From Nakamurella sp. A5-74 (GTDB taxonomy: Bacteria > Actinomycetota > Actinomycetes > Mycobacteriales > Nakamurellaceae), in NCBI RefSeq assembly GCF_040438885.1, contig NZ_CP159218.1, forward strand, positions 186,001 to 250,000: a stretch of DNA of 64,000 bases, written 5' to 3'. Positions 1 to 64,000 of this stretch are shown here, piece by piece. Numbering within the stretch: position 1 is the stretch's first letter; every line of letters starts with the position of its first letter. Below the pieces are notes generated by a model. The model worked only from the letters and a program-made list of their open reading frames with translations, did no database searches and had not been told where the DNA came from. The position numbers and the translations under genes are program-made.

Positions 1-579
1 GTGTGGCGGACCAAAAGACTGTCAGCATTGCTGAAGACCGCAACCGGCCGGCTGGCGACGGACCCCGACTGGCCGGACGAATTCGTGCTCGACCCGTCCA
101 CTCTGGGCAAGCGGCAGCACATTCTGGCCATGATCGGTCCGCAGATCCGCGAGTGTGCACGGCGCGGGTTCGCCGCCGTCGAGATCGACAACCTCGACAC
201 CTTCACCCGGTTCACCTCCCGCACCACTGGCCTGGTGACGAGGTCGGGAGCGATGGCATTGGCGCGCGAGTACGTGGCGATCGCTCACGGGGCCGGGCTT
301 GTGATCGCGCAGAAGAACACCGTCGAGCTGGGATCGGCCGGCCGCCGCTCGATCGGCTTCGACTTCGCCGTGGTCGAGGAGTGCTTCGTCTACCGGGAGT
401 GCGGCTCCTTCATCTCGGTCTACGGGGCGCGTGTGCTGGAGATCGAGTACTCGGATTCTTTGAGCCGCAGCAGCTTCGCGCAGGTGTGTGGGTCCCGGGA
501 CCGGGCGACCAGAACCATCCTGCGGGACCGCGACCTGCGCGCCGCGGGGCGTCCGGGTCACCTGTACCGCTCCTGCTGA
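1..579 (+). CDS. GH114-like endo-alpha-1,4-polygalactosaminidase family protein, 5' partial
   Basis: This is the C-terminal part of a protein resembling the GH114/TM1410 TIM-barrel glycosidase family, which acts on galactosaminogalactan-type polymers. Recognisable pieces are a WPDEFVLDP stretch, an acidic strand GFAAVEIDNLDTF near residues 57-69 and the IAQKN strand near residues 102-106, all characteristic of the family. The frame is open from the first base, so the true start and any signal peptide probably lie upstream of the window. It ends about 35 bp before the convergent phosphatase gene. Substrate assignment rests on family resemblance only; no close activity can be claimed. Confidence 0.65.
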   Translation: MWRTKRLSALLKTATGRLATDPDWPDEFVLDPSTLGKRQHILAMIGPQIRECARRGFAAVEIDNLDTFTRFTSRTTGLVTRSGAMALAREYVAIAHGAGLVIAQKNTVELGSAGRRSIGFDFAVVEECFVYRECGSFISVYGARVLEIEYSDSLSRSSFAQVCGSRDRATRTILRDRDLRAAGRPGHLYRSC

Positions 580-613
580 TCCCGCCAGCCGGTGCGCCAC
601 CGTGGCCCTCGCC

Positions 614-1450
614 TCAGGTCTCGGATGCCGCTTCCCGAGCCTGGCGCCAGAGCTCACTGAGCTCGTCGGCGACGCCGGGTGCGGCCAGCAGCACGCCGCC
701 CCCGGCCGGCCAGGTGGTGTCCTGCCCCGACTCGTCGAGACAACGGGCCCCGGCTTCGAGTCCGATGAGGATCGCCGCCTGGTTGTCGATGGGGGAGAAC
801 CGCCCGATGATGGCACCCGCGGCGCGGCCGGCGCCGACCTGGGCCAACGTCAGGGCCGACGAGCCCATGATCCTGGCCGTGCACGAGCGGTCCGCCAGCA
901 ACCCGATCATCGCGCTGGTGCCGGGCCACGGCCGATGGCTCAGCAGCTCGGTGGTGAACACCGTCCCGGCGAGCGAGGTGGTGCTCGAGGCGCGCAGTGG
1001 CTCCCACTCCTGGGTGGGTCGGAAGTGTTCGTCCAGGGCGATCCGCCAGGCGCCGCCCCCGCGCTGTCCGACCAACACCTCGCGTCGGGTCGGATGCGCG
1101 ATCACTCCCCACGCAGGCCCAGTGGAATCCCTGGCGCACAACGAGAACGAGCTCCACCCGAGATCGTGGGCGAAGTTGGTGGTGCCGTCAACGGGGTCGC
1201 AGTACCAACTGATCGACGCGTCGTCAGCGCCGGTCGCGCCGAACTCCTCGCCGACGAACCGGTGCTCGGGGAAACGCGCGGCGACGGCTGCCCGCACGGT
1301 CTGCTCGATGGACGTGTCGAGTTCGGTGACGAGATCGGCGGCATGCGCCTTGGTGGTGATCGTCTGCGCCCGGTGGGTGGCGATCTGCCGAGCCGCGTCG
1401 CACGCCAACTCCAGCGCCAGAGCGGTCTGCTCGTCCGGCGGCGGTGTCAC
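614..1450 (-). CDS. inositol monophosphatase family phosphatase
   Basis: A 278-residue member of the Mg2+-dependent, Li+-sensitive phosphatase superfamily (inositol monophosphatase, histidinol-phosphatase HisN, CysQ relatives). The metal-binding signature is intact: GEEFG at residues 67-71, DPVDGTTNF at 85-93, and the second Asp in SPIDNQAA at about residue 222. Length is normal for the family. Its start overlaps the end of the preceding phosphodiesterase gene by 4 bp, so it is the last gene of the ABC-transporter operon. In that setting hydrolysis of an inositol phosphate or another sugar phosphate released from an imported phosphodiester is the simplest reading, but the exact substrate is inference. 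Confidence 0.88.
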   Translation of the reverse strand: MTPPPDEQTALALELACDAARQIATHRAQTITTKAHAADLVTELDTSIEQTVRAAVAARFPEHRFVGEEFGATGADDASISWYCDPVDGTTNFAHDLGWSSFSLCARDSTGPAWGVIAHPTRREVLVGQRGGGAWRIALDEHFRPTQEWEPLRASSTTSLAGTVFTTELLSHRPWPGTSAMIGLLADRSCTARIMGSSALTLAQVGAGRAAGAIIGRFSPIDNQAAILIGLEAGARCLDESGQDTTWPAGGGVLLAAPGVADELSELWRQAREAASET

Positions 1451-2168
1451 CGGATCAGCCCCACGGCAGGTGCCGCGTCGGATGTTGCACCGGCGATCAC
1501 CGAGAGCAGCAGCGCGATCTGGTTGGAGATCACCGCATCGGCGCCGAGGTCCAATACCGCGCGCATGGCATCTTCGTCATCGACCGTCCACACCGAGACC
1601 AACATTCCCCGCGCGTGCATGCGCTCCAGCATCTCAGGGGTCAGCAGCAGGAAGTACGGGTTGAAGTACTCCGGCCGGAGCCAGCCGAGCAAGTCCTCCG
1701 TCGGCTCCGCGCGTTCGGCCCAGCTCAGCGCGATCCGGGCACCGGGGGCATGGGAGCGCAGCGGCACGCAGTGGCCGGCGAACAGCATCCGGTCCAGCTC
1801 GCCGGCCTTCGCCAACACGTCATGGGCGACAGGTCCGGCCTGCGCCTCCGGCAGGTCCACCATCAACTGCCCGTCGTAGCGCACGGCCAGCTCAGCGGCC
1901 TCGGCCAGGTCGGGTAGGCGTTGGCCGGCGGGGTCGACCAGCGTGCGCACCTCATGACGGGTGAGCGAGGCGAAAGTCTCCGGCCGGTTCCACAGTCGGG
2001 TGAGGTCAGCGTCGTGCAGCAGCATCGGAGCGCCGTCACTCGTCAGCCGCACGTCGATCTCGACCATCGGAGCGCCGGCACGGAACGCTGCTTCGATACC
2101 GACGAGGGTGTTCTCGGGGTGCCCGATCGGATCGCCGCGATGGGCGACGGCCAGCACGTCGCCGCTCA

Positions 2169-2169
<1 letters not shown>
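1447..2169 (-). CDS. glycerophosphodiester phosphodiesterase (cytoplasmic GDPD)
   Basis: A 240-residue GDPD-family TIM-barrel enzyme that hydrolyses glycerophosphodiesters to glycerol-3-phosphate plus an alcohol. Catalytic and metal motifs are all visible: HRG at residues 10-12, PENT at 18-21, EID at 37-39, and HD at 52-53. There is no signal peptide, so it acts in the cytosol, consistent with a neighbouring importer delivering intact substrate. Its ATG overlaps the stop codon of the ABC ATPase gene by one base pattern (ATGA-type coupling), and it is itself coupled to the phosphatase gene downstream. Confidence 0.92.
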
Positions 2170-3217
<1,048 letters not shown>

Positions 3218-3221
<4 letters not shown>

Positions 3222-4144
3222 TTGAGTTGGAATCCTTCCGCCAGGTGCCCGCCGAGAATATGCTTGCGCACCAACAGCAGCAACGCGATGCTCGGCACCG
3301 TCAGCACGATCGCGAAGACGGCAGCGGCCTGTGCCGGGTAGTTGTCGACGAGGGTGTACATCACGGTGGGCATCGTCCCGGCATCGCTGCCGCCCACCAG
3401 GTAGGTGCCCTGCGCCTCGTCGAAGCAGGCCAGGAACGACAGGATCACCGCGACCGCGATGCCGGGAACGGCCCGCGGCAGGGTGATCGCCCGGAACGTC
3501 CGCCAGGCACCGGCGCCGGCATCCCGGGCGGCTTCGAGCAGGCTCGGTGGCACGGACGCGAAGGCCGCTGCGGGGATCCACACCATGGTGACGACGGTCC
3601 CGAGCAGCTGCACGATGATGATCCCGGTCTGGGTCTCCATCAGGTTCAGCGCGTACAGCAGGGTGGCCAGTGAGGTGAACAGACCCATCCGGGGAAAAGC
3701 GTTGGTGGCGAACAGTCCGAGCAGCACGACGCGGCGTCCCGGGAAGTTGCGGCGGCCGATCGCGTAGGCCGCCGGCAGACAGACCAGTGCGGACAGCACC
3801 GTCGCGAGCACGGCGTACTTGAGGCTCAGCCAGAATGCCCGGCCGAGTCCGGGTTGGGTGAACACCTTGCTCCACCACGACAGCGTCCACTTCTGCGGCA
3901 GCAACGACGGGGCCCGCCAGTTGTCGGAGAACGCCGACAACGCCAGCCACACCAGCGGTCCGAGGACGAACATGACCAGCACGGCCGAGGCGATCACCCC
4001 GAGCGCGCCGAACAGCACCCGTCGCGTTCGTTCTCCGCTGGTGAGCATCCGCCGGGACGGGCTGATGGCGATGCGCGCCAACGGTTTCTGCTCGGGTTCC
4101 GCCGCGACCTGATCGGTCAGCACGGTCGGATTCAGCGCTGTCAC
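3218..4144 (-). CDS. ABC importer permease, second subunit (PotC/PhnV-like)
   Basis: A 308-residue inner-membrane permease with about six hydrophobic helices and the cytoplasmic coupling loop EAARDAGAGAWRTFRAITLP, the EAA motif that docks on the ATPase. The GTG at 4144 overlaps the stop of the first permease gene by 4 bp and gives a normal N-terminal tail before the first helix (about residues 46-66). Its end overlaps the ATPase start by 4 bp, so translation is coupled through the operon. The family moves polyamines, Fe3+, thiamine, phosphonates or phosphorylated compounds; the gene itself does not reveal the ligand. Confidence 0.9.
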
Positions 4145-5121
4145 GACCCCACCACCGAGGACGATCTGGCCTGCCGGGCGTTGGCCCAGACGTACGCCCA
4201 GCCGATCAGGATCGCCAGTGCGAACACCACGACGGCCATGGCCTGGGCGTCCTGGGGCAGCAGGTAGGCGGTGTAATTGGTCTGCATGTCCACGCCGAGC
4301 ATGGTGGGGGAGGCCGGGCCGATCATGAACGGCACCGTGAACGAACCGAGCACCCCCACGCCGGTGAAGGTGGCCACGATGACCGTCGGCACGGTCGCCA
4401 TCGGCAGCATCACCGACCACACGGTCCGACTCATCGAGGCCCCGGCGTCCCGGGCGGCGTGGATCAACGCGTCCGGGACGGAGGCGACCCCGGAGGAGAT
4501 CAGCAGCACGGCGAACGGCAGCGAGACCCAGATCTGGCCGACGATGATGCCGGAGGTGTGGTAGCTCAGCGGCGACAGGTCCAGGCCGAGCAGTTGGCCG
4601 GCGCTGCCCCAGAACCCGGTGGCCAGGTAGAAGTTCCGGATCGCGTACGCGCCGATCACCACGGGGATGAACAGCGGCACGATGGCGATGCCGGTGAGGA
4701 TCTGACCCCACCGGCTGCCGGACAGCCTGGCGTACAGGGCGATCGCCCAGGCCACCACGGTGACGACCGCGACCGTGACGACGGTGACGGTGATCGTCAC
4801 CCACAGATCGCGCACGAAGGCCGGGTCGGCGAAGATCTTCCCGAACACGTCGAACGTCGGTGAGCCGCCGTTCTGCAGCACCGACAACGACAGTGTGGTG
4901 GCCATGCTGTTGGCGCCGCCGGTGTAGCCGAGGGAGAACAGGATCCCGGAGACGACCGGAATGCCGATGAACACCACCATCACCAGCACCGGTGGCGAGA
5001 CCATCAGCCAGCCGAGGCCCACCCGACGCAGGCGGCGGCCCCAGGCACTGTCCCGGGCGCGCAGCGGTGTGTCCGGTGCGTCCGGGACCGGTTCTGGCGA
5101 CGTCTTCGGCGACGTCATCAT
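4141..5121 (-). CDS. ABC importer permease, first subunit (PotB/PhnU-like)
   Basis: A 326-residue permease with about six transmembrane helices and an EAA-like loop IHAARDAGASMSRTVWSVML. Two adjacent ATG codons lie at 5121 and 5118; I used 5121, which leaves 11 bp after the substrate-binding-protein stop. A longer start at 5157 would overlap that gene by 25 bp and has no obvious ribosome-binding site. It pairs with the second permease to form the transport channel. Confidence 0.88.
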   Translation of the reverse strand: MMTSPKTSPEPVPDAPDTPLRARDSAWGRRLRRVGLGWLMVSPPVLVMVVFIGIPVVSGILFSLGYTGGANSMATTLSLSVLQNGGSPTFDVFGKIFADPAFVRDLWVTITVTVVTVAVVTVVAWAIALYARLSGSRWGQILTGIAIVPLFIPVVIGAYAIRNFYLATGFWGSAGQLLGLDLSPLSYHTSGIIVGQIWVSLPFAVLLISSGVASVPDALIHAARDAGASMSRTVWSVMLPMATVPTVIVATFTGVGVLGSFTVPFMIGPASPTMLGVDMQTNYTAYLLPQDAQAMAVVVFALAILIGWAYVWANARQARSSSVVGS

Positions 5122-5132
5122 GTCGACCACGA

Positions 5133-6419
5133 TCAGCCGCTGACCGTTGCGGCCCACTGCTTCTGCAGGTCTGCGTTGGTCTTGGACTCGAACTCCGGGC
5201 GCAGGTCCTGGGTGTCGATCCCGGCGAAGGCGCCCTGCGCGTCACTGGGCAGCGCATCGATGGGGATGGCCGGGAACCCGGCGATCGTCGTCACGATGGT
5301 GGCCTGCTGCTCCGGCTGCAGCAGCCAGTTCACGAACGCCGCAGCCGCGGCCTTGTGCTTGCTGCCCTTGATGATCGTCAGGAACGTGGATCCGCCGGTG
5401 AACGACGGCTCGGAGATCTGCACGACCTTGTACTGGGCGCCCAGCGTGCCGCCCTTCTGGGCCGACAGGAACTGGTCCGACCAGACGGGGGCCATCTCGA
5501 TCTCACCCTTGCCCAGCAGGTCGAGCACGGCCTGGTTCCCCTGCGGATAGGTCTGCTGGTACATCGAAGGAGTGAGCTCCTTGAGGGCTGCCAGGCCCGG
5601 CGCGAAGTTCGCATCCAGCGCGGCGTCGTAGGAGGTCTGCATCTTGGTCAGTGCGTCGGCCGGGATTCCGGCCGCGACCACGGTCTGGACGAAGCTGCTC
5701 CCGGAACCGCCGGTCGCCGGGCTGTTGTAGGTGAACTTGCCGGGGTTGGCCTTGATCCACGCGACCAGCGCATCCAGCGTGGTGGGCGGTGCGGTGATCT
5801 TGGTGGAGTCGTAGGCCAGCAGCACGGCCGAGCCGCGGAACGGGACGGCGGAGTTCTGCTGGGCGGCCAGCTGATCCGCGCTGACGTTCACCAGGCTCGG
5901 CACGTCAGTGGCGGTGACCGGCTCGGCGATGCCCGCCTGGACGGCGGCCTGCGAGAAGTTGTCGGTGAGGTCGACCGAGGGCTCCTTGCCGGCCTTGAGG
6001 GCGGCGCCGACCTTGGCCACGTCGAGGTTGGCATTGGCGCTGTGGGTGTCGAAGGTGAAGTTGATGGTGACGCTGGGGCAGGCCGTCTTCCATGCGGGGA
6101 GCAGCGTCTTCTGCCACAGGTCCTGGATGTTCACGTCGCCGCCGGAGGCGAAGGTGAAGGTGTCCGCGTCGGTGGGGCAGGTGAATGCCGCCTTGGTGTA
6201 CTTGCCGGCGGCCGAGCTCGCCGGGGCCGACGAGTTCGTCGCGTCCCCGCTGGAGGCAGAGGTCGACGAGTCGCCGCTGGTGGCCGGCGCCGCCGCTGCA
6301 GTCGACGGCGCGGCAGCGGGGGTGTTCGACCCGCCGGCAATGTCGGTGGAGCCACCGCACGCGGCGAGCAGCACGGTGAGTGCGACAGCACCCGGGACCA
6401 CGATCTTGACTGCACGCAC
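5133..6419 (-). CDS. ABC importer substrate-binding lipoprotein (SBP family 1/8-like)
   Basis: A 428-residue exported binding protein. The N-terminus has a basic start, hydrophobic stretch and lipobox LLAAC, so it should be a membrane-anchored lipoprotein; a Ser/Ala/Thr-rich linker of about 50 residues follows before the periplasmic-binding-like fold. I chose the GTG at 6419 rather than the in-frame ATG at 6431 because a GGAGG lies at 6425-6429, five bases upstream of that GTG and inside the longer frame. It is the first gene of the operon with two permeases, ATPase, GDPD and phosphatase, so the ligand may be a glycerophosphodiester or sugar-phosphate (inference from context). Confidence 0.88.
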   Translation of the reverse strand: MRAVKIVVPGAVALTVLLAACGGSTDIAGGSNTPAAAPSTAAAAPATSGDSSTSASSGDATNSSAPASSAAGKYTKAAFTCPTDADTFTFASGGDVNIQDLWQKTLLPAWKTACPSVTINFTFDTHSANANLDVAKVGAALKAGKEPSVDLTDNFSQAAVQAGIAEPVTATDVPSLVNVSADQLAAQQNSAVPFRGSAVLLAYDSTKITAPPTTLDALVAWIKANPGKFTYNSPATGGSGSSFVQTVVAAGIPADALTKMQTSYDAALDANFAPGLAALKELTPSMYQQTYPQGNQAVLDLLGKGEIEMAPVWSDQFLSAQKGGTLGAQYKVVQISEPSFTGGSTFLTIIKGSKHKAAAAAFVNWLLQPEQQATIVTTIAGFPAIPIDALPSDAQGAFAGIDTQDLRPEFESKTNADLQKQWAATVSG

Positions 6420-6550
6420 GGCGACCTCCATTGGTGTGCCCGGGCAAGTTGCTGGGGCAGATCATCGTCGATCTCCCCGGTGGCTGCCAGTCGAGGCCCG
6501 GGTGTCCTGCGGGTGAATGGCTCCCCAATGGGTGATCCGCGCGCACTGTC

Positions 6551-6714
6551 TGTGATCGAGTGAGCGACTTCCCGCTGATCGAGCCAGCTACTTCCCCGTT
6601 GATCGAGCAAGCGACGAAGGAGCGCGTCGAGACCCATGCGATCGACCCGCCCCGTCGTTCAGCACACGACTCTGAGATGGTCGAGCAAGCGACGAAGGAG
6701 CGCGTCGAGACCCC
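6551..6714. repeat. interspersed GATCGAGC...GTCGAGA repeat cluster 1
   Basis: Two good copies (about 6599-6635 and 6677-6714) of a roughly 35-bp element with core gagcaagcgacgaaggagcg followed by cgtcgagac, plus partial copies before them. The same family recurs at about 26.3-26.6, 31.1-31.2 and 40.28-40.48 kb. It lies between genes transcribed away from it or ending at it, as REP-like extragenic repeats do. Confidence 0.8.
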
Positions 6715-6741
6715 ATCCCGCAACAGATCGCCGCTCACACT

Positions 6742-6783
6742 GGTGCCCCCGCCCGACCCGACAGGAGGTCGAACGGGGGCACC
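6742..6783. terminator. GC-rich hairpin, probable transcription terminator
   Basis: A perfect 10-bp inverted repeat, ggtgcccccg at 6742-6751 and cgggggcacc at 6774-6783, with further pairing inside the 22-nt loop. It sits downstream of the minus-strand HIRAN/kinase operon and has no T-tract, as is common for actinobacterial terminators. Confidence 0.6.
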
Positions 6784-6898
6784 GGTACGTGGCGAGTCAG
6801 AACAGGCTCACGCAGTTGTCGATCCCGGCGATGCTGCCGGCCTGTTGGCGAGGTCTTTCCAGAATCTGTCGCCGGCCGCGCGGCTACGCCGTCGAACC

Positions 6899-7636
6899 TC
6901 AGTCGCCCGCTGGGCCGGCGAGGACGGCCTCCACTCGACACAGCAACTTCAGATGCGAGGGTGCATCGAGATTGACCAGCTCGGCGATGACCGACAGTGA
7001 ACGTGCTCGGCCACGAAGCTCATGGAGATCCTCGAGCAGCCATTCCGGTACGTAGCCGACGGGACGGCCATCGACAACGGCAACGAGCATCGCGCGGTCG
7101 TTGTAGGCATTGGCCGGATCCGGACGAAGCTCCAGGCGCTGCCCGAGAGCGACGCCGGCGAGAGCTTCTTCGGCCCCGGGCAGGTAGCGGATCCCCGATG
7201 CGAAGAATCGACTGACAAGTGGTCCACCCGGTATCTGGCGGAGGTCGTCAACTACATGAAAGGTGTCGGTCGCCCGGGAACCACCAGTTCGTAGTAGCAC
7301 CTCGACAGGGGTGTCGAGGGCTTCGTCCAGCCCGATCCAGCGCAGGTACTCCCGATATGAGTCCCGGTGCCGGGACATCACTCGGTTCCGGAAGAAGGAA
7401 GGGAGGCGGCCGGGCCCGTAGAGACGTTCGAGATCGGGGAACTGCGCGAGCGGTCGGAAGGCGCCGTCGTCTCGTGCCCCGTCGAGGTACCGAAAAGTGA
7501 ACATCCCGTCGGCCAGCTCCACGAGTTCACCGACGCGACGGAACACTCGAGTGTCAGGATTCTGCCAGATCAGCAGCAAGGTCCGGGGATGGCCGGTCTC
7601 AGCAGCGACGCCAACGGCAGAGACTTCAGCGGACAT
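6899..7636 (-). CDS. HipA N-subdomain-like protein fused to a HIRAN domain
   Basis: A 245-residue protein. Residues 1-110 resemble the small N-terminal subdomain of HipA kinases (VFRRVGELVEL, an F-RYLDGA strand, then LPSFFRNRVMSRHRDSY), the part that exists as the separate protein HipS in HipBST systems. Residues ~125-225 form a HIRAN domain (FHVVDDLRQIPGG, then RLELRPDPANAYNDRAMLV and GYVPEWL), a fold that in eukaryotic HLTF binds 3' DNA ends. It overlaps the end of the upstream HipA-like kinase gene by 11 bp. The two together look like a split HipA toxin module in which the regulatory subdomain carries a DNA-binding HIRAN domain. Function of the fusion is inference. Confidence 0.75.
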   Translation of the reverse strand: MSAEVSAVGVAAETGHPRTLLLIWQNPDTRVFRRVGELVELADGMFTFRYLDGARDDGAFRPLAQFPDLERLYGPGRLPSFFRNRVMSRHRDSYREYLRWIGLDEALDTPVEVLLRTGGSRATDTFHVVDDLRQIPGGPLVSRFFASGIRYLPGAEEALAGVALGQRLELRPDPANAYNDRAMLVAVVDGRPVGYVPEWLLEDLHELRGRARSLSVIAELVNLDAPSHLKLLCRVEAVLAGPAGD

Positions 7637-8513
7637 CGAGCAACCTCCTCCGGTTCACGGTCAACAGCCTGTGGCAGAACATAGCGCTCGTCTCCGACAG
7701 TACGTCGGCGGACACCTGACGGATCTCGTCCCGGACCTGGTCCTGGTCCACGTCGGCGAGCGCATCGAGCCAGTGCCGCTCGGCATCGGGATGCGCCATC
7801 CGGAGCGCACCATGTGCGACCTCCACCAGCGAAGGTCGTCCGGCGAAGTGATGACTCCGTCCACGCTCGGCCCAGCGCCGTAGCGCCTCTGGATCAGCGC
7901 TGAGCGCCGCGTGCCGGGCCGGGGATTCCTGAAACCCCAGCCCGTTGCCGTGATCGAACGACGGAGCCAGTCGTAGCGATCCATCGGGGGCCTCGATGGC
8001 CCCCCAGTTCTCGTGGTGTCTGTCCCGGCCGGCAACCCAGGCGTCAAGGAGGACATAGGACGCCCAGACGTCGAACGCACTGAACGATGTCGGCCGTGCC
8101 ACGAATGACAGTCCCGGCATGCCGTCGAGGGCCCCGTGTACCGCACTCAGCGTGTAGCGAGGATTCGACCGCGAAACTGATTCGTCGTAGGTGCCGTCCC
8201 CGCGAGCGAGCAGCTCGTTCCCGGCCACCAGCCGCTCGTCGCGCTCGACCATGGACAGGGACAACACCCCGTGGTGACCGGAGAGTCGGGCCGGCCTGAC
8301 CTGAGCGGCGGGAACCCCGAGCATGCCGGCAAGCCTCCAGGTGATCCACTCAGCCCAGTCCTCGCCGCGTACCACCTCGTTCTTGACCCGGCAGGATTTG
8401 AACAGCCATCGCTGACCGTCCGGATCCTCCAGCCAGCGCTTGTCCTTGGTGCCCATCGGCTCGTCGTCCACGACCGTCCAGTCGGTGACGTCCACCGATT
8501 CCCATGAAGACAT
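7626..8513 (-). CDS. HipA-like/HipT-like Ser/Thr kinase
   Basis: A 295-residue protein that corresponds to the kinase core of HipA without its N-terminal subdomain. Catalytic features are the nucleotide-binding Lys in WLFKS (about residue 39), the catalytic loop GRDRHHENW at 162-170 (Asp164, Asn169) and the metal Asp in SFDHGN (Asp187). HipA relatives phosphorylate tRNA synthetases or other targets and act as growth-arresting toxins. The start is ATG 8513, where MSSWESVDV begins the conserved region; longer starts run over non-conserved sequence. No Xre/HipB antitoxin gene lies next to it; the downstream HipS/HIRAN gene may serve as the partner. Confidence 0.78.
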   Translation of the reverse strand: MSSWESVDVTDWTVVDDEPMGTKDKRWLEDPDGQRWLFKSCRVKNEVVRGEDWAEWITWRLAGMLGVPAAQVRPARLSGHHGVLSLSMVERDERLVAGNELLARGDGTYDESVSRSNPRYTLSAVHGALDGMPGLSFVARPTSFSAFDVWASYVLLDAWVAGRDRHHENWGAIEAPDGSLRLAPSFDHGNGLGFQESPARHAALSADPEALRRWAERGRSHHFAGRPSLVEVAHGALRMAHPDAERHWLDALADVDQDQVRDEIRQVSADVLSETSAMFCHRLLTVNRRRLLDVR

Positions 8514-8575
8514 GCGATCAGTGTCCGGCACCGCACCGACAGCAAGTCGAGCGCGCGCACCCGGCAGCCCACGAC

Positions 8576-11500
8576 TCAGTCCAGCAACGCCCGCAGGTCG
8601 TCCACACCCATTGCGGTGCTGACGAAGTCGGACTCGTCCACCACTCGGCGGAACAGGTCGCGTTTGGTCTCCTGCAGCTCCAGCACTTTCTGCTCGATGG
8701 TGTCCGCGGAGATCAGGCGGTACACCATGACGGGCTTGTCCTGGCCGATGCGGTGGGTGCGGTCGATGGCCTGCGCCTCGGCAGCCGGGTTCCACCACGG
8801 GTCCAGGATGAAGACGTAGTCCGCAGCAGTCAGGTTCAGACCGAAACCGCCCGCCTTGAGACTGATCAGGAACGCCGGCGCGTCACCGTCGACGAACTCG
8901 GCGATCCGCTGCTGACGGTTGCGGGTCCGCCCGTCGAGGTAGCTGTAGCGGATCCCCTCGGCGTCCAGTCGTGTTCGCGCCAACTTCAGGTAGTCGGTGA
9001 ACTGACTGAACACCAGGGCGCGGTGACCCTCGGCGGCCAGCTCGACGAGGTGCTCGACCAGCAGCTCGATCTTCGCCGACGGGATCCCAGGTGGGCTGCC
9101 CTCGACCAGGTCGGTCGAGAGTGCGAGGCGGCGCAGTCGGGTGAGGGCCGCGAGCATCTGGATGCGGCCGGCGCCGGAGGTCTCGTCGGCCTCGAGCAGA
9201 CCCAGAACGAGCTGCCGTTCCCGCTGCAGACGTGTCTGGTAGGCGCGCTGGTGCTGGGGCGCGAGCTCGACGGTGAGTACCTGCTCCTGCTTCGCCGGGA
9301 GGTCGAGCGCCACCCGATCCTTGGTACGGCGCAGCATGAACGGACGAATACGACCGCGCAGCACTGCCAGCAGCTCAGGATCCCGGCCACTCTCGATCGG
9401 CAGCGCGTAATCGGTTCGGAACCGCTCCGGATCGGGAAACATCCCCGGTGCGACGAGGGAGAGCATCGACCACAGGTCCATCATCGAGTTCTCCAGCGGT
9501 GTGCCGGTCATGGCGATCGTCGTGCTCGCGTTCAACCGCCGGACTGCCTGGTAGGCCTTGGACTGCCGGTTCTTCACCTGCTGAGCTTCGTCCAGGATCA
9601 CCAGATCCCAGTCCAGGGAACGATAGTCGGCGTCCTCGAGGCGCAGCAGAGCGTACGACGTGATCACCACGTCCGACGCGGCATGCAGGTCGGCCAGCGG
9701 CTCGGCCCGGCGGGCACCGGTGGCGGTCACCGCGGTCACCCGCAGGCCTGGAGCGAACTTGCCGGCCTCCACCACCCAGTTGCCGACCACCGACGTCGGC
9801 GCCACCACCAGGACCTTGGCCACCGGGCGGGTCTCCCGCAGATGCAGCATCAGCGCGAGCCCCTGCACGGTTTTTCCCAGGCCCATGTCGTCGGCCAGGA
9901 CACCACCGAGCCCGAGGTCGACCAGCCGGCACAGCCAGCCGAAGCCGTCCTGCTGGTACGGGCGCAACTCTGCCTGCAGCGCAACGGGTACGGGTACGGG
10001 CTCCGCCGGCACGTGCTGCAGCTTCGTCACGAGCTCGCGCCAACGCTGCGACTGCTCGGTGACGACGCCGAGTGTCACCAGTTCCTCCCACAGCCCCGCC
10101 TGCAGCACGCTCAGCCGCGGTTTCCCGGTCTGGGGATCCAGCATCAGCCTTGCCTGCTCGATCAGGTGGGCCAGACGATGGAACTCCGGCCGATCCAGAT
10201 CGACGATCAGGCCGTCGTCCAGGATCAGCGGCTCTCCGATCGCCAGTGCCTGGAACACCTTGGCGAAGGGAATCTCGATGCCCTCCAACGTGATCCGTAC
10301 AGCGAGGTCGAACCAGTCACGGGTGTCGCTGTCGCTGACTCCCAGCTCGATCACCGGCGCGTCCACGGCTTCCCGGTAGTCGGGGACCATGTCGTCCACC
10401 TCGACCTCGACCCCGGCGGCGCGCAGAGCGGGAACTGTCACCGCGACGACGTCGACCAGCGCCCGACCGGACACCGCCGAACCCGAGATCGGGTCGGAGG
10501 GGTCCGTGGGGACGTCGAGGCCTGGGAGTCCCGTGGGCAGGTTCTGAACGGCCTCCTGCTCGAGCGTGGGGTTGCGGAACGGCTCGCCGGACGGCCTGGA
10601 AGCGTTCGCGCTCAGCCGACGATCGCCGATCGGGTAGTCGAAGAACCACTCCAGGACAGCCCGGTGCGGTCCGATCAGCTTGACGTGCAACCGCAGGCGG
10701 GGCGGTTCGGGCTCGAGCAGCTCGACGGAGTCGTCGGAGGAGATGACGTCGATCTCCTCCCGCAGGGTCGGCAGGTAGCCGGTCAGGAACCACGGCAGTT
10801 CGTCGGCCGGAATCACCGCCGGCGCACTGATCAACCGGAAGAACGCCTCCGGCGGGTCGGAAGCGAAGCGCCACAGGGTGAGTCGACCGTCGGGTGCATC
10901 CTCGGGAAGTTGCGCGAGGCCGAGCGGAATCGCGCTCCCGACGACGACTACCGGTCCGTCGGGCATGGTCACCGGACCGGCGAACTCGCCACTGAGCTGC
11001 ACGTCGGCACCCGCTCGGCGCAGGTCGAGGAAGGTCCGCAGCGGTTCCTTGATCAGCCGGACCGCTGTCGACGTCGGGCCGGTGCCGCTGACGAGGCTGA
11101 CGCCTGCTCGGGTGAGTCGGTTGAGATACCGCCAGATCCCGGGACCGACGGCGTCCAGGTAAACCGGCTGTGCGCCGTAGCCGTAACCGTAGTAGTTGTC
11201 CGGGTTTGCCGCCGCCTGCAGTTCGGTCAGCACCGGGGCAGCAGGGTGACGGTCGAAGGATCGGCCGTAGCCCGGGGAGAACTGGCTCCAGGAGATCGCG
11301 CTTTTGGACCAGGTGCCGGACTTGGTGCGGCCGTGCACGGTCAACTTGAGCCGCCGCCGACCGTCACGATCGGAGGCAACTTCGAAGCGCAGCGCCAGCG
11401 GGTCCGGTAGGCCGGGCTGCGTTCTGCCGCGGCCGCCTGAGGCGGTGGCGCTGCTCGGTCCACCGAGGGTCCGCTCCCAGTCCGCCTTCCGGGGGGTGTG

Positions 11501-11785
11501 CGTCTGCCGGGCGCTCCGGATCAGACTGATTGCCACGGCGGCAACGTGCTTGCAGTCCATCTCCATCGGACAGGAGCACCAGCTGGTGAATCCGCTCCCG
11601 AGGGGCAGCAGCACCACCTCGTACGGCCGCCGCGCCGATCCCCGCACGACGCCGCTGACGGTGCCGTCCTCCTCTTCGACCACGTACTCCACCCGACCCT
11701 GGGCGAAGTAGACCTGCCCGCGCTCGAAGGTGGCGGTCCCCACGATCGTCCGGATCAGTTGGTCGGTGAGCTCAGGGAAGGGCAC
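8576..11785 (-). CDS. SWIM zinc-finger SNF2 family DNA helicase
   Basis: A 1069-residue Swi2/Snf2 ATPase. The N-terminus carries a SWIM zinc motif CSCPMEMDCKH (about residues 60-70). The C-terminal half has the full helicase set: Walker A DDMGLGKT, DEAQ box LDEAQQVKN, TGTPLENS, and in the second lobe LVFSQFTDYL, DGRT, LKAGGFGLNLTAADYV and RTHRIGQ. Such proteins translocate on duplex DNA and remodel protein-DNA complexes; several defence systems use them. I used the GTG at 11785, directly before the conserved PFPELTDQLI; the larger open frame upstream to 12205 runs through a NYN-gene scar. The gene begins 5 bp after that scar's stop, so it was once the downstream partner of a NYN gene. Confidence 0.9.
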   Translation of the reverse strand: MPFPELTDQLIRTIVGTATFERGQVYFAQGRVEYVVEEEDGTVSGVVRGSARRPYEVVLLPLGSGFTSWCSCPMEMDCKHVAAVAISLIRSARQTHTPRKADWERTLGGPSSATASGGRGRTQPGLPDPLALRFEVASDRDGRRRLKLTVHGRTKSGTWSKSAISWSQFSPGYGRSFDRHPAAPVLTELQAAANPDNYYGYGYGAQPVYLDAVGPGIWRYLNRLTRAGVSLVSGTGPTSTAVRLIKEPLRTFLDLRRAGADVQLSGEFAGPVTMPDGPVVVVGSAIPLGLAQLPEDAPDGRLTLWRFASDPPEAFFRLISAPAVIPADELPWFLTGYLPTLREEIDVISSDDSVELLEPEPPRLRLHVKLIGPHRAVLEWFFDYPIGDRRLSANASRPSGEPFRNPTLEQEAVQNLPTGLPGLDVPTDPSDPISGSAVSGRALVDVVAVTVPALRAAGVEVEVDDMVPDYREAVDAPVIELGVSDSDTRDWFDLAVRITLEGIEIPFAKVFQALAIGEPLILDDGLIVDLDRPEFHRLAHLIEQARLMLDPQTGKPRLSVLQAGLWEELVTLGVVTEQSQRWRELVTKLQHVPAEPVPVPVALQAELRPYQQDGFGWLCRLVDLGLGGVLADDMGLGKTVQGLALMLHLRETRPVAKVLVVAPTSVVGNWVVEAGKFAPGLRVTAVTATGARRAEPLADLHAASDVVITSYALLRLEDADYRSLDWDLVILDEAQQVKNRQSKAYQAVRRLNASTTIAMTGTPLENSMMDLWSMLSLVAPGMFPDPERFRTDYALPIESGRDPELLAVLRGRIRPFMLRRTKDRVALDLPAKQEQVLTVELAPQHQRAYQTRLQRERQLVLGLLEADETSGAGRIQMLAALTRLRRLALSTDLVEGSPPGIPSAKIELLVEHLVELAAEGHRALVFSQFTDYLKLARTRLDAEGIRYSYLDGRTRNRQQRIAEFVDGDAPAFLISLKAGGFGLNLTAADYVFILDPWWNPAAEAQAIDRTHRIGQDKPVMVYRLISADTIEQKVLELQETKRDLFRRVVDESDFVSTAMGVDDLRALLD

Positions 11786-11790
11786 GTGCG

Positions 11791-11923
11791 TCAGGGTAGC
11801 GAGGGGTAGGCGGTGATCGATTCCCAGGCGGCGGTGCGGATGTCGAGATAGGCCGGCCGAAGATCGCGAACGCCCCGGCCGCCAGCGTCGACCAGCGTCG
11901 ATCAGCACAGCGCAGCGGTTCAC
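11791..11923 (-). pseudogene. deletion scar of a NYN-domain gene
   Basis: The first 11 codons (MNRCAVLIDAG, GTG at 11923) are identical to the start of the NYN protein gene at 23.9 kb, and the last ~17 codons (LDIRTAAWESI, in another frame, ending at the TGA 11791-11793) match that gene's C-terminus. Everything between, over 1 kb in the paralog, is gone. This is a remnant of a second copy of the NYN gene, located between the SNF2 helicase gene and the Wadjet operon. Confidence 0.8.
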
Positions 11924-12026
11924 CTCCCCGGATCGGTGCACCCGGACGGGCATCGTGGACCGGCCGGCTGTCGGGGAGTCGTGATGAACTGATTGAGACT
12001 GACCGGAGACGACCACGGAGGCGGGG

Positions 12027-13484
12027 ATGGAGCACGATCGGATCGCTTCGTTGCGGACCCATTCGGCCGCATGGCGGTTGCTGCGCGCAGATTCGGCGCC
12101 GCTCGTGTTGAGCGTGCTCGGCGTGGCATTCGTCGTCGACAACGCCCGCAGCCTGCCCGAGACCGAGCTGATGGCCCGGCTGGATGACCAGTTGCATGCG
12201 CTCAACCAGGATGCCGCGAGCCCGGCCTACCCACGGAGTGCCCATGAGTACCTGGACACCTGGTGCGACACCGAACACGGCTGGCTGCGGAAGTACTACC
12301 CGGAGAAGTCCGACGAACCGCACTACGACGCGACCTCCGATCTGGAGAAGGCCTACGCCTGGGTGGTCGGGCTGGAGGCGCGCAGCTTCGTCGGTACCGC
12401 TTCACGGCTGCAGACGGTCATCGAGCTGCTGCGGCAGATGGTGCACGGCGCATCGGTGGATCCCGCCGGCCGCATTGCTGCGCTCACCGATCGGCGGGCG
12501 GAGATCGATGCCGAACTGGCCAGAGCCGAGGCGGGGCTGGACCCTCCGTTGGATCGCACGGCGCTGGCCGACCGCTACCAGCACTTCACCGCGACAGCCC
12601 GTGACCTGCTGGCCGACTTCCGGGAGGTCGAGGAGAACTTCCGCGCTCTGGATCGTGCAACCCGGGAGCGGATCGCGGGGTGGGAAGGCTCCAAGGGCGA
12701 CCTGTTGGACGAACTGCTCGGCGACCGGAACTCGATCGCCGCCTCCGACCAGGGGCGCAGCTTCCAGGCGTTCTACGAGTTCCTGTTGTCCCGGAGCAGC
12801 CAGGAGGAGCTGACGGAGCTGCTCGACAAACTCACCGAGCTCGACCAGATCAGCGTCGACAGATCGGTGCGCCATGTCCATTACGGCTGGATGGATGCCG
12901 CGGAGCGCACCCAGCAGACCGTCCGCACTCTGTCGGAGCAGCTGCGCCGGTTCCTCGACGACAAGGTCTGGCTGGAGAATCGGCGGGTGATGGATCTGCT
13001 GCGTTCGATCGAACGGTCGGCCCTCGTCCTGCGTGAGCAGCCCCGGCCGGCGGTGGAGACCGAGCTCGATGCCGTCGCCCCGCGGATCAACCTGGCGCTG
13101 TCCCGGCCCTTGTACGCGCCCTCGATGACGGCGTCCTTCGCCGACACCCAGGTGCTCGCATCGACCTCGGTCGTCGATCCGACGGTGCTGTTCGACCAGT
13201 TCCACGTCGACTCTGCCGAGCTGGCCGGCTTGACCCGCGCAGCTCTCCGGCGACGTGACCAGGTGTCGTTGTCGCAGCTGCTGCACGATCACCCTCCCGA
13301 GCAGGGGCTCGCCGAGATCCTGGGCTACCTCGGGTTGGACGAGGACGATTTCGAGGTGGTCGGCGATCCGTCAGCGCCGCCCTCCGCCGTGCCGATCGTG
13401 GACGACGCGGGCAACGACCGCGTGGTCGGTGTCCCGGAGGTCACCTTCGTGCGTCGACGGGCCGTTCGAGGAGCGCACCCGTGA
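12027..13484 (+). CDS. jetA: Wadjet type I component JetA (DUF3375)
   Basis: A 485-residue DUF3375 protein, the kleisin-like core of the MksB-related Wadjet complex that recognises and drives cleavage of closed-circular plasmids. The characteristic N-terminus is clear: a helical start with LRTHSAAWRLLRADSAPLVL, then WLRKYYPEKSDEPHYDAT-type sequence and the long coiled-coil middle region. ATG 12027 is preceded by a GGAGG at 12017-12021 region. The gene ends in a 4-bp overlap with jetB, and the four genes have the standard order A-B-C-D with every junction overlapping, so this is one operon. Confidence 0.95.
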   Translation: MEHDRIASLRTHSAAWRLLRADSAPLVLSVLGVAFVVDNARSLPETELMARLDDQLHALNQDAASPAYPRSAHEYLDTWCDTEHGWLRKYYPEKSDEPHYDATSDLEKAYAWVVGLEARSFVGTASRLQTVIELLRQMVHGASVDPAGRIAALTDRRAEIDAELARAEAGLDPPLDRTALADRYQHFTATARDLLADFREVEENFRALDRATRERIAGWEGSKGDLLDELLGDRNSIAASDQGRSFQAFYEFLLSRSSQEELTELLDKLTELDQISVDRSVRHVHYGWMDAAERTQQTVRTLSEQLRRFLDDKVWLENRRVMDLLRSIERSALVLREQPRPAVETELDAVAPRINLALSRPLYAPSMTASFADTQVLASTSVVDPTVLFDQFHVDSAELAGLTRAALRRRDQVSLSQLLHDHPPEQGLAEILGYLGLDEDDFEVVGDPSAPPSAVPIVDDAGNDRVVGVPEVTFVRRRAVRGAHP

Positions 13485-14104
13485 CCGTCCCGAACTCTCT
13501 TCCCGACCGGAGCGAGACGGGACCGGCGCCGCTGTCGGTGGTCGCGATCGCGCTGATGCGTGGGGCGGTGTACCGCGACCAGCACGAGCTGCAGTGGCGG
13601 CACCTGCTCACCCTGCAGCACGCGGTTCGCGATCACTTCGCCGTCCTCGGACTGCAGGTCAGGATCGACGAGGCCGAAGGCTATGCGTACCTGACGAGCC
13701 TGCCCGACGATCCGGACGCACCGCTGCCGCGCCTGATCCCGCGCCATCGACTCTCCTATCCGGTGAGCCTGCTGCTCGCCCTGGTCCGCAAGGCCGTCGC
13801 AGAATTCGACGCGACCAGCGGGGAAGGACGGCTGGTACTCACCCGCACCCGGCTCGTGGACGACCTGCGCACCTTCCTCGGCGACTCGACGAACGAGGCG
13901 AAGATCGTCGATCAGGTCGACCGGACCATCGCCAAGGTCGTCGACCTGGGCTTCCTGCGCCCGGTGTCCAGCGGGCCGCCGTCCTGGGAGGTCCGCCGGA
14001 TCATCAAGGCCTTCATCGACGCCCAGTGGCTGTCCGAGTTCGATCGTCGGCTGGCGGAGTACGCGGCTGTCGGGCGCGACGACGAAGCGGGTGACGGCGG
14101 GTGA
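13481..14104 (+). CDS. jetB: Wadjet type I component JetB (DUF4194)
   Basis: A 207-residue DUF4194 protein, the KITE-like (MukE/MksE-like) subunit of the Wadjet SMC complex. Visible family features are the N-terminal SVVAIALMRGAVYRDQHELQW segment and the winged-helix-like RLVLTRTRLVDDLRTFL and DRTIAKVVDLGFL pieces. GTG 13481 overlaps the jetA stop, and the end overlaps the jetC GTG. Length is normal for the family. Confidence 0.94.
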   Translation: MTVPNSLPDRSETGPAPLSVVAIALMRGAVYRDQHELQWRHLLTLQHAVRDHFAVLGLQVRIDEAEGYAYLTSLPDDPDAPLPRLIPRHRLSYPVSLLLALVRKAVAEFDATSGEGRLVLTRTRLVDDLRTFLGDSTNEAKIVDQVDRTIAKVVDLGFLRPVSSGPPSWEVRRIIKAFIDAQWLSEFDRRLAEYAAVGRDDEAGDGG

Positions 14105-17100
14105 GCGACGGACTGTTCTCCTCGCTGGAACTCGGCGCACCGGTCGATGCGCGACCGGGTTATCGACTCGACCGGCTCCAGGTCTACAACTGGGGCACGT
14201 TCCACGACGAGGTGGTGACACTCCGGCTCGGCGGCGACAACGCCCTGCTCACCGGCGACATCGGTTCCGGCAAGTCCACGCTGGTGGACGCGCTCACCAC
14301 ATTGTTGTTGCCCGCCAACCGGATCAACTACAACAAGGCTGCGGGCGCGGAGACCAGGGAACGGTCGCTGCGATCGTATGTGCTGGGCCACTACAGGTCC
14401 GAGCTCAGCGAGAGCACCGGATCGTCGCGACCGGTCGGTCTGCGCGATCATCGCCACTACTCGGTGGTGCTGGCGGTGTTCACCAATGCCGGCAGCGACG
14501 AGGAAGTGACCCTGGCGCAGGTCTTCTGGATGCGGGACACCGGGCAGGGGACACCGAACAGGTTCTTCGTCACCGCGGAGCGCGCCCTGGACATCAGCGC
14601 GGACTTCGCCGATTTCGGGGCCGAGATCGCCGGTCTGAAACGTCGACTGCGCAGTTCCGGGGCGGGGGTCCACGATCACTTCCCGGAATACGGCACCCGG
14701 TTCCGCCGGTTGCTGGGCATCGGCTCGGAGCAGGCGCTGGAGCTGCTGCACCAGACGATCTCGATGAAGTCGGTGGGCAGCCTCACCGAGTTCGTCCGGG
14801 CGCACATGCTCGAGAGTGCTGATGCTGCAACACGGATTAGCTCGCTGGTGGGGCATTTCGAGGACCTGTCGCGGGCGCACGCCGCCGTCAGCACCGCGAG
14901 TGTGCAGCTGGGACAGTTGGAACCGCTGGTGGTGGCGCTGCACGAACACGACGAGCTGGCCGCCGACCTCGTGCGCGCGGATGCGCTGACGACGGCGCTG
15001 CCGATCTGGATCGCCGAGCAGTTGGTGACGTTGTCGGACGCACTCGGCGCGCAGCTCGCTGCGGAACTCGCACAGACGGAGGCCGAGCACGAGCGGCAGG
15101 GTGCGGAGTTGACGGCGTTGCGGGTCGACCGCGACCGGCTGATCTCGGCCCGAGACACGGCCGGTGGCCAGCGGTTGGGCGAGCTGGAACGGCTGATCGA
15201 CGAGGAGTCGCGACGGCGGGATGAGCGACGGCGGCGGTTCCGGCGTCACGAACTACTGGTGTCCGAAGCGGGCCTGCCGCCGATCACCGACGCGAGGTCA
15301 TTCGCCGCATCCGTCGCGCTGGTCGCCGAGCAGCGGACGACCGCGGAAGCCGAGATCGACGAGCTCGGCGATCGACGCACCGAGCTGGCCGTCGAGAAAC
15401 GCCGGGTCGACGACCTTGGTCGTGAGGTCAACCTGGAGTTGCGCAGTCTTGAGGGCCGCCAGTCCAACATCGACCATCGCAGTCTGGCGTTGCGCGAACG
15501 TCTGGCTCAGGCGTTGGACGTCGACGCCGCGAGCTTGCCGTTCGCCGGCGAGCTCATCCAGGTCCGATCCGAACACGCGCAGTGGCACGGTGCCGCGGAG
15601 CGCGTGCTGCGCGGCTTCGCATTGTCGGTCCTGGTGCCGAGCGAGCAGTACGAGAGAGCCGCCGCCTGGGTCAACGACCACCACCTCGACGGGCGGTTCG
15701 TCTACTACCGGGTCAGTCCGCGGGTCACCATGACCCCGAAACCGTTGGCAGATCGGATGATTCTCGCCGATGTGCTCGAGGTGAAGCCGGGAGGCTTCGC
15801 CGAGTGGATGGACAACCAACTGCTGCGCCGCGCGGATCTGGTGTGCGCGGACACGATGGCCGAGTTCGCCCAGCACAGCAAGGCCGTCACCCGGCAGGGC
15901 CAGCTGAAATCCGCCGGCGGACGACACGAGAAGGACGATCGTTTCGCGGTGGACGATCGCACCCGGTGGGTGCTCGGCTGGAGCAACCAGGACAAGATCG
16001 CCGCACTGCTGGAGCGGGCCGGACAGATCCAGCGCGAGGCCACCACACTGAGATCGACGCTCGACACGGCGGTCGAGGGCGAGCAGCAGTGCCGGACGCG
16101 GATCCAACACCTGGTGGGTCTGGCTGAGTACCGGACGTGGACCGAGCTCGATTGGTGGTCTGCGGTCGCGACCGTCAACCGGCTGGAAGCAGAGGCCCGC
16201 ACGCTGCGGGAGGGCAACGCAGCGCTCGCCCAGCTGACCGCGCAGCTGGATCGGGTGGAGGATGAGATCGACACCGCCGAGCATTCGCGTACCGAGCTCG
16301 AGGGACGGTTGGGTGCCCTGCGACAGCGAGTGCAGGACAACGAGAATGACCGGCGCGCCGCCGATTCCCGGGTGCAGGCCGTCGAGCCGGACCACATCAC
16401 CGTCATGCGCACGTCGTACGACACCCTGGCCGCGCTTGCCGCGCTGCCGGCGAGCCTGCCGGAGTGCGCCGCGCACGAGCGTGAACTGGGCTCCGTACTC
16501 GCTCGCACCAAGGACCAATACACGGTCAGACAGAAATCGATCGGCGAACGAGCCGTCCGGATGATGCAGAAGTTCCGGCAGGAATGGCCCACAGAAACGG
16601 TCGACGTGGATGTGGATCTGGCATCCGCCGGTGAGTTCCGCACCCTGCACGAACGCATCGCGCACGACGACCTGCCCCGCTTCGAGGCCGATTTCAAACG
16701 CCAGCTGAACACGAACGCCATCCACGAGATCGCCAGCTTTCAGGCGTCATTGGACAAGGCGGCCCGGCAGATCCGGGAACGGATCGACGTGATCAACGAA
16801 TCGTTGCACACGATCGAGTACAACCCCGGCCGCCTGATCCGGCTGGTCGCCCAGCCGACCGTCAACGCGGAGGTGCGTGAGTTCCGGGAGGCGTTGCGGG
16901 CGTGCACCGACGACGCACTCGCGCACGACGACCGGTACTCGGAGGAGCGGTTCTTGCGCGTCCAGCAGATCATCGAGCGATTCGTCGGGCGGGAGGGTCT
17001 GACCGAGGTCGATCGTCGGTGGACGCAGTACGTCAGCGATGTGCGCAACTGGTACACCTTCGCGGCGTCCGAGCGGTCGCGGGAGACCGGCGAGGAGTGG

Positions 17101-17496
17101 GAGCACTACACCGATTCCGACGGCAAATCCGGTGGGCAGAAGGAGAAGCTGGCATACACGATCCTGGCTGCCTCACTGGCCTACCAGTTCAGGTTGGAGT
17201 GGGGGGTGCGGGCGTCGAAGGACTTCCGCTTCGCGGTGATCGACGAGGCGTTCGGGCGTGGGTCCGACGTCTCGACGCGCTATGCCCTCGACCTGTTCGG
17301 CAAACTCGGTCTTCAGTTGCTGATCGTCACCCCGCTGCAGAAGGTGCGGATCATCGAACCGCACGTCAGCGCGGTGGGATTCGTCGAGAACCGGACCGGC
17401 GACCGATCGCGCCTGCAAACGTTGACGATCACCGAGTTCCAGCAGCAACGCGCTGCCCGGGAAGCGGCGCTGGTGGCCGAGGCCGTCGGACGATGA
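14101..17496 (+). CDS. jetC: Wadjet type I component JetC (SMC/MukB-like ATPase)
   Basis: A 1131-residue SMC-like ATPase, the loop-extruding motor of the Wadjet complex. Walker A GDIGSGKST is at residues 52-60, a long Arg/Glu/Ala-rich coiled coil fills the middle, and the C-terminal head holds the ABC signature SGGQKEK (about residue 1010) and Walker B FAVIDEAFGRGSD (about 1043-1055). No key residue is missing. It starts with a GTG that overlaps the jetB stop and ends in a 4-bp overlap with jetD. Confidence 0.95.
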   Translation: MSDGLFSSLELGAPVDARPGYRLDRLQVYNWGTFHDEVVTLRLGGDNALLTGDIGSGKSTLVDALTTLLLPANRINYNKAAGAETRERSLRSYVLGHYRSELSESTGSSRPVGLRDHRHYSVVLAVFTNAGSDEEVTLAQVFWMRDTGQGTPNRFFVTAERALDISADFADFGAEIAGLKRRLRSSGAGVHDHFPEYGTRFRRLLGIGSEQALELLHQTISMKSVGSLTEFVRAHMLESADAATRISSLVGHFEDLSRAHAAVSTASVQLGQLEPLVVALHEHDELAADLVRADALTTALPIWIAEQLVTLSDALGAQLAAELAQTEAEHERQGAELTALRVDRDRLISARDTAGGQRLGELERLIDEESRRRDERRRRFRRHELLVSEAGLPPITDARSFAASVALVAEQRTTAEAEIDELGDRRTELAVEKRRVDDLGREVNLELRSLEGRQSNIDHRSLALRERLAQALDVDAASLPFAGELIQVRSEHAQWHGAAERVLRGFALSVLVPSEQYERAAAWVNDHHLDGRFVYYRVSPRVTMTPKPLADRMILADVLEVKPGGFAEWMDNQLLRRADLVCADTMAEFAQHSKAVTRQGQLKSAGGRHEKDDRFAVDDRTRWVLGWSNQDKIAALLERAGQIQREATTLRSTLDTAVEGEQQCRTRIQHLVGLAEYRTWTELDWWSAVATVNRLEAEARTLREGNAALAQLTAQLDRVEDEIDTAEHSRTELEGRLGALRQRVQDNENDRRAADSRVQAVEPDHITVMRTSYDTLAALAALPASLPECAAHERELGSVLARTKDQYTVRQKSIGERAVRMMQKFRQEWPTETVDVDVDLASAGEFRTLHERIAHDDLPRFEADFKRQLNTNAIHEIASFQASLDKAARQIRERIDVINESLHTIEYNPGRLIRLVAQPTVNAEVREFREALRACTDDALAHDDRYSEERFLRVQQIIERFVGREGLTEVDRRWTQYVSDVRNWYTFAASERSRETGEEWEHYTDSDGKSGGQKEKLAYTILAASLAYQFRLEWGVRASKDFRFAVIDEAFGRGSDVSTRYALDLFGKLGLQLLIVTPLQKVRIIEPHVSAVGFVENRTGDRSRLQTLTITEFQQQRAAREAALVAEAVGR

Positions 17497-18680
17497 GCGC
17501 GGCGGGTTGGTCGACACCCGAGCACGTCCGGGCGCAGCTGCGGCGGCGCTGGGACGACGGGTCGTTGCCGCGGGCCTACCTGAAACGCGAGCCGTTCCCG
17601 AGGGTGGAGGTGCCGCTGCGCGGTCCGACGGCGACGGAGCTGGCGCAAGACCTGACCGGAGTAGGTCGATGGCGTACGGCACTGCTCGAGGCCAGCGCGA
17701 ACGGGGCGGCATTCTCGCTGCAGCACAGGGCGGTGGGTGGCCGTTCGGTAGGACGCAACGAGCTTCCCAGCCGGGCGGTGGTCGAGCAGTACGAGCAGGC
17801 GTGGCGGCTGCTCGGGGTCGCGCGGCAGGCGCGGGCGCTGGACGAGGCGCTCGCGGAGACCTGGGAGCTGTTGCCACAGGCCGAGCCGTGGGTATTGTGC
17901 GAACCGTTGCGGGTGATCGGGGTGTCCGCGGACTGGCAGCGGATCCTGCGCGCGACCCGGTGGGTCGCCGAGCGAGGCGCCGGCCGGTATCTGCGCGAGA
18001 TCGATCTCGACGGGATCGACACCAAGTTCATCGAAACGAATCTCAGTGTGATCGCTGCCCTGTTGGACGCCGTGATGCCGACCGGACGGATCAGCTCCGA
18101 GCGATCCAGGACCAGGCAGTTCGCGGAACGGTACGGGCTGCAGTCCGTACCCGATCTGGTCCGGATCCGATGTGATGCAGGCTTTCTCGGACTTCCATCC
18201 GCGGTGTCGGAGTTGGCGCTACGACCCGAGGAGGCGGCTCGGCTGCAGGTCGCCGTGCAGCAGGTGCTCATCGTGGAGAACTTGGTCACGTATGCCGCAG
18301 TACCGATCCCGGCGGAGGGAGTGGTGATCTGGGGCGCTGGATTCTCTGCGGGCCGGCTCGGCAGGATGCCGTGGATGCGTTCAGCGCCGAGTGTTGCCTA
18401 CGCCGGCGACCTGGACAGCCACGGGTTCGCGATCCTGTCGCTGGTGCGCAGCCAGCTCCCACACACCCGCTCGATGCTGATGGACCGCAGTACCTTGTTG
18501 CAGCACCGCGACCGCTGGGGACGTGATCCGAAGCCGACCAGGGCCCGCCTCGATCATCTGCTCGACGACGAGCAGCTGCTCTACCAGGAGCTCGTCGAAG
18601 ATGTCCACGCACCGTCACTGCGGCTGGAGCAGGAGCGCCTCGACTGGGACTGGGTGCTGGACCGGCTGGAGGCGCAGTAG
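17493..18680 (+). CDS. jetD: Wadjet type I component JetD (DUF3322/DUF2220, Toprim-like nuclease)
   Basis: A 395-residue protein with the N-terminal DUF3322 region and the C-terminal DUF2220 Toprim-like nuclease domain related to topoisomerase VI subunit A. The acidic motifs are intact: the conserved Glu in LIVENLVTYAAVP and the metal-binding GDLDSHGFAIL at about residue 304. JetD is the endonuclease that cuts plasmid DNA after loop extrusion. ATG 17493 overlaps the jetC stop. The longer frame opening at 16902 is a shadow of jetC. Confidence 0.94.
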   Translation: MSAAGWSTPEHVRAQLRRRWDDGSLPRAYLKREPFPRVEVPLRGPTATELAQDLTGVGRWRTALLEASANGAAFSLQHRAVGGRSVGRNELPSRAVVEQYEQAWRLLGVARQARALDEALAETWELLPQAEPWVLCEPLRVIGVSADWQRILRATRWVAERGAGRYLREIDLDGIDTKFIETNLSVIAALLDAVMPTGRISSERSRTRQFAERYGLQSVPDLVRIRCDAGFLGLPSAVSELALRPEEAARLQVAVQQVLIVENLVTYAAVPIPAEGVVIWGAGFSAGRLGRMPWMRSAPSVAYAGDLDSHGFAILSLVRSQLPHTRSMLMDRSTLLQHRDRWGRDPKPTRARLDHLLDDEQLLYQELVEDVHAPSLRLEQERLDWDWVLDRLEAQ

Positions 18681-18681
18681 T

Positions 18682-18707
18682 CGACGGGGGCAGGAACGCG
18701 CCCGTCG
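18682..18707. terminator. hairpin after jetD
   Basis: Inverted repeat cgacggg (18682-18688) and cccgtcg (18701-18707) with a 12-nt loop begins two bases after the jetD stop. It is a plausible terminator of the Wadjet operon, without a T-tract. Confidence 0.55.
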
Positions 18708-18735
18708 CCGTCGGCGCAGACTGGGGGGTGGGGTG

Positions 18736-18850
18736 GGCGACTCTTCCGCGGCAGTGACAGTCGAAACGACGACAGGCGTCCTGGATCACGGCGGCCATGG
18801 CCTGATGGGCCAGCGGCTCCGCGAAATGCAGGGCCGCTGCGGTCAGGGCT
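18736..18850 (-). pseudogene. C-terminal scar of a RES-domain toxin gene
   Basis: Read on the minus strand this stretch encodes ALTAAALHFAEPLAH then MAAVIQDACRRF, closely matching the last ~35 residues of the intact RES toxin at 23.99-24.64 kb (ALTAATVHFAEPLAH, MIQDACGRL). The rest of the gene is missing. It lies immediately to the right of Wadjet, mirroring the NYN scar on the left. Confidence 0.75.
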
Positions 18851-18864
18851 ACGAAGGTGATCGG

Positions 18865-20046
18865 TCAGAACACTCTCCACGCGGACCTGGACATGGTGAT
18901 GCCGTGCCCATCTCGGTTTGTGCACGTGACACCCTGCTCACTCACCGCGCACGACACCGAGCCGATCACCACGGTGGTCCCGTACGGGATGGGCACCCGG
19001 TAGCGGTACATGGCTTGGTCGCCGCGGCACGTCTTCGGCTCGTTCTGCTGTATCCGCCCGGATGGGTCGACGATCCACACGTTCCCGGGTTCGGTCTCGT
19101 CGTCGCAGGCCTGGGTGGGGTAGTCGACGACGGTCAAGTTGCAAATCGCGCCCTTCTCCGGCATGTCCGGCGACAATGCCCCACAGACGATGTTCTTGGA
19201 CGGGGTGATGAACCCGCGATAGGAGCCCGGTTCGGTCGTGGGGAGCAGTTCGACGACGCGGCTTACTGGTTTCGGGTCGGTACCGATGGTGGTGTAGGTC
19301 AACCGGACCTTCACGTCCGGGCAGCAGTTGGCTGTCGCCATCGAGCGCCCGACGCCGGCGACGGCGATCTTGCCGGGCGCGACAGTGGTGGTTGCGGACA
19401 CGAATCGCTCCGCGGCCGCGTAGCTCGCGAGGAGCCCCTTCGCGGAAGACGGGGCGTACACCCCGGAGAACGCGAGAACCACGACCGAACTGGGCGAAGT
19501 ACTGGTTGGGCACTGCGCGGTGATCACCGCTTCCGGGATGCCGTCATCGTCGAGGTCGGCTGACTGTGGGGTCTGGATGACGTCAGCTGGCCCGGCCGTG
19601 CATCCGAGAACCGGGGTGATCACCTTCGCCCAATCCGTTCCCGGCCACACCGGATCCGCCGGACGGAGGTCGGTGGAGGCGGCGGTGCGCGGCGTTGCGA
19701 CAATGGTGGTTCGAGACGGCGAGATTGGCCGCTCGAACGAACCTGTCGACTGCGGGGACGGCCTGCTCGGCGCAGCTGGGTCCGACGTAGAGGGCGGGGT
19801 GGCCGTTGGCGTCGAGGGCGTTCCGGCCGCCGAAGGTGTACTGGTCGATGAGGACGGCGTCGTGGTTGACTCGCTACTCGACGTCGACGAACTGCCCGGG
19901 TTTGCCGACGGCGCCAGAGATGACGCCCGACTCGGCTGCGTGCCGGCCGACACGGGCTGGCCCGCAACGACTCCTCCGCAGCCGGCGACCAACACGGTCG
20001 CGATTGCTGCGACGGTCGCGTTCCTCAACCAGTTGCGAACCCTCAT
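18865..20046 (-). CDS. secreted lipoprotein with Ser/Thr-rich linker, function unknown
   Basis: A 393-residue exported protein. The signal sequence ends in the lipobox VLVAGCGG (about residue 23), followed by roughly 80 residues of Ser/Thr/Pro-rich linker and then a folded region with paired cysteines (for example CNLTVV, CDDETE, CRGD and the C-terminal CAVSEQGVTCTNRDGHGITMSR). This C-terminal end resembles DUF6636-type actinobacterial extracellular domains, where a CxxxEQGVTC motif is usual. ATG 20046 follows a strong GGAGG five bases upstream, so I prefer it to the ATG at 20067. No partner gene is evident; it begins directly after the RES scar. Confidence 0.75.
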   Translation of the reverse strand: MRVRNWLRNATVAAIATVLVAGCGGVVAGQPVSAGTQPSRASSLAPSANPGSSSTSSSESTTTPSSSTSTPSAAGTPSTPTATPPSTSDPAAPSRPSPQSTGSFERPISPSRTTIVATPRTAASTDLRPADPVWPGTDWAKVITPVLGCTAGPADVIQTPQSADLDDDGIPEAVITAQCPTSTSPSSVVVLAFSGVYAPSSAKGLLASYAAAERFVSATTTVAPGKIAVAGVGRSMATANCCPDVKVRLTYTTIGTDPKPVSRVVELLPTTEPGSYRGFITPSKNIVCGALSPDMPEKGAICNLTVVDYPTQACDDETEPGNVWIVDPSGRIQQNEPKTCRGDQAMYRYRVPIPYGTTVVIGSVSCAVSEQGVTCTNRDGHGITMSRSAWRVF

Positions 20047-20319
20047 GGTTCTCCTCCCCTTCTTCAATTCTTCTGTGCGGAAGCGGCTCCGGCAACATGC
20101 GTTCCAGATCTGACCCGGTCGCTGCCCCTGCCCCAGCGGAGCCGCTGAGCTGCCGATTGCGACCCAGGCTCAGCACAGCGACCTGGGCACGTGCCGCGGG
20201 TTTCACTCGCCCTACGAGGTGAGCGGAGACTCACCCCGCTCGCGCCAGTCCTGTCAGCTGGGTGCTGTTCGAGGTTCGGCGCCGACAGGAGAGGTGTGCG
20301 GTGGGACCTGCACCGCCGG

Positions 20320-20898
20320 TCAGTGGTGGTAGCTGTTGTTGGCCATGACGATGTGCGGGTTCACATTCTTGCGGTTCGAGGACACCGCGGCCCAGATCCC
20401 ACAGATGACGAAGCTGAGCGGAAGGAACACCGCCAGCCCGAACCCGAACGTGGCGAAGCCAACAATGAACCCGACGATCGTCATGAACAGGAACATGAGG
20501 ATCGCGCCGGGCACGGTGGCGTACAACATTCCGAGCGGCCCGAACACCAGTCCGAGGATGAACGCGAGACCGGAAGATTTCTGGGAGTTGTTGACGATCA
20601 CCACTTGTTGGCTGCTGCCGAATGCGGCCTGGTGGACTGCAGGCGCTGTGTGCTGGGTCCATGCGGTTCCGTCCCAGTAGCGCTGCACACCCTGCTGCTG
20701 CGGATCCGGATACCAGCCCGAACCGTACTCAGCCGAGGTCGACTCAGCGGAGGATTGTTTGTCCAATTCCACGACGGTGATCGCTGGGAGGTTCGGCGCA
20801 GCTGCAGGTGGATCGGTGCGTTCCGTCCAGTCGTCGCCGTCCCAGTAGCGCCGCCCCGCAGCGTTGTGCGGATCCGGGTACCACCCTGCTTGCGTCAT
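20320..20898 (-). CDS. membrane protein with two DUF2510 repeats
   Basis: A 192-residue protein. Two DUF2510 modules occur at residues 6-28 (GWYPDPHNAAGRRYWDGDDW) and 61-83 (GWYPDPQQQGVQRYWDGTAW). They are followed by two or three hydrophobic helices between about residues 110 and 170 and a short tail. DUF2510 modules occur at the N-termini of many actinobacterial membrane proteins; their role is unknown. Monocistronic. Confidence 0.8.
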   Translation of the reverse strand: MTQAGWYPDPHNAAGRRYWDGDDWTERTDPPAAAPNLPAITVVELDKQSSAESTSAEYGSGWYPDPQQQGVQRYWDGTAWTQHTAPAVHQAAFGSSQQVVIVNNSQKSSGLAFILGLVFGPLGMLYATVPGAILMFLFMTIVGFIVGFATFGFGLAVFLPLSFVICGIWAAVSSNRKNVNPHIVMANNSYHH

Positions 20899-21657
20899 CT
20901 GAATCCTGTCTTCTCAACGGTTGTCTCTTGTGACGTTGTCGTGGTGCGTGACCACAGGCATGTGGTGCGATGGCCTGGGCTGCAACAGGTGTGGTTGTGT
21001 CCACGGATCAATTTCTGCTGAAGGCGGCACGCGGCATGCCGGGTCTCAGCACGGCACGGCCCGCGGTCCGGGGGATCGTCATCGAGTGTGTGACTGTCGA
21101 GACTGACCCTGGCCGGTTCGGTCACGGCGTGGTGGCCGCGGCGCGTTGTGATGACCGCAGATCGAACGGTCATCGCCCGGGAGCGGAGTGGTGTGCGGCA
21201 GCGGCGCGTGATCGATTGCCGGCGCGATGGGGATGTTCCTGATGGCCAGGCGCCGAGAAGTGTCGTGCTGAAACACGGGTGTAGGTCGCGTGCGGCGTGG
21301 GCTCGGCCGGCGCGAGACCGTGCATCCGGTTGCCGACCGCCCGGCCAGGGACCACGCAAAGTCCGGGTCCAGGAGCGAGGTCGTGCCGACCACACACCCG
21401 TGGATATCAATCCAAGGCCGTTCATTCAAGTGCCCCCCGTTCAGCGATCGTCCACCACTTGACGTGGCGCACTATCGACCCCCGCCGACGTTGTGTACCG
21501 CCCCGTCCGGCATATTCCGCGGAGCCTATCGCGGACCGGCCGATGGCGCTCGGTTGTCCACAAGGAGCACGCGCAGGCAGGGCGCCCTGCGCTTGGCTGG
21601 GCCATCGGCTCTGTGGCAGGCGACCCGCCGAACCGGGTCCGCCGCGTGCTGCGGCGG
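20899..21657. other. 760-bp stretch without a recognisable gene
   Basis: Several GC-rich frames stay open here on both strands, but none has a recognisable domain, a good ribosome-binding site or protein-like composition. It may be decayed DNA, since it borders the ERCC4-Lsr2 pseudogene and other gene fragments. Confidence 0.4.
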
Positions 21658-22134
21658 TCAGCCCGGCTGCTCCGCCTCGAATGCCTCCCGCACCGCCGCC
21701 GGGATGCGGCCCCTGAGGTTCACCTCCACGCCGATGCGTGCAGCCCAGGCGCGGATCTCTGCCGCGGTCGCAGCTGCCGGCGAGCAGCGGGAGCCGGGCC
21801 AGCCGGCCGGAACGTGCCGGATTCCTCGGATACGTTCCGCTGCAACAGTTCTGCCCGGTACGCTCCGAGCCATCGGTAGGACCCCTCCTGCGCCAGCGGT
21901 CGGATCTCCGCGAACACGACGGCAATCTGGGGCTGACGAGCCTGCAGCTCGGCCAGCGCCTCGTCGACGGTGGCGCCGGCGACGTGCGGCAGTGCGAACA
22001 CCCTGCCGTAGCGATCTTCCACGACGATGGCAGTCCGCGGGAGCGACGCCAGCGCCGCCGCCGCCGCAAAACGGAGGTTGCCGTTCAGCAGCGACGATGA
22101 CCTCGCCGTCGAGTTCCACTGCGTAGTCGCCCGC
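21658..22134 (-). pseudogene. degraded ERCC4-nuclease/Lsr2 paralog
   Basis: Fragments in three frames line up with the C-terminal half of the intact protein at 25.25-26.22 kb: AGDYAVELDGEVIVA, then EDRYGRVFALPHVAGATVDE through RWLGAYRAELLQRNVSE, then the Lsr2-type tail EIRAWAARIGVEVNLRGRIP ending at 21658. The segment that holds the catalytic ERK motif in the intact copy is deleted, and the N-terminal half is absent. It is therefore a dead paralog. Confidence 0.85.
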
Positions 22135-22138
22135 CCGA

Positions 22139-22306
22139 TCAGCCGATCTCCGGCATCCAGCGGCGCTCGGGCATAGCCAGCTCGCCGGACGCCAGCAACT
22201 CTCGGATCTGAGGGAGGACCGCGGGGGTGATCTCCGGTGGCTGGTAGGTCATGGCATCGGAAACGAAATCGTCAGGCGCGGCGACACGGTGCAGGCAGAC
22301 GTAGTG
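22139..22306 (-). pseudogene. orphan C-terminal fragment of the immunity-like gene family
   Basis: The last ~55 codons (VAAPDDFVSDAMTYQPPEIT to PERRWMPEIG) match the C-terminus of the gene at 31.30-32.17 kb almost residue for residue. Upstream of this the similarity stops abruptly within another gene fragment. It is a truncated paralog, 5 bp from the ERCC4-Lsr2 pseudogene. Confidence 0.75.
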
Positions 22307-22530
22307 CGGACCATCGAGCTCCGATAGAAGTTGTTCTTTCGTCCGAAGTTGAACTTTGGGCCGGTCTTCGTCTCGATGGCGCCGGCGACCGACGGGCTGA
22401 CGGTGATCGGGACCAGGGACTGGGTCGGTGGTTGTGCCGGCTGGGAGGTGCAGGCGGACGTCTCCAGGACCGCAGCAGAGATCACGATCCAGGTCAGTCG
22501 CTTGAATGGAACCACTGTCGCCCCGTTCAC
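22249..22530 (-). CDS. possible truncated lipoprotein
   Basis: A 93-codon frame from GTG 22530 has a basic N-terminus, a hydrophobic stretch and a lipobox-like LETSAC, followed by a Pro/Thr linker and a short region ending in the fragment above in another frame. It looks like the first ~60 residues of a small lipoprotein gene joined to the orphan immunity tail. It may not be expressed. Confidence 0.3.
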   Translation of the reverse strand: MNGATVVPFKRLTWIVISAAVLETSACTSQPAQPPTQSLVPITVSPSVAGAIETKTGPKFNFGRKNNFYRSSMVRTTSACTVSPRLTISFPMP

Positions 22531-22660
22531 GCTGCGCGGACTTCCGGGTCGAAGGGTAATGCCGTGCGGAGCTCGTCGCATCTGCTTGTCCACATGCGCT
22601 GGTCCGGAGGTTCCGGTCACCGGGCACTGAAGCTGGATCGTGGCGCGGGCCAGCCCGCGC

Positions 22661-23898
22661 TCAGGCCGGTGACGGCTCGGCGGCGATCGACTCCCAGGCG
22701 GCGGCCCGGATGTCGAACCTTCTGCTGCTCGTCCTCCCAGGTGTCGAAGCCGAGATCGTTGGCGTAGCGCAGCAGTTCAGCGTCCAGGTGACGTGGCATC
22801 CGCGGACGCAGCGCGAGCATCGTGGACCGGTCGGCAGGGTCGGCGCGCATCGCCCAACGTCGCCCGTAGCGGTGTCCGATCTCCTCGGCGGTGAGGGCGC
22901 CGGTGTTGGCGTCCTCCTCGTTGTCGGACCACTTCTGCCGGTCGTCGGTCAGCTCGCGTAGTCGCGGCAGGTCAGGCGTCGGCGGCGCTGCCGGAGTCCC
23001 GAGATGACTCACTCCGCCGCCCCGGATGTACTCCCGCAACCGTTCCAGGTCGGCTCCGGTCGCGACAACCGTCTCGGCCGGCGGCACAGTCGGCTGGCCC
23101 GGTCGGTGCAGCACCGGCGGAACCACCGGGGACGAGCGGGGAGGTGTCGGCGTCGGTGCTGCGGCGGGCGCCGACTCGACGGGCGTGTGCTGGTTCGGCG
23201 CGGGCGGCTTCTCGGGGCTGACGGGCGCCTCGGACGGGACGGGCTGCTCGGCCGCGACCGCTTGCGGTGGGGCCTCGGGCTCCAGCCCCCGGGCCCACCG
23301 GCTCGAGAGGCTCCTGGGAGGGAACCGCGGGCGCGGTCGGCTGCCCGACCGGGCGGAGCGTCACGAACCGGCCGATCCACGCTGCGCTGATGATCCAGCG
23401 CCGGTCGGCTTCGGCGATCAACGTGTGCGACTGGTTGTACTCCGTCGCGGCAGCCTCGACACCGCACAGATGCACCTTGACGCCGTGGTCCTGGGCCTCG
23501 TCGACGCCCTGCCGCAGATCCTCGTCACCACCGATCAGCACCGCGTCCGAGATGGCCCCGTTGCGGGCCAGGGTGGTGAGGTCACGTCGCAAGTACGAAT
23601 CGACGCCCTTCTGCTGTACGCGTCCGCCGTGGGTGACGGTCAGCCCGAGCCGGACCTTCACGTCCGGCAGCAGACCCAGAGCTCGATGGTCCTGGGTCGG
23701 CCGACCGTCGCGTGCTCCGTCGAACCACAGTAACCGCAGCACCGGCACCCCGGTCTGCTCCGCGGCCTCGCCGGCGATCGCTCGCATCAGCTCTGCGTAG
23801 TTGACTGCCAGTCGGGTCCGGTTGGCGTCACCGCTGAGCACGGACGCAGCCGCTCCCAGCAGGTAACCCGCGTCGATCAACACTGCGCAGCGGTTCAT
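22661..23898 (-). pseudogene. NYN-domain RNase-like protein, two frameshifts
   Basis: The N-terminal ~170 residues form a NYN/PIN-like nuclease domain: MNRCAVLIDAGYLL (first catalytic Asp at residue 9), WFDGARDG, GVDSYLRRDL and LIGGDEDLRQGV. The proline-rich linker and C-terminal part (ADLERLREYIRGG, LRPRMPRHLDAELLRYAND, TWEDEQQKV) continue in a second frame after an apparent 1-nt shift near 23286, a C/G-rich run. The final DIRAAAWESIAAEPSPA needs a third frame because of an extra T near 22713. The same C-terminal sequence in the scar at 11.8 kb supports this reading. Either the gene is inactive or the assembly has homopolymer errors. It follows the RES toxin by about 90 bp. Confidence 0.75.
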
Positions 23899-23989
23899 CG
23901 CTCACGTCCCCGGTCGGCTCAGCAGGTTGCAGCGTAACTGCGGTCCCGTCCTCGAGCCTGATGGGAGCAGCAGCAGATCCCGACGTGGC

Positions 23990-24637
23990 CTACTGGCCGA
24001 GGAAGTGGTAGCCGAGTCGGCCGCAGGCGTCCTGGATCATCGCAGCCAACGCCGGATGGGCCAACGGTTCTGCGAAGTGGACGGTGGCAGCGGTCAGTGC
24101 CGCTTCCGCAGGTTCCCAGAGGGCGACGTTGAAGGCGCGGTCTCCGTGCATCGACGAGCCGTAGTGCAGCCCGCCGAGATCGGGGAACGCGGCGGCGATG
24201 GCCCGGGCCCAACTCTGGGTCCGTCGTCGATCGGGTGAGGTCCAGATCTCCTGGGATGCACCGGCTCTGGTCGGCCAGGTGCTGGTGAGGTCCACCAACT
24301 GCGCCGGACCAGCACCCAGCGTGAACTTGACCAGCCAGGGACTCCCGGCGCGGACGTCGACAGTGCGGTTGGTCCCGAACGCTTCGGCCAGGGCGGTCAC
24401 CGCATCGCCACCGGCATAGAGCACTCCGTGGTCCAGATGCTCGGCTGGGGGTGGCGGGTGAGGGTCGAAGCGAGCCGCGACAGGTCCCCAGCGCCGCAAC
24501 GTGTTCCAGGCTGTGGCATGCACGCTGGTCGTGGGGAAGATCCGCCACAGCGGTCCGCTGATCTCGATCAGATCGCCCCGTTGGTCGACTGGTGGCAGGG
24601 CCGCAGGAGGGCCTGGGAACTTGGGCGTGCCGCTCAC
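23990..24637 (-). CDS. RES-domain toxin (NAD+-degrading type), locus 1
   Basis: A 215-residue RES-family protein. RES toxins are NAD+ phosphorylases/glycohydrolases that deplete NAD+ until neutralised by their antitoxin. Family positions are visible: Arg32 in LWRIFP, Arg56 in ARFDPH, Tyr74 in GVLYAGGD, Glu85 in ALAEAFG, Arg91, and the late serine in YGSSMHG. The GTG start at 24637 overlaps the stop of the upstream antitoxin gene by 4 bp, the usual antitoxin-toxin order. Length fits the family. A RES fragment next to Wadjet and a second full RES gene at 34.0 kb show that the family is multiplied in this genome. Confidence 0.87.
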   Translation of the reverse strand: MSGTPKFPGPPAALPPVDQRGDLIEISGPLWRIFPTTSVHATAWNTLRRWGPVAARFDPHPPPPAEHLDHGVLYAGGDAVTALAEAFGTNRTVDVRAGSPWLVKFTLGAGPAQLVDLTSTWPTRAGASQEIWTSPDRRRTQSWARAIAAAFPDLGGLHYGSSMHGDRAFNVALWEPAEAALTAATVHFAEPLAHPALAAMIQDACGRLGYHFLGQ

Positions 24638-25167
24638 CAATTGTTGCCCATGTTGGCGATGACGACGGCTGCCGGTTTTCCGGCCGCCAGCCAGGCGATG
24701 GGGGTCACGATGTCGCCGTCCAGAGCCAGTGACGGGGTGGCCAGGTAGTTGTCGTAGCCGATCCACGACCAGTCGTCGGGAATGTGGGGGGACACCTTGT
24801 CCAGACCCCGTCGGAGTCGGCCCGCCTCGTCGAATTGGAACCGGGGGAACCGCTGCACCCCGTCGACCAGTACCGACACCAGCTCGCCTGCAGCGGCTCG
24901 GCTGCGGACTCGTCCAGCAGAGATGGCATTGTTGGCTGCCACCTCGGCGCCGGTGTGGGCGGTTGCGAGCTGGTTCTGGCGCACTGCTTCGGCGCTGAGC
25001 GCGTGGGTCGTGTCGATATGAGCATCCAGATGGAAGCCGGAGTCCGCCAACTCCGCGAGTTGGCCGGCGGTCAAGGGCACAGCAGGCTCGAGGATCTGTC
25101 GGAGGGCCCGCTCGGCCTGGTCGAGATCGACGTGATGGCGGACCAGCAGCTGGTCGAGAGTGGACAT
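24634..25167 (-). CDS. RES antitoxin, Xre/MbcA/ParS-like, locus 1
   Basis: A 177-residue protein encoded immediately upstream of, and overlapping, the RES toxin gene. The middle part (HTGAEVAANNAISAGRVRSR) reads as a helix-turn-helix, and the C-terminal half (GVQRFPRFQFDEAGRLRRG through LDGDIVTPIAWLAAGKP) resembles the DUF2384/MbcA toxin-binding domain, where the last helix plugs the RES active site. It should neutralise the toxin and autoregulate the pair. Assignment depends on context plus these weak motifs. Confidence 0.75.
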   Translation of the reverse strand: MSTLDQLLVRHHVDLDQAERALRQILEPAVPLTAGQLAELADSGFHLDAHIDTTHALSAEAVRQNQLATAHTGAEVAANNAISAGRVRSRAAAGELVSVLVDGVQRFPRFQFDEAGRLRRGLDKVSPHIPDDWSWIGYDNYLATPSLALDGDIVTPIAWLAAGKPAAVVIANMGNNW

Positions 25168-25252
25168 GCGACGAGCTTACCGTGCGATCAAGAGCAGTGC
25201 ACGGAATCGCACGTTCAGGGTGGCACGAATGTGCGGCCCCGGTGCCGGCCGG

Positions 25253-26224
25253 TCAGCTGTCGTGCCGTGCCTGGAAAGCCGCCCGCACCGTCGCCGGGAT
25301 CCGCCCTTTCGCGTTCACCTGCACGCCGGTCTCTTCGGCCCAGGCGCGGATTTCGGCGGCGCTGGCCTCGCTCGCTGGCTTCGGCGGTACCGGGCCGGCC
25401 GGTACGAACTCGTCGGTGTCCTCGGATGCTCTGTGCTGCAGCAGTTCTGCCCGGCAGGCACCCAGCCAGCGGTAGGACCATTCCTGCGCCAGCGGCCGAC
25501 TCTCGGTGAACACGACCGGGATCTGCGGATGGCGGGCCTGCAACTCGGCCAACGCCCCGGCGACCGTGGCGCCGGCGACGTGCGGCAGGTCAAAGACCTT
25601 GCTGTAGCGGTCTTCCACGACGATCGCGCCGCGAGGCAGCGTCGCCAGTTCGGCTGCCGCATACCGCAGCTTCCCGTTGAGCAGGGAGGATGCGAGGTCC
25701 TCGAGGGTCTTGCGTTCGACGGCGGCGATCACCTCGCCGTCGAGTTCCACCGCGTAGTCGCCGGCAGTCAGGCGCTGCCGGCGGGTGGTCGCCTGCTGCG
25801 CCGAGAACCGCCACGGGTACTTCTCGGCGCTGTCGACCAGGATCTCCAGGACCTGCCCGTGGGCGCGGGCTCTCGGCAGGGTGACGTTCGGGCGGGCCTG
25901 CTTCGTCGTCCGGGGCGACTGCCAGAACACCATCTCGCGGCCGCGGGCCATCGTGACGACGAACTGCGACCGGTTCTCCCGCGCACGCTCCAGGATCAGG
26001 TCGATGGCCGGTCCGCGGCGGGTGCAGGCGCGCACCGGCCAGCGTTCGATGATCTCCGCGTCCGCCGGCCACTCGGTCGACCGGTGACAGAACACCTTCG
26101 ACGCTCGGGGCCACGTCTCGCGCGCCTTCACCACGATTCCTTCGGCCCCGAGCGGGATGCGGACCAGGTAGGGCAGCTTCGAGTCGGGTTCGGGGTTGCG
26201 CGCGATCAGCAGGTCGTCCGGCAC
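25253..26224 (-). CDS. ERCC4-type nuclease fused to an Lsr2-like DNA-binding tail
   Basis: A 323-residue protein. The C-terminal half holds an ERCC4/XPF-type nuclease core: GDYAVELDGEVIAAVERKTLED with the catalytic ERKxxxD signature near residue 169, then GAIVVEDRYSKVF and the YRWLGACRAEL helix. The last ~40 residues (AEIRAWAEETGVQVNAKGRI) match the C-terminal DNA-binding domain of Lsr2, the actinobacterial xenogeneic silencer that grips AT-rich minor grooves. The N-terminal ~130 residues are unassigned. The GTG at 26224 is the first start after the repeat region. The fusion suggests a nuclease steered to foreign or AT-rich DNA, which is inference. Confidence 0.78.
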   Translation of the reverse strand: MPDDLLIARNPEPDSKLPYLVRIPLGAEGIVVKARETWPRASKVFCHRSTEWPADAEIIERWPVRACTRRGPAIDLILERARENRSQFVVTMARGREMVFWQSPRTTKQARPNVTLPRARAHGQVLEILVDSAEKYPWRFSAQQATTRRQRLTAGDYAVELDGEVIAAVERKTLEDLASSLLNGKLRYAAAELATLPRGAIVVEDRYSKVFDLPHVAGATVAGALAELQARHPQIPVVFTESRPLAQEWSYRWLGACRAELLQHRASEDTDEFVPAGPVPPKPASEASAAEIRAWAEETGVQVNAKGRIPATVRAAFQARHDS

Positions 26225-26302
26225 CGCTCCATGGTGGCACGAGCGCGTCGTCCCAGCGCTGATCGAGCAAGGAACGAGTCGAGATCCCGTATAGACCTGA
26301 AC

Positions 26303-26605
26303 ATGAGCGGCAGGGTCCGGGGAGCGATCGAGCGACCCCCCGTTGATCGAGCGACGGAGGAGTCGAGATCCCGTCCTGATCACATGAGCGGCAGGGTCCG
26401 GGGAGCGATCGAGCGACCCCCCGTTGATCGAGCGACGAAGGAGTCGAGATCCCGTCCTGATCACGCAGCCGCTCACGCTGGGCACGTTCGCTCACGGTCG
26501 AACGTGAGCGGCTGACCCGAACATGAGCGGCAGGGTCCGGGGAGCGATCGAGCGACCCCCCCGTTGATCGAGCGACGAAGGAGTCGAGATCCCGTCCTGA
26601 TCAGG
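26303..26605. repeat. interspersed repeat cluster 2, 81-bp tandem units
   Basis: Three nearly identical units begin at 26303, 26384 and 26524, each reading gcggcagggtccggggagcg, then two GATCGAGCGAC cores, then gtcgagatcccgtcctgatc. The first two are in direct tandem (period 81); the third follows a 59-bp hairpin segment. It is the same extragenic repeat family as at 6.6, 31.1 and 40.3 kb. Confidence 0.88.
26466..26514. repeat. 12-bp perfect inverted repeat within repeat cluster 2
   Basis: cagccgctcacg at 26466-26477 pairs with cgtgagcggctg at 26503-26514. The intervening 25 bases contain a second smaller inverted repeat (cgttcg / cgaacg). The same hairpin recurs at 31225-31294. Confidence 0.8.
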
Positions 26606-26779
26606 CAGCCGCTCACGCTGGGAACGTCCGCCCATTCAATGCCGGACGACGCCGATCAGGTCGACCACGCCGGCCGTGGACAGTAGACGCGGCTGATGGC
26701 CGCGTCGCTGGGTCTCTGTGTTGACAAGGGTTCCTGCCACGAGACGGGACAGCCGTGCGCTGGGGGTACGGTTGGGAGA

Positions 26780-26872
26780 GACCCCCGGGGAGCGCCGATC
26801 GGCGCTGAGAGTGCGGATTGCCCGCAGACCCGTCAACCTGATCCGGTTCGTACCGGCGTAGGGAGCAGGGTG
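26780..26872 (+). ncRNA. TPP riboswitch (THI element)
   Basis: All conserved landmarks of a thiamine-pyrophosphate aptamer are present: a P1 stem of accc near 26781 with gggt near 26870, ggggagc followed by a GC-rich P3 hairpin, the invariant ctgaga at 26805-26810, acctgatccgg around 26836-26846, and the closing gtaccggcgtaggga. It lies about 65 bp upstream of ykoF and should shut off the operon when TPP is plentiful, most likely at translation initiation because no T-rich terminator follows. Confidence 0.95.
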
Positions 26873-26935
26873 CCTGTCCGACATCGGAAGTCGGCGCGGG
26901 TCCTTGATATATCCGCGGGCCTGAGGGGACCCGTG

Positions 26936-27619
26936 ATGAGCACCCAGCACGACCAGCAGGTGGCCACCTTTGCGACGCCTGAGCAGCTCGGCATTGGAAT
27001 GCGGCTGAGCGTCCACCCCCACTGCGACGACTTCGCGAACGTCATCCTCGGCGCGCTCGCCGACGTCACCGGCGACGGCCTGAGCGACGGCCTCGTTGTG
27101 GAGACCGACGAGGTCAGCAGCTACGTCGGTGCGCGCACCGAGCCCGCGGAGCAGCGACTGGCTGCGTTCGCCGTTGCCCTCATCGCCGCCGTGTCTCAGC
27201 GTTGCGGTGGGGGGCACGTTGTCACCCATATCCTCCTGTCCCGGGGCTGCCCCGGTGAGGTGTCCTGCGACCTGGACGTCACCGGCTTGCCCAGCGCGGC
27301 GCCGGTGGAGCTGGAGCCCACCGGTGTCCGTGCGGCAGCGCAGTGGTCGTTGTACCCGCTCCTGGACGGCGGTTCCGGTCACGGCGACCACATGTCGCAC
27401 ATCGAGTCCGCAATCGCCTCCGCGCGTACCCGGGGCGCCGCGGCCCGGGCGAATCACTACGCCACGAAGCTGACTGGCGACGTGGCCGAGGTCCTGGCCA
27501 CCGCCATTGACGCGTGGGCTCAGGTGGGCGCCGTCGTCCCGCACGTCGTGTCCCACCTCACCGTCTCGGTGGGCTCGCCGAGCCCGGCCGAGGACTCGAA
27601 AGGAACGAACGCGCCGTGA
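26936..27619 (+). CDS. ykoF: YkoF-like HMP/thiamine-binding protein
   Basis: A 227-residue member of the YkoF family, which binds thiamine or its hydroxymethylpyrimidine (HMP) precursor. It has the tandem-repeat ferredoxin-like architecture: a first repeat starting GIGMRLSVHPHCDDFANVIL and a second around GDHMSHIESAI...HYATKLTGDVAEVLATAIDAW. The ATG at 26936 follows gagggg at the right distance. It is the first gene under the TPP riboswitch and overlaps ykoE by 4 bp, so it probably delivers or buffers the substrate of the ECF transporter. Confidence 0.9.
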   Translation: MSTQHDQQVATFATPEQLGIGMRLSVHPHCDDFANVILGALADVTGDGLSDGLVVETDEVSSYVGARTEPAEQRLAAFAVALIAAVSQRCGGGHVVTHILLSRGCPGEVSCDLDVTGLPSAAPVELEPTGVRAAAQWSLYPLLDGGSGHGDHMSHIESAIASARTRGAAARANHYATKLTGDVAEVLATAIDAWAQVGAVVPHVVSHLTVSVGSPSPAEDSKGTNAP

Positions 27620-28227
27620 CCGCCAAACGCAACTCTTCTCCCATCCGGACCCATCGCGGCTGGGCCATGAAGGACCTCGTCCTCCTCGTCGTCCTGGGTG
27701 TCGTGTTCGGCTTCGCCTACTGGGCGCTCGTCCAGGGCTGGAACGGGCTGAGCATCCTGATGGGTCCGGCCGGCGACCTTTCCCAACACATCCTGTTCGG
27801 CGGATGGCTCCTGGTCTCCCCGATCGCCGTCGCGATCATCCGCCGGCCCTTCGCCGGCGTGATCGCCGAAATCCTCGCCGCGGTCATCGAGGTCGTTTTT
27901 CTCGGCTCGCCGGTCGGCCCGACGCTTCTGATCGCCGCAGCCATCCAGGGCGCGGGCAGCGAGCTGCCGTTCGCACTGACGAGGTACCGGCGATTCGGCT
28001 GGGGCGTCTTCGCCCTGGCCGGCCTTCTCGGCGCCGGCCTGGTGTTCTTCTACTCCGCCTTCCGGTCCGGTTGGTACGGACAGGACATCTTCTTCCTGCG
28101 CCTGGCCATGCAGGCCCTGTCCGGGATCGTCCTGGGTGGGTTGCTCGCCAAGCTCATCGTCGACGCCCTGGCCCGCACCGGTGTTGTCGACAACTTCGCG
28201 ATCGGCCGCGAGCTGGGCCAGCGGTGA
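27616..28227 (+). CDS. ykoE: YkoE, substrate-specific membrane component of a thiamine-precursor ECF transporter
   Basis: A 203-residue integral membrane protein of the YkoE family, the S-component-like subunit of the YkoEDC transporter for HMP. About five or six hydrophobic helices are evident (for example LVLLVVLGVVFGFAYWALV at the start). The GTG at 27616 overlaps the ykoF stop, and the end overlaps the ykoD GTG. Under TPP control with its partners. Confidence 0.93.
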   Translation: MTAKRNSSPIRTHRGWAMKDLVLLVVLGVVFGFAYWALVQGWNGLSILMGPAGDLSQHILFGGWLLVSPIAVAIIRRPFAGVIAEILAAVIEVVFLGSPVGPTLLIAAAIQGAGSELPFALTRYRRFGWGVFALAGLLGAGLVFFYSAFRSGWYGQDIFFLRLAMQALSGIVLGGLLAKLIVDALARTGVVDNFAIGRELGQR

Positions 28228-29969
28228 GTAGCCGGCCGCCGCCGGCCGTCTGCGCCGACGGGGCGGGCGGTGCGGCCGTCGTCGAGCTGGACAACATCAC
28301 CGTGGCCTTTGCCCGGCGCGACGAGCCCGTGCTGCGCGCGGTGTCGGTGCGGCTCGCACCGGGAGAACAGATGGTCGTCTTCGGCGCGTCCGGGTCGGGT
28401 AAGTCGACGCTCCTGCACGTGATCACCGGGGTCGTCCCGCACACCGTGACCGCGGACATCACCGGCGGGGTGATCGTCGCCGGGACGAGTGATGCCAGCT
28501 CCGTCGTCGAACGGTCCCGGCACCTCGGGGTCCTTGCCCAGGACCCGTCCGCGGCGGTCTGCCTGCCGCAGGTCGAACAGGAGCTCGCTCTGCCGCTGGA
28601 GAATCAGGCGACCGAGCCGGCGACCATCGGTCCGCGGGTCAGTGCCGTCCTGGATGCCGTCGGCGCCGCCGGTTTGCGACACCGGGCTACCGCACGTCTC
28701 TCCGGCGGGGAGGCTCAGCGGGTCGCCGTCGCGGCGGCCCTGATCACCGAGCCCGAGGTGCTCCTGCTCGACGAGCCGACATCGATGCTCGACCCGGCCG
28801 GGGTCGCCTCGGTGCGCGGGGCGCTGGCCGGGGCGATCGAGAGGTACCGGCCCGCGATGGTCCTCGTCGAGCATCGGCTCGACGAATGGGCTGGCGTGGC
28901 CGGGACCGCCGGGCTGCCCGGTCGAGCTCTCGTTCTGGGCGATGCCGGAACGGTGCTGGCCGACGGACCGACCGACATCGTCTTGCGCGACCACGCCGGC
29001 ACCCTCCACGCGGCCGGCTGCTGGCTGCCGCTGGATGCCGAGCTGTACGCGCTCACCGGTGCGGCGGGCGGGCTCGGAACAGAAGTGAACGCCGACCTGC
29101 TGCATGCCCTCGCCGACGGACCCGTTCCCCACCGGTCCGGTGAAGAGGTGCTCCTGTCGGCCCGCGCCATCACGGTCGGCCCGGAGGCGCCTGCAGGCCG
29201 GAAGAAGCGCCGCGACCGTCGACGACCCGTGCCTGACCTGCAGGAATGTCCGCCGCTTCTGTCCGACGTGGATGTCACCGTACGGTCCGGGGAAGTGGTA
29301 TCCGTCCTCGGCGCCAACGGCGTCGGGAAGTCGACGCTGCTGCTCACCCTGGCCGGGCTCCTGCCTCCACTCGTGGGCACCGTGCAGGGCCCGCGGCCGG
29401 GCCTGGTGTTCCAGAACGCAGAGCACCAGTTCGTCGCCACGACCGTGCGCAAGGAGATCGGTCACGGGCTGCCGCCGGAGACCGCGAAGGAGGTGGTGGA
29501 CGGGCAGCTGCGCCGCCACCGGCTCACCCATCTCGCCGACCAGAATCCGTTTCGGCTCTCCGGCGGTGAGAAACGCAGGCTCAGCCTGGCCGCCATGCTC
29601 GCCCACGACCGGCCCGTGCTGCTGGCCGACGAGCCCACCCTCGGGCTCGACCGGCGTGATGCCATCGCGACCGCCGCGATCCTGCGGGACGTCGCCGAGC
29701 GCGGCGGCGCTGTCGTCCTGGCGAGCCACGACCTGCGGCTCGTGGGCGGTCTGGCCGATCGCGTCATCGTCCTGGGCGACGGTGGGGTACTCGCCGAGGG
29801 CCCCACCGAAGAGGTGTTCTCCGATGCAGCGGCGCTCGCCCGGGCGGGGCTGAGCCTGCCTCCGCTCATTGCCTGGCTCCTGGCTCACACGGCCGGCGCA
29901 GTCGCACGCGTGCTGGGCCAGCTGGACGACGCCGTGACCACATCCACACTCAAGGAGGTGATCCGATGA
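28224..29969 (+). CDS. ykoD: YkoD, duplicated ECF transporter ATPase
   Basis: A 581-residue protein with two fused ABC ATPase domains that power the thiamine-precursor ECF transporter. First domain: Walker A GASGSGKST, signature LSGGEAQR, Walker B LLLDEPTS. Second domain: Walker A GANGVGKST, signature LSGGEKRR, Walker B LLADEPTLGLD. Both are complete. A Q-loop-bearing VFQNAEHQFV lies in the second copy. It starts with GTG overlapping ykoE and ends overlapping ykoC. Confidence 0.95.
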   Translation: MSSRPPPAVCADGAGGAAVVELDNITVAFARRDEPVLRAVSVRLAPGEQMVVFGASGSGKSTLLHVITGVVPHTVTADITGGVIVAGTSDASSVVERSRHLGVLAQDPSAAVCLPQVEQELALPLENQATEPATIGPRVSAVLDAVGAAGLRHRATARLSGGEAQRVAVAAALITEPEVLLLDEPTSMLDPAGVASVRGALAGAIERYRPAMVLVEHRLDEWAGVAGTAGLPGRALVLGDAGTVLADGPTDIVLRDHAGTLHAAGCWLPLDAELYALTGAAGGLGTEVNADLLHALADGPVPHRSGEEVLLSARAITVGPEAPAGRKKRRDRRRPVPDLQECPPLLSDVDVTVRSGEVVSVLGANGVGKSTLLLTLAGLLPPLVGTVQGPRPGLVFQNAEHQFVATTVRKEIGHGLPPETAKEVVDGQLRRHRLTHLADQNPFRLSGGEKRRLSLAAMLAHDRPVLLADEPTLGLDRRDAIATAAILRDVAERGGAVVLASHDLRLVGGLADRVIVLGDGGVLAEGPTEEVFSDAAALARAGLSLPPLIAWLLAHTAGAVARVLGQLDDAVTTSTLKEVIR

Positions 29970-30769
29970 GCGTCCTGACCGGAGCCGCTGCCGCCGAATC
30001 CCCGCTTGCTCGCCGGAATCCGACGGTCAAGCTCGCGTTGCTCGTCATCGTCTCCCTCGCCGCGATGTTCCTCCTCGACCCGATCACCCCAGCCGTCCTG
30101 TACGTTCTCGGGCTGGTCGGGGTCGCGATCTCAGTGCGAGTACCGGCGCGCACGCTTGCCCTCGCCCACGTGCCGTTCCTCGCCTTCGCGTTCAGCGTGT
30201 TCGTCGTCAACGTGCTCTCCCGATCCGGGACGGTCATCTGGCAGGCCGGCCCGCTCCGGGTCACCGAGGAAGGGTTGAGCGTCGGGGCCGCGCTCGCGGC
30301 CCGCACCCTGCTCATCGGGGTGCTCGCCGTCGGGTTCCTGCTCTCGACTGACGGGGTCGCGCTCATGACGAGCCTGCACCAGAACGCCCGCCTCGGCGCC
30401 CGGGTCACCTACGCGATCCTCGCCGGGTACCGGATGCTCCAGGAGATGCCCCGGGAATGGTCGACGATTCGCCACGCTCACACCGTGCGGGCGGACCTGC
30501 GCGGCGGCGACGCCCGCCCACCGCGGAATCCGCGACACCTCGCCGGGGCTGTCTTCACACTCCTCATCGTCTCGGTCCGTAAAGGTGAGCGGACAGCCCA
30601 GGCGCTGGAGTCCCGCGGTCTCGGGCTCGAGCCGCGGACGACCTGGCGGCCGGTCCGGGTGACCGGCGCCGACTGGCGGCTCGCCGCCGGTGTCCTCACC
30701 GTCCTCACCGCTGTGGTCGTCGGCAGCGCGGCCCTGGGAATCTTGCAGGGACCTGGTGCGCTCTTTTGA
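29966..30769 (+). CDS. ykoC: YkoC, ECF transporter T component
   Basis: A 267-residue transmembrane coupling subunit (CbiQ/EcfT family). After about five hydrophobic helices it carries the cytoplasmic coupling helices with the expected short motifs, ALESRGLG near residue 210 being the clear second Ala-Arg-Gly box. A strong aaggaggt at 29951-29958 precedes ATG 29966, boosting the last gene. It completes the riboswitch-controlled ykoFEDC operon. Confidence 0.92.
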   Translation: MSVLTGAAAAESPLARRNPTVKLALLVIVSLAAMFLLDPITPAVLYVLGLVGVAISVRVPARTLALAHVPFLAFAFSVFVVNVLSRSGTVIWQAGPLRVTEEGLSVGAALAARTLLIGVLAVGFLLSTDGVALMTSLHQNARLGARVTYAILAGYRMLQEMPREWSTIRHAHTVRADLRGGDARPPRNPRHLAGAVFTLLIVSVRKGERTAQALESRGLGLEPRTTWRPVRVTGADWRLAAGVLTVLTAVVVGSAALGILQGPGALF

Positions 30770-31107
30770 TGACGATGACCTCGGCGGCGAGTGTTGATCG
30801 ACTTTGTTCGGCGCGGCCGGGCTGGGTCTCGTACTGCTGATCGACAAGCCTCGGACATGGCCGGGCGTCGACACTTCCGACGCCGTACCAGTGAGTGGCT
30901 GATCCCGTCAGCTGCGTCGAGCCGGCGCCGGGTCGGTGCTCGCGTCGATCCGGTCAAGGAGCGACCTGATGCTGGTCGGTGTTGGCATCCTTACCGTCGA
31001 CGCAGCAGGTTCCCTGGCATTCACAGCACTGCAGACCCTGGAACCGGTCAACCCGCAGACCGTCGGCTGCAACCAGACAGCATCATCCGAGGCCGTCTCC
31101 CGCTTCG
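30770..31107. other. intergenic stretch after ykoC
   Basis: About 340 bp with no domain-bearing frame. A weak plus-strand frame from 30936 reads into the following repeats and is not convincing. No terminator with a T-tract was seen. Confidence 0.4.
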
Positions 31108-31220
31108 TCGATCGAGCGGACCCCCGTCGATCGAGCGACCCCCCCGTTGATCGAGCGACCCCCCCGTTGATCGAGCGACCCCCGTTGATCGAGCGACGAA
31201 GGAGTCGAGATCCCGTCCTG
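31108..31220. repeat. interspersed repeat cluster 3
   Basis: Four to five consecutive copies of gatcgagcgaccccc(cc)gtt followed by one full gatcgagcgacgaaggagtc copy and gagatcccgtcctg. The short unit (18-20 bp) is the internal half of the longer repeat seen at 26.3 kb, expanded in tandem. Confidence 0.85.
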
Positions 31221-31224
31221 GCCC

Positions 31225-31294
31225 GCAGCCGCTCACGTTTCGCCACGTTGCTCACGATCGAACGTGAGCGGGTGACCCGAACGTGAGCGGCTGC
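31225..31294. repeat. 13-bp perfect inverted repeat after repeat cluster 3
   Basis: gcagccgctcacg at 31225-31237 pairs with cgtgagcggctgc at 31282-31294. It is the same hairpin as at 26.47 kb and ends six bases from the stop of the minus-strand immunity-like gene, where it could also act as a terminator. Confidence 0.75.
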
Positions 31295-31300
31295 GGACGG

Positions 31301-32170
31301 TCAGCCGGAAACTGGCATCCAACGACGCTCGGGGCGTGCGAGATCGCCAGAGTCCAGCAACTCTCGGATCTGACGAAGAACAGCAGCGGTGATCTCTGGT
31401 GGCTGGTAGGTCATGGCATCGGCGACGAAATCGACCGGTGCTGCGACACCGTGCAGGCGGACGTAGTGGGCGTAGTCCTCCCGCCAGACGTACTTGCCGT
31501 CGGTGCGGATCGTCCGGGGAGCGACTCTCGTCCACGCGGGGTGCAGGACATCGTCGGAACGGTCTCGGGTGTTCTCGATGACCACCGGAGATCGGCGAAA
31601 TCGGGCGGCGACCGCTCGGTGGACCGCATAGGGCAGGGGGCGTTGAGCGAGTACTCGCATCACTGCTGTGTCAGCGTCTTTACCCCACACGTCGCCGATG
31701 ACTCTCAACGATGCAGTGTTGATGGCGTTGATCGTCGACGCCTCCCGCCAAGCGCTGCGCGCAAAACCGATGTTGCCGCCCTCCGACAGGGTTGGCAGGA
31801 CCGTCTCGTGCAGTTCGGTCCACAGTTCCCTGGTCCGGCCCTGCGCCTCCGCAAAGTTGCCCTGCTCGTGAAGGCAGTGGTCGACAACCTCTTCGGACAG
31901 CCCGATGCCGTACTCACGCACGAAGGCAGCAGCAGAGTCGCGCCAGTGGTAGATCCCGTCGGTCATCCAGTTCCCGGGACTGCGACAACTCGCCCGCCCC
32001 TGCAACGGATCATCGATGGCACTCATCCATGACGGGCCTATCAGCACGCCCTGCTCGAGGTAGCGCGCGATGGGTTCGCGCAAGTCAGGATGTAGTTGCT
32101 GGGTCAGCGGCCAGAGAAGGCCTGTGTCACCGGCAAATGGCGTCCCGAAGATGCCCAAAGGCTTGAGCAC
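31301..32170 (-). CDS. probable immunity protein for the adjacent T7SS-type toxin
   Basis: A 289-residue soluble protein with no recognised domain. It begins at or just after the end of the toxin gene (GTG at 32170, preceded by AAAGGTGA; GTG 32179 is also possible) and shares its operon. Its C-terminus (DFVADAMTYQPPEITAAVL to PERRWMPVSG) has a truncated paralog at 22.1 kb. A gene of this size directly downstream of a polymorphic toxin is usually the immunity protein, and orphan immunity fragments are a normal trait of such loci. This is inference from position; it could instead be an accessory protein. Confidence 0.5.
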   Translation of the reverse strand: MLKPLGIFGTPFAGDTGLLWPLTQQLHPDLREPIARYLEQGVLIGPSWMSAIDDPLQGRASCRSPGNWMTDGIYHWRDSAAAFVREYGIGLSEEVVDHCLHEQGNFAEAQGRTRELWTELHETVLPTLSEGGNIGFARSAWREASTINAINTASLRVIGDVWGKDADTAVMRVLAQRPLPYAVHRAVAARFRRSPVVIENTRDRSDDVLHPAWTRVAPRTIRTDGKYVWREDYAHYVRLHGVAAPVDFVADAMTYQPPEITAAVLRQIRELLDSGDLARPERRWMPVSG

Positions 32171-32171
32171 G

Positions 32172-33773
32172 TCATTCACCTTTCTCGCTCGGGCGCGGAC
32201 CTGACGGCACCATCGATGGACTGTCCGACGACTTGGGCCAGAACTGCTGGAGTTCAGCCTCGACAGCGAACGGGTCTCCGTTCTCGTCGAAGTGCTTCGC
32301 CCAGACCATCCCATCTTCGTCGAGGGCTACTTCGTGCTGCGAGGCACGCACGGGCACTCCCAGCTGATCAGCGAGCTCTTGGGCGCTGCCCCGGGCGGCG
32401 TGGCAGGAGATGAACCTGACCGGTGTCCCGGGGACGTAGTGAGGTGAGGCACGAACAGCATCGGCGACCTGTCCGGTGCCGATGGCATGGTCGTTGCCTC
32501 GTCCCTCGTGCCTGGTGAAACCTTGAGGCGCTGTGGGGCGACCATCTGCGAGTCCGTGCACGACTACATCGTGCTCGCCCGGAGAGGTTCCCGCGTGGCC
32601 TCGGTTCAGGATCGTGACGTCGTCACCTCCGACAGTGGTGACGAGCGGGTCGTGCCAGACCGGTTGACCTGTGCGGAGACGGTCGTCAGGGTTCCGGGGC
32701 CAGTAGGGCTCGCGTTCGACCTCGCGGAAGGGGACCTCCCGGTATTCGCGGAGTTCTTTGCGGTTGGGTCGATCGCCCATCCACGAGGGCTTCGCACTGT
32801 TGGCCGTCTTCGACCCGGGGTACTTCGCGCCGCCACTGTTCTTCAGCCCGCGCACTCCGAACGCGGTCGTCATCGCGAGGTCTTCCCAGCCGGCCTTGCC
32901 TTGGGCCACGTTGACCGCGGTCACTCCGACGGTGCCGACGGCCACCACTTTTGCGGCACGGGCCCCCGGGATCATCGAGGCGCCGTCCATCAGGATCTGG
33001 CCCCAGTCGCCCTCACCGGTCATCACCTTCACGCCGGCATCGAGGCCGACTGCTGCTGCGCCGGCACCGATCGCGATCGGACCCATCACCGGAGCGAGGA
33101 TCGGGATCATCGCCAACAGCCCGGCGATCGACGACAGCTGCTTCAGCGCGCCGGAGATGAACCTGATGACGTCCGCGTGTTCGGCTACCCAGGTGCAGGC
33201 CGCGTTCCACACCCGTCCCCAGAACCCCGGCGGTTCCTCGAAGCGCAGCACCTTCGCCCGGTCGATCTCGGCACCGCACCGTGCCACCGACTGGCGATGC
33301 TCGGCGAGGACGCCGTTGGCGGCGTCGGTGGTGCGCTGCACCGTGAGTTGCGCTTCGGTCAGTCGGGTATCGGCAGCCCGGGCAGCTGGAACTGCCTGCG
33401 CCGCAGCATCATCGCCCGGTTGGCGGGCTGCGACGCGTGCGCGGTCGACATTCGCTCGGCGTGAATCAACCAGCTGTTGTTGGTGCTGCGCATCGGCATC
33501 GAGCCGCGCCAGTCTGCTCTGGTAGGACTCCAACTCATCGGCGTACAGGGTGAGCGCCGCTCCGACGATGCCCCAACTCTCTGCGGTCCGGGCGAGTTGG
33601 GGCGGGAGCCCGTCGTTCATCCGTTGCCGGTAGGTGTCGGCCTCGTCGCCGAGGAACTGCTGGGCATCCAGCCGCAGGATGTCGTCACCGGCAGCTGTCG
33701 CGCTCTGCGCGAACGACGACCACTGCCGCCCCGAGCCCCGGATCGAAGCCGGATCGCCGCACAGCGTGAACAT
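32172..33773 (-). CDS. polymorphic toxin with T7SS-type N-terminal domain
   Basis: A 533-residue protein of polymorphic-toxin design. Residues 1-~100 form a helical WXG100-like/T7SS-signal domain (FTLCGDPASIRGSG, LPPQLARTAESWGIVGAALTLYADELESYQ), followed by an Ala/Arg-rich coiled coil, a WNAACTWVAEHADVIRFI segment and a hydrophobic Ala/Gly region (about 215-285). The C-terminal ~130 residues vary in style and contain HGLADGRP, HAIGTGQV and PVRFISCHAARGSAQELADQ, a His/Cys arrangement reminiscent of C80-like cysteine-peptidase toxin domains. The enzymatic assignment is tentative. ATG 33773. No T7SS apparatus gene is inside the window. Confidence 0.72.
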   Translation of the reverse strand: MFTLCGDPASIRGSGRQWSSFAQSATAAGDDILRLDAQQFLGDEADTYRQRMNDGLPPQLARTAESWGIVGAALTLYADELESYQSRLARLDADAQHQQQLVDSRRANVDRARVAARQPGDDAAAQAVPAARAADTRLTEAQLTVQRTTDAANGVLAEHRQSVARCGAEIDRAKVLRFEEPPGFWGRVWNAACTWVAEHADVIRFISGALKQLSSIAGLLAMIPILAPVMGPIAIGAGAAAVGLDAGVKVMTGEGDWGQILMDGASMIPGARAAKVVAVGTVGVTAVNVAQGKAGWEDLAMTTAFGVRGLKNSGGAKYPGSKTANSAKPSWMGDRPNRKELREYREVPFREVEREPYWPRNPDDRLRTGQPVWHDPLVTTVGGDDVTILNRGHAGTSPGEHDVVVHGLADGRPTAPQGFTRHEGRGNDHAIGTGQVADAVRASPHYVPGTPVRFISCHAARGSAQELADQLGVPVRASQHEVALDEDGMVWAKHFDENGDPFAVEAELQQFWPKSSDSPSMVPSGPRPSEKGE

Positions 33774-34019
33774 CTCATCGACCCCCGTCCCCTGATCTCC
33801 AGTCCTGAATCACGGTAGGGAAGTCGGAGTGGCCGGAACGAGAGTGCGCGAGAATGTGGACAACTCGCGCGTGGGCCCGCCCGAGCGGGGAGAGCGCATC
33901 AGCCCCCCGGCTGGACCGACGCTCTCGGGTTGTTGACGAGACGGGTTCGGTTCTCAGCGACGCCGGCACCGGGGACGGCCAATGGACAGAGACGTGCGGC
34001 CAGTCCGATGCCAGACGGC

Positions 34020-34682
34020 CTAGAGGATGACGCCGTAACCGATCTGGGCCGCCGCTCGCTCGACGGCGTTCATCATGGAGCGCAGAGGTGCTGACAGTGC
34101 GGGCGCTGGTGGGAGTGAGGTCGCGGCACGCTCCCAGAGGGCGACTGCTCGTCCGGCGGGATTCACCGACGAGGAGTAGGCGATGCCCTCGATCGTGGGG
34201 TAACGGAGATGGATCTCCCTGGCCCACTTGCGAGCTTGGGACCGTTCGCCCGAGCAGATCGCGGCGTTCCCGCCGGCGCTCGTGACCCAGTCGGTGTCGC
34301 CGATGTCGAGCACCCTGACCGGCCGCGCCAGTGTGAAGACCGCGTGATGATCCAGAGTTCCGTCCGGGTCGACAGTTTTCCGGCCCTGGTAGTACTCGCC
34401 GATCGAACAGGTGAATGCGGGATATGCCTTGCTGTGTTGGATGATTCCTGCCCTGCCGAGGTACATGACACCCATGGTGGGGTGGTCGCCGACGGGGTCT
34501 GGGTGGTGGTCGAAGCGGCTGCCGGTGGGGCCCCAACTGCGGAAGGTGTTCCATCGGGTCGGGTGTGGACCGCCGGCGGGAAAGAGTCGACTCAGCGCCG
34601 TCCCGGTCGGTAGTTCCAAGATCCATCGGTGTGGATCGGACGGCCAGGCGCGCGGGTTGGGGTCGGGCAGTCGTTCACTCAC
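34020..34682 (-). CDS. RES-domain toxin, locus 2
   Basis: A 220-residue RES-family protein paralogous to the one at 24.0 kb. Matching positions are Arg32 in SRLFPA, Arg56 in SRFDHH, Tyr74 in GVMYLGR, a Glu in SIGEYY (about residue 96) followed by GRK, and the late serines in GIAYSSSVNPAG. The spacing before the catalytic Glu differs from locus 1, so the two toxins are distant paralogs rather than a recent duplication. GTG 34682 overlaps the antitoxin stop by 8 bp. Expected activity is NAD+ depletion. Confidence 0.8.
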   Translation of the reverse strand: MSERLPDPNPRAWPSDPHRWILELPTGTALSRLFPAGGPHPTRWNTFRSWGPTGSRFDHHPDPVGDHPTMGVMYLGRAGIIQHSKAYPAFTCSIGEYYQGRKTVDPDGTLDHHAVFTLARPVRVLDIGDTDWVTSAGGNAAICSGERSQARKWAREIHLRYPTIEGIAYSSSVNPAGRAVALWERAATSLPPAPALSAPLRSMMNAVERAAAQIGYGVIL

Positions 34683-35322
34683 CGGCGAGTGCGGCGACTG
34701 TCTCGGGTGGGCCCCCAGCGAGAAGCCACTCCCGTGGTGAGACGCGTTGGTCGTCGAGCACCAGATCGACGTGAGGGCTGGTGAAGAAGCGCTCGACTGC
34801 GACCGGATGCCAGCTCGGTGCGACGTGGGGGGCGACCTTCGACCAGCCAGGGAGTTCACCGTCGTCGGTGAATTGGAATGACGGCAGTCGATGAGCACTG
34901 CCGACCCGATGGGAGAGCAGTGTGTGGTTGCCGAGCCGTTGGCGGATGCGGCTGCCGTCGACACCCAGACGGACGGCGGCCTCCGCGGTGCTCAGTGCAG
35001 TGTCGAGCAGCTGCCGGTAGCGCAGGCTCGTGTGCAGCGAGGGACGTTCCAGCAGCGGCAGCGGGGTGAGATCTGCGCCGACGGACTCCAGGGCGTGCAG
35101 CTCGTCGGCGGTGAAACCCGCCTCCGGTCGCGCGTCGAGCACAGGTTCATCGGGAAGCGCGTCCACCAGGGTGTCGAGGGTGACGCCGCTGAACTCCTCG
35201 AGCCGCCGGATCTTGTCCAGCCAGCGACGGAGCAGCTCCCGGTCGTGATCGCCGTGCGTCTTCGGGCTCGCTGCGATGAGTTCGTCCAGCGCTTCGAGCT
35301 CAGGGGAGTGGATGACTGTCAT
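34675..35322 (-). CDS. RES antitoxin, Xre-like, locus 2
   Basis: A 215-residue protein upstream of the second RES toxin. A helix-turn-helix is visible as TAEAAVRLGVDGSRIRQRLG (about residues 112-131), and the C-terminal part (LPSFQFTDDGELPGWSKVAP through SPREWLLAGGPPETVAAL) is a DUF2384/MbcA-like toxin-binding region. ATG 35322 follows a GGAGG about seven bases upstream. The first ~100 residues are an extra helical region not seen in the locus 1 antitoxin. Confidence 0.75.
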   Translation of the reverse strand: MTVIHSPELEALDELIAASPKTHGDHDRELLRRWLDKIRRLEEFSGVTLDTLVDALPDEPVLDARPEAGFTADELHALESVGADLTPLPLLERPSLHTSLRYRQLLDTALSTAEAAVRLGVDGSRIRQRLGNHTLLSHRVGSAHRLPSFQFTDDGELPGWSKVAPHVAPSWHPVAVERFFTSPHVDLVLDDQRVSPREWLLAGGPPETVAALAGE

Positions 35323-35713
35323 GACCGTCCTCCACCTCTACGTACTGGTCTGGACTCACGGTAGCTCATCATGTGAGCTTGTGTGAAGATCTGCGCTGCC
35401 TGTGGAGAACTCCGGCCGCTGTGCCTGGTGACTGCGCACACCGGGTCCGGCCGCGCAGAGGTTGTTGCGCGGAGAACATCTCCGCGTGGAAGACGGTGCG
35501 GAGGTCCCCGCGCGAACGCCCGTCCATTCATGCGCGGACCGAATCCCACGGCAGACGAAGGTGAAGGGAGCGCGGCCAGACTTCCCGCGCTACATCGTGC
35601 TGCCGGTCGGGCATCCGTATGGATCATGAACTCTTGACGGTGTTCACTCGTTCGGCCTAACCTGTGCGACAGGGGGGTGCGCACGGCAGCCCAGTCAACG
35701 GGGGCGTTTGCGC
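35323..35713. other. divergent intergenic region
   Basis: About 390 bp between the minus-strand RES locus and the plus-strand membrane-protein operon; it should hold both promoters. A small Cys-containing frame at 35380-35637 is open but lacks a convincing ribosome-binding site. No clear -35/-10 pair stands out. Confidence 0.4.
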
Positions 35714-36394
35714 ATGACCAACTGGCAGTCGAACGATCAGAACTTGTACTCGCAGGGCTCACCACGGCCGGTCGGCGGAGACCCCGCCCCGAGCGGCCCC
35801 ACCACCACGCGCAGGTGGCTCCTCCCGACGCTCATAGCCGTCGCAGTCGTGGTGGCAGTCGGTGCCGGAGTGGCTGGCGCCGCCATCGGCTACGACAACG
35901 GCGCAAACACCAGTGCGGCATCCTTCGCCGCGCGACCGACGCCCACAGCAACCGTCACGGCGACTGTCGTCAGCACTCCGGCGCCGAAGACTGTCACCAA
36001 GGTGGAGACCGAGAGTGAGACCAAAACTGAGACCGAAACCGAAACCGAGACCGCGACACCGGAGGCGCCGGCGACACTGAGCCTCGAAGGTTCGATCCAG
36101 ATCCAAGGCGCGGACAACTGGAAGCCCGTCACAGGTGGTTGTGAAGGGGACTCCGGCTACGACGATCTCACCACCGGTGCGACCGTGATCGTGTACGACG
36201 GGACCAACAACAACGCCGGGGCGGGGTCTCTGGACAAGTCCGAGATCTCAGGGACGTCGTGCAAGATGTCGTTCTCCATCTCCGATGTGGTCGGAGGTTC
36301 CAACGTCTACCTGGTGGAGGTGGCCAGCCGAGGGAAGCTGAAGGCCGAACTCGTCGGTGACACGCTCTTCTACTTCGGCACGATCGGCGAATGA
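35714..36394 (+). CDS. membrane-anchored extracellular protein with Thr/Glu repeat stalk
   Basis: A 226-residue type II membrane protein: short cytoplasmic N-terminus, one transmembrane helix (about residues 36-58, LLPTLIAVAVVVAVGAGVAG), a Thr/Pro stalk with a run of Glu-Thr dipeptides near residues 98-114, then a small beta-rich extracellular domain with two cysteines (GGCEGDSGYDDL and SGTSCKMSF). It lies 22 bp upstream of the Hsp70-like gene and probably shares its transcript. Function unknown. Confidence 0.65.
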   Translation: MTNWQSNDQNLYSQGSPRPVGGDPAPSGPTTTRRWLLPTLIAVAVVVAVGAGVAGAAIGYDNGANTSAASFAARPTPTATVTATVVSTPAPKTVTKVETESETKTETETETETATPEAPATLSLEGSIQIQGADNWKPVTGGCEGDSGYDDLTTGATVIVYDGTNNNAGAGSLDKSEISGTSCKMSFSISDVVGGSNVYLVEVASRGKLKAELVGDTLFYFGTIGE

Positions 36395-36416
36395 GTCGGC
36401 CACCCGGAGGACGGGC

Positions 36417-38777
36417 ATGATCACGCTCTCCATCGACTTCGGCACCTCCAACACGGTCGCCGCGCTCGAACGCCCCGGTCGCGCGCCACACACCCTCGAA
36501 TTCGAGGGATCCGGCCTGCTCCCTTCCGCTGTGTTCCTGGCGGACGACCACACGCTGCTGGTCGGACGCGAGGCCCTGCGCAGTGCGCGCATCGATCCGA
36601 GCAGGTTCGAAGCGAATCCGAAACGCCGGATCGACGAGGGCGAGGTCCTGCTCGGAGCGACTCCGGTTCCGGTGGTCGACCTCATTGCTGCTGTGCTGCA
36701 GACAGTTCGGGACGAAGCTGCTCGTCAGACGGGTGGCTCGGCACCCGATACGGTCATTCTGACCCATCCCGCGCAGTGGGGGGCGCCGCGTCGCAATGTG
36801 CTGCTCGCGGCAGCGCGCGCTGCCGGCTTGGCCAACATCACGCTGCTTCCCGAGCCGGTGGCCGCGGCGGCCCAGTTCACCAGGATCCCCGGTCGGGAGT
36901 TGTCGCGGGGTGGGACCGTCGCCGTCTACGACCTCGGCGGGGGAACCTTCGACGTCGCGGTGATCGGTCGTCCGCAGGGCTCCGGCGAGGGTGAGTTGTC
37001 CGTGCTGGCCGAGGGAGGGCTTCCGGATCTGGGCGGGCTGGATTTCGACCAGGCTCTGCTCGAGCACGCTTCCGAGGTCGCGAACGGTGTCGATGCAGAC
37101 GCCTGGTCGCGGGTACTGCGTCCGTCTGACGCGTCCTCCCGGCGGGCTGCGCGGGCTCTCGCGGAGGACATCCGTTCGGCCAAGGAGTCGCTGTCGCGGT
37201 ATCCGCAGACGGACCTGGCGATGCCAGACCCGATGCCGGACGTGCACGTCACCCGTGACGAGTTCGAATCGCTCATCCGCGCCAAGGTGATGCGCTCGGT
37301 CGTGGTCCTGGAGGAGACGATCCGACAGGCGGGTACGACGCCGCAGCGCCTGGCAGGAATCTTCCTGGTCGGCGGCTCATCACGGATCCCCTTGGTGGCG
37401 AGGACCATCCAGGAGGTCCTGGGGGTCACCCCAGCTGCGCTCGACCAGCCCGAGACTGCAGTGGCTCTGGGAGCACTGACCCTTCCGCGCAGCACGGACA
37501 CCGTGCGGACGACCCAGGCCGGCTTGCCGGGCGCACGTGCCGCGGACTCCGCTGTCACCACGTCGATTCCGGCCCGCAGGGCAGTCTCTGCGGAGGGCCA
37601 CACAGTCCCGCGGGAACGTCGATCCTCGCGGCCCCTCATCCTCGCCGGGGCGGTGGTGGTGATCGCCGCGATCGCAGCGGCGACGGTGCTACTCCTGCCA
37701 CGTTCTGCGAACACGGCGGTGTCCCCTGAGACCGGGTCGAGGCCACTGGTGGCTTCGCCGATGAGCGAGCCTTCGTCGCCGGTTCCTCCGGTGGCTGTGT
37801 CGTCGCCCGTTGTCCGCTCGAGCGTCCGGTCGGCCGGCACGAGCACGCCGAGGTCAACGCCACCTTCCAGCGTGTTCAGCGCACCGCCCGCCACCACGGT
37901 GCCCGTCACCACGGCGCTGATCACGTCTCGGGTACCTGTGCCGGGGAGCAGGACGCAGTCGGTGGCCTACCGCCAGGGCTACCAGGTGGCACGGGAGGAC
38001 ACCGAGGCGTTCGTGCCCGCGTCCGGCGATCAGGCTGAGCGGGTGATCGCCACCCGGTGCTCCGATGACCGCAGATCGTTCATCGGAGGTGCACAGTCGC
38101 GGGACTGGATCGACGGGTGTTTTGCCGGCACGCTCGATGCGGTCGAGGACAGCAACGCGGTCGACGTGGACGGTCTCACCGCTGTCGCGGTGTACCGGGT
38201 CGGGTATCAGACGGGCAGGGAACATCACACCGAGATCGCCGCTCGCGACAACGGTGACCTCGCTGAGAGCTGCTCGTACGAGGCGCATCTGGCCGAAGTA
38301 GAGGCAGCGAACCGTGCGGACTTCGTCGGGGGATGCGTCGACGGAGCTGCCCAGGCAGAGGCCCTGTCCGTGCCGACGGACGACCGACGCACCGCACCCG
38401 AGCCCATCGCAACGGTGCAGACCACCACTACGCCAGTAGCGCCGGTCGACCCCGGCGATCTGGACCTGACGGTGCCGATCTCGTCGGTGCCGTGCGACGG
38501 GGAGTTCGTGGTCTTTGTAGGAGCGGCAGTGACGCCCGGGGCCTACGGCACCGATGTCCAGCGCTTCCTGACCGATAATCCGGGGACGAGCTACCTGCGC
38601 ACCGATCGTGAGTGCACCAGCTTGGTGCAGAACCTCGAGGGCAACCCCATCTACGCGGTCTTCTTCGGGCCCGTCGCGTCCCGTTCCGTTGCCTGCTCCA
38701 TCAGCGAGCAACTGGATGGATCGACCGTCAAGCAGCTCATCGACAGCGGTGAACCGCTGGCCGACGAGCAGTGCTGA
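36417..38777 (+). CDS. transmembrane Hsp70-family protein with exported C-terminal region
   Basis: A 786-residue fusion. Residues 1-~360 are an actin-fold Hsp70 ATPase domain: phosphate-1 loop DFGTSNTVAAL (7-17), phosphate-2 VYDLGGGTFDVAV (170-182) and adenosine loop IFLVGGSSRIP (315-325). No DnaK substrate-binding domain follows. Instead there is a transmembrane helix at about 406-427, a Ser/Thr/Pro linker, two copies of a small Cys-bearing repeat (YRQGYQVAREDTEAF and YRVGYQTGREHHTEI), and a C-terminal SPOR-like domain (FVVFVGAAVTPGAY, NPIYAVFFGPV). GGAGG stands seven bases before ATG 36417. It may couple ATP-driven changes inside the cell to wall or envelope binding outside; that is inference. 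Confidence 0.82.
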   Translation: MITLSIDFGTSNTVAALERPGRAPHTLEFEGSGLLPSAVFLADDHTLLVGREALRSARIDPSRFEANPKRRIDEGEVLLGATPVPVVDLIAAVLQTVRDEAARQTGGSAPDTVILTHPAQWGAPRRNVLLAAARAAGLANITLLPEPVAAAAQFTRIPGRELSRGGTVAVYDLGGGTFDVAVIGRPQGSGEGELSVLAEGGLPDLGGLDFDQALLEHASEVANGVDADAWSRVLRPSDASSRRAARALAEDIRSAKESLSRYPQTDLAMPDPMPDVHVTRDEFESLIRAKVMRSVVVLEETIRQAGTTPQRLAGIFLVGGSSRIPLVARTIQEVLGVTPAALDQPETAVALGALTLPRSTDTVRTTQAGLPGARAADSAVTTSIPARRAVSAEGHTVPRERRSSRPLILAGAVVVIAAIAAATVLLLPRSANTAVSPETGSRPLVASPMSEPSSPVPPVAVSSPVVRSSVRSAGTSTPRSTPPSSVFSAPPATTVPVTTALITSRVPVPGSRTQSVAYRQGYQVAREDTEAFVPASGDQAERVIATRCSDDRRSFIGGAQSRDWIDGCFAGTLDAVEDSNAVDVDGLTAVAVYRVGYQTGREHHTEIAARDNGDLAESCSYEAHLAEVEAANRADFVGGCVDGAAQAEALSVPTDDRRTAPEPIATVQTTTTPVAPVDPGDLDLTVPISSVPCDGEFVVFVGAAVTPGAYGTDVQRFLTDNPGTSYLRTDRECTSLVQNLEGNPIYAVFFGPVASRSVACSISEQLDGSTVKQLIDSGEPLADEQC

Positions 38778-38889
38778 TTCAACCGGGCTGTCGTGGCCGT
38801 CACGTGCCGAATGCCCCTGATGCGTCCAGCACACAGATCGATCGCTGTCGTGATCAACGGACCTGCCGGTCAACCTGGAGGGGTCAGTC

Positions 38890-39564
38890 GTGAGCGGAAC
38901 GAGCAGCTTCGAGCAGATGCAGGCAGCACTGAATCGCTCGGTTCCGAACCGGCATCCGAAACCGACTGCTGCGGCGCCGGTCTTCCTCGACGACCACTGC
39001 GCGAACTGTCTGGCCCCTCTTGCCGACGACGTGTCCGGTCTCTACTGCTCGGGGTTGTGTCAAGAGACTGCGAAGGTCATTCGGTACATCCGGCGCGTGT
39101 GGAGAGATCCCGAGCGATGGCGTGACCCAGAGGTGCAGTTCGCCATCAGTACCAAACTTGCCTTCCTGCTGGCGGGTGGATACAACGAGAACGGTCGTCG
39201 GCTGTCTGCAGATCTGCGAGAGCTGATCCGGAGTCGCGATGCCCTGAAGTGCGTGCAGTGTGGGGAGCCGGGGGACGAAATCGACCACATCCTGGGTGAC
39301 AGCAACGATCCGTCGAACCTACAGTTGCTGTGCGTCTCCTGCCACCGGACGAAGACCGCCGAACGCATGAAGCCGACATCCACTGAGCAGGACGAGTGGA
39401 TCGACGAGTTCTTCGAGACGCAGATCGTTCCTCATCAACCGAAGCACCTGGTCGATGACGAGATCCGATGGAACAGTGTCCGACGCCCACTGGGCGCTGC
39501 CCGGACAGCGCGACGGCGGGAGCGGGCGCAGAGCAGGCCGGAGTCAGCTCCTACCGGAGCCTGA
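38890..39564 (+). CDS. HNH endonuclease-domain protein
   Basis: A 224-residue protein. A first zinc-binding region CANCLAPLADDV...YCSGLCQ (about 38-58) is followed by a helical segment and an HNH nuclease motif CVQCGEPGDEIDHILGD...NLQLLCVSCHRTKT (about 118-157), with His in IDHI, Asn in SNDPSN and the final CxxCH. Target unknown. GTG 38890 gives a compact protein; no neighbour overlaps it. Confidence 0.75.
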   Translation: MSGTSSFEQMQAALNRSVPNRHPKPTAAAPVFLDDHCANCLAPLADDVSGLYCSGLCQETAKVIRYIRRVWRDPERWRDPEVQFAISTKLAFLLAGGYNENGRRLSADLRELIRSRDALKCVQCGEPGDEIDHILGDSNDPSNLQLLCVSCHRTKTAERMKPTSTEQDEWIDEFFETQIVPHQPKHLVDDEIRWNSVRRPLGAARTARRRERAQSRPESAPTGA

Positions 39565-39584
39565 TTTCTGTTGGCGGGCGAGGC

Positions 39585-40250
39585 TCATACCCGCTGCGAT
39601 GGGTCGGCCCGTATGACTCGGAGCAGTGCCGCCGGCCGCCCCCGCAGCCCCTGTGTCAGCTCACCGGTCGGCTCCAGCAGCGGCTGCATCGCGCGCCGGA
39701 AACCGTCGCGCTGCAACGGCTCTCCGGCCACCGCCTCGTGCAGCTCCCGCAGTTGCAGCAGGGTGAACGGTTCGGGCAGCAGCCCGTCCGGGTCCGGGGA
39801 GGCTCTGTACCGGTTTCGGAGATCGGCGACGGCGTAGTCGATGATCTGGTCGTGCCCGTAGGGCAGCCGGCCCGGTGAACTCACCGGCACCAGGCGGGTG
39901 TCGTTCGGGAAGCGGGTCTCCAGCGCCGACTCCGGGCAGGTGTCGACGTGCGCGACGGACAGCACCCAGCCGCGATCGTCGCGGTCGGGATTGTCGAAGA
40001 CGTGCAGCTGCCGCGGACTACAGCCGGCGATCCCCGCCTTGGTCTGCAGCGACCTTCTCACCGCGTCGATCAGCCGCTCGCCCGGATGTAGGAAAGCCCC
40101 CGGCAGCGCCCAGCCGCGCACGTGCGGACGACGGACCTGCAACACCGACAGCACGCCGTCCACGATCGTCAACAGCGCGGTGTCGACCGCGACGGACGGC
40201 CGCGGGTAGTCCTCGACCCGGCGCCCAGCACTGTCCCGATGTCCAGCCAT
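39585..40250 (-). CDS. NrtR-type transcriptional regulator (Nudix plus winged helix)
   Basis: A 221-residue protein with an N-terminal Nudix-fold sensor (SVAVDTALLTIVDG, RGWALPGAFLHPGE, then RRSLQTKAGIAG, a degenerate Nudix box lacking the full catalytic REUXEE set) and a C-terminal winged-helix domain (FTLLQLRELHEAVAGEPLQRDGFRRAM). NrtR proteins repress NAD-metabolism genes and sense ADP-ribose. It is divergent from a predicted ADP-ribose/NAD cluster, which fits. ATG 40250; GTG 40253 is equally possible. Confidence 0.85.
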   Translation of the reverse strand: MAGHRDSAGRRVEDYPRPSVAVDTALLTIVDGVLSVLQVRRPHVRGWALPGAFLHPGERLIDAVRRSLQTKAGIAGCSPRQLHVFDNPDRDDRGWVLSVAHVDTCPESALETRFPNDTRLVPVSSPGRLPYGHDQIIDYAVADLRNRYRASPDPDGLLPEPFTLLQLRELHEAVAGEPLQRDGFRRAMQPLLEPTGELTQGLRGRPAALLRVIRADPSQRV

Positions 40251-40280
40251 CACTCTGAATCATCCTTTTCCGAAATTCGG

Positions 40281-40483
40281 TGGTCGAGCAAGTGAGGAAC
40301 GAGCGCGTCGAGACCCCGTGACCCATCTTCCCGCTCTGGGACCTCGACTCCGTCGTCGCTCGATCACCGATGAATCCGGCGGTCCCCTTCGACTCCTTCG
40401 TCGCTCGATCACCAAAAACCCGATGGTCGAGCGAGGAACGAGTCGAGACCCTCTGATCTCGACTCCTTCGCCGCTCGATCACC
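40281..40483. repeat. interspersed repeat cluster 4, mixed orientation
   Basis: Five copies of the gtcgagcgaggaacgagtcgag / ctcgactccttcgtcgctcg repeat family: about 40281-40316 and 40424-40451 in one orientation and 40343-40368, 40388-40412 and 40455-40483 inverted. Neighbouring opposite copies could form long hairpins in the NrtR-ARPP intergenic region. Confidence 0.85.
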
Positions 40484-40543
40484 GGTGGTTCGCAGTGCAT
40501 CACTGCACGTCAAGCCCACTGTCGGACCATTGTTGTAACTTTA

Positions 40544-40577
40544 GATCAGATCAGCGCAAAATGTGCTCTGACAGATC
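40544..40577. promoter_or_regulatory. candidate NrtR operator upstream of the ARPP-1 gene
   Basis: An imperfect inverted repeat, gatcagatcagcgca at 40544-40558 against tgtgctctgacagatc at 40562-40577, ends just before the gaaggag ribosome-binding site of the gene at 40591. It lies between a divergent NrtR gene and its presumed target. Binding is inference. Confidence 0.45.
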
Positions 40578-40590
40578 GAAGGAGTCACCC

Positions 40591-41475
40591 ATGAGGATCC
40601 CCCAGCTGCACGTCGGCAACGGCACCGACCTGTCCAGCATCACCGTCTTCCCGGTCTGGACCTCGGCCACGCCGATCCGCGGCCTGGTCACCGGTACAGC
40701 CGCCCAGGTTGAGGTCGGCGAACTGACCGATGGCCCGAGCGTCCCCTGGCTGGAGCTGTCCAACCGCGGCACCCGGCCGGCGCTGATGCTCGAGGGTGAA
40801 CTGCTCGAAGGTGGATGGCAGAGCCGGGCTCTGGTGCGCGACGTCATCCTGGCGCCGCACAGCCGCGACCGGGTGGCGGTCGCCTGTGTCGAACAGGGCC
40901 GGTGGGGCGGAGGCGGTGGTCACGAGCGACGCTTGAGACGGGCCACGCCGCTGGTCCAGCGCGCCCTGCGCGTCCCGGAGCACGAGCGGCAGTCCCGGGT
41001 GTGGAGCGACGTCGAGCGCTACCAGTCGATGGCGCACAGCACGACGTCCTCGCTGGTCGATCAGCTCGGCACTCTGGAGGTAGACCACCTGGTTCACCAT
41101 CAGCCGCCGCCCACGCTGCCCGGTCAGAGCGGGGTGCTCATCGCCCTCGGCGACCAGCCGCTGGGCCTCGAGCTGTTCGGTTCGCCGGCCGCGCTGACCC
41201 AGCACCTGCCCGCCATCCTGCAGGCGGCCCGGATGGACGCGATGATGGCAGTCGGTCCGCACGCGGAACCGACTCCCGGTCGTCGGGCCCGGCGGATGGC
41301 GGCCCGGTTGGAGCTGGTCGACATCTTCACCGGCCACGAGGACGCCGGCCTCGGAGTCTCGATGATCGCTGAGACCCCGAAGCTGTGGGTGCGCGGGGTC
41401 GCCACCCACGACGGCCGCATCGCCCACCTGTCCGCCCTCAACATCACCCACCCCCTCCTGCAGCTGACGTCATGA
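40591..41475 (+). CDS. ARPP-1 family protein (ADP-ribosylglycohydrolase/phosphatase-associated)
   Basis: A 294-residue member of the ARPP-1 (DUF6569-like) family, known from comparative genomics to travel with ADP-ribosylglycohydrolases and NrtR in NAD-related clusters. Family features: the N-terminal SITVFPVWTSATPIRGL strand, WLELSNRGTRPALMLEGELLEGGWQSRALVRDVIL, and VAVACVEQGRW. A ggag six bases upstream supports ATG 40591. The end overlaps the next gene by 4 bp. Biochemical role is not established. Confidence 0.8.
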   Translation: MRIPQLHVGNGTDLSSITVFPVWTSATPIRGLVTGTAAQVEVGELTDGPSVPWLELSNRGTRPALMLEGELLEGGWQSRALVRDVILAPHSRDRVAVACVEQGRWGGGGGHERRLRRATPLVQRALRVPEHERQSRVWSDVERYQSMAHSTTSSLVDQLGTLEVDHLVHHQPPPTLPGQSGVLIALGDQPLGLELFGSPAALTQHLPAILQAARMDAMMAVGPHAEPTPGRRARRMAARLELVDIFTGHEDAGLGVSMIAETPKLWVRGVATHDGRIAHLSALNITHPLLQLTS

Positions 41476-42941
41476 AACTGACTACCGCGCAGAACGATCG
41501 GGCCTGCGGCGTACTGCTGGCCACCGCCGCCGGCGACGCGCTCGGCGCACCGTACGAGTTCCAGCCCGCCCGCGGACCGGAGCTGCCCGTCGAGATGGTC
41601 GGCGGCGGGTCCTTCGGCTGGGAGCCCGGGGAGTGGACGGACGACACGTCGATGGCCATCGCGATCGCCGAGATCGCCGCTACCGGAGCCGATCTGCGGG
41701 ACACCGCCGCGCACGATGCGATCGTGCGGCGCTGGGTCGCCTGGGCGAAGACAGCGACGGACGTCGGGATCCAGACCCGTGCCGTGCTGTCCCGGGTGGA
41801 CGATTCCTGGCCCGCGGCTTCGGCGCGGGAGTACGCCCAGCGCCAGTTCGAGCAGGGTGCCCGTTCCGCCGGCAACGGCTCGCTGATGCGGACCGCTCCC
41901 GTCGCGCTCGCCTACCTCACCGACGCGACGTCGGCCGGGGAGCAGGCCACGGTTGAGGCGGCCATTGCGATCAGCGACCTCACGCATGCCGACCCCGAGA
42001 CTGCGGAGGCCTGCGTGATCTGGTGCGTCGCCATCCGGTACGCCGTGCTGACCGGTGAGCTCGACGTCCGCCGCGGTCTGCGGCACCTCGCGGACGACCG
42101 CGCGCAGGTCTGGGCGGAGCGGCTGGACGACGCAGAAGGCAAGCGTCCCAGTGACTTCTCGAAGAACGGCTGGGTCGTCGGGGCACTGCAGTCAGCCTGG
42201 TCGGCCATCTCTGGGACTCCGATCCCCGAGAACGGTCGCGCCGGCGATCTGCAGGGTGAGTTCCGCGCCGATCATCTGCACCGGGCATTGGACGCCGCGG
42301 TGCGCTGTGGCCACGACACCGACACGGTGGCCGCGATCGCCGGTGGGTTGCTGGGTGCACTGCACGGGGCATCGGCGGTGCCGGCTGCGTGGCGGCGGGT
42401 GCTGCACGGTTGGCCGGGGTTGCGGGCGCGGGATCTGATCGTGCTCACCGAGCGGACGCTGCGGCAGGACCGTCCGGACACCTTCGACTACACCTACCGC
42501 AGCAAGGGCGACCTGAGCGCTCGGGCGGTGCACCCACTCGACGACGGTGTGCGGTTGGGCGCGATCGGTGCCCTGCGACCGCTGGATGCCTACGTCGACG
42601 CGGTGGTGTCCCTCTGCAGGATCGGGGATGACGACGTCCCGGCCGACGCCGAGCAGATCGAGGTGCGGCTCATTGACACCCCCGACCCGGACGCGAACCG
42701 CAACCTCGGCTTCGTCCTGCGCGACACCGTCGAAGTGCTGCAGACGCTGAGGGCGGAGGGCAAGACGGTTCTGCTGCACTGCGTCCAGGCGCAGAGCCGG
42801 ACTCCCACGGTTGCGGCGTTGTACGGCGCGGCAATCAGCGGCGAGCCGGCGACGGACGTCCTCCGGCAGTTGGATGGCGTGCTGCCGGAGGTCAACCCCA
42901 ACCGGACTTTCCGGAGCCTGATCACCGGGCATCAAGCGTGA
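41472..42941 (+). CDS. ADP-ribosylglycohydrolase fused to a dual-specificity phosphatase-like domain
   Basis: A 489-residue fusion. Residues 1-~310 form an ADP-ribosylglycohydrolase: GVLLATAAGDALGAPYEF, WTDDTSMAIAIAE (metal Asp pair near residues 56-57), AGNGSLMRTAPVAL and the C-terminal GHDTDTVAAIAGGLLGA. The remainder is a tyrosine-phosphatase-like domain with the active-site loop HCVQAQSRT (Cys-x5-Arg) near residue 436, related to the RNA ligase/Appr-1''-p phosphatase types. Together the domains could remove ADP-ribose from a target and then a phosphate from the released product. Translationally coupled to ARPP-1. Confidence 0.88.
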   Translation: MKLTTAQNDRACGVLLATAAGDALGAPYEFQPARGPELPVEMVGGGSFGWEPGEWTDDTSMAIAIAEIAATGADLRDTAAHDAIVRRWVAWAKTATDVGIQTRAVLSRVDDSWPAASAREYAQRQFEQGARSAGNGSLMRTAPVALAYLTDATSAGEQATVEAAIAISDLTHADPETAEACVIWCVAIRYAVLTGELDVRRGLRHLADDRAQVWAERLDDAEGKRPSDFSKNGWVVGALQSAWSAISGTPIPENGRAGDLQGEFRADHLHRALDAAVRCGHDTDTVAAIAGGLLGALHGASAVPAAWRRVLHGWPGLRARDLIVLTERTLRQDRPDTFDYTYRSKGDLSARAVHPLDDGVRLGAIGALRPLDAYVDAVVSLCRIGDDDVPADAEQIEVRLIDTPDPDANRNLGFVLRDTVEVLQTLRAEGKTVLLHCVQAQSRTPTVAALYGAAISGEPATDVLRQLDGVLPEVNPNRTFRSLITGHQA

Positions 42942-43010
42942 GGGCTCCTCGCATCTGAGGACCGCGGCGAGTCGATCGCCGCCTTCATTCATGTGCTAAA
43001 CGAAAGCGGA

Positions 43011-43393
43011 ATGACGGGGATGCCGGCCCTGGTGGCGGCCGATGGTCCCTGCCTCGATCTTCCCGAAGAACTCTTCGATGTCCTCAGACAGGTGGCCGAA
43101 TCGCTGTCTGCCGGCATGGGGGTCAGCGTGACTCTACTCAGCGCGCTGCTGACGACGCAGGAGGCCGCCGATCACCTCGGAGTGTCGCGTCCTACCTTGG
43201 TGAAGATCCTGAACGGGGCGACATCCCGATGGAGAAGCCGGGTCGTCACCGGTACGTCCGTCTGCAGGATCTCCTGCAGTACCAACGAGCGCGTCGCGAC
43301 GAGCAGAGGGCGGCGATCGACGCTCTGGCGTCCGATGCGGAGGAGGACGACCTCTACGTAGCGACCGACCGGCGACCTCCGAGAACTCGGTGA
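43011..43393 (+). pseudogene. frameshifted HTH antitoxin of a PIN toxin pair
   Basis: The first ~65 codons are intact and hold an excisionase-type helix-turn-helix, LLTTQEAADHLGVSRPTLVKIL. Adding one base in ctgaacgg near 43211 restores the rest of a typical antitoxin (ERGDIPMEKPGRHRYVRLQD, then DALASDAEEDDLYV) that would stop at 43391-43393, four bases before the toxin start. As written the gene is out of frame. Confidence 0.72.
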
Positions 43394-43396
43394 GCC

Positions 43397-43588
43397 ATGG
43401 CCTTCCCGGCACTTTTCGACACCTTCGCGCTGTTCGGCGCGACGCTGACGGACAGCCCGCATCGGATCGCTGAACAGGGAGCATTCCGTCCGCACTGGTC
43501 CGCAGGAATTCTCGGAGAGCTGGAAACAGTTCCTATCCGAGAAGCCGGCGTGGCGCCCGAGAAGGCGGCTTGGGCTTCGGCAGGGTAG
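43397..43588 (+). pseudogene. truncated PIN-domain toxin
   Basis: Sixty-three codons resembling the start of PIN-domain RNase toxins (FPALFDTFALFGATL with the first catalytic Asp, then RIAEQGAFRPHWSAGILGELE). Similarity stops after PEKA, and the remaining two thirds, with the other acidic residues, is absent. An ISL3 element follows 30 bp later. With the frameshifted antitoxin it forms a dead toxin/antitoxin pair. Confidence 0.7.
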
Positions 43589-43657
43589 GCGACCGCGGGG
43601 AGCAGGATGGGGCGCTGGTTCATCGGCTCTTCGACGTTGACCGGGGCGGTGGCCCAT

Positions 43658-44971
43658 TCATGCTGCGGTCTGTCGCTGCCTGGTGACGGCGATGTGGACC
43701 ATGATGCGCCTTCGGTAGTTGGTCATGCTCCGGAAGCCGCAAGCGACCCGTTTCGTCTGCTTGATGATCCGGTTGTAGCCCTCTGTGCGGCCGTTGCTGA
43801 CTCCCTCGGCCAACGCGACGCGGATCGCGGGCCACCAGGTGTCGATCGTGCCGGCCAGCGTGGCCGCCTCGGGTAGTCCACTGTCCGCGGCGATGGTCTG
43901 GAACCGCCACAGTCGTTGCGCTGCCAGGCTTTCATCGCGGCCTGAGTCCAGCAGCATCCGCAGGCGCTCCTTGATGATCCACGCGGTCCGGACCTGTCCG
44001 CTCGGATCATCGACGTCGAACGTGGCCAGGAGCCGGTCCCACTGTGCTTCGGACAGGTGATCAGCGCCGGTCAGCAGGACCCGCCGGTTGTTCCAGATCG
44101 GATCGATGAGCCGGCCGCGGCGGCCGTGCCGATCCCGGGTGGTGCGTTGCCGCACCTTCGTCACCAGCTGGTTACCCAACGCGACGAGGTGGAATCGGTC
44201 GACCGCGATCCGGGCGTGCGGCAGCTCCCGGCGTACCGCGGCCGCGTACGGCGCTGACGGGTCGATCACCACGACCTCGACACCGGCCTTGAACTGCGCG
44301 GACTGCAGGTCCAGCCAGTCCGACACCGACGCACCGGAGCGTCCCGGTGACAGCCCCAGCAACGTTCCGGGACCGTCCGGGTCCGCGTTCACCAGCGACG
44401 TCATCCACGGGTTCGTCCGCAACCACTTTCCGTCCTCGTCCCGGATCCACCGGACCGACCGAGCACGGGTCTCATCGATGCCCAACACCCGCGTCGGCTC
44501 AGGTTCCGGCAACAGGCCGGCGGCCTTGACCACGAGCGCGCGGTGGACCACACCCCAGGACACCCCGAAGGTCCCGGCGACCTCGCTGACCGCCCGATTC
44601 CCGACCGCGACCGCGTCAGCGGTCGCCGCCCGCAGCCGATTCGTCGTCCTGGCCCGCGGCACGACCTGGTCAACCTGCTGGGTGAAAGTCACTGTGGCAC
44701 AGGCGCTCTGCTTACACACCAGGCGGCGTTTGCGCCACCACCACTGCGTGACCTGCCCGCCATGGGACAGGTCCTTCAACCGGACCAGCGGCCGTTCCTT
44801 CACCCGCGACGACACCGTCCCGCAGCCCGGGCAGCAGCCGCGGACAGCCACGGCCTCAACCAGGACCCGAACCCTGCCCGGCTCAGGGTGATCCGCATCC
44901 AGGACGCGGAACTCACCTTCCAAACCGAACAACACATCTGCCGCCGACGCGGCAGCACTACTCTGATCCAT
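43658..44971 (-). CDS. ISL3-family transposase
   Basis: A 437-residue DDE transposase of the ISL3 family. It has the N-terminal zinc finger CCPGCGTVSSRVKERPLVR with a second cysteine pair (CKQSACATVTF), a helix-turn-helix, the catalytic core with VLGIDETRARS and VVVIDPSAPYAAAVRRELPHA, and the C-terminal SNGRTEGYNRIIKQTKRVACGFRS. It looks intact. The ISAs1 insertion sits in the right terminal repeat, so the coding sequence survives but transposition of the whole unit is doubtful. Confidence 0.95.
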   Translation of the reverse strand: MDQSSAAASAADVLFGLEGEFRVLDADHPEPGRVRVLVEAVAVRGCCPGCGTVSSRVKERPLVRLKDLSHGGQVTQWWWRKRRLVCKQSACATVTFTQQVDQVVPRARTTNRLRAATADAVAVGNRAVSEVAGTFGVSWGVVHRALVVKAAGLLPEPEPTRVLGIDETRARSVRWIRDEDGKWLRTNPWMTSLVNADPDGPGTLLGLSPGRSGASVSDWLDLQSAQFKAGVEVVVIDPSAPYAAAVRRELPHARIAVDRFHLVALGNQLVTKVRQRTTRDRHGRRGRLIDPIWNNRRVLLTGADHLSEAQWDRLLATFDVDDPSGQVRTAWIIKERLRMLLDSGRDESLAAQRLWRFQTIAADSGLPEAATLAGTIDTWWPAIRVALAEGVSNGRTEGYNRIIKQTKRVACGFRSMTNYRRRIMVHIAVTRQRQTAA

Positions 44972-45058
44972 GCTCGTGGCCTTCGCTGCTGGACGTTGTG
45001 AGAGACCAACAGCATGCGCGGGCCACGAGCCCTACCCCAGAGCGCCCCGGTCAACGTC

Positions 45059-46391
45059 CAGGGCCCCGGCAAAGTCGTTCTGTGATTTCTTGACCTGCGG
45101 TTATGGGTCCGCGACACGCCGGTCGGGTGGTTGTGGCGGGTGGGCGTGGCCTTCGTGGTGACCTGAAGGTCTCTAGCCGCCCAGTTCACCGCGAAGGACC
45201 ACGCCCGATGCCATCATCACCCATGTTCGCTGCCGTCGATCCCTTCGACGAGTACGAGTTGTTGGATGTTCCCGCGGCACCTGCGGCGTTGATGGCGGTG
45301 TTCGACTCGGTTCCTGACCCGCGCAGTGCACGCGGGATACGGCACCGGCTGTCAGTGATCCTGGCGGTCGCTGCGTGCGCTGTCGTGACGGGTGCCCGCT
45401 CGTTCGCCGCGGTCGCGGAATGGGTGGCGGCAACATCGCCCGGGCTGCTCGCCAGGGTCGGTGTCAGTGATGGGCCGCCGTCGGAATCGACGATCCGCCG
45501 CACGCTGCAACAGCTGCACGGTGACGGTCTGGATCGGCTGCTCGGGGCATGGGCGCAGCTGCGGGAACCAGCTAGCCGGGGACGGCGGGTGATCGCGATC
45601 GACGGTAAATCGGTGCGCGGCTCAGCGACCCCCGACCGGCGTTGCCGACATCTGCTCGCGGCGCTGGGACACGGATCCAGGATGGTGTTGGGACAACTCG
45701 ATGTGGCAGTGAAGACCAATGAGATCCCCTTGTTCGCAACGCTTCTGGACAGCATCGATCTGCTCGGTGTGTTGGTCACCGCGGATGCGTTGCACTGCCA
45801 GGCCGAGCACGCCCGCTACCTGATCGAGCAGCGCGGCGCGCACTACCTGTTCACCGTGAAAGGCAACCAGCCGAAGCTGCGGGCGCAGCTCGCCGCGCTG
45901 CCCTGGACAGGCGTGAACATCGGAGCGACCCAACACGACCGAGGCCACGGACGGATCGAGAAACGATCCATCAAAGTCGTCACGGTGAAGGCCGGGATCC
46001 TGTTCCCACACGCCGCGCAAGCCATCCAGATCATCCGCCGGCGTCGCTTGATCAACAGCAAGAAGTGGCGCAGCGAAACTGTGTACGCGGTCACGTCGCT
46101 GCCCGCCGAACAAGCCCAGCCCACCCAACTTGCCGGATGGTTGAAAGGTCACTGGGGCATCGAGAACAGCCTGCACTGGGTACGGGATGTCACCTTCAGC
46201 GAAGACCACTCCCAGACCCGCACCGCAGCCGGTCCTCAGGTCATGGCCACCCTGCGGAACCTGGCCATCAACCTGCTCCGCCTCGCCGGTGCCACCAACA
46301 TCGCAGCCGCACTCAGACACCAAGCACGACAACCGATCCGACCCCTCAAACTACTCCTGACCAGCTGAAACACGACTTTGCCGGAGCCCTG
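45059..46391 (+). mobile_element. ISAs1-family insertion sequence nested in ISL3
   Basis: Terminal inverted repeats cagggccccggcaaagtcgt (45059) and cagggctccggcaaagtcgt (inverted, 46372-46391) bound a 1333-bp element. A 10-bp target duplication ggtcaacgtc lies at 45049-45058 and 46392-46401, inside the right inverted repeat of the host ISL3. Confidence 0.94.
45208..46368 (+). CDS. ISAs1-family transposase
   Basis: A 386-residue transposase with the DDE_Tnp_1-associated N-terminal region (DPRSARGIRHRLSVILAVAACAVV) and the catalytic core VIAIDGKSVRGS, VTADALHCQAEHARYL and GHWGIENSLHWVRDVTFSED. All three acidic positions are present and the frame is intact. It belongs to the nested element. 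Confidence 0.95.
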   Translation: MPSSPMFAAVDPFDEYELLDVPAAPAALMAVFDSVPDPRSARGIRHRLSVILAVAACAVVTGARSFAAVAEWVAATSPGLLARVGVSDGPPSESTIRRTLQQLHGDGLDRLLGAWAQLREPASRGRRVIAIDGKSVRGSATPDRRCRHLLAALGHGSRMVLGQLDVAVKTNEIPLFATLLDSIDLLGVLVTADALHCQAEHARYLIEQRGAHYLFTVKGNQPKLRAQLAALPWTGVNIGATQHDRGHGRIEKRSIKVVTVKAGILFPHAAQAIQIIRRRRLINSKKWRSETVYAVTSLPAEQAQPTQLAGWLKGHWGIENSLHWVRDVTFSEDHSQTRTAAGPQVMATLRNLAINLLRLAGATNIAAALRHQARQPIRPLKLLLTS

Positions 46392-46502
46392 GGTCAACGT
46401 CCAAGAGCCGGTTCATCTGCTTCGCCATGCCACTCCGTCGGCAAGACCAGCTTGTCGAAGAATACCCTATTTCACTCCGTGGTCGAATTGACCAGCGTTC
46501 CG

Positions 46503-48602
46503 CTACTCTTCACCCAACTGGAACTCGAACGCTTGGCGAACGAGGCCGATGACGTAACTGAGGTCTGTACCTTCGTCGAGGCTGACTTCGGTAGGGCCGT
46601 TCCCCCAGTGGCCTTTCATGCTGACGTCCAACGAAAGTTTGCGCTCATCGTGCAGTGCTTCGATGGGAATGTTGAGGCTGAGTCGGAGCCGCGCCTTCTG
46701 TGGGACGACGTCGACGAAGTTGGTCTCGGCCTTGAATGCGACGTAATGCCTGAGGAAATGGTAGGCAATTCCCGGGTCGAGGGCCAGGACCTCGGCGGTG
46801 AACTTTTCGAACAGCGCACGCCTCGGCTGTGGGAGCAAGTGCGGGTGATCCTCGATGGTGAAGTCCGACTCCGTGCGCTTGCCCTCGAACTCCGCCAACG
46901 TCGCGTCAGGCAGTTCGGGTCGAGTCCAGATCTTGAGGGCGTCGCCAGCGAGACGAGTGGCACGCTCCTGGATCTTGTCGGCGTTCCAAGTCTCGAGCTG
47001 CCCAAGTCCCTTGTTGAGCCGGAGCGGACTGTCCTTGAACCCGCCTTCCATGTCGCGCTTCTTCGCGAAGGGATGGTCAGAGTACTCCGAGTTGTACCCC
47101 GTCAGGGTCAGGTTCCCGAGCGTATGCATGTACTTCACCTGCGCTTCCTGCCAATCCTCGCCCAGAGCGTTCTTCCATTCGGCCGAGAGGTTCTCGTTCT
47201 GCGGCAGGATGTGCTCGATCGTGTAGTTCTCGATCGTCACGCGTTCCTTCCGAGCGTAGTTCTCCAGAACACGGAGATAGTACGAGCGGCGGCGGAAGTT
47301 GTACAAGTCGTTCGCTTTGAGCCCCGCTTCGAACTCGGCGTTGCTCGGGAACCTCCGGTAGCTCTTCATGCTCATGAACTGCGCCTTAACGCTCTCGACG
47401 TATCGATCCTTGCGCACCGCGGCACTGAGGCCGGCGAAAGTCTTGTTGAGCGAGTTGGTGGGGATGCGACAAACGGCGCGGCGAAAGATGTATGACGTGA
47501 CAAGGTTTACGATCTCCAGCACATCGTCCCGCGTCAAGATCTCAAGGTTGTAATCGGTATACACCTCGAGCAGGAATGGATAGACGACGTCGGCCTTGAT
47601 CTGATCCAGGTCTTTGAAGGCTGGCAGCAGCTTCGGGTCGCTCTCCTTGCCTAGAGCCATTGCGACGTAGCGTCGGGCGTACTGGCGCAGCTCGACGACG
47701 AGTGAGTCGATCGTTTCGTCTGCCGTCGTGAACCTGGTTGCATGGTCCTTGAACGCGTCGTAGATGTCGTCCAAGCGCGGGATTTCGCCGTTCTTGATGG
47801 TGAGGTAGTGGCGGACGAACTCGTCGAACTGGCTCTCCCCCGCCCCGGCGAACTCCAGCTCCATCGGGCGCCAGTAGGCCGAGTACAGCTTCTCTTGCTG
47901 CTTCGGTGGTAGGTCCATCAGGACGTAGTTGCGGATCAGGTCGGCCTGGGACAGCTTCTTGCCGGTGGAGTTCATCGCCTCGAACACAAGCTGGGGGTTG
48001 TCCACGCCTCGCTCGAGTTTCACATCGACCACGACCAGCTTGTCGAGCCCCTTACTTACGGTGGCCAGGTCCACACCTGGCTCTGCAAGCTTGCCTTGGA
48101 AGAACTGATAGTTCGCAGTCACCCGCGTGACCATGTCGACTGACGGCTCCGCGCCCTGCAATATCGCGATCAGCGCTGCCTTGTCGCTTTGGGACAGGAT
48201 CAGCTTGAACTGCCGCTCTCCGTCCTCGTCGTCGTTCAAGAGGTAGCGGTTCCGGAGCTTCTTCGGCGAGAAACCGTCCCATGGCTCGCGCTGGGCCTCC
48301 GGCAGCTGCTCGAGTCGGGTAGCCAGCGCGGCCAACATGAGCGTGACAGTCGTCACTCGCTGCTGGCCGTCGATGATCAGGTCCGGCTCGGCCGACGTGT
48401 TGGTCGACTGGTCCTTGGCAACGTAAACGATCGAGCCGGTGAAGTGAGAGCCGAGGCTAGGTGTCGAGCCGGCGCGAATGACGTCGGCCCACAGCTGGGC
48501 GCACTCTGCCTCCCCCCAGGAGTACAGCCGCTGGTAGATCGGCACGATGAACTGGCTGCTCTTCTTCAGGAGAGTCAGTAGATGCGAGTCAACGGCCTTC
48601 AT
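46503..48602 (-). CDS. GmrSD-like DUF262/DUF1524 type IV restriction enzyme
   Basis: A 699-residue protein. N-terminal DUF262 domain: SQFIVPIYQRLYSWGE, then LIIDGQQRVTTVTLML (ParB-like NTPase motif DGQQR near residue 78). C-terminal DUF1524 HNH-type nuclease: YTIEHILPQNENLSAEW with LGNLTLTGYNSEYSD. A DUF5655-like tail (ALFEKFTAEVLALD, FVDVVPQKARLRLSLNI) follows. Single-chain relatives cut DNA with modified bases such as glucosylated cytosine. Its base composition is less GC-biased than the left half of the window, pointing to acquisition. Start at ATG 48602, next to the conserved N-terminus. Confidence 0.9.
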   Translation of the reverse strand: MKAVDSHLLTLLKKSSQFIVPIYQRLYSWGEAECAQLWADVIRAGSTPSLGSHFTGSIVYVAKDQSTNTSAEPDLIIDGQQRVTTVTLMLAALATRLEQLPEAQREPWDGFSPKKLRNRYLLNDDEDGERQFKLILSQSDKAALIAILQGAEPSVDMVTRVTANYQFFQGKLAEPGVDLATVSKGLDKLVVVDVKLERGVDNPQLVFEAMNSTGKKLSQADLIRNYVLMDLPPKQQEKLYSAYWRPMELEFAGAGESQFDEFVRHYLTIKNGEIPRLDDIYDAFKDHATRFTTADETIDSLVVELRQYARRYVAMALGKESDPKLLPAFKDLDQIKADVVYPFLLEVYTDYNLEILTRDDVLEIVNLVTSYIFRRAVCRIPTNSLNKTFAGLSAAVRKDRYVESVKAQFMSMKSYRRFPSNAEFEAGLKANDLYNFRRRSYYLRVLENYARKERVTIENYTIEHILPQNENLSAEWKNALGEDWQEAQVKYMHTLGNLTLTGYNSEYSDHPFAKKRDMEGGFKDSPLRLNKGLGQLETWNADKIQERATRLAGDALKIWTRPELPDATLAEFEGKRTESDFTIEDHPHLLPQPRRALFEKFTAEVLALDPGIAYHFLRHYVAFKAETNFVDVVPQKARLRLSLNIPIEALHDERKLSLDVSMKGHWGNGPTEVSLDEGTDLSYVIGLVRQAFEFQLGEE

Positions 48603-48969
48603 TGGTCCCCAATGTCTTCGTGCGATGTATCAGAAACATTACAGGCATGGGCATGTCACCATCGGGGTTTCCGGCGTAGTGAAGGCGCATCGGGGGTAAG
48701 ACGCCGACGGGAGGGCAATGGCCGCACGAGGACTCCTCCCCGTACACGCCGAGAGCTTGGCCGAGAGATCAGGCGCTGCAGACAGATCCGACAGGCGCTT
48801 GGCCGAGATAGTCGTCTGCGCCGGGCTTCGCTACTGAGGTGTCGGGCGGACCAGTTTGCTTGTACCCCAGTGCAATGGTGACAGCCTTCCCGACGGTGGA
48901 GCCGAGTCTTCGGGTGCGGCATGATCTGAGGCAAGACGCGCACGGTGGCGCGATGGGGGCGGGGGATGC
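48603..48969. other. divergent intergenic region
   Basis: About 370 bp between the minus-strand DUF262 gene and the plus-strand ATPase gene. Promoters for both should lie here; no coding frame or repeat was recognised. Confidence 0.4.
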
Positions 48970-51414
48970 ATGGCTGACGATCAGCTCAAGAACTTGGTCA
49001 TTGACCGAGCACTGAACGACGGGTCGCTGAGCGAGGAAGCGCAGCTCGTGGTGCTCGCCGCGATGGAGAGCGACGCCGATCTGGAGTCCGCGCTGTCCGC
49101 AGACGCGACGCCGCCGGAGGTGCGCGAGCGCATCCTGACCCCGGTTACGCCGCAGGTTGAAGCGACGGGCACGTTCCTGCGGTCGATCACCGTCCAAGGA
49201 TTCCGGGGCATCGGCAGCAAGGTGAAGATCGACCTGCCCGCCAAGCCCGGTCTGGTGGTGATCGCCGGCCGCAACGGCTCCGGCAAATCGTCGCTGGCCG
49301 AGGCCCTGGAGATAGCGTTGACCGGCGTCAACTCCCGCTGGGAAGGCATGACCGAGGCCGAGCGCAAGCTGTGGGCGGGCAAGTGGCGAAACCTGCACGC
49401 CGACGTTCAGCCGGAGGTGCGGATCTGTGTCACCGAGGAGGGGCAGGGGATCACCACCCTCGGGGTCGACTGGCCCACCGAGACCGATGCTCCCGTCGGT
49501 ACCGGCAAGCGGTGGGCGCAGCGGCACGGGGCCAAACAGGAACCCTTCGACGCGTTGGGGTGGGAGCGCGCCCTCGAGCTGTACCGCCCGCTGCTGTCCT
49601 ACGACGAGCTCGGCAGCATCCTCGAGGGCTCACCGAAGGACTTCTACGACCAGCTGTTCCGGTTGCTCGGCCTCGAGCAGCTCACGGAGGGGATCAACCG
49701 GCTCGATGCCGCGGTCCGCCGGCTGAAGGAGCCGGCCAGCTCCCTCCCCACTCTGAAGAAGGCCGCCAAGGCTGCGCTCGAGGCGGTCGGTGAACCGGAC
49801 GCGCTGGCGCTGGCGAAGGAGGTCAACCGTCACCAGCCACCCATCGAGCTGGTGCGGCCGTACGTCGTCGGGGGTGTCAGCCAGTCCATCCCGCAGGCGT
49901 GGTCCCGGGCCGCCGAACTGGTGGTTCCCGACGAGCCGGACGTCGCAGCGGCAGCGAACGAGCTGCGCGCCGCCGCAGCTGACGCCTTCCATCAGTCGGA
50001 TGCCGAGCAAGTGCTGGCCGCCGACCGGTTGACGCTCTTGGAGCAGGCGCTGGCCTTTCACGACGAACACGGCGACGCCGCCTGCCCGGTGTGCGGCACC
50101 GGCTCGGTCGACGCGGCATGGGCGACCGAGGCGTCGACCCAGGTCGCCGCGAGTCGCGCAGCATCCTCCGCGCTCAGCAATGCCCGCTCGCGCCTCCAGG
50201 CGGCCCGATCGCGAGTCAAGGCCCTGATCGCCGCGGTGCCCTCCGTTCCGGACGACGACCAGCTGGACAGCGCTGCCGCCACCTCTGCGCGAGCGGGGCT
50301 GGGGGATGTGCCGCCCGATGGTGATCTGTCGCTCGCAGATCACCTGGAGCGGGCGATGGCGGCTGTGCGCACCGCGTTCCACGACCTCGCTGTGCACGCT
50401 CAGGAGCTGATCGCCTCGCACCAGAACGCCTGGGAGCCAGCCATTGCGGTGCTGGCGCAGTGGCTGGCCGCGGCTGAGCTGTTTGTCAATACCGAGGCGC
50501 CGCGCAAGATTGCGACGGATGCTCAGAAGTGGTTGGCGGACAATGCCGATCAGCTCCGTAACGAGCGCCTGGCGCCGATGGCGGATCAGTCCGCTCAGAT
50601 CTGGTCGGTGCTGCGACAGGAGAGCAACGTCGGCCTCGGCGCCATCCGCCTGACCGGCAAGGGGAACTACCGCAAGGTCGAACTGATGGCAGCAGTGGAC
50701 GGCACGGCGGCCGAGGCGTTCAGCGTGATGAGCCAGGGAGAGCTGCATGCGTTGGCACTGGCCGTGTTCCTGCCGCGCGCCGCCGCGCAGGCGAGTCCGT
50801 TCCGGTTCGTAGTGCTGGACGACCCGATCCAGGCGATGGACCCGTCCAAGATCGACGGGTTCCTGGAGGTCATGAACCGGATCGGGCAGACCCATCAGGT
50901 GATCGTTCTGACCCACGACGACCGGCTGCCCGCTGCCATCCGTCGCCGCAACGTGGATGCGCGGATGTTCGAGGTGACCCGCGGATCGCAGTCGGCGGTG
51001 ACGGTCACCGAGGCCAGCCGGCCCGCCTTGCGTTGCCTGCAGGAAGGCTGGGCGGTGGTGAAGGACCAGCAAGTCCCGGTCGAGATTAAGAACCGCACCA
51101 TCCCGACGCTGTGCCGGGAAGCGTTCGAGGACACGGCGTGGGAAGTGTTCGCCGGTCGCGCCCTGAGCGCCGGCTGGACCCTGTCGGCGGTCGAGGCGGC
51201 CTGGGAGGATGCCCAGACAGCGAGGAACCGGCTGGCATTGGCGCTGCATCTGGACGTGGCAGCAGAGCTGAAACCCTGGCTGCACGGTCATCGGGCGCAG
51301 ACGATGCACGTGATCAACAGTGGCCTGCACGACGGGGTGAGCCCCGGCGCCGCGGAGAACGCGCTGGAGTCCACGAAGAAGACCCTCGCGGACCTACGGG
51401 CGGCCCTGGGATGA
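48970..51414 (+). CDS. Rad50/SbcC-like AAA ATPase with zinc hook
   Basis: An 814-residue SMC-type ATPase. After an unusual ~70-residue helical N-terminal extension comes the Rad50-like start FLRSITVQGFRGIGSKV, Walker A GRNGSGKSS (about 100-108), coiled-coil arms around a CPVCG zinc hook (about 373), then a signature-like MSQGELHALALAVF and Walker B FVVLDDPIQAMDP (about 612-624) with switch His LTHDDRLP. A further ~170-residue C-terminal domain follows. Only one CxxC is present, as in hook-mediated dimers. It overlaps the next gene by 4 bp, making a two-gene unit with a small HEPN-like protein. No nuclease domain is visible in this chain. Confidence 0.82.
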   Translation: MADDQLKNLVIDRALNDGSLSEEAQLVVLAAMESDADLESALSADATPPEVRERILTPVTPQVEATGTFLRSITVQGFRGIGSKVKIDLPAKPGLVVIAGRNGSGKSSLAEALEIALTGVNSRWEGMTEAERKLWAGKWRNLHADVQPEVRICVTEEGQGITTLGVDWPTETDAPVGTGKRWAQRHGAKQEPFDALGWERALELYRPLLSYDELGSILEGSPKDFYDQLFRLLGLEQLTEGINRLDAAVRRLKEPASSLPTLKKAAKAALEAVGEPDALALAKEVNRHQPPIELVRPYVVGGVSQSIPQAWSRAAELVVPDEPDVAAAANELRAAAADAFHQSDAEQVLAADRLTLLEQALAFHDEHGDAACPVCGTGSVDAAWATEASTQVAASRAASSALSNARSRLQAARSRVKALIAAVPSVPDDDQLDSAAATSARAGLGDVPPDGDLSLADHLERAMAAVRTAFHDLAVHAQELIASHQNAWEPAIAVLAQWLAAAELFVNTEAPRKIATDAQKWLADNADQLRNERLAPMADQSAQIWSVLRQESNVGLGAIRLTGKGNYRKVELMAAVDGTAAEAFSVMSQGELHALALAVFLPRAAAQASPFRFVVLDDPIQAMDPSKIDGFLEVMNRIGQTHQVIVLTHDDRLPAAIRRRNVDARMFEVTRGSQSAVTVTEASRPALRCLQEGWAVVKDQQVPVEIKNRTIPTLCREAFEDTAWEVFAGRALSAGWTLSAVEAAWEDAQTARNRLALALHLDVAAELKPWLHGHRAQTMHVINSGLHDGVSPGAAENALESTKKTLADLRAALG

Positions 51415-51845
51415 GTGATGCCGGACTGGCCGCGCTGAGGTTGCTGGTGTTGGCCGAGCAGATCCTCGACGGCACCGTGGATCTCGGTTCGCGCGGTCCT
51501 CGGGTTGCCGCCGTGATGACGAGGTCTGCGTTCGAGGACTGGACGACTTGGATGACGGCGTTGTGGTGCCCGGTGCAGATTCCCGGACGTCCCACCCAGC
51601 GATCCAAGCTGGTGGTGCTCCGGGCGCTACAGCCACCGGAGGTCGGTGCGAGCGCCGCACGGGTGTGGAACGATCTGTCACGCGCCTGCCATCGTCATGC
51701 CTACGAGCTGCAGCCGTCGGCAGCTGAAGTGCAAGGTCTGCACGCGGCCACGGTCGCTCTGATGACGCAATCCGTTGCTCGCCCCGGGCTGACTGGAGCG
51801 CCGAGTCAGGTCGAGAGGTTCGTCGACCTGGTGTGGACGGCCTGA
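51411..51845 (+). CDS. small HEPN-like protein paired with the Rad50-like ATPase
   Basis: A 144-residue all-helical protein. It contains NDLSRACHRHAYEL (about residues 86-99), an R-x4-H arrangement typical of HEPN RNases, plus an upstream Arg/Phe helix AVMTRSAFEDWTTWM. Its ATG overlaps the ATPase stop, so the two are coupled. In known defence systems a sensor ATPase often controls a HEPN effector; that reading is inference. It could also be a structural partner without catalysis. An ISL3 element begins 59 bp downstream. Confidence 0.55.
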   Translation: MSDAGLAALRLLVLAEQILDGTVDLGSRGPRVAAVMTRSAFEDWTTWMTALWCPVQIPGRPTQRSKLVVLRALQPPEVGASAARVWNDLSRACHRHAYELQPSAAEVQGLHAATVALMTQSVARPGLTGAPSQVERFVDLVWTA

Positions 51846-51904
51846 GCCCGCCGCTTGCGCGAGAGACCATTGTCGATGCTGAGCCAATACTGACCCCCTA
51901 ATGC

Positions 51905-53343
51905 GGCTCTTCGCAATCGAGGGTGTAGGTCCTGACTGACCTGCCATGCTGGGGGGTGGCTGCAGGTGGGTGTCGAGGTCTTCGCATGATGGAGGTTCTC
52001 TACGCCGCCCAGCAAGGAAGACCTCGACGATGCCCGACTCTACTTTCACGACCCCTGATGTGACCACGTTCGCCCGCCTGGACGGGCTCGGCCTGCGTGT
52101 GGTGGGCCAGTTCATCGAACCCGACCGGGCGGTGTTGGAATGCCGGGTCACCGCGGATGACCGAACCTGCCGACGGTGCTGTGGTCTAGGAGTGTTGCGG
52201 GACAGTGTGAGTCGCCGGTTGGCGCATGAGCCGATGGGTTGGCGCCCGACGGTGCTGATGGTCTGGGTGCGGCGTTACCGCTGCGAGGGGTGCGGCCATG
52301 TGTGGCGGCAGGACACCTCTGCCGCGGCGGAGCCCCGGGCCCGGCTGTCGCGTGGCGGGCTGCGCTGGGCGTTGGAAGGGCTGGTGTGCCAGCACCTCAC
52401 CGTCGCCAGGATCGCCGAGGCGCTGGCGGTGTCGTGGAACACCGCAAACGACGCAGTCCTGGCCGAAGGGAAACGGGTCCTGCTCGATGATCCCCACCGC
52501 CTGGACGGGGTGGAGGTGATCGGCGTCGATGAGCACGTGTGGCGGCACACCCGCAAGGGCGACAAGTACGTGACGGTGATCATCGATCTGACCCCGATCA
52601 GGGACAAGACGGGTCCGGCGCGCCTGTTGGACATGGTCGAAGGCCGGTCCAAAGCTGCGTTCACGACCTGGCTGCAGCAGCGGGATCCGCTGTGGCGCAG
52701 CCGCTTGCAGGTCGTAGCGATGGACGGCTTCACCGGGTTCAAGACCGCCACCACCGAGGAACTACCTGATGCGGTCGCGGTGATGGACCCCTTCCACGTC
52801 GTGCGCCTCGCCGGCCAGGCCCTGGATGAGTGCCGCCGGCGGGTGCACACCGATCTGCACGGCCGACGAGGCCGCCGCGACGACCCGCTGTATCGGGCCA
52901 GGCGGACGTTGCACACCGGAACGGATCTGCTCACCGACCGGCAACGCACCCGACTGACAGCTCTGTTCGCCATCGAGGATCACGTCGAGGTCGAGGCGAC
53001 CTGGGGCATCTACCAGCGCCTGGTCGGCGCCTACCGCATCACCGATCGCAAGGCCGGTGCAGTCGAACTGAAGACCGTGATCTCCTCCCTCGCCGAGGGT
53101 GTCCCGAAAGCTCTGATCGAGCTGCGGCGACTGGGCCGGACCCTGGTCAAGCGAGCCGCGGATGTCCTGGCGTACTTCGACCGGCCCGGGACGAGCAACG
53201 GACCAACTGAGGCGATCAACGGCAGGCTCGAGCACCTGCGCGGGTCAGCCCTCGGCTTCCGAAACGTCACCCACTACATCGCCAGATCCTTGCTCGAGTC
53301 CGGTGGATTCAGACCCCGCCTACACCGCGGATTGTGATGAGCC
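51905..53343 (+). mobile_element. second ISL3-family insertion sequence, intact
   Basis: Left end ggctcttcgcaatc at 51905 and right end (inverted) ggctcatcacaatc at 53343 bound a 1439-bp element. The 8-bp target duplication cctaatgc is at 51897-51904 and 53344-53351. The insertion interrupts an older IS3-family fragment. Confidence 0.92.
52030..53337 (+). CDS. ISL3-family transposase
   Basis: A 435-residue ISL3 transposase distinct from the one at 44 kb. N-terminal zinc finger CRRCCGLGVLRDS and YRCEGCGHVWRQD, helix-turn-helix ARIAEALAVSWNT, core VIGVDEHVWRHTRKGDKYVT, VVAMDGFTGFKTA, and the C-terminal SNGPTEAINGRLEHLRGSALGFRN. Intact, with 6 bp between stop and the element end. Confidence 0.95.
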   Translation: MPDSTFTTPDVTTFARLDGLGLRVVGQFIEPDRAVLECRVTADDRTCRRCCGLGVLRDSVSRRLAHEPMGWRPTVLMVWVRRYRCEGCGHVWRQDTSAAAEPRARLSRGGLRWALEGLVCQHLTVARIAEALAVSWNTANDAVLAEGKRVLLDDPHRLDGVEVIGVDEHVWRHTRKGDKYVTVIIDLTPIRDKTGPARLLDMVEGRSKAAFTTWLQQRDPLWRSRLQVVAMDGFTGFKTATTEELPDAVAVMDPFHVVRLAGQALDECRRRVHTDLHGRRGRRDDPLYRARRTLHTGTDLLTDRQRTRLTALFAIEDHVEVEATWGIYQRLVGAYRITDRKAGAVELKTVISSLAEGVPKALIELRRLGRTLVKRAADVLAYFDRPGTSNGPTEAINGRLEHLRGSALGFRNVTHYIARSLLESGGFRPRLHRGL

Positions 53344-53630
53344 CCTAATGCTGAGCGCGGCGGTCGGCGTGGACGATGGTTCCGGGTTCCGGGTTCGGGG
53401 TATCAGCGATCAACCTGCGTTGCACCAGGTCGTCGCGTGTGGCGGTTTCCGGTCGGTTCCAGCCCCGTTCGAGGCGGTGGCTGATCCCTGCCAGCCGTGC
53501 GGCGCCCACCAGCTTGGCGACGCGTTTGCGGCTGCACCCGACACCCATGCCCAGCCTCAGTTCCGCGTGGATACGCGGCGCACCATAGGAATCGCGGGAC
53601 ATGACGTGAACCTCGGCGATCGTCTCCTAC
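53344..53630 (-). pseudogene. IS3-family transposase fragment
   Basis: About 90 codons of an IS3 OrfB (AEVHVMSRDSYGAPRIHAEL, then CSRKRVAKLVGAARLAGI and the start of the catalytic domain at PGTIVHADRRAQH). The N-terminal part is missing and the C-terminal part was cut off where the ISL3 element inserted. Non-functional. Confidence 0.75.
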
Positions 53631-53673
53631 AGCTGCACTTCAGCGACGGTTCTGGCCGACGGCGGCCGCAATA

Positions 53674-55359
53674 CCTAGCCTCGTGCTTTCATCGCGGGGT
53701 TCTTGAGGGTGTGTGTCGGTGAAGCAGAAAGGTGCTCTGACCTGCAAGGATGGTCTTGTCTAGGGACCGTCCGTGCTGAAGATCAGGAGCACCTTTCTGG
53801 TGTCGAACTCTACCTCGTTGTATCCGCGGGTCCGTGTTGATCAGTCCGCGTCGGGTGTGGTGTCCCATGCCGGTTCGGTGTTGTTGACCGCGACGGCGGC
53901 ACGGATCGGTCTGGACCGGGCGATGTCGCAGGTGTTGGCGCCGTGGCGGCCGCGGTTGGCGGTGCATGATCCGGGGAAAGTAGTGCTGGATCTGGCCATC
54001 GCGGTGGCGGTGGGCGGTGACTGTCTGGCCGACATCGCGTTATTGCGGGCCGAGCCGGGCCTGTTCGGGTCGGTCGCGTCGGATCCGACGGTGTCCCGCA
54101 CCATCGACCGACTCGCAGCCGACGCGGACAACGTTCTCGCCGCGATCGGCGCTGCGACGGCTGTGGTGCGGCAACAGGTGTGGGCGCTGCGCGGTCAGGG
54201 GTCCCCGATCCACGAGGTGTCCGCGGAGCGTCCGGTGATCATCGATCTGGACGCGACGTTGGTGACCGCTCATTCTGACAAGGAACTCGCGGCGCCGACC
54301 CACAAGAAGGGGTTCGGGTTCCATCCGTTGCTGGCGTTCATCGATCACGGGCCCGGCGGGACCGGTGAAGCCGCCGCCGGTGTGTTGCGGGCCGGGAACG
54401 CCGGTGCGAACACCGCAGCCGATCACCTCATTGTGATCCGGCAAGCGTTGAAGCAGCTTCCTTTCGGTGCCCGGCCTGGCCGGAAGGTGTTGATCCGCAC
54501 CGACGGCGCCGGCGGTACCCACGAGGTGCTGGACTGGCTGACCCGCCGCCGGTTGCAGTACTCGATCGGGTTCGCTCTGAACACCCGTCACGAGGCGAAG
54601 ATCCGGGCCCTGCCCGAAGCGGCCTGGACACCGGCCTACGACGCCGGCGGTGTCCAGCGGGACGGCGCCTGGGTCACCGACGTGACCGGCGTCCTGGACC
54701 TGACCGGCTGGCCACCCGGGATGCGGGTGATCGTGCGGGCCGAACGCCCACACCCCGGTGCGCAACTACGCTTCACCGACCTCGACGGGAACCGACTCAC
54801 CGCGTTCGCGACCAACACCAGCAGCGGTCAACTCGCCGACCTCGAACTACGCCACCGCCGCCGGGCCCGCTGCGAAGACCGCATCCGCAACGCGAAGGAC
54901 ACCGGTCTGCGGAATTTCCCGCTCCACGACTTCACCCAGAACCGCATCTGGTTGGCGATCGCCCTGCTCGCCGGGCAGCTCACCGCGTGGCTGCAGCTAC
55001 TGGCCCTGCACGGCACGAAAGCCGCTGTGTGGGAACCGAAACGACTGCGACTCAGGCTGTTCGCGACCGCCGGCCGCCTTGCCCGACACGCCCACCGAAC
55101 CTGCCTACGCCTACCCGCCCACGCGCCCTGGGCGCACCTGATCACCACAGCGATCAACCAGCTACACCCCGCGCCGACCTGACCCACCCAACCCACCCCG
55201 AACCCGCGACGATCAGCAACACCCCTGGGCCAGTGGAACCCCACGCCACCGCGCGACACGCGGCCCGAACCCCTACCCAGCAACACATCCGGAGGCGCAA
55301 AATGGTCCACAGACCCCGATCAGCCCGAGCCGGCCGCCCGACGAAAGATCGAGGCTAGG
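53674..55359 (+). mobile_element. IS1380-family insertion sequence
   Basis: Ends cctagcctcgtgctttcatc at 53674 and, inverted, cctagcctcgatctttcgtc at 55359 define a 1686-bp element. I found no matching 4-bp target duplication; an IS4 element later inserted across the right end, and the flanks may have recombined. Confidence 0.8.
53800..55182 (+). CDS. IS1380-family transposase
   Basis: A 460-residue IS1380 (DDE_Tnp_1-type) transposase: VVLDLAIAVAVGGDCLADIALL, ASDPTVSRTIDRLAADAD, IIDLDATLVTAHSDKELAAP with a catalytic Asp, GFGFHPLLAFID, VLIRTDGAGGTHEVLDWL with the second Asp, and RARCEDRIRNAKDTGLRNFP with the Glu. GTG 53800 follows aggag by about ten bases; GTG 53773 is an alternative that adds nine residues. 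Intact. Confidence 0.92.
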   Translation: MSNSTSLYPRVRVDQSASGVVSHAGSVLLTATAARIGLDRAMSQVLAPWRPRLAVHDPGKVVLDLAIAVAVGGDCLADIALLRAEPGLFGSVASDPTVSRTIDRLAADADNVLAAIGAATAVVRQQVWALRGQGSPIHEVSAERPVIIDLDATLVTAHSDKELAAPTHKKGFGFHPLLAFIDHGPGGTGEAAAGVLRAGNAGANTAADHLIVIRQALKQLPFGARPGRKVLIRTDGAGGTHEVLDWLTRRRLQYSIGFALNTRHEAKIRALPEAAWTPAYDAGGVQRDGAWVTDVTGVLDLTGWPPGMRVIVRAERPHPGAQLRFTDLDGNRLTAFATNTSSGQLADLELRHRRRARCEDRIRNAKDTGLRNFPLHDFTQNRIWLAIALLAGQLTAWLQLLALHGTKAAVWEPKRLRLRLFATAGRLARHAHRTCLRLPAHAPWAHLITTAINQLHPAPT

Positions 55360-55361
55360 CG

Positions 55362-56828
55362 CAATACCGTTCAGTTAGTGTGGGCTGGTGGTGTAGATCG
55401 GCGAGTGTGTGGGCTGTGGCCACCGGGTGTGGTGGCCGCGTTTGACGTGCCACTTCACGTACTTGCGCTTGATGACTCGTGGGTTCGCTCGCTTGCGCCG
55501 GCCGGGGTTGAGGCGGCCGGTGAGCCGGTGTAGGAAGGTCAGCCAGCTGCGGTGGCAGGCGTCAGGGTCGCGAGGGGGAAAAGTCGCCCTGGTGGGCGAT
55601 GGACTGGCGGGTGATCCGGAGCGCGGCAACGAAACTGACCCGGTCCGGGTCGTGACCGGCGTGCGCGGCGGCGTCGGTCATCAGGGATCGGATCGCGTAG
55701 TGGCAGCACAGGTGGCCCCAGATCTCCTGGAGGACCAGATCGGGCGACTTCGAGCGCAGCACGGTGCGGGGTCCGCGTTGGTGGGTCTTGAGTTCGTCGA
55801 ACGCGACTTCGATCTCCCACCGCTGGGTGTAGGCCGCGGCGAGGTCGACTGCGGTGACCTCGTCCGGATCGAGCATCGTGGTGAACAGCCGGTACCCGGT
55901 GGGATTGTCTCGTCCGTCGTCGATGGTGTAGTCGATGACACGGACCTTCATGGGCTCTGCGCGGCGTGCCGCGGCGGAGTGTGTCTGTTGCAGGTGGGCC
56001 AGCCAGGAACCGTCCGGGAGGTCCTGCAGGTGTACGGGTTTCGGCCCAGCCTTGTCCGTTCGCACCCGCCACAACAAGTCAGCTCCCGTAGCGGACGCGG
56101 TGCGCCACAACGCATAGGAGAAGAACCCGCGATCTGCGGTGAGTAGCATCCCCTTCTCCAGCCGGTTCAGCAGCGGCACGGTCAGCGCGGCCTCGGACTC
56201 GGCGTACACCCCGACGTTCGCCGCGAATATCGCGTGGGTGCCGCACTCGGCCAGCGCGAGGACCCTGGCCATCGGAAAGGCCGCCTGCTCACCCTTGTTC
56301 ACCCCCGCCCTACCGAAGTAGTCGGCATTCACCGGCGTATCGGCCACGTCCAGGCAGGTGCCGTCGATGGCCACCAGCCGCCGCCCTGCCAGCCACACCC
56401 CCGGCATCGCCTCAGTACCCAGCGGCACAGCGACCCGCTCGAACAGCGCCGCCAACGGCTCCGACCCCAACCGGGCCCGCGCCTGGAAGATCGCGGACTT
56501 GCTCGGCGGCTTGAACCTCTGCTGCCAGCCCGACACCCAGGACAGGCCATCAGTGAGCTGCGCCAGCACATCCTCATAGGAACCCTCGGAATACAACGCC
56601 ATCCCGATCGAGAAGTAAGCCATCACCCGCGCCGGCAACGATCTGTGACGCTGCTCTGTCCGCCCCGCCGCAGCCACCACCTCATCAACCAAATCCGGCG
56701 GGAACACCCGAGTCAACACCCCAACCGACACCAGATCCGACAACCGACGATCCGACTCCGGCTTCACCCACCCAGCACGCGGCATACCGCCACCCTACAA
56801 CAACCGCAACCTTAACTGAACGGTATTG
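55362..56828 (-). mobile_element. IS4-family insertion sequence
   Basis: Inverted ends caataccgttcagtta (55362) and the same sequence inverted at 56828 bound a 1467-bp element. A 10-bp target duplication aggctaggcg lies at 55352-55361 and 56829-56838. The target is the last bases of the IS1380 right end. Confidence 0.94.
55562..56785 (-). CDS. IS4-family transposase
   Basis: A 407-residue IS4 transposase with the IS4-type N-terminal domain (RLSDLVSVGVLTRVFPPDLVD and the SIGMALYSEGSYEDVLAQLT helix), then catalytic motifs RLVAIDGTCLDVADTP, GMLLTADRGFFSYALW and the YREK-type YTQRWEIEVAFDELKTHQRG. Intact, about 200 bp from the left end of the element. Confidence 0.94.
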   Translation of the reverse strand: MPRAGWVKPESDRRLSDLVSVGVLTRVFPPDLVDEVVAAAGRTEQRHRSLPARVMAYFSIGMALYSEGSYEDVLAQLTDGLSWVSGWQQRFKPPSKSAIFQARARLGSEPLAALFERVAVPLGTEAMPGVWLAGRRLVAIDGTCLDVADTPVNADYFGRAGVNKGEQAAFPMARVLALAECGTHAIFAANVGVYAESEAALTVPLLNRLEKGMLLTADRGFFSYALWRTASATGADLLWRVRTDKAGPKPVHLQDLPDGSWLAHLQQTHSAAARRAEPMKVRVIDYTIDDGRDNPTGYRLFTTMLDPDEVTAVDLAAAYTQRWEIEVAFDELKTHQRGPRTVLRSKSPDLVLQEIWGHLCCHYAIRSLMTDAAAHAGHDPDRVSFVAALRITRQSIAHQGDFSPSRP

Positions 56829-56920
56829 AGGCTAGGCGTGGAAACCTCAGCGGGACACCTGCAACACGCGGCAGGCCACCGCGGCCGGAACTGGCCCCCG
56901 GGGCGCTCCGTTTGCGACAC

Positions 56921-59365
56921 CTACTTCTTTCGCAAGTTGAGGTTGTAGGCCCCGCACGGACACCGCAAGGCGGTCTCGTTACCAGGCGGACCGTCTACCT
57001 CGATCCACGCGCCACAGGCGGCATTGGGGCAGGTGAACAGGCCGAGGAACTGCCTGCAGGCATCTACGACGGGTTCAAAGTCGGCCCTGCTCATCGTTGC
57101 CCAGTCGTTGTTGTGGACAAGCTTGTTGATGGCCCAGTTCTCTCCGTCCTGCTCCGAAATAGACTCGGCCCGTTGCGCTTTCATCGCCTCTACCTGTGCT
57201 TTAACGGAGTCGTTGTTCCATGAGTTGGCCGAAGCAGCAGCCTTCTTAAGGAGTTCGCCATGACGACCCTTCACTGCCGAGAAGAACGCGTTTAGGTCGT
57301 AGCTGTTGTCCGGGCGGAAGACCACCTGCCCTTGTAGGCCGGCTGCAATGTCTGACAGCTCGGCCTCTAAGTTGCGGCGGAGCTTGTGGGCAGCGCCGGG
57401 AACGTTATCGATCGCGAGGTCGGCCTCGATCTGAGACCAGATATCCGTGCCTTTCCCAAAGACCGGCCCGCCATCCACAGTCCAGCCATGCAAACGGGCC
57501 AACGAACGACGACCGACCAGACCCGAGGACTGCATCTGCCTCGCCCAGACCTCATCGTGAGTGGTGATGATGAACTGAACGTCAGGAAAAAAGTCCTTGA
57601 GGAGCTTGCAGAAATTTCGTCTGTGGTTGGCATCGACGGAGGTCACCACGTCGTCGAGAACAGCAAGGCGGAAGTTAGACCTGAGAAGCTGGTCAATCAA
57701 GGCGAGGTAGAGGCAGACACCCATTCCGTCTTGGTGACCCTCGCTATGGTATGCCATTGGTGGAAACATGCCGAGGCCATAGAAGTCCACCTCGAGTCCC
57801 AACTTGCCCGCAGTCGGTGCCAAGCCCGCCTTGAAGGTGGACTCGTCGTCAGAGTTGATCTGCCGGTAGTAGTTGCTGAAGTCGTCTTCCACCGACTTGT
57901 AGAGGGCCGTGAGCGCTGCGTCTGCCACCTCGTTAAACGTTTCGTAGACGGTCTGCGCCGTCTTGTTCGCGGACGCCGCCTTCGTTCTTCTCGCGCGGCC
58001 CTGGCGCACGCGCTTCCAACGCTCTTGTGCAACGGTGAGGAACGACTCCGCAGCTTTCGTAGCGGTCTGGTCGGGCAACGCCTCAACGGCTGCCTGCAGG
58101 TCTGGTAGACCCGTGGCTACGGCGGCTGGGACCGAGAGTATGTCCCCTGTGAGCCGGTCCAACTGGCAACGGGCGGTATCAACAGACCCGAGTTGCGTTT
58201 CAAGCATAGTGAGGTCTGTACCCCACGAACCAAGGTCCGTGTGCAACGTGTTCCTGTGAAGGGTGGCAGCATGCGGCTGGGAGGCTTGAATCAGGCCCCG
58301 CACTGTTTTGAGCTCGGTGGTCAGCATGTCGGTGGCGGAGCGCATGGCGCGTTGCAGGTCGGCCGCCGCCTGGGAACGCACCAGCTTAGCGCTCAAGTGA
58401 TCCCGCAGGGAATTTTCACCCTGCCAGCTTTGATCGCAGAGCGGACAGGTGCTCTCAGTGAGAAGCAGGCCAATCTCGACCAGTTGGCGGTGCCGCAGGG
58501 CGTCGAGGATGCCTGGGTCATCTTCCAGCTTACGAAGCGCGTCCACCAGTTCTTTGGCAGCACTAGTTAGAGTGTCGGACTGTGAGGTCGCCTCTCTCAA
58601 GGCTGTCACATCACGCAACGCCGACACCCTATTGAAGGAGATGCCGTCACCGCTCGCCAGGCCTTCTTTCAAGTTCGTCTGCTCGGTGATGATCGCCAAT
58701 GGATCGAGGCCCAACAGCTCGCGGTGCCTGTTGACCACATCGGTCATTTCCGGTGCCAGCAGTGTGGTCAGGTCGAGGTGGCGACGCATGGCGTCTTCTG
58801 CGCCGCTGACCTCGCTCGCGGCCTCCGAGGCAGACCTGCTGGTTTGGGTGAGGGCGGTACGAAGCAGTCGCCTAGTCTCGTCAACGCGGTCAAGCTTGAG
58901 GAGTGCTTGAACCTCTTGCGCCCGTTTTCCCGGTTCAGCGTTGACGTACTTCATTACCTCGCGACGGGCGAGGGTTACCTCGGGGTGCTGTGCCGCCCAC
59001 GCGACTGCGTCTTCGAGTTCCGGCGTAGAGGGCATCAAAACGTACTGGTCCGCTGTCCTCACACATCGGGTGAGAACGGCCTCTTGGCCGCTCGGCACGT
59101 GGACGATTGTCAGGCTGACGCGCGCAGCGTCGGGATTATCTCGTTGGTGCACGTGCGGGCCGTGCCTCAACACGCTCAGGCCACCGGTGCCAGCTCCCGT
59201 CAACCGTGCAACATTGCCCGTCAAGGCAAAATCGATGGCATCGACAACGCCGCTCTTACCGGAGCCGTTAGGCCCGAAGACGACAAACGATTGCTGGTTC
59301 AGGTTAAGGTCGAGCTCGCGGATTCCACGGAACTCTTGGATGCGGATTGCCTTGATCTGGATCAC
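56921..59365 (-). CDS. Rad50-like zinc-hook ATPase of the type III-like restriction operon
   Basis: An 814-residue SMC/Rad50-like protein. N-terminal IKAIRIQEFRGIRELDLNL with Walker A GPNGSGKSG at 31-39; coiled coil with CPLC hook near residue 306; C-terminal head with YHSEGHQDGMGVCLYLALIDQ as the signature region, Walker B RLAVLDDVVTSVDANHRR and switch His ITTHDEVW. The last ~35 residues form a zinc ribbon (CPNAACGAWIEV, RCPCGAYNL). The GTG at 59365 overlaps the stop of the 58-residue gene. It is the last gene of a four-gene operon with a methyltransferase and helicase-nuclease. Such an ATPase is not a standard part of type III systems. Confidence 0.82.
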   Translation of the reverse strand: MIQIKAIRIQEFRGIRELDLNLNQQSFVVFGPNGSGKSGVVDAIDFALTGNVARLTGAGTGGLSVLRHGPHVHQRDNPDAARVSLTIVHVPSGQEAVLTRCVRTADQYVLMPSTPELEDAVAWAAQHPEVTLARREVMKYVNAEPGKRAQEVQALLKLDRVDETRRLLRTALTQTSRSASEAASEVSGAEDAMRRHLDLTTLLAPEMTDVVNRHRELLGLDPLAIITEQTNLKEGLASGDGISFNRVSALRDVTALREATSQSDTLTSAAKELVDALRKLEDDPGILDALRHRQLVEIGLLLTESTCPLCDQSWQGENSLRDHLSAKLVRSQAAADLQRAMRSATDMLTTELKTVRGLIQASQPHAATLHRNTLHTDLGSWGTDLTMLETQLGSVDTARCQLDRLTGDILSVPAAVATGLPDLQAAVEALPDQTATKAAESFLTVAQERWKRVRQGRARRTKAASANKTAQTVYETFNEVADAALTALYKSVEDDFSNYYRQINSDDESTFKAGLAPTAGKLGLEVDFYGLGMFPPMAYHSEGHQDGMGVCLYLALIDQLLRSNFRLAVLDDVVTSVDANHRRNFCKLLKDFFPDVQFIITTHDEVWARQMQSSGLVGRRSLARLHGWTVDGGPVFGKGTDIWSQIEADLAIDNVPGAAHKLRRNLEAELSDIAAGLQGQVVFRPDNSYDLNAFFSAVKGRHGELLKKAAASANSWNNDSVKAQVEAMKAQRAESISEQDGENWAINKLVHNNDWATMSRADFEPVVDACRQFLGLFTCPNAACGAWIEVDGPPGNETALRCPCGAYNLNLRKK

Positions 59366-59538
59366 GCTAGCGCCTCCCCGGACTCCGCCTGGAACAGGTC
59401 AACCAAGGCCTGCGGCTTGGGCAATGGGTGGCCCGACAGCATCTCGGACAGCCGACCCGCAACACTACCCGGCACTTCGTGATTGCTCCTGAGTTGTGCC
59501 ACGAAGGTTTCGATAACTTCTTGTTCAGGACCAGGCAT
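59362..59538 (-). CDS. 58-residue protein in the restriction operon
   Basis: A small predicted helical protein (MPGPEQEVIETFVAQLRSN then VAGRLSEMLSGHPLPKPQAL). ATG 59538 starts 14 bp after the helicase stop, and its own stop overlaps the ATPase start, so it sits in the middle of a coupled operon. Its size and position suggest an adaptor or regulator between the helicase and the ATPase. No family was recognised. Confidence 0.6.
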   Translation of the reverse strand: MPGPEQEVIETFVAQLRSNHEVPGSVAGRLSEMLSGHPLPKPQALVDLFQAESGEALA

Positions 59539-59552
59539 CTGCCTACCCCCGC

Positions 59553-62012
59553 TCACGCGCGATCGCCCTCGATCAGATCCAGCCAACGCCCGTAAGCTTG
59601 CTTGATCATGGTCTCGGTGGCGAACAGGTAACGCCACTGCCCGTGGGTACCGACGTCGTTCACTTTCGCTACCCATGCCTTAGCCGCGCGACTCTTAGCC
59701 ACAACGCTCTCGTCGTTAGCATCGTCGTCAGCCTTTCCCTCAATGAGCCAATGGAGCCCATTGGAGTCGATGGCGATGAAGTCCGCGAAGTACCTGCCCC
59801 CGTCCCACTCGATCCAGACCGGACCGTTGGAGTAGATGCGCAGCCACCACTTGATCTGCGAGGAGGAGTCGAGCATGCGGGACAGAGTGAACTCGGTCGT
59901 TTTGGCGTCAAAGTTCGCCACCGGCTCAATGCTCTTCTGCCAGCCCTCGTAATGCATCCCCTTCGCGAAATCAGCCCACTTGCTGAGCCGCGGCGACGGC
60001 ATTGGCCGAGACGGAGGGAAAACAGGCACTTCGACGACGTTGAATTCCCAAGTAGGGGTAGTCGCCCGCAATTGGTAGGCCTTCACGATCATGGACTCAA
60101 TGGCCCGTGTCGCAAGCGCCGTGCGCTTCACACTCCACTGCGCGTGCTCATCGCTGGTGACGCCTGCCCCGTTGAGGAACCAACCCATGACCTCACCGGC
60201 GGCCTGGTCTTCTGTCAGCGTCGACTCGACCACCCCCAGCGCGAGCACCTTGTCTTCGAGCTGCTTCTTGACGACAGACCAAGTGAGATTCTCCACGTAT
60301 GCCCGCTCCTCCTCGAGGAAACGCTCACCAACCACAACCTCGCCGCCGGCTCCTCTCTCTGCGTCGAGGGCCACGCGCTTCATGTACACCGATTCATCTG
60401 ACAAATACTTAGCACCGAGGTCGCGGGCCTGTTGCTCCGTGACCAACTTGAGCGAGAACTTCGTCGGAACGGCCTGGCGCTCGAGGCGAGGGAACAGGAT
60501 CCGAGGCGCACCAGGCACCGGCGCAACCAAGGTCATAGTGGCCGCGGCTCCCTTCTCCTGCTGGCCCACCGTGGTGTTGTACTCCTGCATAAGCAATAGG
60601 ACGGCGGGGTCGATTGACTCGCCCACGTGCTGGTTGTCGAAGACGAACGTGAGGCCTGTCTGCGGAGTCCCGTCATCTGTTGCAGGGGCTGGCTGCTCAT
60701 CGCCGCCTTGACTATCGTCTGTTGCGATGGGCTTGGCTGTCGGGGTGGTCTTGAGTTCCGATGCCGCGCTAGCGCGCTCCTCAAGCACCTGTTCCAGCAG
60801 GGCCTTCTTGCTGGCGAGCAACTGTCGGTAGGACTCATGGGCAACGATGTCCACAGTGTCCACGGCCTCAATGGAAGTGCGCTCACCGAAGGGCAGACGT
60901 AGGCCACGGCCAAGGACTTGCTCCGTGAGGGTGGCGGACAGCAGGGGGCGGAAGCTTACGATGACGCCGATGTTTCGTACATCCCAGCCCTCCTTCAGCT
61001 TGTCCACACTGACCACCGCACGGACTGGCGAGGTGGCGTCCTCCACAGCCTTTAACGCGCGGAGCGCTTGATCGCTCGACCCGCCCGTGATGAGGAGGAC
61101 CTGACCTGACTCTGTGAGGAAGTCAGACCGGAGCGTCTCTGCCACCTGCTCTGCCTTCTTGACCTCCTCGCAAACGATGAATAGGACGGGTACAACGACG
61201 GACTTGTTTAGTGCGTGTGAGTAGGCGCGCCACGCTGCCTCCTTCACGTCACGCAGGTGACATGCATCCGCCAGCTGGGAGCGTGTGTCCTTCGTGCCGT
61301 CCTCGCGGTACACAATTACGGGGATTTTCACCAGGCCATCTGCAATGGCCTCAGCGAGGCTGTAGCGGAATATGACCTTTCCCGCCGAAACATCCTGCTT
61401 ATTCGGCGTGGCAGTGAGCCCCACGATGGCACGGGCGCCGAGGTCACGGATGGTGCCTCCGTACTTCTCGGCATCCCCGGAGTAAACGTGGTGCTCATCC
61501 GCGACGACAACGAGGTCGCCCAGCCCCTGCAGGTGGGTATACAGCGCGTCGCCCATGCTCTCGTTTAGATCGTGCATCTTGCGTCGCATGTCGTCACTGG
61601 GCTTTAGTAACGTCTGCACCTTAAAGACAAACAACTTCAACTTCATGGGGTCGTTCATATCTTCCACACGCTGCTTAAAGTTCTCAGCGGTAATCACGAC
61701 CGGCTCCCAGGCGGCGCCGTCGATGTACTTCCGTGTGCCGGGTGTGAAGTTGGCGATTGTCTTTTCGTAGATGACATCCAGCGGCACGATCATGACCACG
61801 TTCCGCACGCCGGCCTCGGCCAAATACTCCAGGAGGCCAGCGGCGAGATAGGTCTTGCCTACGCCAGTAGCAAGGTCACAAATGAACTCCCGACCGTTTC
61901 CTTCTTGTAGGTTATCGGCCACCTTGTGAAGGGCTCGCCGGTTGGGGTCTCGCAGGTCGAGGCGAGCCGCGATGGCCTCTACGAGCTGTGGGTCGTACGT
62001 CACCCAGGTCAT
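59553..62012 (-). CDS. res: type III Res-like helicase with C-terminal PD-(D/E)xK nuclease
   Basis: An 819-residue superfamily 2 protein. Walker A ATGVGKT at about 48-54, DEHH box VVVADEHHVYSGD (172-175), GLTATPNK, second-lobe VVSVDKLKEGWDVRNIGVIV and LGRGLRLPFGE. The C-terminal nuclease carries DFIAIDSNGLHWLIEGKADDD, with the Asp and the EGK of a PD-(D/E)xK active site (about residues 745-760). It overlaps the methyltransferase stop by 4 bp. In type III systems Res translocates or senses two head-to-head unmethylated sites before cutting. DEHH instead of the usual DEPH/DEAH spelling is a minor variation. Confidence 0.85.
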   Translation of the reverse strand: MTWVTYDPQLVEAIAARLDLRDPNRRALHKVADNLQEGNGREFICDLATGVGKTYLAAGLLEYLAEAGVRNVVMIVPLDVIYEKTIANFTPGTRKYIDGAAWEPVVITAENFKQRVEDMNDPMKLKLFVFKVQTLLKPSDDMRRKMHDLNESMGDALYTHLQGLGDLVVVADEHHVYSGDAEKYGGTIRDLGARAIVGLTATPNKQDVSAGKVIFRYSLAEAIADGLVKIPVIVYREDGTKDTRSQLADACHLRDVKEAAWRAYSHALNKSVVVPVLFIVCEEVKKAEQVAETLRSDFLTESGQVLLITGGSSDQALRALKAVEDATSPVRAVVSVDKLKEGWDVRNIGVIVSFRPLLSATLTEQVLGRGLRLPFGERTSIEAVDTVDIVAHESYRQLLASKKALLEQVLEERASAASELKTTPTAKPIATDDSQGGDEQPAPATDDGTPQTGLTFVFDNQHVGESIDPAVLLLMQEYNTTVGQQEKGAAATMTLVAPVPGAPRILFPRLERQAVPTKFSLKLVTEQQARDLGAKYLSDESVYMKRVALDAERGAGGEVVVGERFLEEERAYVENLTWSVVKKQLEDKVLALGVVESTLTEDQAAGEVMGWFLNGAGVTSDEHAQWSVKRTALATRAIESMIVKAYQLRATTPTWEFNVVEVPVFPPSRPMPSPRLSKWADFAKGMHYEGWQKSIEPVANFDAKTTEFTLSRMLDSSSQIKWWLRIYSNGPVWIEWDGGRYFADFIAIDSNGLHWLIEGKADDDANDESVVAKSRAAKAWVAKVNDVGTHGQWRYLFATETMIKQAYGRWLDLIEGDRA

Positions 62013-63979
62013 CGGATCACCTTCGATTTGCGGTGGAGGTCCGCCGGGACCTTGAGAATGCGGGAGCCAGGTCGCTGGTCTGCCAAGAGGCGTTGCGCCT
62101 CGGGATGCACGGCTAGACCCGCGACGGTCACTGTCTCACCCTCGGCGAGTAGGCTAACTACGTACGCGATCTGCGGTGCGTCTACAAGTCCCTCGACTAC
62201 CACTAGCAGGTCACGATTCCTTGCGGCCGTCACGCCTCGACGCTTTGGAGTAAGCGTATAGCCGATCTGAGCAGCCACGTAGGCAGGCAGAGCCTCGATG
62301 TTCTCTCGTAGGAACACGCGCCCGTTTAGCTCGATGGCCTTCGCTGGTTCCACGTCAAGCACGCGAAAACCGCCTCCACCTTCCCAGAGTTGTGTCCTGC
62401 GGTCACGGGTCCTTGTTGCCCGATTGAGTTGATCTTGAACGGTCTTCCTGACATTAACGTCTTTGACAGTCAACTTGCTCATGAGTCGTCGGAACTGCGC
62501 AGCTTCCTCTTCCTTGAGGCCACTGTCGTCACCTGCAGCTTTCAAGGCGGCGAGCATTTCCTTCGGGAGATCAACAACGAGATCAAGCGGACCCGTGGCA
62601 ACCGAGTGATCGTCCAGCGCATCCGCGAAGACGGGTACATCTTTGGCGCCTGTTTGGACATCGGAGGGGTCTGCGGGCTCCAAGACCCTTCTCAGCACGG
62701 CCTGGAAGTCCTTGGCTTCCTCAGATGATACGCCCGCGGGGAGATCGACACCATCAGCAGGCACCCGCTCCTTAACCCATGTAATTCCGCCTTCGTCCGT
62801 GCCAGCTACCACCTTGGATAGCCTTGGAAGTATATAGTCGCTAACGGTGGACGCCATGGTCTCAACTGTCACCCAGCGGCGGCCCATCTTGTGGGCCACC
62901 GCAGCCGTTGTCCCCGAGCCGCCGAAGCAGTCAATGACGATATCGCCGGGCGCAGTGGCCATCTGTAGTACCCGCTGCATGAACCGCTCGGGTTTCGGTG
63001 TAGCAAAGGACGGAAGGTCCGGAAAGAGATAACGCATCTCATTCTTCGAGGTTCGATTGCTTCCTACATCCTTCTGGCGCCAGAGAGTGCGAGGTGTCAA
63101 TCCTTCTACCTCAGACAGATAGCGCTTGATGCTGGGGCGGGCGGTCTGGTCAGGTCCCCAAAAGATCCTGTCGTCCCTTTCGAGTTCCCAAAACTTCTCC
63201 TCGCTGATCCGCCAAAAACGACCTTTTGGTGGACGGAAGGTGCGCCCAGACGGGCCAGTGATAGCGTAAAGGCCACGACTGTAAGTCTTGTTTGCAAACG
63301 GGTCGCCGGGATACCAACTTCCACGCGGATCGCCATCCGGGTTGGTGTAGATTACGTCGAATGCCGCACTGCGAGGCAGTCGATTTGGCCGCCAAACTGC
63401 CTTGTCCTTAGCGTAAACAAGAACCACATCCTGATCCTTGCTCAAGAATGAAGCGCTATTGTTGGGAGAATCCGCCTTTTCCCAAACCACCTCAGCGACG
63501 AAATTCTTGATGCCGAACTCCTCATCGAGAACCATTCGCGCACGATGGACTTCCGCATCATCCAGGTGTACCCAAATTGAGCCATTGGCCGCCAATAACT
63601 CTCGCAGAAGCCTCACTCGATCCCTAAACATTGCGAGCCACACTGAGTGATCGAAGTTGTCGTCATAAAACTCGCCGAATATCTGCTCGGTGTTGAAAGG
63701 CGGATCAATGTAGGCCAACTTCACTTGGCCGGCGTACTCGCGCCTGTACTCGGCGATTGACCGAAGTGAGTGCAGTGCGTCGTAAGCGTCGCCTTGAATG
63801 ACCAAGTTGGCGGTCTCGTCCGCTACTACTGCCCCGACGCTAGTTCGCTCGCGCAAAAGACGAACCTCGGTCACTCTGGTGTCGTCGCGCTCGACCCACT
63901 CGTAGCCTCCTCCAGCGAGCGGCAGAAGCGCTTTATCCTTGTTGAACCAGCTCAGAGCCAGTCGCTGCTGCTGTCCCAC
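62009..63979 (-). CDS. mod: type III Mod-like DNA methyltransferase
   Basis: A 656-residue N6-adenine/N4-cytosine methyltransferase in the beta arrangement. Motif IV is IDPPFNTE (about residues 91-98), and motif I is VIDCFGGSGTTAAVAHKMG (about residue 348 onward), the reverse order of gamma enzymes. The middle region carries the likely target-recognition segment; the final ~250 residues are an extra helical region that may contact the helicase. The GTG at 63979 is fixed by an in-frame TAG immediately upstream, so the gene is complete. It is the first gene of the operon. Confidence 0.87.
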   Translation of the reverse strand: MGQQQRLALSWFNKDKALLPLAGGGYEWVERDDTRVTEVRLLRERTSVGAVVADETANLVIQGDAYDALHSLRSIAEYRREYAGQVKLAYIDPPFNTEQIFGEFYDDNFDHSVWLAMFRDRVRLLRELLAANGSIWVHLDDAEVHRARMVLDEEFGIKNFVAEVVWEKADSPNNSASFLSKDQDVVLVYAKDKAVWRPNRLPRSAAFDVIYTNPDGDPRGSWYPGDPFANKTYSRGLYAITGPSGRTFRPPKGRFWRISEEKFWELERDDRIFWGPDQTARPSIKRYLSEVEGLTPRTLWRQKDVGSNRTSKNEMRYLFPDLPSFATPKPERFMQRVLQMATAPGDIVIDCFGGSGTTAAVAHKMGRRWVTVETMASTVSDYILPRLSKVVAGTDEGGITWVKERVPADGVDLPAGVSSEEAKDFQAVLRRVLEPADPSDVQTGAKDVPVFADALDDHSVATGPLDLVVDLPKEMLAALKAAGDDSGLKEEEAAQFRRLMSKLTVKDVNVRKTVQDQLNRATRTRDRRTQLWEGGGGFRVLDVEPAKAIELNGRVFLRENIEALPAYVAAQIGYTLTPKRRGVTAARNRDLLVVVEGLVDAPQIAYVVSLLAEGETVTVAGLAVHPEAQRLLADQRPGSRILKVPADLHRKSKVIR

Positions 63980-64000
63980 CTAGTGCACCCCTACGCTGCG

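Follow-up and report, generated by a model that had tools for sequence, protein, structure and literature searches.

An accessory ERCC4-type nuclease of Nakamurella with a predicted phosphoesterase-fold N-terminal domain and an Lsr2-type tail

In this study, a 64,000-nt stretch of the Nakamurella sp. A5-74 genome (contig NZ_CP159218.1, positions 186,001 to 250,000; hereafter the window, in whose numbering positions are given) was analyzed for a gene that a first-pass annotation had described as an ERCC4-type nuclease fused to an Lsr2 DNA-binding domain. The gene and the parts of its product were located as follows.

25253–26224, minus strand: ERCC4-Lsr2 nuclease gene, an ORF of 323 aa with a GTG start; Pfam ERCC4 and Lsr2_DNA-bd above cut-offs
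25907–26224, minus strand: all-beta N-terminal domain, residues 1–106; predicted LigD 3′-phosphoesterase (PE) fold without the catalytic triad
25472–25837, minus strand: ERCC4 nuclease domain, residues 130–251; Pfam E 6.1e-15, XPF/Hef structures at Z 15–16
25697–25717, minus strand: catalytic ERKxxxD motif (ERKTLED, residues 170–176), from the translation
25268–25369, minus strand: Lsr2 DNA-binding domain, residues 286–319; Pfam E 8.4e-11
25301–25309, minus strand: AT-hook-like KGR motif of the Lsr2 tail, residues 306–308, from the translation

The fusion was borne out at 25253–26224. Pfam placed ERCC4 at residues 130–251 (55.8 bits versus a cut-off of 24) and Lsr2_DNA-bd at residues 286–319 (41.5 bits versus a cut-off of 26.9), the ERKxxxD motif was intact, and weaker agreement on the domain calls came from PHROGs and a sequence search of the PDB. 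A third module, absent from the annotation, was found in residues 1–106, which form a separate PE-fold domain; together with the ERCC4 domain and a linker it makes up residues 1–285. The full-length structure model, based on 63 sequences, had a mean pLDDT of 91.8. With 70.6% G+C overall and 88.9% at third codon positions, against 66.6% for the window, the gene is not AT-rich itself.

In the predicted model, residues 125–260 matched Aeropyrum pernix XPF (Z 16.0) and Pyrococcus furiosus Hef (Z 15.3), the nuclease-fold structures 2bgw, 2bhn, 1j24, and 1j22 being recovered at Z 15.1–16.0. Among 89 aligned members of the family, the window protein included, D131, E134, G155, D156, Y157, E170, R171, K172, and R243 were invariant (89/89), and position 176 of ERKxxxD was D in 78 and N in 11. 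By domain score, catalytic residues and predicted fold, the window protein belongs to the ERCC4 (XPF-type) nuclease superfamily, and it has in common with XPF, MUS81, and Hef the nuclease fold and catalytic residues of the GD...ERKxxxD type. XPF, MUS81, and Hef carry a tandem helix-hairpin-helix domain after the nuclease, and XPF and Hef proper have a helicase part besides. The window protein is different in that Pfam found no helicase or helix-hairpin-helix match at E ≤ 1, the PE-fold domain and the Lsr2 tail being present instead, and it scored 32.4 against the NCBIfam Hef equivalog with a cut-off of 610.

Modelled alone with AlphaFold, the N-terminal domain had a pLDDT of 88.8. In the VIA structure comparison its first six matches were all LigD PE domains (Z 8.0–11.0), followed by a match at 3.7. 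The best of them, 3p43 (Z 11.0, rmsd 2.9 over 103 residues), also ranked first in Foldseek, with TM 0.67, probability 1.00 and a modest E of 5.1e-3. As modelled, residues 1–106 are a PE-fold domain. Proof of this at the sequence level was sought and not obtained: Pfam gave no LigD_N (PF13298) match in the window protein at E ≤ 1; neither an hhalign comparison of 36 N-terminal domains with 19 LigD_N domains nor its repetition with richer alignments and in global mode yielded a significant link (probability at most 0.3%); and hmmsearch of the PDB returned only three neurofibromin sequences at E 0.8. Since no sequence link was found, the likeness to PE is one of predicted fold rather than of demonstrated common descent.

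The LigD PE active site requires His42, His48, and Asp50, according to an excerpt of PMC8656161. The H-x5-H-x-D triad pattern was seen in 0 of 89 family members versus 19 of 19 LigD_N control domains, and the N-terminal domain probably has no PE activity. The family thus differs from LigD PE in the catalytic triad pattern and in sequence match while sharing its predicted fold, and it differs in its partners as well, LigD PE being joined to a ligase or polymerase and the window domain to a nuclease. With a PE fold from which the active site is absent, the domain most likely grips DNA rather than cleaves it. Could it instead be an active 3′-end-healing enzyme with a rearranged active site, trimming blocked 3′ ends before the protein cuts? 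The PE fold matched in VIA and Foldseek would suit such an enzyme, as would the many conserved polar and aromatic residues, namely W38, P39, G71, R80, R85, and F100 (89/89) and the near-invariant W52 and W101 (88 each), C46 (87), and N10 (84). However, the Mn-binding His-His-Asp pattern is missing in all 89 members, and H47 and D75, which of the His and Asp positions counted in this domain are the best conserved, are both lost in the six members that carry a different tail. An active enzyme is therefore regarded as very improbable. Separately, a small LigD_N-like family (L137, L138, L139, L141, L142, and L143) was observed that keeps the triad pattern and scores below the other LigD_N matches; the genome of the window has a single LigD_N match, which is the member L139.

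The Lsr2 tail aligned weakly (E 0.02) with the solved Lsr2 domains 6qkq, 6qkp, and 2kng. Of the 64 Lsr2-tailed members, 64 have G307, 62 have R308 and 60 have R or K at position 306. As described in excerpts of PMC4466236, Lsr2 has a two-domain plan and prefers AT-rich DNA, and both H-NS and Lsr2 contact the minor groove of AT-rich DNA through a Q/RGR loop. Because this minor-groove motif is kept, the tail is likely to bind DNA, judging from its sequence. What the window protein has in common with Lsr2 is the C-terminal DNA-binding domain with the R/KGR minor-groove loop; Lsr2 itself is a filament-forming silencer, whereas the window protein carries one Lsr2 DNA-binding module on an enzyme, and no Lsr2 N-terminal (oligomerisation) family was among its Pfam matches at E ≤ 1.

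Tails differed among the 89 aligned members: 64 had the Lsr2 tail, 19 had none and 6 had another tail. The last group consisted of L105–L109, from the same phylum, and a Treponema member (L045), with the N-terminal domain and nuclease as in the rest. Pfam matches in the tails of 4 of these 6 were only sub-threshold and helix-turn-helix-like (HTH_20, E 0.061, in L108; RPA_C, E 0.15, in L045); by eye the tail shared by the six looks winged-helix-like, which is weak evidence. Since the same nuclease occurs with an Lsr2 tail, with no tail or with another tail, the core works with several tails.

These observations bear on the proposal of the first-pass annotation that the fusion is a nuclease targeted to xenogeneic DNA. 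Put in full, the proposal is a defence nuclease whose Lsr2 tail would bring the ERCC4 domain to AT-rich foreign DNA such as that of phages or plasmids, the GC-rich host genome being spared or covered by Lsr2. DNA binding by the tail is likely, as the minor-groove motif is kept and Lsr2 prefers AT-rich DNA (PMC4466236, as excerpted), but the targeting part of the proposal was left unsupported, since 19 of 89 members have no tail and 6 of 89 have a different one on the same invariant core. In addition, the only PADLOC match of the window protein was weak (E 0.014) and lay in the Lsr2 part of a methyltransferase model.

The annotation had also reported a dead paralog nearby and an adjacent RES toxin pair, and the following features were found downstream of the nuclease gene.

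21655–22134, minus strand: dead paralog corresponding to the 3′ half of the nuclease gene; repeat families D1, D5, and D8, tblastn and three-frame translation
23990–24766, minus strand: RES-domain gene; Pfam RES E 1.6e-15, true start perhaps a GTG near 24637 (by eye)
24634–25167, minus strand: 177-aa ORF, putative RES partner, upstream of the RES gene and downstream of the nuclease gene

The dead paralog was confirmed. It matches the 3′ part of the nuclease gene in three blocks with 79, 74, and 87% DNA identity, lacks the N-terminal domain and is frameshifted twice, between GDY..ER and the next helix and again before the Lsr2 tail. For the pair, only the RES gene could be upheld: the expected partner in a RES-Xre toxin-antitoxin pair is an antitoxin of Xre/DUF2384 type, but the 177-aa ORF had no Pfam match at E ≤ 1, and its NCBIfam matches were sub-threshold and to models other than antitoxins. 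That a RES gene adjoins the nuclease gene would agree with a defence role, but no homolog of the RES pair was found at the other loci (L002–L124), many of which were covered with 1.5-kb flanks only.

Several further features were observed in the window. Three copies of an 81-bp dispersed repeat (26301–26381, 26382–26462, and 26522–26602) stand immediately upstream of the nuclease gene, and another is at 31143–31223; the 32-base core of the repeat occurs 66 times in the genome with up to 3 mismatches and 0 times in a reversed control. A RES C-terminal fragment is located at 18742–18849, a RES-like stretch with 33.5% identity at 34026–34595 (no Pfam match in the frame scanned), and a fragment of a 337-aa protein (31301–32314) at 22142–22348, adjoining the dead ERCC4 copy. 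The region looks repeatedly duplicated and decayed. A TPP riboswitch (26776–26883, 67.6 bits) lies upstream of a YKOF-family gene, and a NYN-domain gene (22972–23898) separates the dead paralog from the RES gene; a NYN gene is also annotated on a 21-kb mycobacterial plasmid carrying the nuclease.

Of 17 genomes sampled in the genus, 5 (that of the window included) had relatives by protein search, as did 35 of 298 genomes of the order and 38 of 396 genomes of the phylum, the samples of the order and phylum being restricted to genomes of at least 90% completeness. In a search with the ERCC4 family, the five carriers alone matched among the 17 genus genomes, and four of 14 named control genomes matched, all of them archaea. 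Families within the order differed in carriage by hand count (f13, 0/61; f12, 1/61; f6, 13/62; f14, 11/58). A named genome collection contained 36 loci, from Gordonia, Williamsia, Mycobacterium, Pseudonocardia, Tessaracoccus, Georgenia and other actinobacteria and from one Treponema, and 23 plasmid records carried the family, some of them 21-kb plasmids. Carriage by phages or viruses amounted to two weak ERCC4-core matches in IMG/VR and, among phage records, Halorubrum tailed virus 27 only (28% identity).

A tree was built from 89 cores. Left out were the dead-paralog loci (L002–L004), broken or frameshifted copies (L021, L040, L044, L046, L065, L072, L074, and L110), partial or cut copies (L020, L035, L038, and L078), and duplicates or over-long frames (L028, L054, L069, L086, and L112); matches from the genome searches without an assigned locus entered only where the sequence was retrieved. 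Of the copies set aside as broken, two (L072 and L074) are perhaps intact genes that lack a tail. Grouping of the five copies of the genus in one clade was rejected (p_AU 6.7e-39). On this tree the tails need three changes, and a clade of the Lsr2-tailed rows with two tail-less Gordonia rows was not rejected (p_AU 0.31); the latter, L013 and L015, are nested in the tailed group, and the tail was therefore lost there. The presence of several broken copies shows the gene to be dispensable. The gene is thus accessory, patchy and horizontally moved. This is not the pattern of a conserved housekeeping gene, a possibility that the first-pass annotation had raised: only 5 of the 17 genus genomes carry the gene, and their five copies do not form one clade.

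For the neighbourhoods, gene calls came from a simple composition script applied to 64 loci; at 9 of these the script failed to call the nuclease itself. The commonest neighbour family, short-chain dehydrogenases, was present at 12 of 64 loci and the other families reflected close kinship, so no fixed partner gene exists across these loci. An apparent PIF1-like helicase partner at 9 loci proved to be an artefact of antisense frames of the ERCC4 gene in the cluster; a clean search found such a helicase at two loci (L025 and L123), with one further short partial match.

Defence genes were surveyed with PADLOC in a near set of 144 proteins within 3 kb of the nuclease, from 22 of 34 selected loci (150 rows taken, less 6 left out), and a far set of 118 proteins at least 6 kb away, from 27 loci (6 of 124 rows left out). 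At E ≤ 1e-5, 62 PADLOC families were matched in the near set versus 9 in the far set, families and not proteins being counted. This difference, together with one near protein matching DrmD (E 5.8e-41) and a gene that is patchy and horizontally moved, is what a defence nuclease would lead one to expect. However, the near families were mostly matched by only one or two proteins and some are variants of one model (PD-T4-6), while the commonest were generic (oxidoreductase, mad3, and AriA), with mad2, mad3, mad8, and AriA found in the far set too. When ten long neighbours, the DrmD-matching protein not being one of them, were scanned singly, 0 of 10 matched PADLOC, and no defence system could be recognised next to the gene at the loci examined. 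The survey of homolog neighbourhoods that the annotation had suggested therefore gave an excess of families near the gene without a recognised system, and its wider proposal is weakened further by the RES pair being confined to the window among the loci compared and by the nuclease gene being itself carried on 23 plasmid records. On balance, a defence nuclease aimed at foreign DNA is considered unlikely.

Toxin-antitoxin-type neighbours recurred and differed from locus to locus: RES in the window, PIN at L024, L033, L039, and L124, Fic at L114 and L121, and HipA at L048, the PIN and Fic genes having been identified by scanning one member per cluster with Pfam. The other-tailed L107, L108, and L109 lie among genes of this type (PIN, HEPN/HepT, ParE, and nucleotidyltransferases).

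Transposition or recombination genes were often close to the nuclease on plasmids. On the 21-kb plasmid inspected, a recombinase gene lies two genes away from the nuclease gene and parA is nearby; at another locus the nuclease gene is beside a Tn7-like set (annotated as TnsA-like, Mu transposase C-terminal, ATP-binding, and TniQ), and at others beside a resolvase or IS21 istB. In two Pseudonocardia loci (L042, 7050–9998; L053, 4174–7121) the nuclease follows the same large protein, annotated as DUF4158/transposase in L053, with a resolvase nearby; here the nuclease is perhaps a transposon passenger. Such surroundings, the shared upstream protein and the 23 plasmid records would be in keeping with a helper of mobile elements, which would process intermediates of plasmid or transposon recombination or replication, or exclude competing elements. 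Nevertheless, no two kinds of locus have the same mobile neighbours, the near and far sets, taken around copies from the genome collection, were dominated by metabolic Pfam families (among the 25 commonest listed), and viral carriage came to the two weak IMG/VR matches and the one Halorubrum virus noted above. This role is judged to be quite unlikely.

A link to end joining was considered and rejected. At the order level, Ku was present in 34 of 35 carriers and 255 of 263 non-carriers (p 1.0), and LigD-type PE in 20 of 35 carriers and 186 of 263 non-carriers (p 0.12), the latter being a hand count in which E below 1e-30 was taken as LigD-type; within the genus, LigD-type PE was present in 2 of 5 carriers and 10 of 12 others (p 0.12). 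The gene is independent of Ku, and the association with LigD-type PE was not significant at either level; thus, no repair pathway is tied to the gene.

The explanation that we favour, with fair though not strong confidence, is that the window protein is a stand-alone structure-specific endonuclease of the XPF/Hef type, with DNA-gripping domains at its ends, which is accessory and horizontally moved and acts in repair or recombination. In such an enzyme, the central ERCC4 domain would be the catalytic part, with the GDY and ERKxxxD residues serving metal-dependent cutting. For the PE-fold N-terminal domain the most likely task is to grip DNA, possibly at a junction or a 3′ end, and the Lsr2 domain, standing where XPF, MUS81, and Hef have their tandem helix-hairpin-helix domain, would insert its R/KGR loop into the minor groove and hold the enzyme on DNA. 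The protein probably forms a homodimer, which would process flapped or branched DNA during repair or recombination, and it is encoded by an accessory gene that is gained and lost by horizontal transfer. Its cutting activity, substrate, dimeric state, grip on DNA through the N-terminal domain and role in repair are what we infer; the role in repair or recombination, in particular, is most likely by analogy with the superfamily and is not drawn from gene context.

XPF-type nucleases are usually regarded as archaeal and eukaryotic, and we know of no other case in which the LigD end-healing fold is joined to an XPF nuclease. RefSeq proteins on actinobacterial plasmids, named by domain only as "ERCC4 domain-containing protein" or "histone-like nucleoid-structuring protein Lsr2", are of the same family, with 48–64% identity in the 22 of 23 records covering at least 80% of the protein. 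Within the literature library searched, no paper had both ERCC4 and Lsr2, nor was there one on bacterial XPF with ERCC4 or on these plasmid proteins, and the papers retrieved on ERCC4 domain-containing proteins or ERCC4-type nucleases, PMC11377751 among them, appeared to concern other families than that of the window protein. Tentatively, and at somewhat less than even confidence, the family may represent a bacterial line of XPF-type nucleases not described before. In it, a catalytically dead PE-fold domain would sense a junction or 3′ end, with the ERCC4 domain cutting beside it and the DNA preference set by an exchangeable tail (Lsr2, winged-helix-like or none); the family would then be a single-protein, helicase-free counterpart of Hef/XPF, traded on actinobacterial plasmids and chromosomes.

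A patchy bacterial branch with this new set of modules would show how an XPF-type nuclease acts without a helicase or helix-hairpin-helix domain, and would connect an XPF nuclease with the end-healing fold of LigD. The exchange of tails on one invariant core would also allow a direct test of what an Lsr2 module contributes to an enzyme.
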